This document shows positions 1 through 39,701 of a stretch of 39,701 nucleotides of DNA, in pieces. Both the position numbers and the translations under genes were made by a program. The stretch is taken from positions 1 through 39,701 of IMG/VR virus record IMGVR_UViG_3300017788_000069; one strand, written 5' to 3'. Numbering within the stretch: position 1 is the first letter of the stretch; every line of letters begins with the position of its first letter. A model generated the notes under the pieces. It was given only the letters and a program-made list of their open reading frames with translations, was not told the origin of the DNA and did no database searches. This DNA comes from a virus.

Positions 1-2
1 CG

Positions 3-1673
3 CTAGCACCAGCGCAGCCACCACCAGCAGCAACAGAAACGCCAGCAGCAGCGGCACCAACAGCACCGCTACCGGCACAACCAGCAGCAGCACCGCCACC
101 GGCACCAACAGCACCGCTACCGGCACAACCAGCAGCAGCACCGCCACCGGCAACGCCAGCACCACCAACGCAGACACCACCAGCAGCAACAGAAACGCCA
201 GCAGCAACAGCGCCGACGACTTCTCCGCCACGTCGGCCGTTTGATGAAGAAGAATCAACAGCGCCGGCGCCGATGACCGCCGGCGAGATCATGACGAAGT
301 TGCAGACGATGTTGCCGCAGAACAGTAAAGTTCCGCCGGAACAGCAGGCTGAGTTAGCCAAGCGTTTAGAAGGCTGGATTGGCGAGAACGCTGATCGGCT
401 TCAGGGCGCGCAGGATTTTGTGTCGGGCAATAAAAACACGCCGCAGGCGCAGGCGTTTGCGACACAGTTCCAGCAGACACGAGATGAGTTTGTTTCGTCG
501 CGAACGAGACAACTGGCCGCCGCTGATCCCGCCGCGGCTTCGACACCGCAAGGGTGGGCCGGTATGTATCGGCAGGTGACAGATCAGTGGGAGCAAATGC
601 CGTTTGAAATGAAATTGGTCACCGGACTGGGTCTCGGCGGTGGATTACTTGCTACGGCTTCTGCGCTTTTCGGCGAAGGCGGTGTTGGTGCCGGATTGCT
701 CGGCTTGCTTGGAATTGGCGTAGGCGGTCTTGCTGGCGCAAGCAGCGGTTTATTTGGCCAAGATGCCGCAAACATGGTCGGCGACGCGGCGTACAACGCC
801 GGCACGTTTTTCGGCGCAATGCCCGAGAAGGCTGACTTTAGTCGTTTACGCGGCGAAGGCGCTGTCGATCGTATCGGCGTTGGCGATAATTCAAGCAGCA
901 ACACGCGCGAAAATGTAAAGACACAATTAGCCGAACTCCCGAAACAAGTTGAGTCGTTGACAAAACTTATGCAGGCGCCGTTGCCGGAGCCGGCAAAATT
1001 GCAATTGATGCGCCGTCTCGATCCCAGCATTACTTCGATCGACGACGCACGACAAATTTTGCAAAACGGGCAAGAGTTTTTAACGCAGTACAACAATCCA
1101 GAAAGTGCGTTGCAGCAGCGTTTAAATCGGGCAAAGAGTTATTCAGAAATGACGGGTTTACCCGGCGCCGTTGCGGAACGTTATGCGCGCGGTATCCCGG
1201 GCGTTGTGAAAGACGTTAAACAATATGCCGGAGACACAATGCGAACCGTACAAGATACAGCGAAGAGCGTGGGCAGTTGGGCGTCAGCGAATGCAGAAAA
1301 TTTATTGATGCGCGCCCGAAACAGTCAACTGCCGTTTATGAAAAAAACAAACGCCGCCATTCAAAAGTGGGCGTTCAACGCAATGGACGCAAAAGAACTG
1401 CACGACATTCGCGAAGAGCGATCTCGCGGCGTTACGCGGCGTCCGGAAACAGCGCTTCGCGAACACAGATTGAATTTGCGCAAAATGACCGCGCAAAAAC
1501 CAACAACAGCGCCCGCAAAAAAATGTGTTGCGGTTGTAATGAAAGCCGCGCGCTGTTGGGCTGGATATGAACCGGTGCCGGGCGCTAAAGCCTATTCGCG
1601 TGGATCATGTCGGCCGGTGGGCAGTAAAAAGACACAAAAGGAGATGAAAAGCGGCAAAAAATCCAAGAACTAA
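3..1673 (+). CDS. Pro/Ala-rich, Gly-rich putative virion protein (5' end outside window)
   Basis: The reading frame is open from base 3, well before the first ATG at 273, so this is the 3' part of a longer gene. The first 90 or so codons encode a Pro/Ala/Thr linker containing two identical 16-residue units. After it come a helical stretch, a Gly/Ala/Leu-rich hydrophobic segment (around 595-790) that could span or insert into a membrane, and a basic coiled-coil-like part. The extreme C-terminus is very basic and carries a small Cys motif, C-W-x-G-Y-x-x-V-P-G followed by Y-S-x-G-S-C (around 1550-1610); from memory, similar short motifs occur in viral proteins. Glycine-rich hydrophobic segments recur in the products at 9331 and 15423, which suggests related virion or injection roles. 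That role is inferred; no enzymatic motif is seen. Confidence 0.8.
   Translation, partial: LAPAQPPPAATETPAAAAPTAPLPAQPAAAPPPAPTAPLPAQPAAAPPPATPAPPTQTPPAATETPAATAPTTSPPRRPFDEEESTAPAPMTAGEIMTKLQTMLPQNSKVPPEQQAELAKRLEGWIGENADRLQGAQDFVSGNKNTPQAQAFATQFQQTRDEFVSSRTRQLAAADPAAASTPQGWAGMYRQVTDQWEQMPFEMKLVTGLGLGGGLLATASALFGEGGVGAGLLGLLGIGVGGLAGASSGLFGQDAANMVGDAAYNAGTFFGAMPEKADFSRLRGEGAVDRIGVGDNSSSNTRENVKTQLAELPKQVESLTKLMQAPLPEPAKLQLMRRLDPSITSIDDARQILQNGQEFLTQYNNPESALQQRLNRAKSYSEMTGLPGAVAERYARGIPGVVKDVKQYAGDTMRTVQDTAKSVGSWASANAENLLMRARNSQLPFMKKTNAAIQKWAFNAMDAKELHDIREERSRGVTRRPETALREHRLNLRKMTAQKPTTAPAKKCVAVVMKAARCWAGYEPVPGAKAYSRGSCRPVGSKKTQKEMKSGKKSKN
54..149 (+). repeat. Two perfect 48-bp tandem units in the Pro/Ala linker
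   Basis: Bases 54-101 and 102-149 are identical 48-bp units that stay in frame, each encoding 16 residues of the Pro/Ala-rich linker. A shorter repeat encoding Pro-Ala-Ala-Thr-Glu-Thr-Pro-Ala-Ala occurs on both sides, near 24-50 and near 180-206. In-frame units like these suggest linker length changes by slippage or recombination. Confidence 0.9.
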
Positions 1674-1697
1674 CTTCTAGTCAGGAAAGGGCGGATA

Positions 1698-2402
1698 ATG
1701 GCTCAACAACCCGCAAAAAAGTCCGCGAACAGAAAAAAACGACGCGCAGAGGACACGGCCGAGCGCGAAAAGGTTTTAATTGAGCCTTTAAACATTGAAT
1801 GGCGCACTTCAAATCAGAGAACAGCATGGAAAACAATTGGCAACCATACGCTTACTTTTTTGCTCGGCGCCGCTGGTTCTGGCAAAACATTTTTGGCCGC
1901 GGCCTACGCGATCAATGAAGTTTTGCAGAAACGCAAGAGCAAAATTGTATTGACGCGACCGATTGTAGAAGCCGGTGAAAAACTTGGGTTTTTACCGGGC
2001 ACATACGGCGATAAAGTCAATCCGTACATGCAGCCGATTTATGACACGATGGAAACGCTTCTTGGCAAAACTGGGCCGAAGCGCGAATACGTCAATAAGG
2101 CCATTGTGCTTGCGCCGTTGTGCTACATGCGCGGCCGTACGTTCAATGACGCTGTGTGTTTGTTTGATGAGGCGCAAAATGCGTCATATCAGCAGATTAA
2201 GTTGTTTTTGAGTCGTTTTGGGCAAAATACGCAGGTGATCGTCACCGGCGATCCAACGCAGAGCGATCTGCATTTCGAAAAAAATCCGTTGTTGGAGGTT
2301 GCACAAAAACTCAAAGGCGTGCAGAATATTGCCGAAATTCGTTTCACCAATGACGATGTCGTTCGGCATCCACTGGTGGCGGCAATTTTAAAGCGCCTTT
2401 GA
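1698..2402 (+). CDS. phoH: PhoH-like P-loop ATPase
   Basis: A 234-residue protein, close to the usual length of the single-domain PhoH family. It has a Walker A motif GAAGSGKT at residues 57-64, the PhoH signature TRPIVEAGEKLGFLPG at about 86-101, a Walker B CLFDE at 154-158 followed by AQN, and the TGDPTQSD segment at 183-190. PhoH proteins are RNA/DNA-associated ATPases related to the helicase fold and are common in large phages, where their exact role is unsettled. The first 25 residues are very basic and probably disordered. The start is set by an AGGAAAGGGCGG purine run just upstream. It follows the large virion-type gene by 24 bases and probably shares its transcript. Confidence 0.95.
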   Translation: MAQQPAKKSANRKKRRAEDTAEREKVLIEPLNIEWRTSNQRTAWKTIGNHTLTFLLGAAGSGKTFLAAAYAINEVLQKRKSKIVLTRPIVEAGEKLGFLPGTYGDKVNPYMQPIYDTMETLLGKTGPKREYVNKAIVLAPLCYMRGRTFNDAVCLFDEAQNASYQQIKLFLSRFGQNTQVIVTGDPTQSDLHFEKNPLLEVAQKLKGVQNIAEIRFTNDDVVRHPLVAAILKRL

Positions 2403-2484
2403 GGTCATATTCTGTGCGACCGATTGCGAACAAGGTGAGACGTTCGAAACGTCACTTGTTACGGAAGACAAAACGGAGTGCGGC

Positions 2485-3030
2485 ATGGACGCGAAAACTA
2501 AGTCAGTATGTAAAAAAGCGCCAACAAAGACTGCCCGAAAAACTTTTCCTTCCAGTAAACGCCCGCTAAAATCGCCACAGGCATTTCGCCTCGCGTCGAG
2601 TATTTCAATCGGCGCTGCGGCGAACAAACTTGCCGAAGCCGGCATGTTGTGCAATGACATCCTGCCGTGCGTACCGGCGATCGACAACGGTTTTGACACG
2701 CTGGCGTGCGTGTACGGTACAGTTTTTAATCGCGTGCAGGTTCGCGGCCAGCGCACGTGTGCAAACGGCGGTAATCGTTTTTGCTTTTCGCTTTTGCGCC
2801 GCAAAGAGCGCGTGCGCCGCGGCAAAAAACGTTCGACAATTCGCCGCAAACGCTTTACAGTTGATGACATTGATGTGTTTGTGTTCGTGCATATTCGTTA
2901 TTTGCGTTTTTTCATCATTCCGGTCAGCGCAGTCGATTTAACGAAAAATTCGATTACGTTTCATCCGGGTTGTGAATGGGAAAACGCTTGGCACTATTTA
3001 AAGACGGGAACCGCCCACGATGCCGCCTGA
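2485..3030 (+). CDS. Putative PD-(D/E)XK-fold nuclease-like protein
   Basis: A 181-residue protein with a basic N-terminal tail of about 35 residues. The rest follows the order seen in I-Ssp6803I-type PD-(D/E)XK proteins: a helix (AAANKLAEAG), an acidic residue in FDTLAC, a strand ending in VQVRG where the family usually has VQVK, then a DDIDVFVFV strand, a FFIIPVSAV strand and a C-terminal Trp/Tyr-rich helix. The catalytic Lys position is Arg here, so activity is uncertain. The start is supported by GGAG 9 bases before the ATG. The 3' end overlaps the next gene by 11 bases. The assignment rests on motif order recalled from the family, not on a search. Confidence 0.55.
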   Translation: MDAKTKSVCKKAPTKTARKTFPSSKRPLKSPQAFRLASSISIGAAANKLAEAGMLCNDILPCVPAIDNGFDTLACVYGTVFNRVQVRGQRTCANGGNRFCFSLLRRKERVRRGKKRSTIRRKRFTVDDIDVFVFVHIRYLRFFIIPVSAVDLTKNSITFHPGCEWENAWHYLKTGTAHDAA

Positions 3031-3463
3031 ATTCGTAAAAGTGATGCTCGCCGATTTACGCAACGAGTGCACGCATTTGCAGTTTTATCTGTACCATGCG
3101 GCGGCAGTGCGCGGATTACACCGCGTTGAATATCAAGAATTTTTTGACGAAGCCGCCCGTAGCGAAATGAAACACGTGCGGCAGTTTCTCGATCGTTTGT
3201 TTGGTTTGAACGTGTTGTTGTCGCCGCATCAAATTAGTCTTGAAGCGCATGATTTTCCGCAGATGACCGATGCGCACAACATTTTACGCCACGCCTGCTC
3301 GCTAGAAACGCAGGTGATCGACAATTACGCGCTGCGTTTGCAGCAGTTGGAATCGTTGTCCGCGACGAATCCCGTCGAAGCGGCTTATTTGACGGTGTTT
3401 TATGAGAATCAATTGCAGGACAGTTACGAAGATCGTGACAACATGCGGCAAATGTTGGCTTAA
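3020..3463 (+). CDS. Ferritin-like four-helix protein
   Basis: A 147-residue, largely helical protein. Acidic and His residues sit at ferritin-like diiron positions: Glu16 in helix 1 (RNECTHLQFY), the E49-x-x-H52 pair in helix 2 (SEMKH), Glu96 in helix 3 (SLETQV) and Glu129 in helix 4 (FYENQLQD). The second E-x-x-H pair of bacterioferritins is incomplete because no His follows Glu129 by three residues. The length fits the bacterioferritin/Dps-like range. Possible roles are iron or oxidant handling, or a structural helical bundle. The gene overlaps the upstream nuclease-like gene and is followed at once by tRNA-Asn. Confidence 0.65.
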   Translation: MPPEFVKVMLADLRNECTHLQFYLYHAAAVRGLHRVEYQEFFDEAARSEMKHVRQFLDRLFGLNVLLSPHQISLEAHDFPQMTDAHNILRHACSLETQVIDNYALRLQQLESLSATNPVEAAYLTVFYENQLQDSYEDRDNMRQMLA

Positions 3464-3469
3464 ACATAG

Positions 3470-3541
3470 TGCCCGATAGCACAACGGTAGTGCACGGCAC
3501 TGTTAATGCTGGGGTTGTAGGTTCAAATCCTACTCGGGCAG
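3470..3541 (+). tRNA. tRNA-Asn (anticodon GTT)
   Basis: A full cloverleaf can be drawn by hand. The acceptor stem TGCCCGA/TCGGGCA has 7 pairs. The D arm is GCAC with loop AACGGTA and GTGC. The anticodon stem CGGCA/TGCTG encloses the loop CTGTTAA with anticodon GTT. The variable loop is GGGTT. The T arm is GTAGG, loop TTCAAAT, CCTAC. The discriminator is G73. No CCA is encoded, so the host CCA-adding enzyme would have to supply it. The G28-T42 pair is a wobble. It is the only canonical tRNA I find in the window. Confidence 0.95.
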
Positions 3542-3567
3542 TTGGCGTATTTAAAAGGGAGTTTATC

Positions 3568-3921
3568 ATGGCCGATCGTTTTGATCTTGAACAAGCATTG
3601 ATGGATTGTTGGCACACCACGGACGACATCGAGACTATTCTGGCGGCAGTCGAATCTGACGATCCACCACCGCGCAGCAAATTGATCTTTTTATTGCAGG
3701 GTTTGAAAGAACTGCATTCTTTGCGCTCGTCTCGCGCGTTTGAAATTTTTGAGGACATACTGGCGGAGTTAGAGTCGCCATCTGCGGACGAAGAATTGCC
3801 GAAAGATTCGCCGAGTGTAAAACAGCAGTGGACGGCGCGAGATTTTGACAATAAACAGCCCGGCCGCGACTATTCGTGTTACAAGAATTTTTTGGCGCAA
3901 AATCGTGACTACAAAAACTGA
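3568..3921 (+). CDS. Unknown acidic helical protein
   Basis: A 117-residue protein that I do not recognise. The start is set at the ATG preceded by AAAGGGAG, because the longer frame reaching back to 3469 would translate through the tRNA. The N-terminal half looks helical and acidic; the last 30 residues are charged and rich in Tyr, Asp and Asn. It follows the tRNA directly and is the first of a run of tightly packed small genes. Confidence 0.75.
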   Translation: MADRFDLEQALMDCWHTTDDIETILAAVESDDPPPRSKLIFLLQGLKELHSLRSSRAFEIFEDILAELESPSADEELPKDSPSVKQQWTARDFDNKQPGRDYSCYKNFLAQNRDYKN

Positions 3922-3922
3922 C

Positions 3923-4024
3923 GTGAATTTTGCCGCACTGCCGGACGTTGTGCCGTGGTTTGACACGGAAGACGAAGGTGAATATTCGGACGATCCAGAA
4001 AATGGCTACCCTTATGACGAATGA
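3923..4024 (+). CDS. Possible 33-residue acidic peptide
   Basis: A GTG-initiated small ORF begins one base after the stop of the preceding gene. It encodes a strongly acidic peptide rich in Asp, Glu, Pro and Tyr, ending in NGYPYDE. Without it the 3922-4013 stretch would be empty in an otherwise gene-packed region. The composition resembles a real soluble acidic peptide. There is no clear ribosome binding site, so translation would depend on coupling to the upstream stop. Confidence 0.4.
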   Translation: MNFAALPDVVPWFDTEDEGEYSDDPENGYPYDE

Positions 4025-4112
4025 CGCAGAGGTCATTCGGTTGTTTAGCGAACTTTGCGGGGCTGTGATGGTGTTGTGCCTGATCTATTTTTTGTGGACA
4101 CACGAGCAATGA
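4014..4112 (+). CDS. Small single-pass membrane peptide
   Basis: A short ORF of about 32 codons whose C-terminal two thirds is one hydrophobic helix (GAVMVLCLIYFLW) followed by THEQ. Its TGA overlaps the ATG of the next gene in the classic ATGA arrangement, which supports real translation. An in-frame ATG at 4002 would add four residues. Small single-span peptides are frequent in phage accessory regions; no function is assigned. Confidence 0.45.
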   Translation: MTNDAEVIRLFSELCGAVMVLCLIYFLWTHEQ

Positions 4113-4540
4113 GCCCAGAAAAAGAACACGAACTGGTCGTCAAATTTCCCGATTTGTTTGTCGGTCGCACGTATCCGCTGACGCAGTCATTGATGGCATT
4201 TGGCTGCGAGTGCGATGACGGCTGGTTCAACATTATTTTTTCGATGTGCGCCGCTATTCAACAGCATATGCGCGAAGGTGGCTGGAAATCTGAAGAGCCG
4301 TATGTTTTTACGCAAATCAAAGAAAAATTTGCTGGTTTACGCGTGTACGATTTTGGTCGCGACGACTTTATTGACGGCGCAATTTCCGTCGCTGAAACAT
4401 TGTCGTACAACACCTGCGAAATATGCGGCGCGCCGGGTGCGGTATGTGTTGCGAGCGGCGGTTATTGGTTAAAAACGCTGTGCCCGCAGCACAAAACTGA
4501 ATTAGACTACCGTTTGATCGACAAAAACGAGATGCTATGA
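4109..4540 (+). CDS. Zinc-knuckle protein of unknown function
   Basis: A 143-residue protein starting at the ATG that overlaps the preceding stop. It contains CDDGWFNII near the start, [13 protein letters not shown] in the middle and a C-terminal putative zinc site made of CEICG (around residues 109-113) and a later C-P-Q-H. This combination (GWF, then F-x-L-R, then CxxCGxPG and a final C-x-x-H/C) is familiar to me from uncharacterised phage proteins, but I know no experimentally defined role. It overlaps the following HAD-like gene by four bases. Confidence 0.75.
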
Positions 4541-4947
4541 CGCCATATCGGCGAACGACGATCGCGCTGGATTTCGACCGCACGTTCACCAGCGATATCG
4601 AGTTTTGGCGTTTGTTTGTCGCGCTGGCGGCGCGCCGCGGCCACAAAGTGCTGTGCGTCACCGGCCGGACGGATACGCCGCACAGTCGAATTGAACTAGC
4701 GAATCTATTCGGGCCGCGCACGTTTGCATTGCTGGCCGATTGTATTTTTTGCGATCATTCGCCAAAACGCGATCGCACGCTGGCGCTCGGCTACACTGTC
4801 GATATCTGGATCGACGACATGCCGGAAGGCGTCGGCGCTACAGATCGGCTCGTGTTTAAAAAACTTGAAGACATGTTTCCGGTGTGCGAAACATTACCGG
4901 TATTTCACAAGACGGCTGTTGATCCGCAAAAAGTGTGGCAGCCGTAA
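4537..4947 (+). CDS. HAD-superfamily phosphatase-like protein
   Basis: A 136-residue, cap-less HAD-type fold. Motif I is DFDRT at residues 12-16 with the two expected Asp residues (Asp12, Asp14); motif II is the Thr of VTGRTD at about 41-46; Lys77 is a candidate motif III residue; motif IV is IDDMPEG at about 92-98. It would be predicted to hydrolyse a small phosphorylated substrate such as a nucleotide or a nucleic acid 3' or 5' phosphate; the substrate cannot be read from the sequence. It is translationally coupled to the zinc-knuckle gene through the ATGA overlap. Confidence 0.8.
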
Positions 4948-4975
4948 TTTGTGTCCATTTTACGGGGGGTATATA

Positions 4976-5041
4976 ATGGCGGCACCGGTATTATTATGGC
5001 CAACACTGACGAATTACTACGCGTTGTGGGATTTTGCGTAA
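4976..5041 (+). CDS. Possible 21-residue leader ORF
   Basis: This ATG has the best ribosome binding site in the area (GGGGGG at 4963-4968) but encodes only a 21-residue hydrophobic, Trp/Tyr-containing peptide. It overlaps, in another frame, the start of the following membrane-protein gene, whose own ATG at 4996 lacks a visible Shine-Dalgarno sequence. It may deliver ribosomes to that gene by coupling or a frameshift, or it may be incidental. Confidence 0.3.
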   Translation: MAAPVLLWPTLTNYYALWDFA

Positions 5042-5373
5042 CCGCATTTTTAGCCGGTTATGTTCTCGCGCGTTTAGACGCTATTTACGTGCTATTACGC
5101 TCAACGCACGAAATTGGAGACACCGGCCGCGCGTTAAATATGCGCGACGACGATGAGGAAAACCGCTTTCCGCGTTTTCGAAAATCTAAATCGACCGACG
5201 ACGTGCAGCGAGCACCATCGGCGGCGATCGAGATTGACGAACGCAAATTTGTGACAAAAATAGATACTGGCGCAATGGCACTTGGTTCGAACGCCGGTGT
5301 GGGTACGACAATCACCGCCGCTGACAAAATCAACGAATCGGTTTCGAAACTTTCTCAGTTGAAAGGTAAATAA
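4996..5373 (+). CDS. Small N-terminally anchored membrane protein
   Basis: About 125 residues. Residues 6-27 form one hydrophobic helix (LLRVVGFCVTAFLAGYVLA) followed by a charged, probably cytoplasmic domain containing a DDDEE cluster and a Lys/Arg-rich segment. The start is uncertain: a GTG at 4951 is in frame, and the strong GGGGGG site upstream is better placed for the ATG at 4976 in another frame. The gene ends one base before the actin-like ATPase, so an anchoring or adaptor role for that filament protein is possible. That link is context only. Confidence 0.65.
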   Translation: MANTDELLRVVGFCVTAFLAGYVLARLDAIYVLLRSTHEIGDTGRALNMRDDDEENRFPRFRKSKSTDDVQRAPSAAIEIDERKFVTKIDTGAMALGSNAGVGTTITAADKINESVSKLSQLKGK

Positions 5374-5374
5374 C

Positions 5375-6412
5375 ATGGCAAAAGGCTTAGACGTCGGAAC
5401 ATCGTTTATCGTGTTTGCGTCCGATGCGCGCAAACAGGTAGCGGACAATAACACTGAGATGGTGGACTACGTGGCGTACAAAGAGTTTCGCGACGCGTTT
5501 TATATCATCAAACCCACGACACCCGTTGCGACCAAAATGATTGAAAAAGGTCTGCAGGGCCGCGTATTTGTCAAAGACGCCGACGGCAGTTTTATTTTGC
5601 TCGGCCAAGACGCCATTGAAAAAGCCGTGGAGCGCAACGATTCCGCGAAGCGTCCGATGTTTCGTGGCGTAGTATCGGCAAAAGAGAAAGAAGCAAAACG
5701 CGTATTGGCGTTTATTCTCAAAGAGGTGGTCGGACAGGCAGCAGAACCGCAGGAAAAAATTGTGTTTTGCGTGCCCGCGCAACCTGTTGATCAGGGCGAC
5801 GATGATTTTGACGTGGGTTATCACGAAGACGTTGTGCGGACGATTTTAGGCGAGTGCGGCTACGCCGCCCGCGCAATCAACGAAGCCGAGGCGCTGTGTT
5901 ACTCGGAACTCGAAAATGACGACTACACTGGCGTGGCGTTGTCGTGCGGCGCCGGCATGGTGAACTGCTGCGTCATGCTCAACGGCGAACCGACGGTGAT
6001 GTTTTCGACGACCAAGTCGGGAGACTGGATTGACCGTATGGCTTCTGTGGCGACGTCTGAGCCGGATTCCGTGGTACAAGCCGAGAAAGAACACGGCGAT
6101 TTCACCATCGGTGGCGCACCGTCCGAGAATGCGGTACTCGCTGCCGTGCAGGCGTACTACGAACGTTTGATTGACTACACGACAAAAAATCTTGCTGCGG
6201 CCATGTCAGGACACAAATTGCTGCCCAAGTTCAAAAATCCGTTGCCGGTTGTTATCGCCGGCGGCACGAGTCAGGCGAAAGGATTTGTGGACATGTTTGC
6301 CAAGAAACTAACCGAGAACAATTTTCCTTTGCCGGTGGCTGAAGTGCGCCACGCCAATGATCCGCTGCACGCTGTTGCGCGCGGCTGTTTGATCGCCGCG
6401 AAGGTGCTGTAA
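5375..6412 (+). CDS. Actin-like ATPase (ParM/MreB/FtsA superfamily)
   Basis: A 345-residue protein with the actin/Hsp70 nucleotide-binding signature. Phosphate 1 is GLDVGTSFIVFA at 4-15; the connecting segment has INEAEALCY at 168-176; phosphate 2 is VALSCGAGMVNCCVM at 187-201; the adenosine motif is VIAGGTSQAKGF at 293-304. It is larger than typical ParM and close to MreB. Known phage actin-like proteins segregate or position phage DNA, and this one could do the same. It follows a small membrane protein by one base and ends just before a strong terminator, so it closes a transcription unit. Confidence 0.88.
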   Translation: MAKGLDVGTSFIVFASDARKQVADNNTEMVDYVAYKEFRDAFYIIKPTTPVATKMIEKGLQGRVFVKDADGSFILLGQDAIEKAVERNDSAKRPMFRGVVSAKEKEAKRVLAFILKEVVGQAAEPQEKIVFCVPAQPVDQGDDDFDVGYHEDVVRTILGECGYAARAINEAEALCYSELENDDYTGVALSCGAGMVNCCVMLNGEPTVMFSTTKSGDWIDRMASVATSEPDSVVQAEKEHGDFTIGGAPSENAVLAAVQAYYERLIDYTTKNLAAAMSGHKLLPKFKNPLPVVIAGGTSQAKGFVDMFAKKLTENNFPLPVAEVRHANDPLHAVARGCLIAAKVL

Positions 6413-6447
6413 TCACATTTTCTTTTTGTTAGCATTCTGGACAAACG

Positions 6448-6480
6448 AAAAGGGCCCTGCTATGCTGGCGGGCCCTTTTT
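6448..6480 (+). terminator. Rho-independent terminator after the actin-like gene
   Basis: Ten-pair stem AAAAGGGCCC (6448-6457) with GGGCCCTTTT (6470-6479), a 12-nt loop and a terminal T run. It lies 35 bases after the actin-like gene stop. Confidence 0.9.
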
Positions 6481-6499
6481 GTTTGCACGGAGGCGTAAC

Positions 6500-6964
6500 A
6501 TGCGGCGCCCGGTTCGATTTGAAGGTATTGTAATTTCACATCTTGGTAATATCGACGGGCGCGTACCAGAAAAAGAAAACACACTTGTTTACGTACAGTC
6601 CGCACTCGACCGCGGATTTCATGTATGCGTACAAGTAGCCTACCGCAACGGCGCATTTTTATTACCGCGTGTGCGCGGCTATGATTTAGCCAAACCGGCG
6701 TTTTTATCGCGGCAGCGTTTATGGTGCTGCACTGACGACGCAGAAGCGATGGACGCGTTGTGCGCAATCAATGCGCACGCTTTTTTTATCACCGAACGAC
6801 TGCCAAGTTTAACTACAGCGCAATTCGTGTGGACGCTTCCGCCGCACAAACTTTCTTCTCGATCGATCGCTGTGTTTCCTGAATTCGTAGAACAAGCATG
6901 GTTGGACGACGAATTTAATAGCCCGGCCGGTATTTGCAGCAATACCCCTCTGAGTTACTGTTGA
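6500..6964 (+). CDS. Degenerate glycerophosphodiesterase-like protein
   Basis: A 154-residue protein with GGAGG 7 bases before the chosen ATG. The pattern I-S-H-x-G-N-x-D-G, then P-E-x-E-N, then Y-x-x-x-A-L-x-x-G-x, later LWCC and a final V-W-T followed by S-x-S-I-x-V-x-P-E, matches a small GDPD-like (TIM-barrel) family I recall from bacteria and phages. The first His and the EN pair are kept, but the usual E-x-D metal residues are replaced here (VCVQV), so catalysis is doubtful. It sits alone between a terminator and a candidate structured RNA. Confidence 0.6.
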   Translation: MRRPVRFEGIVISHLGNIDGRVPEKENTLVYVQSALDRGFHVCVQVAYRNGAFLLPRVRGYDLAKPAFLSRQRLWCCTDDAEAMDALCAINAHAFFITERLPSLTTAQFVWTLPPHKLSSRSIAVFPEFVEQAWLDDEFNSPAGICSNTPLSYC

Positions 6965-6965
6965 A

Positions 6966-6994
6966 TTTAGTTTGGCGGAATTTTGTGTTAGAAT
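6966..6994 (+). promoter_or_regulatory. Possible promoter for the 231-nt structured RNA
   Basis: TAGAAT at 6989-6994 resembles a -10 box and lies just before the closing helix of the RNA. TTTAGT at 6966-6971 is 17 bases upstream of it but is a weak -35 match. The site is suggested mainly by position. Confidence 0.35.
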
Positions 6995-7230
6995 AAAGTG
7001 TGTATCGTGAGTTGGCCGTGGTGGTCGGCCGGTTAGGGCGGCAGCCGGAGCATGATGCGCCGGCCGCTGCTGGACTTGTGGTCAGGTTTAGTCGTGAGCA
7101 CGAAAGGAGGCGCGGCGAATATCACACGAAGCAATTCGTTGCTTTTGAAAGTCGCCGTGAAGTCGAGATTGCGGTTTCGACAGGACCCGCGGAAGGGGAT
7201 CGCGGGGGCTCGCGATACACACTTTATTTT
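6995..7230 (+). ncRNA. Candidate structured RNA closed by a 17-bp helix
   Basis: Bases 6995-7011 pair with 7209-7225 over 17 consecutive positions (one G-U pair), enclosing 197 bases rich in local hairpins: 7014-7018/7026-7030; 7041-7048 with 7060-7063 and 7067-7070; 7092-7095/7100-7103; 7113-7118/7152-7157 enclosing 7129-7134/7139-7144 with a UUCG loop; 7162-7166/7177-7181; 7186-7191/7201-7206. The last strand of the closing helix is followed by TTATTTT, which could help termination. A reading frame crosses it (7000-7356) but has an unlikely composition and overlaps the next gene. I do not see SRP, RNase P, tmRNA or 6S signatures. The class is unknown. Confidence 0.72.
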
Positions 7231-7244
7231 AATCCGGTTTTGCC

Positions 7245-7634
7245 ATGTTTGATGCAATCATCGTGTCATTATCGGTGTTTATCGGCGCATTTGGGGTGGC
7301 GGCGTTTGCGGGGCTGGCGACGCTTTTGCGTTTCGGCAAAAAAATCTCTATACTGACTATTGTCAGCGCGATGCTTAATTCGGGATTTCTCGGATTGGCG
7401 ATTTCGCTCATTTGGTACGAAAACTATCAAAAAGCCGCAAATATTCACGGCCTCATCGGCGTCTGTGTTTTAGCCGGCATGGGTGGATCGACAATTACAG
7501 ATATTTTGATCAGCCTGTTATCGGGCGCCGGCATTAAGATCATCATCAACCATGAAAGGGACCGCGATGAAATCTCTCGCTACGCTGACCGTGGAGACGA
7601 TGATAGCCGACCAACATTCCCGCAATCGCCTTAG
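7245..7634 (+). CDS. Holin-like integral membrane protein
   Basis: A 129-residue protein with three hydrophobic segments (about residues 2-27, 34-56 and 66-95) separated by short loops and followed by a charged tail rich in Arg and Asp. The layout, with conserved small residues (GAFGVAAFAGLATLL, GLIGVCVLAGMGG), resembles LydA-type phage holins. Holins form inner-membrane lesions that time lysis. The start ATG has no clear Shine-Dalgarno sequence and lies 15 bases after the structured RNA, so the RNA could influence its translation. A small membrane protein gene overlaps its end, as in lysis cassettes. No endolysin of a classical type is adjacent. Confidence 0.6.
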   Translation: MFDAIIVSLSVFIGAFGVAAFAGLATLLRFGKKISILTIVSAMLNSGFLGLAISLIWYENYQKAANIHGLIGVCVLAGMGGSTITDILISLLSGAGIKIIINHERDRDEISRYADRGDDDSRPTFPQSP

Positions 7635-7761
7635 TCTGATGGCGTGTGCGCTAACGTTTCTTTGCGGTTGGATTATGTTTTTGTCGGCCAAGGCCGTCGT
7701 TGGCGCGCAAATTACTTCCGCTGACACCGCAGCCCAGCCGGCGATTGTTTCTCAGAAGTAG
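7567..7761 (+). CDS. Small single-pass membrane protein overlapping the holin-like gene
   Basis: A 64-residue protein; the ATG at 7567 is preferred because AAAGGGA lies 5 bases upstream. It has one hydrophobic helix around residues 23-45 (LSLMACALTFLCGWIMFLS) and a short Ala/Thr-rich tail. It overlaps the holin-like reading frame by 68 bases in another frame, an arrangement common for phage lysis accessory proteins such as spanin subunits or antiholins. The exact role is not shown. Confidence 0.6.
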   Translation: MKSLATLTVETMIADQHSRNRLSLMACALTFLCGWIMFLSAKAVVGAQITSADTAAQPAIVSQK

Positions 7762-7775
7762 AAATCGAGGCTGCC

Positions 7776-9038
7776 ATGGACGGCGTTTCGATTTTTAACG
7801 AACTGGCGTGGCAGCCTGAATTTTTTGCCGCCCAGCCGGACTATCAAGCCGCAAATGCGCTCGGCTGGTTGTACCGCACCAACAAACAGGCGTCGGTCAG
7901 CCATTCTTTAGCCGGCCGGTTGTATCTAGCCAAAAGTGGCTGGCTATTGTTGTCGGTGCCAAATTCGTTGGTCCGCGGTCTGTTTGACGCGTTGACCGCA
8001 CCCGGCATCGAACTTCCAACAGCCGGCGTTTTAAATGTGCCGAACGTCAAGGAAGACGTTTTGAATGCGCATATATCAGTCATGAACGCCGATGAAGTCG
8101 CCTCTATCGGGGCTGACAAGATTAGCGAACGCGGACACATGTTCGGTTACACGTTGGGCCATTTAACAGAAGTTGAGCCGCGAAATATCGATGGCGTAAG
8201 TAAACTCTGGCTACTGCAGGTGGCGAGTCCAGCGTTGGCGGCGTTGCGCAAAAGTTATGGGCTGGCGCCGTTACCCAACGGTCACGCGTTTCACATTACA
8301 ATTGCCGCGCGGCGAAAAAAAGTGTTGCAAAACAATGACGTCAGTAAAATTGCCGTAAAAGGAGCCTCCAGCCATGCGTCTGATTCAACCGCCAGCGACC
8401 GAAGTAGCGCCGCCGCCGACAATGAAAAAACCGAAGAAAAAGTTACCGCGGATATCGTGCCCGACGTGTCAGCCGCCGAAAAACCAGAAATCCAAGCCGA
8501 AGAAGTAAAGCGGCCGCGCATTATTGACGAACTGTTGGCCGCGAAAGCGCATTCAGACGCTGGACGTTATGCGCATAAAAATGACATTGTGCGCCGACTT
8601 ATGATGACGGCTCCCGCTGAGTGGCAAATCGATCAACCAAATTTGCCGTACAAAGGCGTGCGCCATATACCAACTAAATTCAAATTGCACATCGATCCGG
8701 CGGTTATTCCTCCGACAGTTAAAGCCGCCGACAGCGTGTATCTTGATCAATTTAATTTGCGCAACATGCTGGCGGCGCAAAATCCGATTTCGTATGACAG
8801 GCAGCAGCCAGTTATGGCAAATGTGCAGAACTATTTGCGGCGCGTCAAGAATCGCGGTGATTTTCGGTTGATGGCCGAGCGGAACAACGAAAATTATCGC
8901 GCAACGTTTGATCCTGCATATCGCCAACAACGCGCGATCGCCGCGTTTCGTAATACACTTCCGGGTCCGTCGCTGACCGATCAACTGATTGAGCGGCACG
9001 GCGATTCATTACTCGACAAATTAGGGGCCGCGTTATGA
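7776..9038 (+). CDS. 2H phosphoesterase-like N-terminal domain with long tail
   Basis: A 420-residue protein. Two H-x-[S/T] motifs, HIS at residues 99-101 and HIT at 173-175, about 75 residues apart, each in a hydrophobic strand (NAHISVM, AFHITIA), match the hallmark of 2H phosphoesterases, which act on cyclic phosphodiesters of RNA or nucleotides. Residues about 190-250 are an Ala/Ser/Glu-rich disordered linker. The C-terminal 170 residues, with several Tyr/Arg/Asn-rich stretches, are unassigned and may be a virion or peptide-binding region. A plausible use is RNA repair or removal of cyclic-nucleotide signals. The next gene overlaps by four bases. Confidence 0.6.
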   Translation: MDGVSIFNELAWQPEFFAAQPDYQAANALGWLYRTNKQASVSHSLAGRLYLAKSGWLLLSVPNSLVRGLFDALTAPGIELPTAGVLNVPNVKEDVLNAHISVMNADEVASIGADKISERGHMFGYTLGHLTEVEPRNIDGVSKLWLLQVASPALAALRKSYGLAPLPNGHAFHITIAARRKKVLQNNDVSKIAVKGASSHASDSTASDRSSAAADNEKTEEKVTADIVPDVSAAEKPEIQAEEVKRPRIIDELLAAKAHSDAGRYAHKNDIVRRLMMTAPAEWQIDQPNLPYKGVRHIPTKFKLHIDPAVIPPTVKAADSVYLDQFNLRNMLAAQNPISYDRQQPVMANVQNYLRRVKNRGDFRLMAERNNENYRATFDPAYRQQRAIAAFRNTLPGPSLTDQLIERHGDSLLDKLGAAL

Positions 9039-9334
9039 GCAATTCAAAATCTGAAAAACCGCAACCGAAAAATCTTGTGGCACTGGTCGACTGGTTTAAA
9101 AAACAGATACCGACATTTGTGGTAAAACCGACAGTGGTCACGCCGCCTCCGGTGCCGAAAATTGGCGTGCTCGATGGTTTGCAAAAATTGCGCTCGTTGA
9201 ATATTCGGCAATTGTTGCCGGCGTTGATTTCGGTGCCGGTAGTGGTTTTTTTTGCTATCAGCGGATTTGTGTCGTGGATCGTTGTAGTATTGAAATTTTT
9301 GGCCTCGCTTATTGGTAGAATGTTTCGGCGATGA
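9035..9334 (+). CDS. Small C-terminally anchored membrane protein
   Basis: A 99-residue protein with a polar N-terminus, a Pro/Val segment (VVTPPPVPKIG) and a hydrophobic C-terminal region of about 35 residues (ALISVPVVVFFAISGFVSW and IVVVLKFLASL) ending in Arg-Arg. It is coupled by ATGA-type overlaps to both neighbours. No family is recognised. Confidence 0.7.
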   Translation: MSNSKSEKPQPKNLVALVDWFKKQIPTFVVKPTVVTPPPVPKIGVLDGLQKLRSLNIRQLLPALISVPVVVFFAISGFVSWIVVVLKFLASLIGRMFRR

Positions 9335-10305
9335 GCGATATTGCTGTGCAACAGTGGCGGGCGGTGCCGGATCGCGTAGCGGAGTTATTGCCGCAGGCGA
9401 TTCTTGCCGGTATCCGCTATTCGAAATTCGCCGCCGAGACTGGTGATTTGTTGGACAGCGTCGCTACGTGGCAGCCGGACTCAGGCGCAATTATTATTTA
9501 TCGCGAGTCGCTGCCTGCCGGTGCGCAAGAAAAAGCCGGCGAGTTTTTCGTGCGAAGTCGCGCCGATTTTTCTGGCGTCGATATTGACAGAGAAATTGGC
9601 ATCAAGTCTGCCGGTATACCGTACGTGTCTCAGGGTTTTGATTTTGCACAGCGCGCTCTCGGCGGCCCGACGCCGCTGACTAATGCGTTGGTGTCGGGTT
9701 TGGCGCTCGGCGGTCTGGGTTATGGCGCCGGCACAGTGGCAGAAAACTTATTTCCCGACAAATATCTTGAACGCGGCAAATTACGGAAAACGCTCGGTTT
9801 GGCCGGCGCGGGAGTCGGATTGGGACTCGGTGGTGCCAATGCGTATGCCAACTCGCGGCGGTTGTATCCGAGGCAAGGACTACTTGGCTTTCTCAAAGGT
9901 TTCGCTACGCGCAACGACGCAAAAATAGCGCAGTTCATGGGCGCCCCCGGTTCGTCCGGCGCCACGCTCTTCGAGCCGTCGCTGTCGGTGCCGAATTTTA
10001 ACGCGATTACGTGGCAAGATGTAGGCCGGCAGAATCCACTTTCAACACCGCCGATGTACGCTGCCGCGGCAACAGGTTTGATGTCCGGTATTTCCGCGGC
10101 GCAACGGTCGCCGATTATTCGCCCGATTGACGTGATTTCTGGTATTGCGTCCGCGGGTGTAGGTTTAGCGACTGCAAATTTGGCCGGTCGAGCGCTTTCG
10201 GCCATGGCGGGACTTACTCCGGCCGGGCAAGAAAAACTACAGCAGATGGGAATGTGGGGCGGCATGATGCACGCCATCGTGCCGTCAATTTTTGGCCGAC
10301 GATAA
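9331..10305 (+). CDS. Gly/Ala-rich putative virion or membrane-associated protein
   Basis: A 324-residue protein. The N-terminal 110 residues look globular; then come two Gly/Ala/Leu-rich hydrophobic stretches (residues about 118-145 and 152-172), and two more near the C-terminus (about 235-290). The pattern of glycine-rich amphipathic helices resembles proteins that insert into membranes during genome ejection or line virion interiors. It is comparable in style to the products at 3 (partial) and 15423. No enzymatic motif is found. Confidence 0.7.
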   Translation: MSDIAVQQWRAVPDRVAELLPQAILAGIRYSKFAAETGDLLDSVATWQPDSGAIIIYRESLPAGAQEKAGEFFVRSRADFSGVDIDREIGIKSAGIPYVSQGFDFAQRALGGPTPLTNALVSGLALGGLGYGAGTVAENLFPDKYLERGKLRKTLGLAGAGVGLGLGGANAYANSRRLYPRQGLLGFLKGFATRNDAKIAQFMGAPGSSGATLFEPSLSVPNFNAITWQDVGRQNPLSTPPMYAAAATGLMSGISAAQRSPIIRPIDVISGIASAGVGLATANLAGRALSAMAGLTPAGQEKLQQMGMWGGMMHAIVPSIFGRR

Positions 10306-10325
10306 ACACACAAGGAGTACGACTG

Positions 10326-10694
10326 ATGATGGAAAAATCTGCGAATTCTGTTTTTGTCGCTGAATTGCGGCATTTAAACAATGTTGTCGAGGCGGAAGAG
10401 AAGTCGTTTGTCGATCGGTGGATGACGCCGGAATTTTGGACGATGACAAGTTTGGCGTTGACAAATATACTGGCGGTCGGTGTATTGGTCGGCTGGTTGA
10501 GCGCCGAAGATGTCGAACAGATCAACAAGGCATTGACGGCAATTATCGGCGCGACGGAGATTATTATTGTGAACAGCGTGTTGGTCTGGAAATACATCGC
10601 CGGCCGCAACGCTATTCGCGAAAAAATGATCGCAGCGAAATACCATTACATGGAAACACTGGCTGTGGAACGTTTACGACAGGAGTCCGCATGA
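10326..10694 (+). CDS. Two-helix membrane protein, possible second holin
   Basis: A 122-residue protein; the start follows AAGGAG with ATG-ATG at 10326/10329, so either codon may be used. Two predicted membrane helices lie around residues 40-60 (FWTMTSLALTNILAVGVLVGW) and 72-98, with a charged N-terminus and a basic C-terminal helix. Size and layout fit a class II-like holin or a small structural membrane protein. The stop overlaps the next start. Confidence 0.65.
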   Translation: MMEKSANSVFVAELRHLNNVVEAEEKSFVDRWMTPEFWTMTSLALTNILAVGVLVGWLSAEDVEQINKALTAIIGATEIIIVNSVLVWKYIAGRNAIREKMIAAKYHYMETLAVERLRQESA

Positions 10695-11107
10695 ATACCG
10701 CAAAATTGGAATCGTTGCAGCAAAAAGTCAATGCGTCACCGGAATTGTCCGGATTTGCCGATGACATTCAATCGGCACTGAATCGGCACGTAAACGATCC
10801 GAATGTCACGTTCGGCCCGTTTCTCATTATTGCGATTATTTCTGTCATTTTGCAGGTCATTTACTTGTGCCGACAAAAGACCGAGGAGACTGAAATTGTG
10901 AATCTCAGTCGGCTCAACAAGAAAATCGACGGTCGGCGCACACTGATGCTGCGGCGGCGGTTGAACAATTTGTGGACAGAATACTGCACCGAGAACAATC
11001 TGCCGCTGACAAAGTCAAATCCGCTGATTGCTGCGGTGTCCGATGTCGGTGAGCATCTTGGCGACGATACCGCCAACCAACTGTTTCAACTTGCTCGGAT
11101 GAAGTGA
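10691..11107 (+). CDS. Single-pass membrane protein
   Basis: A 138-residue protein with a soluble N-terminal helix pair, one hydrophobic helix (GPFLIIAIISVILQVIYLC, around residues 42-60) and a basic, helical C-terminal domain (KKIDGRRTLMLRRRL). The start is set by AGGAG and an ATGA overlap with the upstream two-helix protein. It overlaps the protease gene downstream by one base. No family is recognised. Confidence 0.7.
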   Translation: MNTAKLESLQQKVNASPELSGFADDIQSALNRHVNDPNVTFGPFLIIAIISVILQVIYLCRQKTEETEIVNLSRLNKKIDGRRTLMLRRRLNNLWTEYCTENNLPLTKSNPLIAAVSDVGEHLGDDTANQLFQLARMK

Positions 11108-11934
11108 TGGCGAAAAAATCAAAAGCCGAAGCCGTAACAAAAAGCGTACTGCCCCTAAAAGAGGTGCTGCGCTATTTGTACAACTACGGTTATTTCGGAC
11201 AGAAAACGTGGGCCGCTGTGCAAAAAGTGAACGGCGCAGAGTTACAAAAAGCCGTCCGCTCGTATCAGCGTTTCAGCGGCCTGCCGGCGAGCGGGGCAAT
11301 TAACGAAGCGACAGCGCACAAATTGCGGCGGCATCGTTGTGGTTTGCCTGATTTCAACATCACCGGCAAATCGACCGATCCTTGTAAATGGCCGATGAAG
11401 AATATCACGTACTATCACGAAATTACGATGCCGGGCATTACCGACGAGCAGGTGGTACGGGCTTTTGATATTGCCATTTCACAGTGGGCCGAGGTGTGCG
11501 ATATCGAGCCGAAGCGTGTGGATACGCCAAAACGGGCGAATATTTACGCGCAATCCGGCGTGGGTAAACGCCATCGTCTTGACGGCGCTGGCGGTACGTT
11601 GGCGTGGAGCGAATTGCCGTGCGGAGTTCACGAGCATATTCAACTCGATCAAATGTATGACGAGGCTGAAGACTGGTCGTTTAACATGGCCGTGGCCGTC
11701 ATGTGCCACGAACTTGGACACGCGCTGGGTTTGCCGCATTTGAGTTTTGGAAATTTAATGGCGCCTTATTACGATCCAAACGTTACCGCTCCGCAACCGG
11801 GTGATGTGGAAGAAATAGTCAAACTGTACGGCGCGCGTATTGCTCCCTATTCGGCGCAAAAAGACACGGCATTGTCGGTGCACGGGCAGTTGCTCATCAA
11901 CGGCCGGCCCTACGTGCTCGTACCGCAAACTTAA
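11107..11934 (+). CDS. Matrixin (M10-type) zinc protease with PGBD-like N-domain and cysteine switch
   Basis: A 275-residue protein. Residues 17-75 resemble the peptidoglycan-binding-like prodomain of matrix metalloproteinases. They are followed by R-C-G-L-P-D at 77-82, matching the MMP cysteine-switch PRCGxPD in which Cys binds the catalytic zinc and keeps the enzyme latent. The catalytic site HELGHALGLPH at 201-211 provides three zinc His and the Glu202 base, with the Met-turn NLMAP at 217-221. The C-terminal 25 residues form a short tail. There is no signal peptide; delivery by lysis or in the virion is likely. It could cleave host envelope proteins or surface layers. The start is the ATG overlapping the upstream stop. 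Confidence 0.88.
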   Translation: MAKKSKAEAVTKSVLPLKEVLRYLYNYGYFGQKTWAAVQKVNGAELQKAVRSYQRFSGLPASGAINEATAHKLRRHRCGLPDFNITGKSTDPCKWPMKNITYYHEITMPGITDEQVVRAFDIAISQWAEVCDIEPKRVDTPKRANIYAQSGVGKRHRLDGAGGTLAWSELPCGVHEHIQLDQMYDEAEDWSFNMAVAVMCHELGHALGLPHLSFGNLMAPYYDPNVTAPQPGDVEEIVKLYGARIAPYSAQKDTALSVHGQLLINGRPYVLVPQT

Positions 11935-11967
11935 TGGTATACTGGTGTTATCTTTAGGAGATGTGCT

Positions 11968-12264
11968 ATGAGTCAATTTCAAATTGTTGCGGTAGTTATT
12001 TTTGTCGTAATGGTGCTGGTTGCTTACGGCAGCGTGTTGTCGAACTACGTGATTCAGTTATTGCGGGCGGCCGGTGGTGCTGTGTCGCAATCCGTTGACG
12101 GCGTTTTGTCGGTCGAAGTTTCGCGGCAGCGTGTAAACGACATGGTATTGGTGGCCGAATTGCGAAATCGCCTCGCGGAGGTCGGTTGCACGACCGGTGT
12201 AGACGCGTGCACGCTGCTGTTAAAAGCCATCATTGAACATCCGGATCATGCGGACGGCGTGTAA
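11968..12264 (+). CDS. Small N-terminally anchored membrane protein
   Basis: A 98-residue protein with a hydrophobic helix at residues 5-25 (IVAVVIFVVMVLVAYGSVL) and a soluble helical domain. The start is supported by TTTAGGAGATG. It lies between two proteases and could be an accessory of either. No family is recognised. Confidence 0.7.
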   Translation: MSQFQIVAVVIFVVMVLVAYGSVLSNYVIQLLRAAGGAVSQSVDGVLSVEVSRQRVNDMVLVAELRNRLAEVGCTTGVDACTLLLKAIIEHPDHADGV

Positions 12265-12285
12265 TTTAACCAAAGTAGGTGTGTC

Positions 12286-12738
12286 ATGAAAAAGTTTGTT
12301 TGGATCGCGGGCGCTTTGCTGCTGTTTTCGCTGATGTTTCCGCAGGGCCTGTCGTTGCCGAAGTTTCCGGCGGTGCCGGTAGTTCCGACGCCGGCGCCGG
12401 TTGTGCCCGCGGGTACTGGCGACGCCGAAATTGTCGACCTTTTGAAATCTGCCGCACCGGCCGACAAAGCCCGTATTGTCGACGTCTACACGGGTTTGCG
12501 GACGGTGTTATTGCGTGACGGCGGCAAGCGCGTCACGACGACCGAAAAATTTGCCGACTTGCAGGCGAACACACTGCAGTTGGCAATTGATACGCCCGGC
12601 AAGTATTCGGGTCTCGACGTCGCAATCGAGCGCGTGTTTGCGACTGCTGTGGGCACTAAAGATGTGGTTGCAGTAACGCCCGACATGCAAAAAAGTTTGG
12701 TGCAGGCTTGCGACGTGATTATCGCTTCGGCGCGTTAA
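12286..12738 (+). CDS. Exported protein with N-terminal signal
   Basis: A 150-residue protein. Residues 1-22 form a signal-peptide-like Lys-Lys and hydrophobic segment (KKFVWIAGALLLFSLM), without a lipobox Cys. A Pro/Val-rich linker (about 25-45) precedes a helical domain (DAEIVDLLKSAAPADKARIVDVY onward in short helices). It is probably exported to the periplasm or embedded in the virion. The function is unknown; proteolytic or lysis-related context is suggested by the flanking protease genes. Confidence 0.7.
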   Translation: MKKFVWIAGALLLFSLMFPQGLSLPKFPAVPVVPTPAPVVPAGTGDAEIVDLLKSAAPADKARIVDVYTGLRTVLLRDGGKRVTTTEKFADLQANTLQLAIDTPGKYSGLDVAIERVFATAVGTKDVVAVTPDMQKSLVQACDVIIASAR

Positions 12739-12766
12739 GTTTTCATTCAATAAGGGTCTACAAGTC

Positions 12767-13804
12767 ATGGCTGACCACTCCGAAGACGAGGTCATGTTCT
12801 CCAGCGTTTTTGACGTTGTGGAGGCGTATGAGAATGGGTTCGTGGGCGCCTACGCCGACCCCGAAGCCGACGCGGCGTTCCGTGCCGATATTTTGGCGGC
12901 TGGGGGCGTGCCAGATGGTGCGGACGCTTGCGCGCAGTTCGGCTTGGCTGAGTCTGGCGCGGGAAAACTTAGTCTGCCATTTTTGGAGATTTATTCGTTG
13001 TATCCGCGCTGTCTTCCGGGCGGTGCGCAGGGTCGCGGCGACTGCGTGTCATGGTCGACGCGGAATGCCGCACTGGGCACGATGTGTTGCGAGATTACTA
13101 GCGGTATTCCTGACGAAGTGACGGGCCGCGTCGAGGGCGCGCCGGATGTCACGGAAACAGCCCGGGCGTACGGTGTTTTAAGCACGGAAGCCATTTATAA
13201 CTGGCGCCGGCATGGCGGTGACGGCTGGACATGCTCAGCCGCTGCGCGTGTATTGATGAAAGAAAGCGGATTGTGGCTGCGCAAAAACTATCCGGAACTT
13301 AATTTAGATTTAACTCAATACAGCAGCCGCAACGCCGGTATTTACGGCGCTAAAACACCGCCGGAATCGTGGCTGAAAGTCGGCCAAGATCATTTAGTCC
13401 GTACGGCCACCGAGGTGCGCAGTTTTGAAGAACTGCGCGATTTGTTACACAACGGTTATTGCGCCAGTTCGTGCGGCAGCGAGGGATTTTCGGCGCAACG
13501 GGACGCACAGGGCGTGTCACGCCGCAAGGGCTCTTGGGCGCACGCGATGGCGTATCTTGGCGTAGATGATCGCGAAGAAGTTAAGGCATTGTACGGCGGT
13601 CAGCCATTGGTATTGGTCCAAAACAGTTGGGGAAATTGGAACGACGGCCCGCGGCGCATTTACAAGACAAATATTGACATTCCTGTCGGCTCGTTTTGGG
13701 CGCTCTGGTCTGACATCAAGAACCGGCACACGATTGTGTTTTCTGGCGTCAACGGCTGGCCGCCCAAGCAACTCAAAAGTTATGGCGCGCTCGGTAACAT
13801 TTGA
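12767..13804 (+). CDS. Papain-like (C1-type) cysteine protease
   Basis: A 345-residue protein with the papain catalytic order. Gln88 is the candidate oxyanion-hole residue, five positions before Cys93 in GDCVSWSTRNA. His259 lies in KGSWAHAMAYLG, and Asn286 is in VQNSWGNW, which matches the conserved papain NSWG. Compared with papain, the N-terminal 85 residues are an extra segment that could act as prodomain or virion anchor, and insertions lie between Cys and His. No signal peptide is visible. It is the second protease within 2 kb. Targets could be virion proteins during maturation or host surface proteins. Confidence 0.85.
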   Translation: MADHSEDEVMFSSVFDVVEAYENGFVGAYADPEADAAFRADILAAGGVPDGADACAQFGLAESGAGKLSLPFLEIYSLYPRCLPGGAQGRGDCVSWSTRNAALGTMCCEITSGIPDEVTGRVEGAPDVTETARAYGVLSTEAIYNWRRHGGDGWTCSAAARVLMKESGLWLRKNYPELNLDLTQYSSRNAGIYGAKTPPESWLKVGQDHLVRTATEVRSFEELRDLLHNGYCASSCGSEGFSAQRDAQGVSRRKGSWAHAMAYLGVDDREEVKALYGGQPLVLVQNSWGNWNDGPRRIYKTNIDIPVGSFWALWSDIKNRHTIVFSGVNGWPPKQLKSYGALGNI

Positions 13805-13838
13805 CACAGACGTGTCGCAAAAATCGGAGATTGATAAC

Positions 13839-14183
13839 ATGTTTGAGTGGTTCTTTCTGTTATTTGCGCCGATACTGCCGATGACGCCGCCTGTTGACTA
13901 TGTTGGTCAAGTCGCGGCAGAGGCTGCGTATGCGGCACTTTTGCCCGATAATGTGGTCAAACCGGACACTCCGCCGGACCCCAATTGCAAAACGTGCGAG
14001 GGCACCGGGCGTGTGCGCAGCGGCGACGGACAGGGTTGGACGAAATGCCCAACATGTCAGCCGCTGGCGTTAAAATCCGCGCCGCCGTTTCATCCAGCGC
14101 CGTTACCAGATGTACCGCAGGCTCCTGCCGGTGTAAAAGTACCCAAATCAGACCCGACGCGGTATATTCCTTCTTCGCGTTAA
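13839..14183 (+). CDS. Small exported protein with a DnaJ-type zinc motif
   Basis: A 114-residue protein with GGAG upstream of its ATG. A hydrophobic N-terminus (FEWFFLLFAPILPM) could be a signal or anchor. A single CxxCxGxGxVR, GDG, CPxC unit (around residues 48-76) matches half of a DnaJ-type zinc finger. The C-terminal third is Pro-rich. It may act as a small chaperone-like or structural zinc protein. The gene follows the papain-like protease. Confidence 0.7.
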   Translation: MFEWFFLLFAPILPMTPPVDYVGQVAAEAAYAALLPDNVVKPDTPPDPNCKTCEGTGRVRSGDGQGWTKCPTCQPLALKSAPPFHPAPLPDVPQAPAGVKVPKSDPTRYIPSSR

Positions 14184-14217
14184 TTTTTACCGCGTCAGAT
14201 TTTTGTACAGGTGCACT

Positions 14218-14712
14218 ATGGCGGAAACGGCCAAAATCGGTAAGTGTCACACATTTCGTGGTTTGAAGTTCTACGCTCAAAACGGTTTTATTTGCCTGCA
14301 CGACGAAGACAGCGGCGAATTTTACGTTTTAACACGGCGCGAATTTCTGCAGCGCGCGCAGGCGTTGAGCGACGAGGCGCAGCGGTTGCGGCACATTATG
14401 GCCGCAAATCCCGGTAAGAAATGGCTCGTCGCCGACCGGCTAGAATTACAGCAGGCGGTCGAAGACATGCTTGCGGTGGTATACGACGCCAAAGAGCAAG
14501 GCGACCGAACTGATCCGACCGTGGACGCGTGGTTTATGCGCCATCGTCCGCACCGCCGCAGCAAAATATCGCTGGCATCGGGCGCGAATTTTTCTGTCAA
14601 TACACCGGGACCGCTGCCGCAGGGCCAAAATACTGGAAAACACGTCACTCCGGACTTTACAATGAAGGCTGGCCAAAAAGCGCCATCAAAACTCATTTTG
14701 CCCGGAGATTGA
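14218..14712 (+). CDS. Unknown protein
   Basis: A 164-residue protein. The ATG at 14218 is preferred over an upstream TTG. The N-terminal 45 residues look like a small beta-rich domain (CHTFRGLKFYAQNGFICLH); residues 45-95 form long charged helices; the C-terminal 60 residues are basic, Pro/Gly/Ser-rich and probably disordered. No known family is recognised. It is closely spaced with the following genes, as in one operon. Confidence 0.7.
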   Translation: MAETAKIGKCHTFRGLKFYAQNGFICLHDEDSGEFYVLTRREFLQRAQALSDEAQRLRHIMAANPGKKWLVADRLELQQAVEDMLAVVYDAKEQGDRTDPTVDAWFMRHRPHRRSKISLASGANFSVNTPGPLPQGQNTGKHVTPDFTMKAGQKAPSKLILPGD

Positions 14713-14713
14713 T

Positions 14714-15058
14714 ATGGACCTTTCTTCGCTCGACCTGAACGACGATAAAACATGCTTTCGTCTCGGGTTTCTTCAGCGGTGTCTTGAAGAAAAATTAAGT
14801 GCCGAGCAATTAGACGACAGAATTAAACGAGCGCTCGACACGGGCACGCTGGCGCTCGCCGGGCTCGCCGCGCCATTTGCCGGCGGTATGTTAGCCGGCG
14901 GCTTTATGGGGCACGCAATCGGAAAAGCCACCAATCCGCCAGACCCCGACGTTGAATCCGAACGGCTGAAAGAACTTGCGGATATGTACAAAATACAGGC
15001 GGCGCGTATGAGAGCCCGTCGTGCTATTAAGTATCGTCCGCCGGCATCGGGTCGTTAA
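14714..15058 (+). CDS. Small protein with Gly/Ala hydrophobic segment
   Basis: A 114-residue protein starting one base after the preceding stop. An N-terminal helical part of about 45 residues is followed by a Gly/Ala-rich hydrophobic segment (LALAGLAAPFAGGMLAGGF) that may insert in a membrane, and a basic C-terminal helix. No family is recognised. It resembles in style the glycine-rich products of 9331 and 15423. Confidence 0.7.
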   Translation: MDLSSLDLNDDKTCFRLGFLQRCLEEKLSAEQLDDRIKRALDTGTLALAGLAAPFAGGMLAGGFMGHAIGKATNPPDPDVESERLKELADMYKIQAARMRARRAIKYRPPASGR

Positions 15059-15072
15059 CTAAGGCGTATATC

Positions 15073-15420
15073 GTGAGCATTCGCAAATACTACGGTGAAC
15101 CGGGCGGTTCGCAGCACGGCGGTCTGCACTTAAATTGGCCGGGAACTATGGACGGTTTTCCGGTGGCGTCACGAATCGGCCACGCGCCGGACTTAAAGCA
15201 AGAAGAAATCGAAAATCTCGATGTACGACTCGATTTTCGCTCCAAAATGTTTTTATTGTGGGAGCCGGAGCAAAAAGCGGAATTCGACGAGATAAACGAT
15301 AAAATAGTGAATGGTTGGTACATGCTGTATAAGCGTAGCGACCACTGGGATGAAGAAAACAAACATTACCGGGTGTGGCTGGAATGGTGTCAGGTTTACG
15401 GCATGATTCCGCCGAAATAA
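15073..15420 (+). CDS. Unknown soluble protein
   Basis: A 115-residue protein starting with GTG. It is rich in Trp, Tyr and Asp/Glu, including WPGTMDGFPVASRIGHAP near the N-terminus and a helical, acidic C-terminal half with several aromatic residues. There is no transmembrane segment. I do not recognise the family. It lies two bases upstream of the next gene, consistent with coupled translation. Confidence 0.65.
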   Translation: MSIRKYYGEPGGSQHGGLHLNWPGTMDGFPVASRIGHAPDLKQEEIENLDVRLDFRSKMFLLWEPEQKAEFDEINDKIVNGWYMLYKRSDHWDEENKHYRVWLEWCQVYGMIPPK

Positions 15421-15422
15421 TT

Positions 15423-16547
15423 ATGAGCACACACGCACACACGCAAAACGCAGAGAAAAAAGCCGACGGCTTGGAACATGAGCATTATGTGCCGTATGGC
15501 CGCGAAATGCAGACGGCAATTATGCTAGGGCTGGGGCTGGGCGGTGGTCTGGGCGCGTTTAGTCTGCTCAGAGATCGCGCTTTGCGCCCTGTTTTACCGC
15601 CCAAGCCGAAAGTGCGGAAGCCTGACTATCGTTTTCAAATTCCTCAGTCATTTGAAGAGCGTACAGACGATTTAGATTCGCCGCGCAGCAAAAAATCCGC
15701 CGGCGAAAAAACTGCGGACCTTGATAATCTCGACATACTGTTGCCGCTGCTTGGCGTCGGCGCAGGTGGTTTATACGGAGCCGTCAGTTCTAAACCCGGT
15801 CAAAAACTCAAAGGTATTCTGCGCGGTGCTGCGGGTGGCGGCGCGGCTGGTTTAGTTGGCAACGCGTTACGTTCCGACTTTGTGGCCGACCGGCTTGGCC
15901 GTATGGTGGCGTATCCGAGCACGTTGGTCGGTAACTCGCCGCCCGAGCCGGGTGCCGGAAATACTCCACCGCTTCCGCCGCGCGCCAGTGGCCCATTTAC
16001 TGCGATTGGCAACACGCTTTCGTCTACTTTAAATCATCCTTCTATTGATATGGGGCATTCTGCGTTGCGCCTGCCCGCCAGCATGCTGGCCGGAGTCGGT
16101 TCTTACGCCGGCGCAAACGCGCTCGCCGAAAAAATGCGGGTAAATGATTTACGGTCACGCCGCGAAAAAATCGTCAGCGATGCCCGCGAAGAGTATTTTG
16201 AAGCGCTGCTTGGCGACGCGGAAGACGAAGAAAAAAACAAAAAAACAGCGGCGTTAAATTCGCTGTACGAAAAATACGCCGCGCACGAAAAAACTGCGGC
16301 GGGGTCGTGGCTCGACGCCATCAACGAAATGTTTGGACTCGCCACACGCACCGTAGGAAGTTATTCTGGTACAACTGCGGCTATTGGCGGTCTCTTGGCC
16401 GGTCCGTATATGTATCACCGCGCAAAAAACGAAAGTGCGCGTCGTACAATGGATCAAGCGCAAGACGCCCGCAAACGCTATCGTTCGCGTCATACGCCGT
16501 GGATTGATCCGGAAGAATTAGCGGCGATCTCTAAGATTGCGCGATAA
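15423..16547 (+). CDS. Gly/Ala-rich putative virion or ejection protein
   Basis: A 374-residue protein. It has Gly/Leu-rich hydrophobic segments at about residues 32-52 and 108-130, a Pro-rich middle (about 175-200), a third hydrophobic segment (about 215-235), a strongly charged helix (DAEDEEKNKK) and a final glycine-rich segment near 310-325. The segment order resembles the product of 9331. A membrane-interacting virion role is inferred. It sits directly before the RNA polymerase genes, which may indicate a packaged complex. Confidence 0.7.
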   Translation: MSTHAHTQNAEKKADGLEHEHYVPYGREMQTAIMLGLGLGGGLGAFSLLRDRALRPVLPPKPKVRKPDYRFQIPQSFEERTDDLDSPRSKKSAGEKTADLDNLDILLPLLGVGAGGLYGAVSSKPGQKLKGILRGAAGGGAAGLVGNALRSDFVADRLGRMVAYPSTLVGNSPPEPGAGNTPPLPPRASGPFTAIGNTLSSTLNHPSIDMGHSALRLPASMLAGVGSYAGANALAEKMRVNDLRSRREKIVSDAREEYFEALLGDAEDEEKNKKTAALNSLYEKYAAHEKTAAGSWLDAINEMFGLATRTVGSYSGTTAAIGGLLAGPYMYHRAKNESARRTMDQAQDARKRYRSRHTPWIDPEELAAISKIAR

Positions 16548-16570
16548 CTTCGCGGATATCGAGGTGCGGC

Positions 16571-19500
16571 ATGCCCGAACAACTGCCCGCGACGCCCGCC
16601 CCGCCGCAGTTTCGCGAATTTGGCGACGTTGGTGCGCTGCGCACCAGTATTTTTGATCGGGCGTTGCACAGCGCGCAGAATATCGAGCCGGTCCAGAATG
16701 ATCTGTACACGCTGCGCCTCGCCAACGTCGGCTATTCTGGCCCGGAACGTTTTAACAAGGCCGCGCAGAAAAGGGCCGTGCTGACCAACGGCTCGTTAGC
16801 GCGCAAACTCACCGGCACATGGGAACTGGTCGATAACAAGACACAGCAGGCCATCGCGTCGCGCGCCACGACAATCGCCAACGTGCCATATTTAAGCGAC
16901 GCCGGCACGTTCATTAACAAAGGCGTCGAATATACGCTGGCGCATCAATTGCGGTTGCGGCCGGGCGTGTTCACGCGTGAAAAAGAAAACGGCGAGTTGG
17001 AAGCCCACGTGAATACACTGCCCGGAAAGGGCCGCTCGCACCGCTATTACATGGACCCGAAAACGGGCGTATTTAAAATTCAAATCGGTCAGGCGCAAAT
17101 TCCGCTGATGCCACTGTTAAAAACACTGGGAATACCTGAAAAAGACATTCGTGACGCTTGGGGCAATGAGATCACCGCCGCCAACATGGAACAGGGTGAT
17201 GCCGGCACGATCGATAAGATTTACAAACGTATGGCGTACAAAGCCGATCCCAATCTCGACCAACTGGGAAAAATTAAAGCAATCGCGGCGGAATTTGCCA
17301 AGACCGAATTTGACGAAGAAGTCACGCGGCGCACGCTGGGCACGCCGTACAAAAACATGACGCCGCAGACGATTTTGGACATCACCAAAAAGTTAATTGC
17401 CGTCAATCGCAAAGAGGCCGATTCAGACGACCGCGACAGCATGGTGTTTCAGCAGGTGTACGGCCCCGAAGATTTAATTGCCGAGCGGTTCATCAAAGAC
17501 CGCGCGAATCTGCGCCAATTACTCTGGAAAGCCACGGCAAAAAAGAGCCTGAATCATATTTCGGCCGGCACGTTCAACAAGGCGATTAACGCGGCGCTCA
17601 TCGGCTCTGGTTTGGGGTCGAGTTTAGAAGAGATCAATCCAGCCGAGATTTTCGACCAGCAGACACGCGTCACGCGTTTGGGCGAAGGTGGCATCGGCAG
17701 TATTGACGCCATTCCAGCCGAGTCGCGCAGTGTACAGCCGAGCCACTTTGGCTTTATTGACTACTTAAGAACGCCAGAAAGCGGCAAGGTCGGCGTCGAC
17801 ATGCGCTTCGCAGCCGGCGCGAGAAAATCTGGCACGAACCTCAATACGTTCGTCATTCCCGTACGCAATGCCCGCACCGGCGAAGTCGAGCATAAAACAC
17901 CACAGGAACTCGCGGATATTCCGCTGATGTTTCCGGGGGAAGAAAAGAGCGACCTGCCGATGGTCGCGGCGCTTGTGAACGGCAAAATCAAATATGTGCC
18001 AAAAGACAAGGCTGAGTATACCGTGCCCAACATGGATAACACGTTTTCGTCGTTGACGAATATGGTGCCGATGAAATCCATGGTCAAAGGGCAGCGCGTG
18101 ATCATGGGTGCGCGCATGTTTACGCAGGCGTTGCCGCTCGTCAATGCCGAGTCGCCGTTGGTGCAGTCAGCCACTGCTGACGACCCCAATACGTCGCACG
18201 AAGACAAGATGGGCGCGAACTTAGGCGCGATTCGCGCGAAAGGGCCGGCACGGGTCGTGTCGGTTACGCCAGATGAAATCGTACTGCGCGACCAAAATGG
18301 CAATAAAGACGTCATTGACCTGTATAACGACGCGCCGTTCAATCGCAAAACGTTTTGGACGCAAAAAGCCACGGTGCAGCCGGGTGATGTTGTACAGCCC
18401 GGGCAATTACTCGCGACGTCGAACTTTACTGATCCAAACGGCTCGGCAGCGCTTGGCATGAATCTGCGGGTGGCCTATCTGCCGTTTCGCGGGCGGAATT
18501 ACGAGGATGCGGTGGTGATTTCTGAGTCGGCGGCCAAGCGACTGACGTCAGAGCACATGTATCAGCACGAAGCACAGTGGGACGACAATTCACATGTCGG
18601 CAAGAAGGCATTTTTAAGTTTGTTTCCCGGCGAATATGACCGCAAGATGCTCGACAAGTTCGACGATAATGGCGCGATTAAAAAAGGCACCGAGGTTAAC
18701 TTTGGCGACCCGTTGATTTTAGCCGCAAAGAAACGCGATCAGGTGTATGGCAAGGTGCATCGCGGTCGGGCCGGTAATTTTGCCAACGAAACCGTGACGT
18801 GGGAGCATCATTCGCCCGGCATTGTCACGGACGTCGAGCATACGAAAAAGGGCGTTAGCGTGGTCGTCAAGTCGAAGTCCCAGATGGAGGTGGGCGACAA
18901 ACTGACCGGGCGTTTTGGCGATAAGGGCGTTGTGGCCGAAATTGTTCCCGACGATCAGATGCCGCGTGGAAATGATGGCAATCCGTTCGAGGTTTTAGTC
19001 AGTCCGTTGGGTCTCGTCACTCGCGTCAATCCGGCCCAAGTTGTCGAGGCCGCGTTGAGCAAGGTCGCTGAAAAAACCGGGCGGCCGTTCAAAATCAAAG
19101 ACTTCGACTCGGACAACGATCTTGTTGAGTTTGCGCTGAAAGAATTAAGCAAGCACAATCTGTCGGACACAGAAGACGTCACCGATCCCGAAACCGGCCG
19201 TAAAATTCCCGGTATTCTGACCGGCAAGCGGTTTTTCATGAAATTGCACCATACGGCGGAATCCAAGGGCCAAGGCCGGTCGATCGGGTCATATACGGCA
19301 GAGGGCACGCCGGCCAAAGGCGGATCAGAAGGAGCCAAACGCGTCGGCATGCTGGAACTCGGCGCCTTGCTTTCGCACGGCGCTGGCAAAGTCATTCGTG
19401 ACGCCAAAATGGTGCGCGGACAGGCGAATCCCGAATATTGGACGCAATTTATGGCCGGGTATGATCCGCCGCTGCCCAAAGTACCGCATGTGTACGAAAA

Positions 19501-20956
19501 GTTCGTCGGCCAATTGCGCGCGGCTGGAATTAACACTGTGCGCACCGGCAGTAAGACGCACATTATGGCCATGACTGACAAAACAGTGGACGAGTTGGCT
19601 GGCGACCGCGAATTACAAAATGCCGAGACCGTCGATTGGAAGGGGAATTTAAAACCGGTGCGTGGCGGCCTGTTCGACGAAACGCTGACGGGCGGCCACA
19701 ACGGCAATCGGTGGAGCAAGATCACGCTGCATGAACCGATGCCCAATCCCATCATGGAAGAGCCGATTCGCCGCACGCTGGGCCTGACCGAGAAGCAGTT
19801 TCGGGATGTGCTCTCGGGTGCGATGCCGCTGAACGAGAAAACCGGCCCGCAGGCGATTGCCGACGCATTGGGCAAAATTAATCTGCCGAAAGCCATCGAT
19901 CAAGCGCGGGAAGACATTAAATCGGCGCGCAAAAACGTTCGCGATGCGGCCGTGCGGCGACTGGGCTTTTTGAAGGGGGCCGAAGCGTCTGGATTACATC
20001 CTAAAGACTGGATGATGACGAAAGTGCCGGTACTTCCACCGATGTTTCGCCCGGTGTCGTCGATTGGGCCGAAAAAGATGCAATTGATCGACGACGCGAA
20101 TTATCTCTACAAGGAGTTATTGGAAGCGAACGGCGTGCTGAAAGAATCGGCTGGCCTTGTGGCTGATTATGGCGGCGAGCGGCTAGGCGTATACGACTCG
20201 CTCAAGGCCGTGACGGGTTTGGGCGCGCCACAGCATCCCAAGAACGTCGAGCGCAATGTCCGGGGCTTTCTCGACAAGATTTTCGGTGACTCGCCCAAAT
20301 TCGGCACCATGCAGCGTAAATTGCTGTCATCAACCGTGGACTTGGTGGGCCGCGGCGTGATTACACCCAATCCCGACCTAGACATGGACGAAATCGCAAT
20401 TCCCGAGGATAAAGCGTGGGATATCTACAAGCCGTTCGTCGTGCGCGGCCTCGTTCGCCGGGGTTTGCCGAGAATGCAGGCGCTACAGGCCGTGACCGAT
20501 CGTAATAAAGCCGCATTTGACGAACTGAATAAGCAAATGAACGCCAAGCCTATCGTGATCAATCGCGCGCCGGTGCTGCATCGTTATGGCGTGATGGCGT
20601 TTTATCCGCGGCTGACCAAAAACAAGGTCATGGAAGTGAATCCGGTGATCACCAAGGGTTTCGGCGCGGATTTTGACGGCGACGCGATGCAGTATCACGT
20701 GCCCAGTACCGACGACGCGGCCAAGGAAGCCGTCGAAAAAATGCTGCCCAGCAAGAATTTATTCTCGACGTCGCAATTTAAAGCCCACTATGTCCCTAAC
20801 AAAGATTATCAAACCGGGGTATACTTGGCGTCGAGCCGTACGAATAATGCCGCGAAGCCGCGCGTGTTTCGTAATCGCAAAGACGCCATTGCGGCCTATC
20901 GGCGCGGCGATGTCGGTATAGACACGCCGGTGCATATTGTGGAAGATAAAGAGTAG
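16571..20956 (+). CDS. RNA polymerase beta fused to N-terminal half of beta'
   Basis: A 1461-residue protein joining two subunits. The beta part (about 1-985) has a fork/Rif-region segment at 356-374 (N356-P357 to G373-G374) with Gln363 where E. coli has His526; NYED at 643-646 matching the E. coli E813-D814 region; Lys777 and Lys785 in GDKLTGRFGDKG, with the same spacing as the active-site lysines K1065 and K1073; and the C-terminal clamp part near 895-960. The beta' part begins around GLFDE (1033), lacks the Cys-rich zinc-binding segment, has VLPPMFRPV, a helical region, INRAPVLHRYG and the catalytic DFDGD at 1367-1371. It ends just before the TTxG region, which opens the second polymerase gene. 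Confidence 0.93.
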   Translation: MPEQLPATPAPPQFREFGDVGALRTSIFDRALHSAQNIEPVQNDLYTLRLANVGYSGPERFNKAAQKRAVLTNGSLARKLTGTWELVDNKTQQAIASRATTIANVPYLSDAGTFINKGVEYTLAHQLRLRPGVFTREKENGELEAHVNTLPGKGRSHRYYMDPKTGVFKIQIGQAQIPLMPLLKTLGIPEKDIRDAWGNEITAANMEQGDAGTIDKIYKRMAYKADPNLDQLGKIKAIAAEFAKTEFDEEVTRRTLGTPYKNMTPQTILDITKKLIAVNRKEADSDDRDSMVFQQVYGPEDLIAERFIKDRANLRQLLWKATAKKSLNHISAGTFNKAINAALIGSGLGSSLEEINPAEIFDQQTRVTRLGEGGIGSIDAIPAESRSVQPSHFGFIDYLRTPESGKVGVDMRFAAGARKSGTNLNTFVIPVRNARTGEVEHKTPQELADIPLMFPGEEKSDLPMVAALVNGKIKYVPKDKAEYTVPNMDNTFSSLTNMVPMKSMVKGQRVIMGARMFTQALPLVNAESPLVQSATADDPNTSHEDKMGANLGAIRAKGPARVVSVTPDEIVLRDQNGNKDVIDLYNDAPFNRKTFWTQKATVQPGDVVQPGQLLATSNFTDPNGSAALGMNLRVAYLPFRGRNYEDAVVISESAAKRLTSEHMYQHEAQWDDNSHVGKKAFLSLFPGEYDRKMLDKFDDNGAIKKGTEVNFGDPLILAAKKRDQVYGKVHRGRAGNFANETVTWEHHSPGIVTDVEHTKKGVSVVVKSKSQMEVGDKLTGRFGDKGVVAEIVPDDQMPRGNDGNPFEVLVSPLGLVTRVNPAQVVEAALSKVAEKTGRPFKIKDFDSDNDLVEFALKELSKHNLSDTEDVTDPETGRKIPGILTGKRFFMKLHHTAESKGQGRSIGSYTAEGTPAKGGSEGAKRVGMLELGALLSHGAGKVIRDAKMVRGQANPEYWTQFMAGYDPPLPKVPHVYEKFVGQLRAAGINTVRTGSKTHIMAMTDKTVDELAGDRELQNAETVDWKGNLKPVRGGLFDETLTGGHNGNRWSKITLHEPMPNPIMEEPIRRTLGLTEKQFRDVLSGAMPLNEKTGPQAIADALGKINLPKAIDQAREDIKSARKNVRDAAVRRLGFLKGAEASGLHPKDWMMTKVPVLPPMFRPVSSIGPKKMQLIDDANYLYKELLEANGVLKESAGLVADYGGERLGVYDSLKAVTGLGAPQHPKNVERNVRGFLDKIFGDSPKFGTMQRKLLSSTVDLVGRGVITPNPDLDMDEIAIPEDKAWDIYKPFVVRGLVRRGLPRMQALQAVTDRNKAAFDELNKQMNAKPIVINRAPVLHRYGVMAFYPRLTKNKVMEVNPVITKGFGADFDGDAMQYHVPSTDDAAKEAVEKMLPSKNLFSTSQFKAHYVPNKDYQTGVYLASSRTNNAAKPRVFRNRKDAIAAYRRGDVGIDTPVHIVEDKE

Positions 20957-20975
20957 TCGTTTTCGGGAGTTTAAA

Positions 20976-21710
20976 ATGGAATACACGGTCAATCCAGAAT
21001 TGTTTTCGCTCGCACGTCGAGCGCTGGAAAAATCTGCTTTTGTACCGCCGGGCGGGGGCATGGACCCAGCAGCCATGGGCGCAGTACCGCCGGTTGACCC
21101 GGGAATGATGGCCGCGGGCGGCATGCCCGGCGATCCGGCCGCTGCTGGTGGTGCACCGCCAGCCCCGATGGCCGACCCGATGGCTGCAATGGCCGGTCCC
21201 GCCCCCGCCCCCGCCCCGGCTCCAGCGCCCACAGCGCAGCCACAGCAGAAGTTAAAACCCGAGCAGATGATGCAGATGTTGGATTATCGACTGTACAACA
21301 TGCAACAGCAGTTGACGGCGATTATGAACGCGATGGGTGTCGAAGTGGCGCCGGAGTCGCTCGTGCTCCCTCCCGGCACGACTGGCGCCCCGCCCGCCGA
21401 GGCCGCGCTTCCCGGAGGCCCGATGGCGCCTCCGCCGCCGCAACCTGCTGCCGGAGGTGGCGCGCCTCCTCCCGGCGGTCCGCTCCCTCCCGGCGGACCC
21501 CTGCCTCCCGGTGCGCCACCTCCGGACGATATGGCGAAGGGCGCGAATTGGTGGTCGCGATTTAATGAAGAAAACGCGTCGCGCATCGGGCGTCCGGTTC
21601 CGACAAATATTGCCGATGATCCGCTGAAACACACCAGCGGAAATTTGCAAATAAAAGCCAGCGCCGTCGCGGCTCTTTGTCGGAGTATTAACAATGCGCG
21701 TACGCACTGA
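20976..21710 (+). CDS. Pro/Gly/Ala-rich protein between the two polymerase genes
   Basis: A 244-residue protein. The N-terminal 20 residues are helical, followed by about 65 residues of Pro/Gly/Ala/Met-rich linker, a central helix (EQMMQMLDYRLYNMQQQL) resembling a short coiled coil, a second Pro/Gly-rich linker and a polar C-terminus of about 50 residues. The start ATG has GGGAG upstream. It has no polymerase motif. Its position inside the polymerase locus suggests an accessory or packaging role, but this is context only. It overlaps the next gene by 17 bases. Confidence 0.75.
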   Translation: MEYTVNPELFSLARRALEKSAFVPPGGGMDPAAMGAVPPVDPGMMAAGGMPGDPAAAGGAPPAPMADPMAAMAGPAPAPAPAPAPTAQPQQKLKPEQMMQMLDYRLYNMQQQLTAIMNAMGVEVAPESLVLPPGTTGAPPAEAALPGGPMAPPPPQPAAGGGAPPPGGPLPPGGPLPPGAPPPDDMAKGANWWSRFNEENASRIGRPVPTNIADDPLKHTSGNLQIKASAVAALCRSINNARTH

Positions 21711-21918
21711 GTATTTATTTCAGTCGGAAGAGCGTCCGGCCCATACCGTCGTACTGCGAGACGACGCCGGAAATAATATCTTTGTCGCGACACACGCCGC
21801 TGATGGCATTATTTTTGCCAGCGTCGACGATCCTGACTTTGAAAATATTCTGCGCCTTGCCGGTGAGACTGATTTTCCAACTGTAGCGCAAGTCGTCCAG
21901 CCAAAGCCGCCGAGGTAG
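21694..21918 (+). CDS. Small beta-rich protein between the polymerase genes
   Basis: A 74-residue protein that overlaps the upstream gene end and stops three bases before the second polymerase gene. Alternating strands (RTEYLFQ, HTVVLRDDAGNNIFVATHAADGIIFASV) suggest a small beta barrel or sheet. No family is recognised; an omega-like or other accessory role is possible but unsupported by any motif. Confidence 0.65.
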   Translation: MRVRTEYLFQSEERPAHTVVLRDDAGNNIFVATHAADGIIFASVDDPDFENILRLAGETDFPTVAQVVQPKPPR

Positions 21919-21921
21919 GCC

Positions 21922-23883
21922 ATGCTTAAGACGACGCTGGGACAACTGCTAATTAACGACGCGCTGCCCGAGGATATGCGCGACTACAATCGCGTGCTCG
22001 ACAAGAAGACCATGGGTTCGCTGGCGACTGATCTGGCCAAGCGTTATCCCGATAAATATCGCGATGTGATGAAGAAAATTCATGACGTAGCGCACTCTAC
22101 CGCGTACTCGACCGGCGGCCTGTCGTTTGGTTTAAAACACATCCGCTCGACGCTAGCCGCGCAGACTGCTGCCGTAAAAGTGCGGCAGCAATTAAAACAA
22201 ATTTTGGCCGATACAAATTTGTCGGACAAGGAGCGCACGTTCAAAATACTTAAACTTGCGGCAGATTCACAAAAAAAATTGGTGGATGATGTCTTCAATG
22301 AGGCGAAAGACACTGGCAATCCTCTGGCATATCAAGTGCTCGGGTCCGGCATTGGAAACAAATTTTCGCTAAATTCGCTGATCGGCGCCGACTTGCAATA
22401 CGTCGACCACAAGGACGAGCCGATTCCGCTGCCCGTATTGCGAAGTTATGGCCGCGGCCTCACGCCCGCCGAATACTTCGCGGCTGCTTTCGGCGCTCGC
22501 AAAGGCGTTATCGACACTAAAACTGCCACAGCCGACGCCGGATTTTACGGCAAGCAATTAACGCAACTTGCGCATCGTTTGCTGGTCACTGCCGACGATG
22601 AAGAAGACGAAGAGAAACTGAAAGAAGCCGAAAATCGTGGCATGCCTTCGGACGTCGACGATCCAGACAATGAGGGTGCGTTGCTCGCGCGGTCCGTCGG
22701 CCCGTATAAACGCAACACGGTGCTGACGCCTAAGATATTGCGGGATATTAAAGCGTCCGGTGTACAGGACATTCTTGTGCGCAGTCCCACCGTCGGCGGT
22801 CCGGACGACGGCGGTGTTTACGCCAAAGACGTGGGTTACCGCGAAAAAAGCCGATTGCCGCCCATCGGTGACTATGTTGGCATCGCCGCCGCGCAAGCCA
22901 TCAGCGAGCCGGTGTCGCAGTCGCAACTCTCCAGTAAACACTCTGGCGGCGTAGGCGGCGCCAAATCCATTGGCGGTTTTAAAGCCATCAACGCACTCGT
23001 GCAGGTGCCCAAAAAATATCCCGACGGTGCGACGCACGCGCAAAAAGACGGCACGGTGCAAGAAATTCGTCCGGCCGCGCAGGGCGGGTTTTATGTGCAA
23101 ATTGACGGCGAAGATCACTACGTCCCGACCGATCGCGAAATTAGCGTAAAAAAGGGCGACGTGCTAGAAGCCGGCGATGTTGTGTCTGACGGCATGCCAA
23201 ATCCGGCGGAGATAGTAAAACACAAAGGCGTGGGCGAAGGGCGCAAATACTTTGTATCGGCCATGCGCAATGTCTTAAAAAACAGCGGCGTGTCATCGCA
23301 CCGTCGAAACATTGAATTAGTGGCCCGTGGCCTGATTAATCATGTGCGCATGACCGATGAATATGGCGAATACTCGCCAGATGACGTCGTGCCGTACTCG
23401 ATGCTGGAGCGCAATTGGCAGCCCCGCCCGGGCGTCGCGGCACTACCGCCAAAATCAGCCATTGGGCAGTATCTAGAAAAACCGACCCTGCATTATTCCG
23501 TCGGTACCCGTATTACAAAGTCAGTCGCAGATACGCTGCAGAAATACAACGTTAACGCAGTACAAGCCCACAAGGAACCGCCGCCGTTTCAATCGGAAAT
23601 GATTCGCGGTATGGCGAACATCTCGAACGATCCGGACTGGATGACGCGCATGCTCGGTTCGTATCAAGAGCGCGGACTTTTGGGCAGCGTACATCGCGGT
23701 TTAACCAGTGATACCAATAGCAGCAGTTATGTGCCGGCATTGGCCCGCGGCGAACAATTCGGCCTTGGCGGCCCGACGAGCGGCTGGAAAGCAGAGCCGC
23801 CGAATTCCAGTTCGTCAATTCTGAATACGCCCAAACTCCCTGAAAATAACAATCCGCCAAGTAAATCCAACTTATTTGGCTAG
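21922..23883 (+). CDS. RNA polymerase beta' C-terminal half
   Basis: A 653-residue protein that continues beta' where the 16571 product stops. Its first residues, LKTTLGQLLINDALP, match E. coli TTVGRAILWxxxP, and NRVLDKKTMGSLATDL matches NQALGKKAISKML. The bridge/trigger region is IGDYVGIAAAQAISEP, then QSQLSSKHSGG, with His340 at the E. coli His936 position; the usual Arg933 is Ser and Met932 is Leu. A later segment (RNIELVARGLINHVRM) matches the conserved INDKHIEVIVRQM region. The C-terminal 50 residues are Asn/Ser/Pro-rich. It must associate with the first protein to form one active site. No alpha, omega or sigma homologue was seen in the window. Confidence 0.92.
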   Translation: MLKTTLGQLLINDALPEDMRDYNRVLDKKTMGSLATDLAKRYPDKYRDVMKKIHDVAHSTAYSTGGLSFGLKHIRSTLAAQTAAVKVRQQLKQILADTNLSDKERTFKILKLAADSQKKLVDDVFNEAKDTGNPLAYQVLGSGIGNKFSLNSLIGADLQYVDHKDEPIPLPVLRSYGRGLTPAEYFAAAFGARKGVIDTKTATADAGFYGKQLTQLAHRLLVTADDEEDEEKLKEAENRGMPSDVDDPDNEGALLARSVGPYKRNTVLTPKILRDIKASGVQDILVRSPTVGGPDDGGVYAKDVGYREKSRLPPIGDYVGIAAAQAISEPVSQSQLSSKHSGGVGGAKSIGGFKAINALVQVPKKYPDGATHAQKDGTVQEIRPAAQGGFYVQIDGEDHYVPTDREISVKKGDVLEAGDVVSDGMPNPAEIVKHKGVGEGRKYFVSAMRNVLKNSGVSSHRRNIELVARGLINHVRMTDEYGEYSPDDVVPYSMLERNWQPRPGVAALPPKSAIGQYLEKPTLHYSVGTRITKSVADTLQKYNVNAVQAHKEPPPFQSEMIRGMANISNDPDWMTRMLGSYQERGLLGSVHRGLTSDTNSSSYVPALARGEQFGLGGPTSGWKAEPPNSSSSILNTPKLPENNNPPSKSNLFG

Positions 23884-23948
23884 ATTAACCGGCGACAACA
23901 ATGTAAATTATAGGTAGGAAATCGCGTTCTTGCCGCATGGAGGTGGCT

Positions 23949-26369
23949 GTGTACAACAAAAAGACCAAAGAAGCATCGTGGAAACACTGGCGTAACGTTT
24001 TGCGGACATTTGACCGCACGAACGTCAAAACTGCCGATATTGGCGGCCGCGGTGACGATGCATCATTTGAGCAGGCGTTTAGCAATCTTGCGCACGCCTA
24101 CCTCCGCGATTCGGCACCGAAATTACTGGACCACGAAATTGGTTTCCAGTTAATCGACCGAAATCGCGAAAATACCAAGGCTGTCGGTATTTTTGCGTTT
24201 AAACTCGGTTCGCAGTGGTTGTATGCGCCGGTATTCTTTCTGAACGGCGACTTGAAGGGCCACGAACTCCTGTACATTAAAAATCAGGACATGTTTGTGC
24301 CGCTCAAAGAAAATTGGGTGAATTATCTTGTTAACCGCAAGCCCAGTATTCTTGGCAGCGGTATTGACAAAAATCTCACGCAGTTTGGTCAGCGCCAACC
24401 TGATTTTACGCAACTCTCGCGCAGTCCGGCCAAGTTCGGTTCCGCCCGGCCGACGCTGAAAGAGATGATGACAGCGGTAATGCCAACGTTGGCGCGTACC
24501 GCCACCATGTCGACTAAGGAAGCCTTTGCTGATTTAGGTCGCACATTAAACTTTGCCGAGTTTGTAAAATCGGCCAAATTAGACATGCTCGACGTACTGG
24601 TCAAAACCTGCCAGCGCGCGCCGCAATTGGCGGACGCCATTGACGCATTTCACGGACTCGATGTTTTAAGCGGCGCAATTAAAGCCGCCAAAGTGCGGCA
24701 AGAAAAAGAAACCAAGAAGATCGCCAGTGTATTGTCCGACGCGCCGAAAAAACCGGCGGCCCTCGCGTCGTTGCGGGTGATCACATATGACCTCACCGTA
24801 CAAGACGCGCTGCCGCCCGGACACACGGAAGAAGACCAAGAAAAATTGCTGCGCGACGGCGTGTTAATTTTAGATCAACGCGACCGCGACAATGTTTCGA
24901 TTCCGTACAACATCCAAGTCGAACAGAAGTTGTTTAATCCTACACAAAGCGGTCTGTACGAAATACTGGTGAAGCCCGGCATGCTGGAACGCTGCTACGT
25001 GGCGGTGTATCCGCAGGGTGCATGTCGGCGGGAAAATTTCGTTACCGTCGTGCGTGACGGCGGCAAACGCGACTGGATTAATATCCGCGCTGATCAGGTG
25101 TTTGCGCTAGCGCGCATCGAAGGCGATGAGTGGACGTCGTGGTTCGAGGCGCTGCCCAAGGCCGAAAGTTTAGCCAAAAACAGTCGTTACATGGTGCTCG
25201 GCCAACGCGGTGACGCCACGGTGCCGTTTCGCGTATTGCGCGAATACGGCGAAACCGAATACGGCAGCACGGCGTACGAAGTGCACATGGAAGATCACAG
25301 CAAATTTCCGCCGAAGGGCCATATCGACTCGTGCTGCTACACCGACCCGTTGAATTACAGTAAATATCGCGACGGCGTGCGCATTCATTTAAACGGCAAA
25401 CAGGGCGCCAGTTTACGCAGCAGCATGGGCGACATCTTCGTGCCGGAAGATTTTCGCCTATTGAAAGTCGAATTGGGCGAAGACGACGAAGAAATGGCTG
25501 ACGGCCAGATGGCGTGCGGCTGCGGCGAGAGTTCCGATCCGCCGCTGATGCCCGGAAATTTAGCGGACGCCCAACTGTTGCTGATGCAAAAGATGGGTAG
25601 TTTAACGGTGTACCACAAAGGCGCCAGCGTGGAAATGCAAACGCATTTTCCAACGCAAAAAATCGGCGCGGCAGGCGTTATCGAGCGCGAACTGTCAGAA
25701 AAACAGGCGCTGGTGTCGTTGGTGTCTCGACATGGTTTTCGCGAAGACACGGCGCGTGAAATTCTGAAACAAGCGGCGGACAAGAAAAAGTTTGCGTGCC
25801 GTGTGAAATATGCGAATCCGTACGGCCCGCCCATGATGGTGCAGAACGCACCCGGCGGACCAACTGACCCCGGCCCTGTGATGGGCGGCGAAAGCATTAT
25901 GGGCACCAGCGTTCCGACACAACTCGGCATCGACGTCGGCGTACCGGTGTCGGGCATGTCGGCATCGCAAACCGACCGCAGTATTTACAATCCGAACACT
26001 GAATTAGATGATCCAGTTGTTAAAAAAATCATGCAGGCTGCGGAATCCGGCCAGCGCGACGTGTTCGATACGGCCATGATTGGCGCCATGTTGCGCGCTG
26101 TGCGCGACGACGGACTGGTCGACCGGTACATGGGCGATCTGACCAAGGGTCTCGATCGTATTGGTCGTATTTTGTTTATGTTTTACTGGCACGGCGATCG
26201 GTTTGCTGAACGTTATGGTAAGGCTGATATGCCGGAACTGGAAGATTCGCTGCGCAATGCCTTTGAGATGATCGGCGACGTAATTCTGTTCCTCAAGCAG
26301 AAAACGATTGAAGCGTATCCGGAAGAAACCGACAGTGATGCCGATATTGGTTCGACTGCTTCTGTGTAA
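23949..26369 (+). CDS. Large putative virion structural protein
   Basis: About 806 residues. The GTG at 23949 is preferred because GGAGG lies 5 bases upstream; the in-frame ATG at 23937 places that GGAGG inside the coding part. The N-terminal third contains aromatic strands (SQWLYAPVFFLNGDLKG and LYIKNQDMFVPL); the middle has charged domains and a Cys pair in MACGCGES; the C-terminal 120 residues form helices with a hydrophobic stretch (NAFEMIGDVILFL). I recall similar proteins near polymerase genes in huge phages, without known role. It starts 65 bases after the polymerase stop and ends just before small beta-rich virion-like genes. Confidence 0.75.
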   Translation: MYNKKTKEASWKHWRNVLRTFDRTNVKTADIGGRGDDASFEQAFSNLAHAYLRDSAPKLLDHEIGFQLIDRNRENTKAVGIFAFKLGSQWLYAPVFFLNGDLKGHELLYIKNQDMFVPLKENWVNYLVNRKPSILGSGIDKNLTQFGQRQPDFTQLSRSPAKFGSARPTLKEMMTAVMPTLARTATMSTKEAFADLGRTLNFAEFVKSAKLDMLDVLVKTCQRAPQLADAIDAFHGLDVLSGAIKAAKVRQEKETKKIASVLSDAPKKPAALASLRVITYDLTVQDALPPGHTEEDQEKLLRDGVLILDQRDRDNVSIPYNIQVEQKLFNPTQSGLYEILVKPGMLERCYVAVYPQGACRRENFVTVVRDGGKRDWINIRADQVFALARIEGDEWTSWFEALPKAESLAKNSRYMVLGQRGDATVPFRVLREYGETEYGSTAYEVHMEDHSKFPPKGHIDSCCYTDPLNYSKYRDGVRIHLNGKQGASLRSSMGDIFVPEDFRLLKVELGEDDEEMADGQMACGCGESSDPPLMPGNLADAQLLLMQKMGSLTVYHKGASVEMQTHFPTQKIGAAGVIERELSEKQALVSLVSRHGFREDTAREILKQAADKKKFACRVKYANPYGPPMMVQNAPGGPTDPGPVMGGESIMGTSVPTQLGIDVGVPVSGMSASQTDRSIYNPNTELDDPVVKKIMQAAESGQRDVFDTAMIGAMLRAVRDDGLVDRYMGDLTKGLDRIGRILFMFYWHGDRFAERYGKADMPELEDSLRNAFEMIGDVILFLKQKTIEAYPEETDSDADIGSTASV

Positions 26370-26377
26370 GGTGATTT

Positions 26378-26776
26378 ATGGCAAGTACAGTTTGGTCGGG
26401 CACAAAAGAATTTTCGGCCTCCGGCGGCGAAACCACGCTGGTGCCGATTCCGATGCCGTATCGAGGCGTGCTGCGTGCGTACACGCTGGTGCAAACCAGC
26501 GGCGCGAACAATGGCGCCACGTGCAAAGTTCTGAACAGCAATCAGAGCACGCCGCCCAACAGCCTGTTGCCGGAAGCGCAGTTTGTGCTCACAGAATTCA
26601 GCATTGCCAATGGCGAAACAACAGCCAACGCGCCGGACGTTGAATTTTCGTATTTGAATCGAGATGGTACGCCAAGTAACGGCCAGCGGTTTTTGTATCT
26701 GAAAATTACGCCGGGCGGGTCTGGCGCGAAAAATTTTGTCTTCTCCGTCACCATCGATGGTATCTATCTGCAGTGA
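26378..26776 (+). CDS. Beta-rich putative virion protein
   Basis: A 132-residue protein with AAGGTG upstream of its ATG. It is rich in Thr, Ser, Asn and Gly with alternating hydrophobic strands (GVLRAYTLVQTSG, FLYLKITPGG, NFVFSVTIDGIYL), typical of decoration, tail or baseplate beta domains. No signal peptide is present. A capsid-associated role is inferred from composition and the neighbouring capsid block. Confidence 0.7.
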   Translation: MASTVWSGTKEFSASGGETTLVPIPMPYRGVLRAYTLVQTSGANNGATCKVLNSNQSTPPNSLLPEAQFVLTEFSIANGETTANAPDVEFSYLNRDGTPSNGQRFLYLKITPGGSGAKNFVFSVTIDGIYLQ

Positions 26777-26782
26777 CGCCGT

Positions 26783-27718
26783 ATGCTGAACGCGTTCCAA
26801 AATAATCCGCGCCGGGCGCCGCATTGGCGCTGGCTGCGCGCCGTCCAAATCGACGCCGGAGGGCCGGCCGCCAAACGAAATCTTGACGGTCCGGATGGCT
26901 ATCAATGGATTCGACGGGCGCTGCGCGTAAAGCGCCGCGTCGACCGCGCGAATCAACGCCCAGATGCCTTGTACGCGGCGATGCTCCGCGATGAAGACAT
27001 ATTTTGGGCGCACGCGATCTGGACCGAAGAAAAAATGCCGACGCGTTGGGCGGTTGAGGCGCGCGTGTTGGCAGAAGAAACAGACGAAGAAATCGCTGAA
27101 AAACTTGGCACCCGACCCGAAGTCGTCACGGCGTATGTTAATGTTTTTTTCGATGTGCGCGAGAAATTGTGCAATAAAGACTACGTGTTGAATGTTATAA
27201 TGGCGGATGCGGTGAGCCGCGGATTACAAGAGCGCCATTACGACTTGTTGTGGAAAATGCTCGGTTTCAACGGCGGGCCGCACGTACTGGACGCCGCTAT
27301 GAGCCGGTGCGTTGCGATCAGTAAACCGAACTCGCCCGATGCCGTGTCTGGATTCTTTCAGGATTTCGCTATTAATTCGATGAAGTACAAAGCGGCGCTG
27401 GCGACGTTGACCGTGCCCGTTACACCCCATACGCAATTAGCGCTTATTGACTCGTTTGTGAAATACGTCGAGGTGGAACGCACTACAGACAGCGCCAGTA
27501 AAGCCCAGACATCGATTGTGGAAAATATCGGCGCCATGTTAACGGCGCTACCGTTTAAAATCGGAACGAAAATAGACTCCGTTGATGCGAAAATGTTACC
27601 ATTTGATACTCAGGCTGCAGAATTGCGCCACGACGAAATGATGATCGTTGCAACCGGCGGCAAACTTGACAACACCGCTGATTTAAGCAATTTGAAATAT
27701 CCGGGGGAAGGCCAATGA
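26783..27718 (+). CDS. Helical protein with HTH-like segment
   Basis: A 311-residue protein. The N-terminal 60 residues are basic with many Arg and Trp. Residues about 92-125 (ETDEEIAEKLGTRPEVVTAY) fit a helix-turn-helix. The rest is helical with hydrophobic stretches. A DNA-binding role such as terminase small subunit or regulator is possible, but the position between virion genes also allows a structural function. It overlaps the next gene by four bases. Confidence 0.6.
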   Translation: MLNAFQNNPRRAPHWRWLRAVQIDAGGPAAKRNLDGPDGYQWIRRALRVKRRVDRANQRPDALYAAMLRDEDIFWAHAIWTEEKMPTRWAVEARVLAEETDEEIAEKLGTRPEVVTAYVNVFFDVREKLCNKDYVLNVIMADAVSRGLQERHYDLLWKMLGFNGGPHVLDAAMSRCVAISKPNSPDAVSGFFQDFAINSMKYKAALATLTVPVTPHTQLALIDSFVKYVEVERTTDSASKAQTSIVENIGAMLTALPFKIGTKIDSVDAKMLPFDTQAAELRHDEMMIVATGGKLDNTADLSNLKYPGEGQ

Positions 27719-29169
27719 CTCCGTTAAGCAAAACAGCAGAAAAAAAACTCATCGCCGCCATCGAAAAAGCCGCGGAATATGTCAACGACGGCTTGAGCCC
27801 AAATGACGCCATTATCAAAAGCGCCGGCGAAACAAATGTACCAGCCGGACATGTGAATTTAATGGTGCACGCCTACAACACCGGGCGCACGACGCGGCAA
27901 CGCGAACAGGGCGACAACATGTTGGAGAAGGCCGCCGACTTCAATCTTGCTGACGCGCATACAGTATTGAAAGCGTTATATCCGGATGAGGTAAAAACGT
28001 CCGCCGATCTGCGCGCCGACACAATCGTCTCTACCGAGTACGCATTGTCGCCCAAGGCGGCCATTGCGCGGCGAAACGCTGACCTGCAAAAAGCCGCCGC
28101 GCTAAAACGCCCGTTGCCAGAAAAAACATACACGCCGCCACCTCGCGATCCGAAATTTGAAGTGCAGCGGGCGCACAGCGAAAAAATGGCGGCCCTGCGC
28201 GCGGCTGAAGAAACGCGTCGCGCTGCGTTTATGGCGCAACAAAAAGCAGCCCAGCAACTCGACGCCGTGGCTGATTATTTTCGGCGCCCCGGAAACATGC
28301 CGTTTCAATCCGCACGGCGCGAGGTCGAATTGCGTTTCGGCGCGACTGGTCTTAGCGTGTTGGACAAAGTCGCCGAAGTGTATCCGCATTTCACAAAACA
28401 AGCGGACGATTCAAAAACATATTTCGGCGAGCACGCGATCTATCAGTTAGTGCAGGATACGTTGCAAAAAGTCGGTGAATATCTCGATTTAAGCGCCGCG
28501 GTCACGCCTGTCAAAACAGCACAATTTGAAAAGAAAAAAGCACCAGAGATTCTTACAGAATCCATTCTGACAGCACTAGAAGAAAAACCGCTGACATTAA
28601 AAAAAAACGCGGCTAGTCCGCCGCCACCGCCACCGACGCCGCCCCCGACTCCTAAGCCTACATTTCTGGAAAGCCCTATCCTAGCCGCACAGTCAATGCT
28701 CACCGGAGAAAACCCGGCGAGCAATTCGTTATATGCGGCGCGTCAACTCGCTTTGGGGTCGGGAAAAAAGGAAAGAACGCCGAGTTCAGTAGATTTATAC
28801 AACAGCCTAAGCGCGCCCGACCACGAAATCGAATTAGACAACATTCAAATGCGCGGAATGTTGCACGATCTCATGATCAACGACGATGTTATTTCCGGCC
28901 ACGATCCGCGCGAAGTTGCGATGGCGTTCAACGATATCGCTAGTGTGTCACCTGAATTGCTGAAGTCGCCGGGCGCAATGCAGGCTGTTTTGCGAAAAAG
29001 ATTGGAAGCCGGGCAGATGGCCGATTTTGACGTCAAGCAATTGATGGATATGGAAAAAATGAAGCACGAAATGAACAAGTTGCATTTAGAAGGTTTGAAG
29101 TTTGAAAAAGACCTTGTACAACCCCGCGTCAGCAGTGATAGCAGACCGCGCCCGGGCGGGCGCAGATAG
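27715..29169 (+). CDS. Helical, Pro-rich protein in the capsid block
   Basis: A 484-residue protein. An N-terminal helical region contains repeated Lys-Ala-Ala segments (residues 1-160); a further helical part continues to about 300. A Pro-rich linker (residues about 302-320) then leads to a C-terminal helical domain ending in a Lys/Met/Glu-rich helix (MDMEKMKHEMNKLHLEGLKF). No enzymatic motif is visible. Position just before the prohead protease-like gene suggests a head or neck protein. It overlaps the upstream gene and is 40 bases from the next. Confidence 0.65.
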   Translation: MTPLSKTAEKKLIAAIEKAAEYVNDGLSPNDAIIKSAGETNVPAGHVNLMVHAYNTGRTTRQREQGDNMLEKAADFNLADAHTVLKALYPDEVKTSADLRADTIVSTEYALSPKAAIARRNADLQKAAALKRPLPEKTYTPPPRDPKFEVQRAHSEKMAALRAAEETRRAAFMAQQKAAQQLDAVADYFRRPGNMPFQSARREVELRFGATGLSVLDKVAEVYPHFTKQADDSKTYFGEHAIYQLVQDTLQKVGEYLDLSAAVTPVKTAQFEKKKAPEILTESILTALEEKPLTLKKNAASPPPPPPTPPPTPKPTFLESPILAAQSMLTGENPASNSLYAARQLALGSGKKERTPSSVDLYNSLSAPDHEIELDNIQMRGMLHDLMINDDVISGHDPREVAMAFNDIASVSPELLKSPGAMQAVLRKRLEAGQMADFDVKQLMDMEKMKHEMNKLHLEGLKFEKDLVQPRVSSDSRPRPGGRR

Positions 29170-29209
29170 GCAATTTGGACTTAAACGGCTGGCATAAGAG
29201 ATTTGCATT

Positions 29210-30664
29210 ATGAGCATGATTAAAGTCATTCAAAGCGGCGCGCAAGATTTTAGCGAACCCGCCGCCGCGCAAATCAAACTGTCAAATCGCGGGCTGTTGG
29301 GCCACGACAAACAGGCTTTCATAAAACGAGCCGGAGCCGAGTTCGCCGAAAAAATCTCAACGATTAAATTCGCCAAAGATGAAATTCCGGTTCATCTCAT
29401 CGCGATTGGCGCCACTGAGGATTACGGCCCAAATCGCAATGGTGACGGATTTACGCGAAACTGCTGCCGCGACTACCACCAGACGTTTGAGAAATTTGCG
29501 CGGTTTTATCGGGATCACGCCAATAAAAATCCCGCCAAGAGTTTCGGAATTGTCAAAGCGTCGCACTACAACGAGTCTATGAAGCGCATCGAATTAATCT
29601 GCGCATTGAACGGCAGTAAAGAAGCGGCAGAACGCAATGGCGGTTTGTTGGCCGATAAAGAACTGGAAAAACTTGCAAACGATAAAGACATTGCGGTATC
29701 GATGGCGTGCAAGATTCCGTTCGACAAATGTTCGTCCTGCGGCAATTTGGCGCGGACCCGTAATGAGTATTGTGACGCCATCGAAAATGGTGGGCACTGT
29801 AAAGCCGGCGGATTGAAAAGAAACATCGGTAAGGTTCTGGCCGACGGACACGTACTGCACGCCGACAATCCGAATCCGACGTTCTTCGATATTTCACACG
29901 TATTTCGCCCGGCTGATCGCATTGCGTATGTGTGCGGCCATTTAGAAAAAGCCGCCAGCGCGCACGTTGTTTCCGGCGCTGAACTCGCAGAACAAATGGG
30001 TGTTACGGCGCCGCTAGACTTTGAAAAACAAGGCGCGGTTTCGCGACGGGTAAACGAACAACTTTCCGCGTTGCAAGAACTCGCCGACACCGAACGGCGG
30101 CTTCAATCAGAAAAAATGGCCGGTTGGGCGCAAATGGCCGCCGCAGAAGCCGCCAAAGAGCCGTTTAATTTTCGCGACGCGCAGTTCTTCAAACTGGCCG
30201 AGGTTTGTCGTGCGCTTGCGGACCGAGGCGTCATTTTGAACTTGCGCGATTTTTTGGAAATGACGTTAAAAACAGCAAGCGACAAACTTGTTTATGCTGT
30301 CGCGGGTGCGCTGCCGGGTATGTTTGAAAAATTAGCGCGCGACCCCGGTATTATCGATGATTTGGCGGGAAATCAGTTTTATCCCGCCAACTCTGCGCCG
30401 ATGAATATTCGTATATGGGCAGAAAAAGTTGCATACTCCCGAAGTTTATTGCACAATGATATAGAGAAACGTGCGTATGCGGCCGCGTTACGTGGCGCAA
30501 CGCCCGGAAAAGCAGTTGTAGCCGCGGCGCAAGTTGGTACCGCTGAAACACTGTTGGCAAAACATTACGCGTTGTACAAGGTTGCGGCTTACGCTGCCGC
30601 GCGTAAAAATTCGAATTGTTTGTTGACAACTGACCATTGCGTATTGCAAAATTACACTATGTAA
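29210..30664 (+). CDS. Prohead protease-like protein with Cys-rich insert
   Basis: A 484-residue protein. The first half follows a phage prohead-protease pattern: A-x-x-D-x-x-P-N-R-N-G-D (about 69-79), FYRDHANKNP with candidate catalytic His103, KASHYNESMKRIEL, and VSMACKIP with candidate Ser164. Directly after it comes an insert with four Cys (174, 177, 188, 197) spaced like a zinc site. The FFDISHVFRPADRIA strand (about 225-239) is also typical. The C-terminal 240 residues are helical and may be a scaffold or delivery region. Such proteases cut scaffold and capsid N-termini in maturation. The scaffold-like protein and the major capsid candidate follow directly. Confidence 0.7.
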   Translation: MSMIKVIQSGAQDFSEPAAAQIKLSNRGLLGHDKQAFIKRAGAEFAEKISTIKFAKDEIPVHLIAIGATEDYGPNRNGDGFTRNCCRDYHQTFEKFARFYRDHANKNPAKSFGIVKASHYNESMKRIELICALNGSKEAAERNGGLLADKELEKLANDKDIAVSMACKIPFDKCSSCGNLARTRNEYCDAIENGGHCKAGGLKRNIGKVLADGHVLHADNPNPTFFDISHVFRPADRIAYVCGHLEKAASAHVVSGAELAEQMGVTAPLDFEKQGAVSRRVNEQLSALQELADTERRLQSEKMAGWAQMAAAEAAKEPFNFRDAQFFKLAEVCRALADRGVILNLRDFLEMTLKTASDKLVYAVAGALPGMFEKLARDPGIIDDLAGNQFYPANSAPMNIRIWAEKVAYSRSLLHNDIEKRAYAAALRGATPGKAVVAAAQVGTAETLLAKHYALYKVAAYAAARKNSNCLLTTDHCVLQNYTM

Positions 30665-30706
30665 GACGCTAATCGTTTGGACGATTACGCCTCAAAGGAG
30701 AGAAAC

Positions 30707-31978
30707 ATGGCACGGATGCAACGTTCACTTTTTGCGCAATTAAACGCCCTCGCGGAAGAAATTTCGCAGAGTAAGACCGCCGCTGAAAAATCTGCAGGCC
30801 CCGTGCCGAGCGATCCGGGCGGATACATGGGCGCGTCGTCGCATCCGTCGGCGCATACCGACAATCGCGTGCAGGACGCTCCGGAAGGTGCGCGCATCCG
30901 CGAGTACGAGGCCGACATCAAAGAACAGCAGGGCGCGCTCGCCGTCGACAACACACCTGAAATGTCGCAGGAAGGCCGGCAGGACGATGTCCAGTTAAAT
31001 CTTAATACAAATTCGTCCGCGGTCGGTGAAGACCCGGCAATTGAAAAAGATTACAAGGGCACAAAAGACGATCCCGGTACTTCGCATCCGGCTAAGACAA
31101 CGGACGGCGAAAAGTACGGCAGCGTATCGTTTAAAGAAGCCCGCGCCATGTGCGGCGACCTTGGCAACGATATCCTCGCTAATCTGATTAATTTTGGCGC
31201 CGGTAAACTCACCAAACAATCAGAAATGCCGGAGGCATTGAAAAAACACAAAGAAAAAAACGACAAGGGCAATCTGAAGGGCGATCAACACAAACTCGAC
31301 GTTGATAATGACGGCAAAATTGAGGGTTCTGATCTCGCCGCGTTGCGCGCCGGTAAAGAAGCCGCGTTCAAGGCCGGCTATGAAATTGCCGCCGCGGCTG
31401 GTGTTGAAAAGGAAGCGGCGGAAGCCGCTGTTCAAGAAGTGTGCGCAAACACACTTCGCGATACCGACGTTATGGCCGACCTGTTGCTCGGATATTTGTC
31501 AGGACAAAAACGGGCCAACGACGCTTTAGAAGAGGCGGCCGAAGGCGAAGATCATGACGTTCCGGGCGATGCCGCATCTGGCGCCAGCGACGCTCCTCCG
31601 GGCTTAGAAGCCATGATGGGCGGAGACATGGGCGGAGACATGGGCGGGGGCATGGGCGAGCCTTCAGAAGAAGAAGCCGTACAGGAACTCGCCATGGCGC
31701 TCGAAGAACTCGGCATTTCGCCTGAAGAATTAATGGCGGCCGTCAGCGGTGGCGGAGCCGAAGGCGGCGTGGGCGGCGAAATGGGTGGCGGAATGCCGCC
31801 ACCGGCTCCCGCCATGGAGCCGAAAATGGCCGCCGCTCGTGATTTAAACGACATCGGCCGTGCGGTGATTAATTTCAAACGCGCCGGCCGTTTTCAGTTA
31901 AAAGAAGCCCGCACCAAGCGTGCTCGCGAACTTCGTGACAACATGAAGCAGCACGTAATCGAACTTCTCAATCGTTAA
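30707..31978 (+). CDS. Acidic scaffold-like protein with EF-hand-type loop
   Basis: A 423-residue acidic protein with AAAGGAG upstream of the ATG. The first 150 residues are Asp/Glu/Gly/Pro-rich and probably disordered. A 12-residue D198-x-D200-x-D202-G-x-I-x-x-x-D209 loop matches EF-hand or dockerin calcium-binding loops. Helices follow, then a Gly/Met-rich repeat (GGDMGGDMGGGMG) around residues 306-317 and a basic C-terminal helix that could bind capsid protein. Composition, length and position before the capsid gene fit an internal scaffold. A small hairpin (around 30670-30687) lies in the 42-base gap upstream. Confidence 0.6.
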   Translation: MARMQRSLFAQLNALAEEISQSKTAAEKSAGPVPSDPGGYMGASSHPSAHTDNRVQDAPEGARIREYEADIKEQQGALAVDNTPEMSQEGRQDDVQLNLNTNSSAVGEDPAIEKDYKGTKDDPGTSHPAKTTDGEKYGSVSFKEARAMCGDLGNDILANLINFGAGKLTKQSEMPEALKKHKEKNDKGNLKGDQHKLDVDNDGKIEGSDLAALRAGKEAAFKAGYEIAAAAGVEKEAAEAAVQEVCANTLRDTDVMADLLLGYLSGQKRANDALEEAAEGEDHDVPGDAASGASDAPPGLEAMMGGDMGGDMGGGMGEPSEEEAVQELAMALEELGISPEELMAAVSGGGAEGGVGGEMGGGMPPPAPAMEPKMAAARDLNDIGRAVINFKRAGRFQLKEARTKRARELRDNMKQHVIELLNR

Positions 31979-31993
31979 TTTACGGAGGTTTTA

Positions 31994-32425
31994 ATGTCCG
32001 CAGACAACAACAACACGCTCGTGCAAAAAGTCATCGACTACATCGGTTATTCCGATGCGGCGCTGACGAAAGCCGCGGCGGTATTACAGCACCGCGAAGA
32101 ACAGCAGCGGAAAATTGCCGAACTGATTCCGCAGGCCGTTAAAGCGTGCGTCGACAACGAGCGCATCGAGGCGCACCAAAAGGAAGCCCTCGAAAAAGCG
32201 TTTCAAGACCCCGTAAAAACGCTTGAATTAGTCACAAAATTGGCGTCGCATAAAAATGCCGCCGAAATGGCTCGATTGGGCACACCGGTCGGCCAGCAGA
32301 AAACAGCGGGTTACGACCCGGCCGCAAGTTTGACGAACGGGTACGTGGGTGCCCGGGATGGACGTTTAAAGGCGTCCGACGTGAAGTTATTCACGGGTCT
32401 TGGTTTGAATCCACCCACTGCCTGA
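31994..32425 (+). CDS. Small helical capsid-block protein
   Basis: A 143-residue protein with ACGGAGG upstream. It is mainly helical and Ala/Lys/Glu-rich up to about residue 95, then has a Gly/Thr-rich tail ending in FTGLGLNPPTA. No known family is recognised. It lies between the scaffold-like and decoration-like genes and is probably a head component or accessory. Confidence 0.65.
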   Translation: MSADNNNTLVQKVIDYIGYSDAALTKAAAVLQHREEQQRKIAELIPQAVKACVDNERIEAHQKEALEKAFQDPVKTLELVTKLASHKNAAEMARLGTPVGQQKTAGYDPAASLTNGYVGARDGRLKASDVKLFTGLGLNPPTA

Positions 32426-32462
32426 GTAATACACTAAAATTTCCAAACATGGAGGTTTAAAC

Positions 32463-33035
32463 ATGTCGCTGTCGAGCCCCCCCGGTTTACTGACCGAACA
32501 CGGACTGGATGTCAAAAAAGGTTGGTTTGATATGGCGTCGCTGGATTACAGCGCCAAACTCGCCGCATCGTTGCGGTCGGCCAACTTTTTGCTGAAGCGC
32601 GGACGGACGGTTCACGTCGATACCAACGGCGAATTCGTTCCCGGGGCGCACAAGACCTGCCCGGCTATTTTCTTACTTAACGGAACCGACGATGCTGACG
32701 TAAATAACCCCGGCACAACTGCCGCCGGTAATTTTATGCACATCGCAGTCGCGCCGACCGGAAAACTTTCCGGCCTTGTCGCCACGGGCGGTTACGAAAT
32801 CTCGACGACTGAATTTGTCACCGGTCAGACCTACAACCCCGGCGATTTGCTGACGGCGACCCGTACGGCAACTCCTGCGGCTACGGACGGTCGGCTGACG
32901 AATGAAAGCGTAACGCAGTATGTCACTCCGGTCGTGGGTGTTGTTTCCAGCGGCGCTGGCAAGAACCACCACGGAATTCAAGCCCTGTCGTTCTGGTGCG
33001 TGTGGCTGCCCGGCGCCACGAACTGGGCGCCGTGA
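32463..33035 (+). CDS. Putative capsid decoration protein
   Basis: A 190-residue, Thr/Gly/Ala-rich protein of predominantly beta composition (AIFLLNGTDDADVN, GNFMHIAVAPTGKLSGLVATGGYEI in separate strands, VTPVVGVVSSGAG). There is GGAGG upstream of its ATG in a leader (AACATGGAGGTT) nearly identical to that of the next gene. Position immediately before the major capsid candidate and composition suggest a decoration or head-fibre protein. Confidence 0.65.
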   Translation: MSLSSPPGLLTEHGLDVKKGWFDMASLDYSAKLAASLRSANFLLKRGRTVHVDTNGEFVPGAHKTCPAIFLLNGTDDADVNNPGTTAAGNFMHIAVAPTGKLSGLVATGGYEISTTEFVTGQTYNPGDLLTATRTATPAATDGRLTNESVTQYVTPVVGVVSSGAGKNHHGIQALSFWCVWLPGATNWAP

Positions 33036-33074
33036 ACTCACCTTTAAAATTTGCAGAACATGGAGGTTCTTAAA

Positions 33075-34001
33075 ATGCCCACTGAACAAGAAGTTCAACT
33101 GCTGAACGAAACGCTCTTCGAGCAACTCGATACACCCGGCATGCAGAAGCAGGCTATTGATGCCGTAAATGATTTTACGCGCACCAAGATGCGTGAAGAC
33201 GGGTTTTATCGCCGGATTATGCCGCCGCTGACGATAACCAACGACGAGTTGGACCGTCAGGTCGACACCGACAAACCGGTCAAGATTGTCGATAAAGAAC
33301 CCGATTCGCCGGCCGCCGTGTCGATTCCGTTCGCCACGCTTCCGACGAACTTCTACATCCGCGGCCCGCGTTACCGCGTCATGTTTGATCGCATCGTGTC
33401 TCCGCGCGCTGTGAAAGACGTCGACGAACTCCGGACGTATGTCATCGACATTCGTCAGGTGCTCAGCGACAACATGATCAAGGACATGCTCGCCGAAGAA
33501 GACTCGAAGTTCATTCAGGCAATGGACGTCGCGGTCGGTCCGTTGAACGCCGCCAATCCGCTTTCTGAGGTTCCGCAGAACGTTGAAATCAACGGCGGCA
33601 TCACTCGCGAAACGCTGGTTGACTCGTTGAAGGTTATGCCGAAAACGCCGTCGCATTTCGAAGTTGAAACGTGCCTTGTGAATAACATCACGATCAAGGA
33701 ATTGCTCAAATTCGGTCGCGAAGAGATGGGCGGTGATTTCTCGCAAGACATCATCAAAAACGGCTGGGCCGAGACGAATTTCCTCAACTGCCGCTGGATC
33801 GTCACGATCAAGCGCGATCTCGTCGAGGATGACGTCATGTACCAGTTTGCGTCGCCCAAGTTCATCGGCAAGAATTACGAACTGGAGCCCACCACGATGT
33901 ACATTCGTCGGGAGGCTTACATGCTCGAATACTTCGCCTACAACACGCAGGGCGGGTCGTTCGGCCATACTAATGGTCTTGCCAAGGTTAAGTTTGTCTG
34001 A
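33075..34001 (+). CDS. Probable major capsid protein (HK97-type)
   Basis: A 308-residue protein; the ATG at 33075 is chosen because GGAGG (33063-33067) lies upstream, whereas the in-frame ATG at 33051 would read through that site. It has an N-terminal helix, a FYRRIMPPL segment, a long acidic strand region, a helix (VIDIRQVLSDNMIKDMLAEED) leading to KFIQAMD, and a C-terminal beta region (YNTQGGSFGHTNGLAK). These order cues, length and position after protease, scaffold-like and decoration-like genes suit an HK97-fold capsid protein. Codon use is GC-ending and regular, in keeping with high expression. Confidence 0.75.
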   Translation: MPTEQEVQLLNETLFEQLDTPGMQKQAIDAVNDFTRTKMREDGFYRRIMPPLTITNDELDRQVDTDKPVKIVDKEPDSPAAVSIPFATLPTNFYIRGPRYRVMFDRIVSPRAVKDVDELRTYVIDIRQVLSDNMIKDMLAEEDSKFIQAMDVAVGPLNAANPLSEVPQNVEINGGITRETLVDSLKVMPKTPSHFEVETCLVNNITIKELLKFGREEMGGDFSQDIIKNGWAETNFLNCRWIVTIKRDLVEDDVMYQFASPKFIGKNYELEPTTMYIRREAYMLEYFAYNTQGGSFGHTNGLAKVKFV

Positions 34002-34025
34002 GCCGCATTACAGGAGCACTAGATT

Positions 34026-34412
34026 ATGGATCACATTAAACAAGCGGCTGATGAAGCCTACGCTACGATCGTAGCCCGGGTAGCCGCGCCGTATTTCTTC
34101 GAAAAGTTGGCGGCGCACGGCGTTGTGCCGCAATCGGAAGAGGAAGCCGGCGAAATGTGGGCCGCCGCCCATAAGTTGCACGTGCTCTACACCGCGGAGC
34201 AGGAAAAGTCTGCCGCTGCGAGGAGTAATTCGATGGCTGCTGTTAATCAGCAACTCGATTATTTCCTCAATGCGGCCGGTGCCGGCCCGCAGGTGTCGGA
34301 AAAACAAGCGGCGTTTGCTCGTTGCGCGGCGCGAGCCGCCGATGAGCCGGAAATTGCCAACGCAGTTTTAACGCTTCAAGCGGCCGCGGCTGCGGCGCTC
34401 CAGCAAGAATAA
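34026..34412 (+). CDS. Small helical head-associated protein
   Basis: A 128-residue, Ala-rich helical protein following the major capsid candidate by 24 bases, with CAGGAG upstream. It contains helices such as AADEAYATIVARVAAPYFFEK and a C-terminal Ala/Gln helix. No transmembrane segment or known family is seen. Likely roles are a head-completion or capsid accessory factor, from context only. Confidence 0.6.
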   Translation: MDHIKQAADEAYATIVARVAAPYFFEKLAAHGVVPQSEEEAGEMWAAAHKLHVLYTAEQEKSAAARSNSMAAVNQQLDYFLNAAGAGPQVSEKQAAFARCAARAADEPEIANAVLTLQAAAAAALQQE

Positions 34413-34425
34413 CACGGAGAGTAAA

Positions 34426-34788
34426 ATGCCCAACACGACTGACCTTTACACGACCGTAAAAAACGTTTCAGGCGTGAAACGTGTTTTCGGTTTTCTCGGC
34501 GAACACGGCCGCGAACTCGAAAATAACGCCACATACACCGTACCCGGTGACTTGGTAGCCCAACTCGGCGGGCAACGATCGAAACGCAAATTTCAAGCGT
34601 TAGAGCGTGCGTTGATCGCCGGACATCTTCAAATTGTCAAGTCTCCGTCGGTATACTTGCTCAGCGAAAGCGGCGACGTAACCCGGGAACTCGCTATGGC
34701 GTCGACGAAAGAACTCGGTACTACCGCGCCCTCTTACACGGGTGGCGGAGATTTCATCGAAGGCGACCTCAACGCCAACGACGCCTGA
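34426..34788 (+). CDS. Small beta-rich head or neck protein
   Basis: A 120-residue protein with CACGGAGAG upstream. The N-terminal 90 residues alternate strands (VKRVFGFLGEHGREL, TYTVPGDLVAQLGG) with a basic helix (KRKFQALERALIAG); the C-terminus is Thr/Gly/Asp-rich. Proteins of this size and pattern are common after capsid genes. It is the last gene before a strong terminator, so the capsid operon ends here. Confidence 0.65.
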   Translation: MPNTTDLYTTVKNVSGVKRVFGFLGEHGRELENNATYTVPGDLVAQLGGQRSKRKFQALERALIAGHLQIVKSPSVYLLSESGDVTRELAMASTKELGTTAPSYTGGGDFIEGDLNANDA

Positions 34789-34811
34789 TTTTTTTTTGTG
34801 GCAAATTAGAG

Positions 34812-34846
34812 AGCCCGCCGTGTTTAACGGCGGGCTTTCTTTTTTT
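34812..34846 (+). terminator. Rho-independent terminator ending the capsid operon
   Basis: Ten-pair stem 34812-34821/34827-34836 with a GTTTA loop and a T-rich tail from 34836. It lies 24 bases after the 34426 gene stop. TATACT at 34848-34853 follows at once and may be a -10 for the next gene, although no -35 is convincing. Confidence 0.92.
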
Positions 34847-34872
34847 GTATACTGACAGAAAAGGAGTCTTAC

Positions 34873-35874
34873 ATGGCTGTTATCGCTACACCGACGTCGC
34901 ATCCGTTGGTCCAATGTTGCGACCTTCCAAACACATCAATTTCTTTAACTCCGGTTCCGTGTGCGGGTCAGAACGTCATCAGCGCGCCGATTACGCATGT
35001 AAATGCGCAACCCAATTTGTCGAAAATGCGCGCCGTGTCGTTGTCGCAGGGCCAGTGCGCCGAGATTGAATGGCAGATGCACGATAAAGATGGTGCGCCA
35101 GTAGATTTAAGGCCCTGTGAGATAACAGCCCCTCCCGGCGCATTAAAAATTGTATTGCGGTTAAAAGAACAACTAGCGCTTGGAAATACACGCGCAGTGC
35201 AGTCACTCGACGCGATAATCGTAGATGCGGCCACCGGCAAGGTAAAAGTCAACTTGACGAAAAACATGGTCGGTATTCCGGGCATTTATTATGGCGAGAT
35301 GGCGCTGATCAACGTGGCTGCCGAAAACGCCGACAAACCATGCGTAGTTTTTTCCAACACGTTTTATGTCATCATTAATCGCAGCACGTTTGGTTCAGAA
35401 ACGTCAGTTGGCGGGCCCCCGAGCATCGCAGAAATTCGTTTACACTTGCGCGACTCCAGCCCGTCTGAAAGTTTTCTGATTGACAACATCATGTTTGACG
35501 ACGCCGAGATTGCTCTAGCGATTGCGCGGCCGATTCAGTATTGGAACGAAATTCCGCCGCCACTAGATTTAATTTACACCACGCAGAGTTTTCCGTTTCG
35601 CTATCACTGGCTTGAAGGTATTTGCGCGAATTTGTTTCTGATGGTCGCGGAGCAGTTTCGGCGCAATCAGTTAAGTTACAATGCCGCCGGTGTTGCAGTT
35701 GACGATCAGAATAAAGAAGCCAGTTACGAGCGCGCCGGGCAGACTCGTTGGCAGGCGTATCGCGAATGGGTGCGCGCCACAAAAGCCAGCATTAACCTCG
35801 AAAGTTGCTACGGCGAGGTATCGTCAAATTACAAGTACAGCGCCTACACCGATGCGATTCGAATTCGCTACTAG
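34873..35874 (+). CDS. Putative head-tail connector or neck protein
   Basis: A 333-residue protein with AAAAGGAG upstream. The N-terminal 175 residues are beta-rich (AVSLSQGQCAEIEWQM, IYYGEMALINVAA). The second half is helical: SIAEIRLHLRDSSPSES, FDDAEIALAIARPIQYWNEIPP, then WLEGICANLFLMVAEQFRRN and WQAYREWVRATK. The helix content with R-D-x-x-P and W-N-E-x-P-P resembles phage head-completion proteins I have seen in large phages, though I cannot name a family. It is transcribed after a terminator, so it needs its own promoter. Confidence 0.65.
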   Translation: MAVIATPTSHPLVQCCDLPNTSISLTPVPCAGQNVISAPITHVNAQPNLSKMRAVSLSQGQCAEIEWQMHDKDGAPVDLRPCEITAPPGALKIVLRLKEQLALGNTRAVQSLDAIIVDAATGKVKVNLTKNMVGIPGIYYGEMALINVAAENADKPCVVFSNTFYVIINRSTFGSETSVGGPPSIAEIRLHLRDSSPSESFLIDNIMFDDAEIALAIARPIQYWNEIPPPLDLIYTTQSFPFRYHWLEGICANLFLMVAEQFRRNQLSYNAAGVAVDDQNKEASYERAGQTRWQAYREWVRATKASINLESCYGEVSSNYKYSAYTDAIRIRY

Positions 35875-35905
35875 ATAAATTTCTGGCAAAAACGCGTCAT
35901 ATTTA
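35872..35905 (+). promoter_or_regulatory. Promoter-like element 1
   Basis: TAGATAAA at 35872, an A-rich stretch and CGTCATAT at 35895-35902. It is the most diverged of four related elements; the spacing between boxes is 23 rather than 19. It overlaps the preceding stop codon and precedes the 35957 gene. Confidence 0.55.
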
Positions 35906-35938
35906 TTGCTCTGCTTGATACGGTATTGAGCAGAGCAA
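35906..35938 (+). promoter_or_regulatory. 5' leader hairpin
   Basis: Nine perfect pairs, 35906-35914 with 35930-35938, start a few bases after the promoter-like core, so the stem would sit at the 5' end of the mRNA. It could protect the transcript. Similar leader stems follow elements 2 and 3. Confidence 0.6.
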
Positions 35939-35956
35939 ACTTGAGGAGACGCGATC

Positions 35957-36406
35957 ATGACGAGTGTTTCGCCCGCGACGACGTGGGCTTTGGGCGTCAT
36001 TAAGTTAATGCTCGAAAAGGGCATCCAGCATCCCCTTATCAAGGCGCAAGAACTCGGCGTGCCCGAAGAACTGCGCAAGCAGGCCACCCACATGTGGGTG
36101 GTAATCAAGACGGCGACGATTCCGGGCGACGCCATGTCTGCGATCTGTCACGCGGGGGCGGCGATCGATGCGTGCATCGAGGCCGCCAAGCCGGGCGAAT
36201 CGCGCGACGAACTGATCCGAATCCGCGACGCCCTGAAGGTGGAACTGCCGTTTATCGACGGCATGTTCCGAGCGCTCCTCGACGACGTCGACGAGGGCCA
36301 CATCGCCGAGTGGCTGCTGGAGAACGTGCCGGCGGAATCGGCGACGACGGCGAAGAAGCCAGCCGCTCCGCGCCCGAAGACGGGCGGCGACCCGTCGATG
36401 AACTGA
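35957..36406 (+). CDS. Unknown helical protein
   Basis: A 149-residue, mostly helical protein with GAGGAG upstream. The first 115 residues contain regular amphipathic helices (ALGVIKLMLEKG, ELRKQATHMWVVIKTA, ELIRIRDALKVELPF); the tail is Ala/Pro/Lys-rich. It is the first gene of the GC-richer block, with its own promoter-like element, leader hairpin and terminator. No family is recognised. Confidence 0.75.
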   Translation: MTSVSPATTWALGVIKLMLEKGIQHPLIKAQELGVPEELRKQATHMWVVIKTATIPGDAMSAICHAGAAIDACIEAAKPGESRDELIRIRDALKVELPFIDGMFRALLDDVDEGHIAEWLLENVPAESATTAKKPAAPRPKTGGDPSMN

Positions 36407-36446
36407 GCCGGCGCGCCGCCGTGAGTTAGGCGTCGCCCGGCAATTG

Positions 36447-36476
36447 GCCGCCCCAGAAATGGGGCGGCTTTTTTTT
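36447..36476 (+). terminator. Rho-independent terminator with GAAA loop
   Basis: Nine-pair stem 36447-36455/36460-36468 closed by a GAAA tetraloop and followed by eight T. It lies 41 bases after the 35957 gene. Confidence 0.93.
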
Positions 36477-36671
36477 AGATATCAGTTCGTCTGATAAATC
36501 AGACATAACGCCGCGTTGTGTCCGATAAACACAACATATTTGTACGGCGCTAAAACTCGGTAAAAAACACGGCATATACATTGAGTGTACCGTTTAATGT
36601 TAGCAATTTCGCTGGCGTTAATGGGTTAATAGTTGGCGGCTCGTACACTCACGCCACAGGAGGACATAAAC
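36477..36671 (+). promoter_or_regulatory. Intergenic regulatory stretch with promoter-like element 2
   Basis: The main element has TAAAACTC at 36551 and CGGCATAT at 36570-36577, with a box-to-box spacing of 19, identical to elements 3 and 4. Two further GATAAA-containing segments lie upstream (around 36491 and 36522); the second is followed by CATATTTGT and could be another start. GAGTGTAC at 36583-36590 pairs perfectly with GTACACTC at 36643-36650, so the leader can form an extended stem before the AGGAGG site of the next gene. Confidence 0.65.
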
Positions 36672-37091
36672 ATGTCCAAGTCCGACAAGAAGAAGACCCC
36701 GGTTGTCCCCCGCCTGCGCGTCCGACGGCCGCGTGACGCCGCCAAGAAGGCGGCCAACGAGGCCGCCGCCGCGCGTCGCCTCGCCGCGCTCCAGTGTCGA
36801 CAGGAGGCCAGAAACGCCCTCCGGGCCGAACTGAACCGCCGGATTGGCGACGGCGAGGCGGACGCGATCCTCGCCGAGCGCCGCGCCGCGGCGGACGTCG
36901 CGCTCCTGCGGGAGTGCGATATGAAGGTCGGCGGGGAGGTGGTCGGCCGCCGCATCGTGCGGTGGCTCGGACGTCGGCGGGTTGCCGACCTCGATGCCGG
37001 CACGCTGCCGGCGGTCGCGATCGTGGCCGCGCTGTGGCGGTATGCCGCCACGCAGCACGAGATGCTGCGACCGCCCAAGGACGGGCGGTGA
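36672..37091 (+). CDS. Unknown highly basic protein
   Basis: A 139-residue protein with CAGGAGG upstream of its ATG. It is very rich in Arg and Ala, mainly helical, with a Lys/Arg-rich N-terminus, and is encoded by GC-rich codons unlike the virion genes. It may bind nucleic acid. It lies between a promoter-like element and a strong terminator as a single-gene unit, next to the giant RNA candidate. A role as its protein partner is possible but not shown. Confidence 0.7.
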   Translation: MSKSDKKKTPVVPRLRVRRPRDAAKKAANEAAAARRLAALQCRQEARNALRAELNRRIGDGEADAILAERRAAADVALLRECDMKVGGEVVGRRIVRWLGRRRVADLDAGTLPAVAIVAALWRYAATQHEMLRPPKDGR

Positions 37092-37112
37092 ACGCGACGG
37101 GCGGTGAATGAA

Positions 37113-37162
37113 AAGGAGTGCGGAAATGCCGGGGCTTCGGCCCCGTGTTTCCGCCTCCTTTT
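37113..37162 (+). terminator. Long UUCG-loop terminator
   Basis: A nested stem: AAGGAG with CTCCTT, GCGGAAA with TTTCCGC, and an inner GGGGC-TTCG-GCCCC hairpin, with T residues at 37159-37162. It ends the 36672 unit directly before promoter element 3. Confidence 0.93.
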
Positions 37163-37165
37163 AAC

Positions 37166-37210
37166 TATCAGCGCTGTTGCTAAATAAACGCAAAAAACGC
37201 GGCATATAAA
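37166..37210 (+). promoter_or_regulatory. Promoter-like element 3 (giant RNA unit)
   Basis: CTATCAGCGC, then GCTAAATAAA (box at 37181-37188), an A6 run and CGGCATAT at 37200-37207. The upstream CTATCAGCGC and the box are shared nearly exactly with element 4. It directly precedes the gene-free structured segment. Confidence 0.75.
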
Positions 37211-37214
37211 GTGT

Positions 37215-38284
37215 AGGCAGATATACGTATCTGCTTACGGGGAGTTCCTTGACCCCCGCAAAGCCCTGAGTGCCGGCACTTTTAAGTGACCGTGAACAGG
37301 GCAGAAAAGGCGCCGCGTCCCGCGATAAAAGGACCGAGGAGTCATGTACATGGCTTCGCGACGTCGGTGCCGGTTGATCACCCGGTCGGCCCAAGTGGCC
37401 GGGTGGATCAAGCGACCCATCACGAACCCGACGGGATCGCGGCGTCAGCCGCGCCGCCCGAAGGGGAGTGACGGGTCGTCCGGCAACGAGAAGGACTAGC
37501 AATCCTTCTTGTTGAGGTGGAAAGTAGCCGGCGGAGATCGTCAAAATCTCCATCGGTGAAGAGCAGCATCGCTGCCGTCCACCCGGGCTCCGCTTGTCAG
37601 CACGATACTCAGACAAGCACGCGGTTTGCTACCGCTGAAGCCGGATAAGTCCGGTGTAATTCTACGGGGAAGTTCCGTAGGGCTTAACAAGCCGCCACTG
37701 TTGTTGTCTGCGCCGCCAGAGGTTTTGTGGGTTCAACTCCCACAGGCGGACTTTACCCTTCATCGCTTGGGTTATCAGCGAGAGCCAACCTCATTCCAAG
37801 GGCTGAGAAGGTTGGAACCCACCAGATTGGGTTTGAGTCGAAGTCGAGCCTGTCGTTCTAACGGACGGCCATGACGACGACATTCTGATCGGGAGCACCA
37901 CGCCCCCGGCTTGGCGATCAGCCGTCATTGAGACACGGTTGGTCAAAGGGCAAAATCCTTTTGAGTTGACAACTGCAGGTCAACGAAAACCATCTTTCGG
38001 GCTCTGGTTGAGGAAGCGTGCGCAACATTGGCAGAACCGATCCGACAGTCGGTTCTGCGTCATCGTGTGAGGCCCTTCGGGGAGATACTCGCACGATTTA
38101 GGCTGTCGGTAAACCCGGTAAATTTCCGGGCGTGGTTTGGGCGTTGGATTGAGCGCTAACCACGAGAAATATCAATCCCCACGTTTCCGCCAGCCGAAAC
38201 GTTGTTTACAAAAGCGCTGGCCAGTCGTGACAAGATCGCGACGAAGTCAACACGGTGGGATTCCGTGCTCTGCGAGTTTTTTTT
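37215..38284 (+). ncRNA. Candidate giant structured RNA (about 1.07 kb)
   Basis: This stretch has no convincing gene but is dense in hairpins from end to end. Examples: 37217-37223/37228-37234; 37263-37268/37297-37302; 37490-37495/37503-37508; 37533-37538/37546-37551; 37593-37598/37612-37617; 37662-37667/37675-37680; 37965-37970/37979-37984; 38033-38040/38049-38056; a UUCG-capped stem around 38071-38079 inside 38064-38095; and a stem from the ACGTTTC/GAAACGT pair near 38181-38202. One hairpin (37726-37744) is a perfect tRNA-like T arm, TTCAACT loop included. It has its own promoter-like element and a T8 tail. Size, phage setting and fold density resemble GOLLD/ROOL-type ornate RNAs; the class is inferred, not matched. 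Confidence 0.75.
38251..38284 (+). terminator. Probable terminator of the giant RNA
   Basis: CACGG (38251-38255) pairs with CCGTG (38263-38267), a small CTC/GAG hairpin may form just after, and eight T follow at 38277-38284. The gap between the main stem and the T run is longer than usual. Confidence 0.55.
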
Positions 38285-38285
38285 A

Positions 38286-38332
38286 TCTATCAGCGCCTGC
38301 GCTAAATAAATGACAAAAGAACGGCATATTTG
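38286..38332 (+). promoter_or_regulatory. Promoter-like element 4
   Basis: CTATCAGCGC, then GCTAAATAAA (box at 38303-38310) and CGGCATAT at 38322-38329, with the same spacing of 19 as elements 2 and 3. It precedes the AAA+ ATPase gene by 40 bases. Confidence 0.75.
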
Positions 38333-38368
38333 TTGTGTTCGGTTTAACTCTTATGAAGGAGGTTTTTT

Positions 38369-39199
38369 ATGACGACGACGGTTGCCGATCTTTTGCCGGG
38401 TTATCACGCCCGGCGCGGCGAGTTGCTCGCCGCGCGATTCCTCGCCGCCATTACGGCGACCCTCCGGGCGGCGATGATGGTCGGGCATCCCGGCACGGGC
38501 AAGACATTCTTCGGAGAATGTTTTGCCAAAGGCCGGAATGCAAAGCACTTTTTCATACCCTGCCATTCATGGCTCACCTCCGAAGAGGTGAATCAGGGTA
38601 TCGACGTCGGGCGGGTCGCGGTCGGCGTCAAGGACGCCGACGAGGCGTACCTTGACGGCAACTTGCTCCGCGCCGTCAAGGCGTCACGACACGGCGATGT
38701 CGTCGTGACGCTCGACGAGGTGGAGAAGGCCGGGGCGAGATTTTACCCGCTCATTCTGGATTTTCTCCAGCACGGGCGGGTGCCGGATGCACGACACCAA
38801 ATGCATCAGGCGGATTGTCGGCGTCTTTTCGTTGTGCTCACCGCCAACGAGGAGGCCGACATTCCCGACGCCGTGAAGCGGCGGTGCTTCCGCGTCGTGA
38901 TGGAGTTCCTTCCGGAGAACGTCGAGGTCGACGTGCTGCGAAAGAGCACCGGAGCGACCGGGGCGGCCTGCCGCCTTGTCGTACGGATGGCGAACGTCAT
39001 CCGCACGAAGGGCGAGTCAAAGCCCTCACTGCAGGAGTTGCGTGAACTCCTGCGGTGCCGAACCTTGGTGTCGTCAGCAGACGATACCGAGGCGCTGCTT
39101 GACGGGTTTCTCGTCAAGCACGAAAAGGACCGTGCAATGTTGAATCGGGAGTTTAACGCCCCCGGCGCGACGTTGTACGGTGAATTTCGGCGTGGGTGA
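38369..39199 (+). CDS. MoxR/CobS-type AAA+ ATPase
   Basis: A 276-residue protein, the typical length of a MoxR-type AAA+ module. Walker A is GHPGTGKT at 39-46; Walker B is VVVTLDE at 111-117; sensor 1 is LTANEE with Asn160; Arg171-Arg172 are Arg-finger candidates. The GGAGG site precedes the ATG. Such ATPases act with a VWA-domain partner as a chaperone or metal chelatase-like pair; phage CobS-like proteins are known. The next gene, after a terminator, could be the partner. Codon use is GC-rich. Function in this phage is unknown. Confidence 0.85.
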   Translation: MTTTVADLLPGYHARRGELLAARFLAAITATLRAAMMVGHPGTGKTFFGECFAKGRNAKHFFIPCHSWLTSEEVNQGIDVGRVAVGVKDADEAYLDGNLLRAVKASRHGDVVVTLDEVEKAGARFYPLILDFLQHGRVPDARHQMHQADCRRLFVVLTANEEADIPDAVKRRCFRVVMEFLPENVEVDVLRKSTGATGAACRLVVRMANVIRTKGESKPSLQELRELLRCRTLVSSADDTEALLDGFLVKHEKDRAMLNREFNAPGATLYGEFRRG

Positions 39200-39205
39200 T
39201 TTTAC

Positions 39206-39249
39206 GGGGCCCGACTCATAGCGGGATGAGTCGGGCCCCTTCGTTTTTT
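39206..39249 (+). terminator. Strong terminator after the AAA+ gene
   Basis: Fourteen perfect pairs, 39206-39219 with 39226-39239, a 6-nt loop and a T6 tail at 39244-39249. Confidence 0.95.
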
Positions 39250-39271
39250 CCCGCAGCGGAGGAAAGAAAGT

Positions 39272-39701
39272 ATGCCTACATTGCGGCAGATGCAGCGGCT
39301 TTTTTCAGCCGCTGCGCGGATCGCGCGGCCGCGGCGTGGCGACGGGCTGGCCGCCCTTGCCGAGGGCCTCCCGCGCGATCGCGTCGGGCATCTGGGTGCG
39401 CGGCGGCCCTACGAAAAACCCGCCGCGCACCCGGACGGGTCGATCGGCGAGATGTGCTCATGCGAACGCTGCCGCGAGCGCGGCGTCACGCCGGACGCGC
39501 GGCGATGGCTCGACCGGATGGCTCGCCGGTTTGGGCCAAACGCCGACTTGCAGGAAGTGCTGCGGCATTTTCAGCAAGAACAGGGCCAGCCTGAACAGGG
39601 CCAGCCGGGTCAGGGCCAGCCGGGTCAGGGCCAGCCGGGTCAGGGCCAGCCGGGTCAGGGCCAGCCGGGTCAGGGCCAGCCGGGTCAGGGCCAGCCGGGT
39701 C
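39272..39701 (+). CDS. 5' part of a putative AAA+ partner protein (3' end outside window)
   Basis: The ATG has GGAGG 12 bases upstream and the frame stays open to the right edge, giving at least 143 residues. The N-terminal part is Arg/Ala-rich and helical; residues about 66-72 contain C-S-C-E-R-C, a possible metal site. From about residue 100 it becomes Gln/Gly/Pro-rich and enters perfect five-residue QGQPG repeats. Such linkers are seen in CobT/VWA-type partners of MoxR/CobS ATPases, but the VWA domain itself would be beyond this window, so the pairing is an inference from position. Confidence 0.65.
   Translation, partial: MPTLRQMQRLFSAAARIARPRRGDGLAALAEGLPRDRVGHLGARRPYEKPAAHPDGSIGEMCSCERCRERGVTPDARRWLDRMARRFGPNADLQEVLRHFQQEQGQPEQGQPGQGQPGQGQPGQGQPGQGQPGQGQPGQGQPG
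39596..39700 (+). repeat. Seven perfect 15-bp tandem repeats
   Basis: Seven identical copies of CAGGGCCAGCCGGGT run from 39596 to 39700, after one diverged copy at 39581-39595. Each encodes Gln-Gly-Gln-Pro-Gly in frame. The window ends one base into an eighth copy, so the true copy number is unknown and could be affected by assembly. Confidence 0.95.

Follow-up and report, generated by a model that had tools for sequence, protein, structure and literature searches.

The plus strand of a 39.7-kb IMG/VR virus record (IMGVR_UViG_3300017788_000069), referred to here in its full length as the window, contains at ~6998-7222 a structured noncoding RNA that is conserved as RNA. The RNA is ~225-235 nt long across its family, contains a pseudoknot and represents a previously uncatalogued RNA family, the novelty being claimed at the level of the family and not of the mechanism. 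As judged from the sequences of relatives in more than 80 viral contigs, in which the sequence varies while the fold is kept, the fold is proven by evolution. The result adds a covariation-proven pseudoknotted RNA family to the widespread, little-studied large phages that have their own multisubunit RNA polymerase.

The window comes from a tailed phage that encodes a beta/beta' RNA polymerase (16571-20956, Pfam Rpb2/Rpb1 domains) and also PhoH. Judged by domain content, it carries the phage-encoded beta/beta' homologues by which the RNA-polymerase-encoding lineage of Caudovirales (mReC lineage; PMC7481178) is recognized. The RNA lies between the gene for an actin-like protein, a phage member of the Volactin family, whose name derives from a haloarchaeal actin, and a gene for a small membrane protein (Table 1). 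The latter is a putative holin, an identity that rests on its weak PHROG 6384 match, and no Pfam family was found for it above cut-off. Elsewhere in the window, a tRNA-Asn (GTT) gene (3470-3541) is located directly behind a ferritin-like gene.

Table 1. Coordinates of the RNA, its structural elements and the neighbouring genes in the window
Feature	Position	Strand	Evidence or remark
Actin-like protein, Volactin family	5375..6412	+	PF25216, E = 2.6e-60; upstream of RNA
Extended -10-like element TGTTAGAAT	6986..6994	+	predicted transcription start about 7001
Structured RNA, family core	~6998..7222	+	covariance-model matches in relatives; 70 pairs
P1 closing helix, 5' strand	6998..7013	+	pairs with 7207-7222; double-sided changes in 13/15 pairs
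P2 hairpin	7014..7030	+	100% paired in 44 sequences; 4/5 pairs covary
Pseudoknot 5' arm GUGGU, P2 loop	7021..7025	+	top-ranked extra helix; 44/44 paired
Single-stranded GGUUAG	7031..7036	+	invariant in 44 sequences; kept in three distant homologues
P3, variable hairpin	7037..7073	+	cap CA-GGGA-UG in most relatives
P4 hairpin with conserved GGUCAG	7076..7103	+	alignment of 44 sequences
P5	7112..7158	+	P5a 7112-7118/7152-7158, conserved internal loop, P5b 7128-7145
Pseudoknot 3' arm AUCAC, P5 internal loop	7121..7125	+	pairs with 7021..7025
P6 hairpin	7162..7181	+	8/8 pairs covary
P7 hairpin with conserved AGGGGAU loop	7186..7206	+	kept in distant homologues
P1 closing helix, 3' strand	7207..7222	+	pairs with 6998-7013
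Holin-like membrane protein	7245..7634	+	PHROG 6384 holin, E = 4e-4; ~3 hydrophobic segments (hydropathy)
2H phosphoesterase-domain protein	7776..9038	+	Pfam PF22547; deeper syntenic partner of RNA

The segment 6990-7240 had a folding energy of -124.9 kcal/mol, compared with -88.3 +/- 4.6 kcal/mol for shuffled sequences (z = -8.0, 0/200), and the minus strand gave the same z-score. Since both strands fold equally well, folding alone is no proof of an RNA and the strand could be settled only through the relatives. In favor of the plus strand are the orientation, the -10-like element and the fact that G-U pairs are tolerated.

Pairs were counted in an alignment of 44 distinct sequences (A4) made with MAFFT, blind to the structure, which was used instead of the model-fitted alignment. 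RNAalifold and direct pair counting agreed on the closing helix P1 and on hairpins P2 to P7. Standard pairs occupied 96.6% of 3062 cells, and 52 of the 70 pairs counted had changes on both sides. The covariation score was 0.545, against 0.274 for shuffled and 0.11-0.14 for slid controls; all of these controls fell far short of the real alignment and 0/500 shuffles reached its score. About 60 columns were invariant, many of them in loops.

These results bear out the first-pass annotation of the window, which had proposed from the sequence a structured RNA next to the holin-like gene, with several local hairpins inside a 17-bp terminal helix. The hairpins are present in the fold and the long helix covaries, although it is supported only over 6998-7013/7207-7222; the outer A/U pairs that extend P1 to 17-19 bp in the window are not conserved and run into the -10-like element, and P1 is 12-16 bp long across the family. 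P5a was paired in 100% of the sequences, with 6/7 pairs covarying, and P5b in 98%. A UUCG hairpin with a 6-bp stem had also been reported; it is present as P5b (AAGCAA/UUGCUU, within 7128-7145), but a UUCG loop at this place is peculiar to the window, while in many relatives UUCG caps the next hairpin, P6.

A feature that had been missed is a pseudoknot of five pairs, 7021-7025/7121-7125, between the loop of P2 and the internal loop of P5. The first pointer to this contact was one column pair in a mutual-information scan, and the same helix ranked first in an unbiased search for extra helices among the unpaired columns. Nine different sequence combinations, GCGGU:ACCGC and GUGAC:GUCAC among them, maintain the pairing throughout the alignment. 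In three distant homologues the pseudoknot was re-sequenced as AGCAC:GUGCU or GACAC:GUGUC, and in the chance control for these cases shuffled loops matched in just 2-8% of trials each. The compensatory changes suggest clean break-and-repair mutants.

Six contigs were recovered with the holin-like protein as query, and each of them had a similar stretch upstream of the holin-like gene; the exact pattern GTGGTGGYCGGCYGGTTAG gave 43 stretches in viral contigs, one of them spurious. One viral contig, L026, contains the 19-nt pattern in exact form together with two partial model hits and was discounted as a chance match. With the covariance model R1, a single copy of the RNA was detected in every one of 28 records, of which five measure 194-205 kb. 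Of 78 loci collected by way of the actin gene, and hence independently of the RNA, 66 were likewise positive. Among the other 12, L097 has the RNA further away and a holin homologue as well; the remaining eleven records lacked the RNA even when searched with the model R2, and the holin family was absent too, so that L097 is the one R1-negative record with a detectable holin homologue.

Searches of 50,697 phage records, of plasmids and of the GTDB genomes of 84,980 species did not detect the RNA within their sensitivity, and none of the core-pattern matches in GTDB genome contigs was the RNA. Model R2 gave no match in Salmonella phage Arash (OQ632216.1) or Vibrio phage D69 (OZ195729.1), nor in two huge phages whose actin is only distantly related. 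In Arash and D69, which are 181-187 kb, the fused RNA polymerase protein has a homologue over nearly its full length, with 31-32% identity. Two records with the actin but neither RNA nor holin, G031 (197 kb; locus L147) and G038 (244 kb; locus L154), encode proteins resembling sigma70 region 2 and region 4, and behind their actin gene comes one for a Thr-Pro repeat protein. A sigma factor was considered as a possible explanation of the distribution of the RNA; the sigma70 region-2 match was confined to this RNA-less clade, but the RNA-bearing genomes showed region-4 matches as well, all of them weak.

Full-length divergent homologues were identified by R2 in three more phages (E about 1e-13 to 1e-16), of 94 kb (L263/L264), 226 kb (L265) and 141 kb (L266); L265 and L266 were found by their 2H genes, located just downstream. 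The RNA polymerase of the 94-kb phage (L075) is 54% identical to that of the window, and the 2H homologue behind the RNA in L263 is 52% identical to its counterpart in the window over 172 aa. In 80 of 80 loci fetched with the holin alignment, the RNA lies directly upstream of the holin-like gene, with a spacer of roughly 10-60 nt and zero inserted genes, compared with 0-3 genes between actin and RNA. The order RNA, membrane gene, 2H gene is retained in the three distant phages, where the gene after the RNA encodes an unrelated one-segment membrane protein in place of the holin. Consequently, the RNA keeps its place regardless of the replacement of the next gene.

The motif TANAHT was present in 41 of 49 relatives at a near-fixed distance of -45 to -39 from GGTTAG, against a background of 0.004 per position. 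In a GC-rich clade the -10-like element is ~20 nt further upstream and an extra 5' hairpin, P0, fills the gap; the element thus shifts with the 5' end of the RNA, the behaviour expected of a promoter tracking that end. P0 was observed just upstream of P1 in eight loci (L237, L228, L239, L232, L220, L219, L216 and L217), between the -10-like element and P1; it often has a GNRA-like loop and its sequence varies. Upstream of the distant RNAs, TACAAT occurs at ~35-45 nt in two phages and TGTTAGAAT at about 80 nt in the third. TGTTAAAMT was considered as a general phage promoter and rejected, its other copies being mostly in coding sequence.

Many relatives (L165, L173, L236 and L241 among them) have a boxA-like motif, YTCTTTGACAAYYYG, 40-55 nt ahead of P1, and it is nearly unique within each ~200-kb genome. 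It sits between the upstream gene and the promoter-like element of the RNA, often followed by a hairpin, and is absent from the window and from loci where actin is immediately followed by the RNA. On untranslated rRNA, Nus factors are recruited by boxA (PMC4807359, PMC10250234) and, by analogy, the motif before the RNA is possibly an antitermination signal.

At the other end of the RNA, no intrinsic terminator was called at 7180-7245 of the window and no conserved terminator was seen behind P1 among the relatives examined. A T-rich stretch that could end a short transcript follows P1 in 21 of 49 close relatives and is absent from the GC-rich clade. A terminator-like hairpin with a T run immediately 3' of the actin-like gene (6456-6480) suggests that the phage of the window uses such terminators elsewhere. 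Between the RNA body and the region around the start of the downstream gene, pairing was near zero in most of 26 relatives and reached 0.2-0.6 in a few. Sequestration of the ribosome site, as in a translation-start riboswitch, was rejected because the ribosome-binding region showed no consistent pairing with the RNA, and hence no expression platform is visible. The absence of a Shine-Dalgarno sequence, claimed earlier for the holin-like gene, holds for the window, where there is no clear one, but not for several relatives.

The first-pass annotation had offered a stand-alone RNA or a leader of the holin mRNA, and both are still viable. We favor, at just under an even chance, a cis-acting, folded leader at the 5' end of the lysis/2H transcription unit. 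Its own promoter would give a transcript whose first ~225-235 nt are the RNA, followed by the membrane-protein gene and the 2H gene. The RNA would fold autonomously into a P1-closed multibranch junction, locked where the P2 loop pairs with the internal loop of P5, and would control the unit through transcription elongation, RNA stability or a bound phage or host factor rather than by hiding the ribosome site; it may also be trimmed into a stable RNA. Constant adjacency to a membrane-protein gene, the promoter-like 5' element and the lack of a conserved terminator argue for the leader. On the other hand, P1 is long for a switch, the invariant loop nucleotides exceed the needs of a simple leader and, because the entire gene neighbourhood is syntenic, the adjacency of RNA and holin could be mere inheritance. 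That the RNA controls when lysis occurs is a plausible conjecture, put forward as a hypothesis only, which the constant position before a lysis-type gene makes testable. Close to the cis leader, and credible if somewhat short of even, is a stand-alone noncoding RNA acting in trans (an RNP scaffold, a ribozyme or a regulator of polymerase or ribosome) that is merely placed in front of the lysis cassette, with P1 as a processing or end-protecting helix. The autonomous closed fold with its invariant loop columns, the single copy per genome, the promoter-like element at the 5' end, the unengaged ribosome-binding region, the survival of the RNA when the next gene is replaced and the boxA-like motif, reminiscent of other untranslated RNAs, are all consistent with a trans RNA. 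However, a trans RNA would not be expected to lie always beside a small membrane-protein gene (80 holin loci and three distant loci) or to lack a conserved terminator; moreover, it resembles no known family and no protein partner was found, a Ro/TROVE protein having been searched for and rejected as absent. The exchange of the holin for a different membrane gene while the RNA and 2H gene stay favors cis control over a trans RNA. A more far-reaching and rather unlikely form of the trans reading makes the RNA the central part of a new trans-acting phage RNA machine, a ribozyme or RNP; the target would then be the multisubunit polymerase of the phage, the host polymerase or the ribosome, and this machine, produced along with the lysis cassette, would have been conserved across a deep lineage of large phages.

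The remaining explanations dispense with a functional RNA. An element acting as DNA, such as a replication, packaging or cruciform site that incidentally folds as RNA, would fit the equal z-scores of the two strands and the single copy per genome, but it is very improbable given that the orientation is fixed relative to the genes and the -10-like element and that many plus-strand G-U pairs (UG in 41/44 and 32/44 sequences in P1 and in 28/44 in P4) become A-C mismatches in the complement; the GNRA-like and UUCG loops and the multi-helix pseudoknotted fold also speak against it. The 118-codon open frame at 7000-7356 of the window could be taken for a gene, yet its product matches no family, the relatives have stops in every frame and lengths that vary modulo 3, and conservation tracks base pairs. 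The refuting outcome named in the first-pass annotation, a frame conserved as protein without the helix, is contradicted in both parts, the frame being broken in relatives and the closing helix covarying; a protein was rejected and retains next to no probability.

Comparison with Rfam 15, including riboswitches, GOLLD, ROOL, pRNA, 6S, tmRNA and RNase P, gave no match to a known family at the gathering threshold, and a search at E up to 10 with the window, L110 and L138 returned just chance snoRNA-like matches. No description of the RNA was found in the open-access literature searched.

Several known RNAs share individual properties with this one. The lambda late leader (6S RNA) is an untranslated RNA of ~200 nt between pR' and the S holin gene. 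Both RNAs are untranslated, on the ~200-nt scale and directly upstream of a holin or holin-like gene; however, DNA signals for Q define the leader of lambda, which ends at a terminator and has no such conserved fold, whereas the RNA described here has no conserved terminator. The lysine, cobalamin and SAM-I riboswitches have a P1-closed multi-helix junction with a conserved core, variable stems and a long-range loop contact, an architecture common to the phage RNA. Compared with these aptamers, it has a longer P1, no expression platform found and no Rfam match, and occurs in a single phage lineage and a single gene context only. The packaging RNA of phi29 (pRNA) is a phage-encoded structured RNA that uses loop contacts, but here the contact joins two loops of one molecule and no link to a terminase is visible. 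GOLLD and ROOL are large, highly structured noncoding RNAs, some of them phage-linked (PMC12286853, PMC2864571). They are likewise ornate, but longer and with other folds. Like the polymerase-modifying HK022 put and EAR elements, the RNA is structured and untranslated with no visible control of a ribosome site and, as in put, its predicted location is the 5' end of a phage transcript. Here the phage that carries it encodes a multisubunit polymerase itself. In contrast, put is a much smaller RNA, while the one in the window is pseudoknotted and has no Rfam match. By analogy, a mechanism like that of HK022 put (PMC9378689) or of a large aptamer leader is possible, although on present evidence the RNA belongs to neither class.

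Follow-up and report, generated by a model that had tools for sequence, protein, structure and literature searches.

The DNA analysed here (hereafter the window) is a 39,701-nt viral stretch covering positions 1 to 39,701 of IMG/VR record IMGVR_UViG_3300017788_000069. The contig is 92% coding, and its longest non-coding gap by a codon-usage model, 37092-38350 (1259 nt), encloses the segment under study, 37215-38284, bearing out the dense packing described in a sequence-only reading of the window that had singled out this segment as a candidate giant RNA. The surrounding region is organized in cassettes, each headed by a AAAAACNCGGCATAT-type element on the + strand (at 35888, 36563, 37193, and 38315) and carrying, in this order, a 149-aa ORF, an ORF of ~139 aa, the RNA, and an AAA ATPase gene (Table 1). 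A window scan found four copies of the motif against 0.05 expected, with no shuffle reaching more than one, and the tandem copy at 37193-37213, AAAAACGCGGCATATAAAGTG, is in agreement with the earlier claim that the segment has its own promoter-like element; a check of this element ruled out a sigma-70 site as its identity. RNA polymerase beta and beta' homologues are encoded in the window, and the phage's own multisubunit RNA polymerase may transcribe the RNA from the shared promoter motif. The layout of this polymerase is unusual: a 1461-aa ORF (16571-20956) joins the beta (Rpb2) domains to the initial beta' (Rpb1) domains, in that order, and a second ORF of 653 aa (21922-23883) encodes what is left of beta' (Rpb1 domain 5). 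The proposed T-run terminator was recovered in part: the T8 run is present, but a strong intrinsic-terminator hairpin was looked for directly before it and not found. Elsewhere in the window, the phage encodes an actin-like protein (5375-6412) whose match to Pfam Volactin is full-length (2.6e-60) as well as a Matrixin-type metallopeptidase with a peptidoglycan-binding domain (11104-11934), and a tandem GGGTCAGGGCCAGCC-type repeat occurs within an ORF at the very contig end (39585-39701).

Table 1. Features of the RNA cassette and its borders (window coordinates)
Feature	Position	Strand	Basis or remark
Promoter-like element GCTAAATAAACGCAAAAAACGCGGCATATAAAGTG of the RNA cassette	37179..37213	+	Tandem motif; also before the homologous G028 and G006 cassettes
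H1, 5'-terminal 11-bp hairpin with UACG loop	37213..37238	+	Covariation against L080
ORF1, 49-aa basic protein MASRRRCRLITRSAQVAGWIKRPITNPTGSRRQPRRPKGSDGSSGNEKD	37350..37499	+	GAGGAG upstream of ATG; alternative start 37344
Hairpin GCCGGA-UAAG-UCCGGU ahead of M1	37640..37655	+	Conserved in L080; L088 has a hairpin in the same place
M1, covarying hairpin with GGAAG loop, then GGC..GCC hairpin and GCCAC	37655..37698	+	Model R1
tRNA T-arm-like element at the A/B boundary	37706..37751	+	Read from the sequence; local fold -20.2 kcal/mol
Core module: P1, P2, pseudoknot P3 (GGNCU/AGNCC), P4	37782..37870	+	Model R3
Conserved single-strand-like ACGACATTCTG 3' of the core	37881..37891	+	Identical in L032
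Tail module: two hairpins, invariant loops, linker GAAGUCAA	38224..38273	+	Model R2
T8 run closing the RNA cassette	38277..38284	+	Sequence; next promoter region follows
Promoter-like element of the next cassette (AAA ATPase gene 38369-39199)	38301..38335	+	Motif copy at 38315

The minimum free energy of the segment is -466.1 kcal/mol compared with -395.5 +/- 9.4 kcal/mol for 100 dinucleotide shuffles (z = -7.5), and windows drawn at random from this phage group, most of them coding, give a mean z of about -1.3. The corresponding fold contains 28 hairpins, of which 20 have stems of at least 5 bp (shuffles: mean 7.7, maximum 15), in line with the sequence-only count of at least ten clear hairpins; the UUCG and 7-nt loops noticed earlier were also found, with one UUCG and one UACG tetraloop and five 7-nt loops (shuffles: mean 1.7, maximum 5). 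With z = -6.2, the reverse strand is almost equally well folded, so that folding energy alone cannot fix the strand; the promoter, ORF1, and covariation place the RNA on the + strand. This folding of both strands, as well as the patchy distribution of the element, would fit a DNA-level structure (e.g. a packaging or replication signal) or decaying sequence giving rise to no functional RNA. Such an explanation is hardly plausible given the dedicated promoter found at the same relative place in all homologues, the protein-level constraint on ORF1 on the same strand, and the invariant loops and compensated stems, including G-U pairs on the + strand.

The segment had been described as gene-free, and this part of the reading does not hold, as ORF1 within it is conserved as a protein. 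An ORF listing at 60 aa misses this reading frame of 49 codons. Its relative in the closest related phage contig, G028 (at about 94998-95132, - strand), aligns with a protein score of 114 compared with a maximum of 40 among 2000 shuffles; 13 of the 28 identical residues are encoded by different synonymous codons, and the differences at codon positions 1, 2, and 3 number 13, 9, and 22, respectively. ORF1 is thus a credible gene, conserved at the protein level. No Pfam family was found for its basic product, which may bind the RNA of the segment and would then be a candidate partner encoded inside the transcript. That part of a gene-free-looking structured stretch codes for protein calls for caution in scans that equate structure with non-coding sequence.

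Relatives of this phage were defined by a capsid-type protein, which shares 30% identity with the annotated major capsid protein of Salmonella phage Arash. In G028 (107 kb), the contig in which locus L032 lies, the two halves of the segment are found 60 kb apart: the 3' half (domain B) is homologous to 33.9-34.5 kb and the 5' half (domain A) to 94.6-95.3 kb, the RNA of L031 in contig G027 being identical to that of L032. By blastn, the core (81% identity over 111 nt) and the tail (84% identity over 43 nt) are both present in L032, where the tail lies before the core, the reverse of the order in the window, within a promoter-to-terminator cassette of ~600 nt. This cassette follows the homologue of gene 34873-35874, a slot occupied in most other relatives by small protein genes. 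The A cassette of G028, about 3.6 kb downstream of a tmRNA/tRNA array, shows the same promoter, 5' hairpins, ORF1, and M1; behind M1 it has a second ORF, again small, and then a terminator-like hairpin and a T7 run. This second ORF, also basic (L080 1794-1636, - strand, MTDWQRAWRHCPKTRG...), has homologues in G002 (L082) and G013 (L084), where it lies outside such an RNA. The homologous G028 cassette folds at z = -11.8/-9.0 compared with about -1.3 for control windows. From these alignments, A and B are separate genes in G028 and one apparent transcription unit in the window. The idea of a candidate giant RNA can therefore be kept for a large structured RNA, in view of the compensatory changes in relatives described below, but not for one single giant RNA, which is unsupported because in the closest relative the halves are separate promoter-to-terminator cassettes and the modules of B are swapped. 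The L032 RNA parts outside the tail-to-core stretch total ~270 nt compared with 330 nt from core to tail in the window, lengths compatible with B being circularly permuted; as no homology was found within these L032 parts, the permutation stays an interpretation. G028 is probably incomplete, being a 107-kb contig in a group of ~200 kb, and the same phage could thus carry a further, fused copy.

Comparison of these relatives for compensatory changes, as proposed in the sequence-only reading, revealed 12 compensatory double changes, with all of the 55 named pairs of H1, M1, core, and tail kept intact, as would be found for a conserved structured RNA, on the basis of two to three distinct sequences (two independent ones for B, three for M1) and of structures drawn partly from these same sequences. 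Sliding the pairing partners abolishes pairing, and shuffling gives counts at least as high as those observed in 12 to 123 of 500 trials, a control that is weak because only two to three distinct sequences are available. For example, H1 keeps its 11 pairs in L080 with two compensatory double changes, the loop there being UUCG, and the nine pairs of M1 are all kept in three lineages with three double changes. In the tail, 12 of 12 pairs are kept with five double changes, and the CAAGA loop and GGGAU are invariant. The core, including its pseudoknot, keeps 23 of 23 pairs with two double changes; its helices P1 and P2 are invariant, and covariation says nothing on either of them. RNAalifold places a small GAGCCAACCUC hairpin where P1 is drawn; this was set aside in favor of P1 and pseudoknot P3 because the change in P3 is compensatory. 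Overall, the covariation in these alignments appears strong for the tail and M1 and supportive elsewhere. Between the conserved modules, no homologue was detectable in relatives for the ~330 nt separating core from tail or for most of 37500-37630, nor was one found there for the T-arm-like element, which consists of GUGGG-UUCAACU-CCCAC (37727-37743) inside GUCUGC/GCGGAC and may separate or cap the domains, e.g. as an RNase P-type signal.

A third lineage came from the M1 covariance model R1, which scores 58 bits in G006 and G007. In these contigs, M1 sits in a gene-free RNA stretch of ~1.1 kb within a non-coding gap of 1352 nt that has the same promoter, a 5' hairpin, and a T-arm-like GCCGGGUUCGAUUCCCGGC before the T-run at the end of the RNA; no ORF1 homologue was found in either contig. 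A phage tmRNA and a tRNA array lie about 1.7 kb upstream of this RNA. Ahead of the G006/G007 cassette lies a long near-perfect hairpin (L088 1246-1323), whose sole match is a spurious sub-threshold microRNA family, and just before the G006 tRNA array, L110 5273-5343 matches the Pistol ribozyme with 58 bits, compared with a gathering score of 34.5. Several other long gaps of relatives contain tRNAs or tmRNA, and phage tmRNAs beside tRNA arrays occur in four relatives (L110 9922-10271, L126 3809-4154, L145 1407-1756, and L155 8755-9102), with Rfam scores of 111-129 bits and ARAGORN tag peptides that differ between two of them. Among the 50 records searched, only three lineages carry any module, pointing to an element that is rare and patchy, like accessory cassettes. 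In degenerate-pattern scans of viral contigs, G027/G028 alone came up repeatedly, the pattern matches at L067, L068, and L069 being due to chance. The 110 M1-pattern matches in genome contigs, mostly from GC-rich genomes, are likewise attributed to chance, since the 80 loci listed score at most 24 bits with R1 compared with at least 58 bits for true members. A weak R2 match in G025 falls within a coding gene, the weak R1 matches (15-19 bits) that were inspected by eye look like ordinary coding sequence, and searches of phage and plasmid records gave no relevant match.

Taken together, these comparisons indicate that the locus is a real structured RNA that is absent from Rfam, mosaic, and separable, and the best explanation, which we consider probable, is a two-domain structured RNA cassette that may act as an RNA or RNP scaffold. 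The main rival is that two unrelated elements share one promoter, domain A being a short ORF1 mRNA with structured untranslated regions and domain B an independent structured RNA of ~0.5 kb that is co-transcribed, in which case the giant RNA would be no functional unit. This is suggested by the separate A and B cassettes of G028, by the two ORFs of the A cassette, by structured-looking leaders that precede protein genes in other cassettes of this phage group, and by the tRNA-like element at the A/B boundary. Yet M1 also occurs in the ~1.1-kb gene-free RNA of G006/G007, without ORF1, and is therefore not merely an untranslated region of ORF1, and no second promoter motif or T-run is found between A and B in the window; we consider this alternative rather unlikely. 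According to the two-domain explanation, a large phage would carry the locus as an accessory cassette with transcription of its own, giving a ~1.07-kb transcript made of domain A (about 37213-37705, with ORF1 inside) and domain B (about 37756-38284). As A and B are separate in the relative and the modules of B are reordered, each domain probably folds on its own, and the two could act together or in trans, most likely within a single RNA or ribonucleoprotein particle. The product may serve as an RNA or ribonucleoprotein scaffold during infection, working in a GOLLD/ROOL-like manner without being a member of either class. More tentatively, the locus may represent a new class of large phage RNA, in which autonomous modules are fused, split, or permuted, a small basic protein acts as partner, and assembly takes place in trans, a proposal that we regard as possible rather than probable. 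Giant structured RNAs form a small group in phages, and to our knowledge the function of none of them is settled. The conserved small protein provides a handle on RNA function, and because a relative exists in which the RNA is split and reordered by nature, it can be tested directly which parts need covalent linkage.

With respect to known classes, no match at the gathering score was obtained for the segment against the 4227 families of Rfam 15, the only match in the window being a tRNA at 3470; a permissive search of the segment (E up to 5) gave only unrelated sub-threshold matches, all on the - strand. The sequence-only suggestion that the RNA could be new is consistent with this absence of a match. 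The L032 and L080 RNAs gave nothing relevant either, even when E values of up to 2-5 were admitted for searches of ~1 kb. The covariance-model check proposed earlier thus returned no match in the segment for GOLLD, ROOL, OLE, HEARO, or raiA, nor for group I/II introns, RNase P, or other Rfam 15 families, and in the case of GOLLD and ROOL this extends to the relatives. Because Rfam contains GOLLD, ROOL, and OLE profiles (PMC12286853) and none of them matches, membership is unsupported. No tmRNA was found in the segment by ARAGORN or Rfam, tools that do recognize tmRNAs in the relatives. Size, phage origin, tRNA-island relatives, the pseudoknot, and the T-arm-like element could also be read as signs of a highly diverged GOLLD, ROOL, or other known large RNA missed by the Rfam models, but this is very unlikely, considering that the window, L032, and L080 RNAs are unmatched even in the permissive searches and that the conserved modules resemble no matched family.

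GOLLD is a homo-oligomeric RNA cage whose expression rises during lysis, ROOL is an RNA-only nanocage, OLE is a large structured bacterial RNA with protein partners, and tmRNA combines a coding part and a tRNA-like part in one structured RNA. Like OLE, the segment would be a large structured RNA with a candidate protein partner, but it lacks an Rfam match and the candidate partner would be encoded within the transcript. The coding part and the tRNA-like part of the segment are reminiscent of tmRNA, which is itself present in relatives of the phage, whereas ORF1 comes with a start codon of its own and a Shine-Dalgarno-like sequence. In the open-access literature, to which our search extended, no report was found of a comparable phage RNA that is split or has its modules swapped. 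Circularly permuted group II introns offer a precedent for domains of one large RNA class being reordered in some members (PMC8637638); module order likewise differs between phages here, with the differences that no intron family matches and that the permutation rests on two modules in two phages. Many GOLLD RNAs exceed 800 nt and are found in phages and prophages, often near tRNA islands and sometimes with a tRNA in the linker, and ROOL is a phage- or prophage-borne ornate RNA that is found near tRNA islands and contains pseudoknots (PMC12286853). The window fragment itself has one distant tRNA, whereas the G006 and G028 RNAs lie near tRNA/tmRNA arrays. The segment resembles GOLLD in being large and phage-borne, with relatives near such arrays and a T-arm-like element inside, and differs from it by the missing Rfam match, by modules that are scattered, split, and reordered between phages, and by its conserved ORF. 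It shares with ROOL the phage location, the pseudoknot, and relatives near tRNA islands, but has no Rfam match, exceeds the described 659-nt example, corresponds to two genes in a relative, and contains an ORF. The resemblance to GOLLD and ROOL proposed from the sequence therefore holds in kind, for a large, phage-borne RNA with tRNA islands near its relatives, but not as membership, and its size, phage location, own promoter, tRNA-island relatives, and T-arm-like element make these two classes its nearest analogues.
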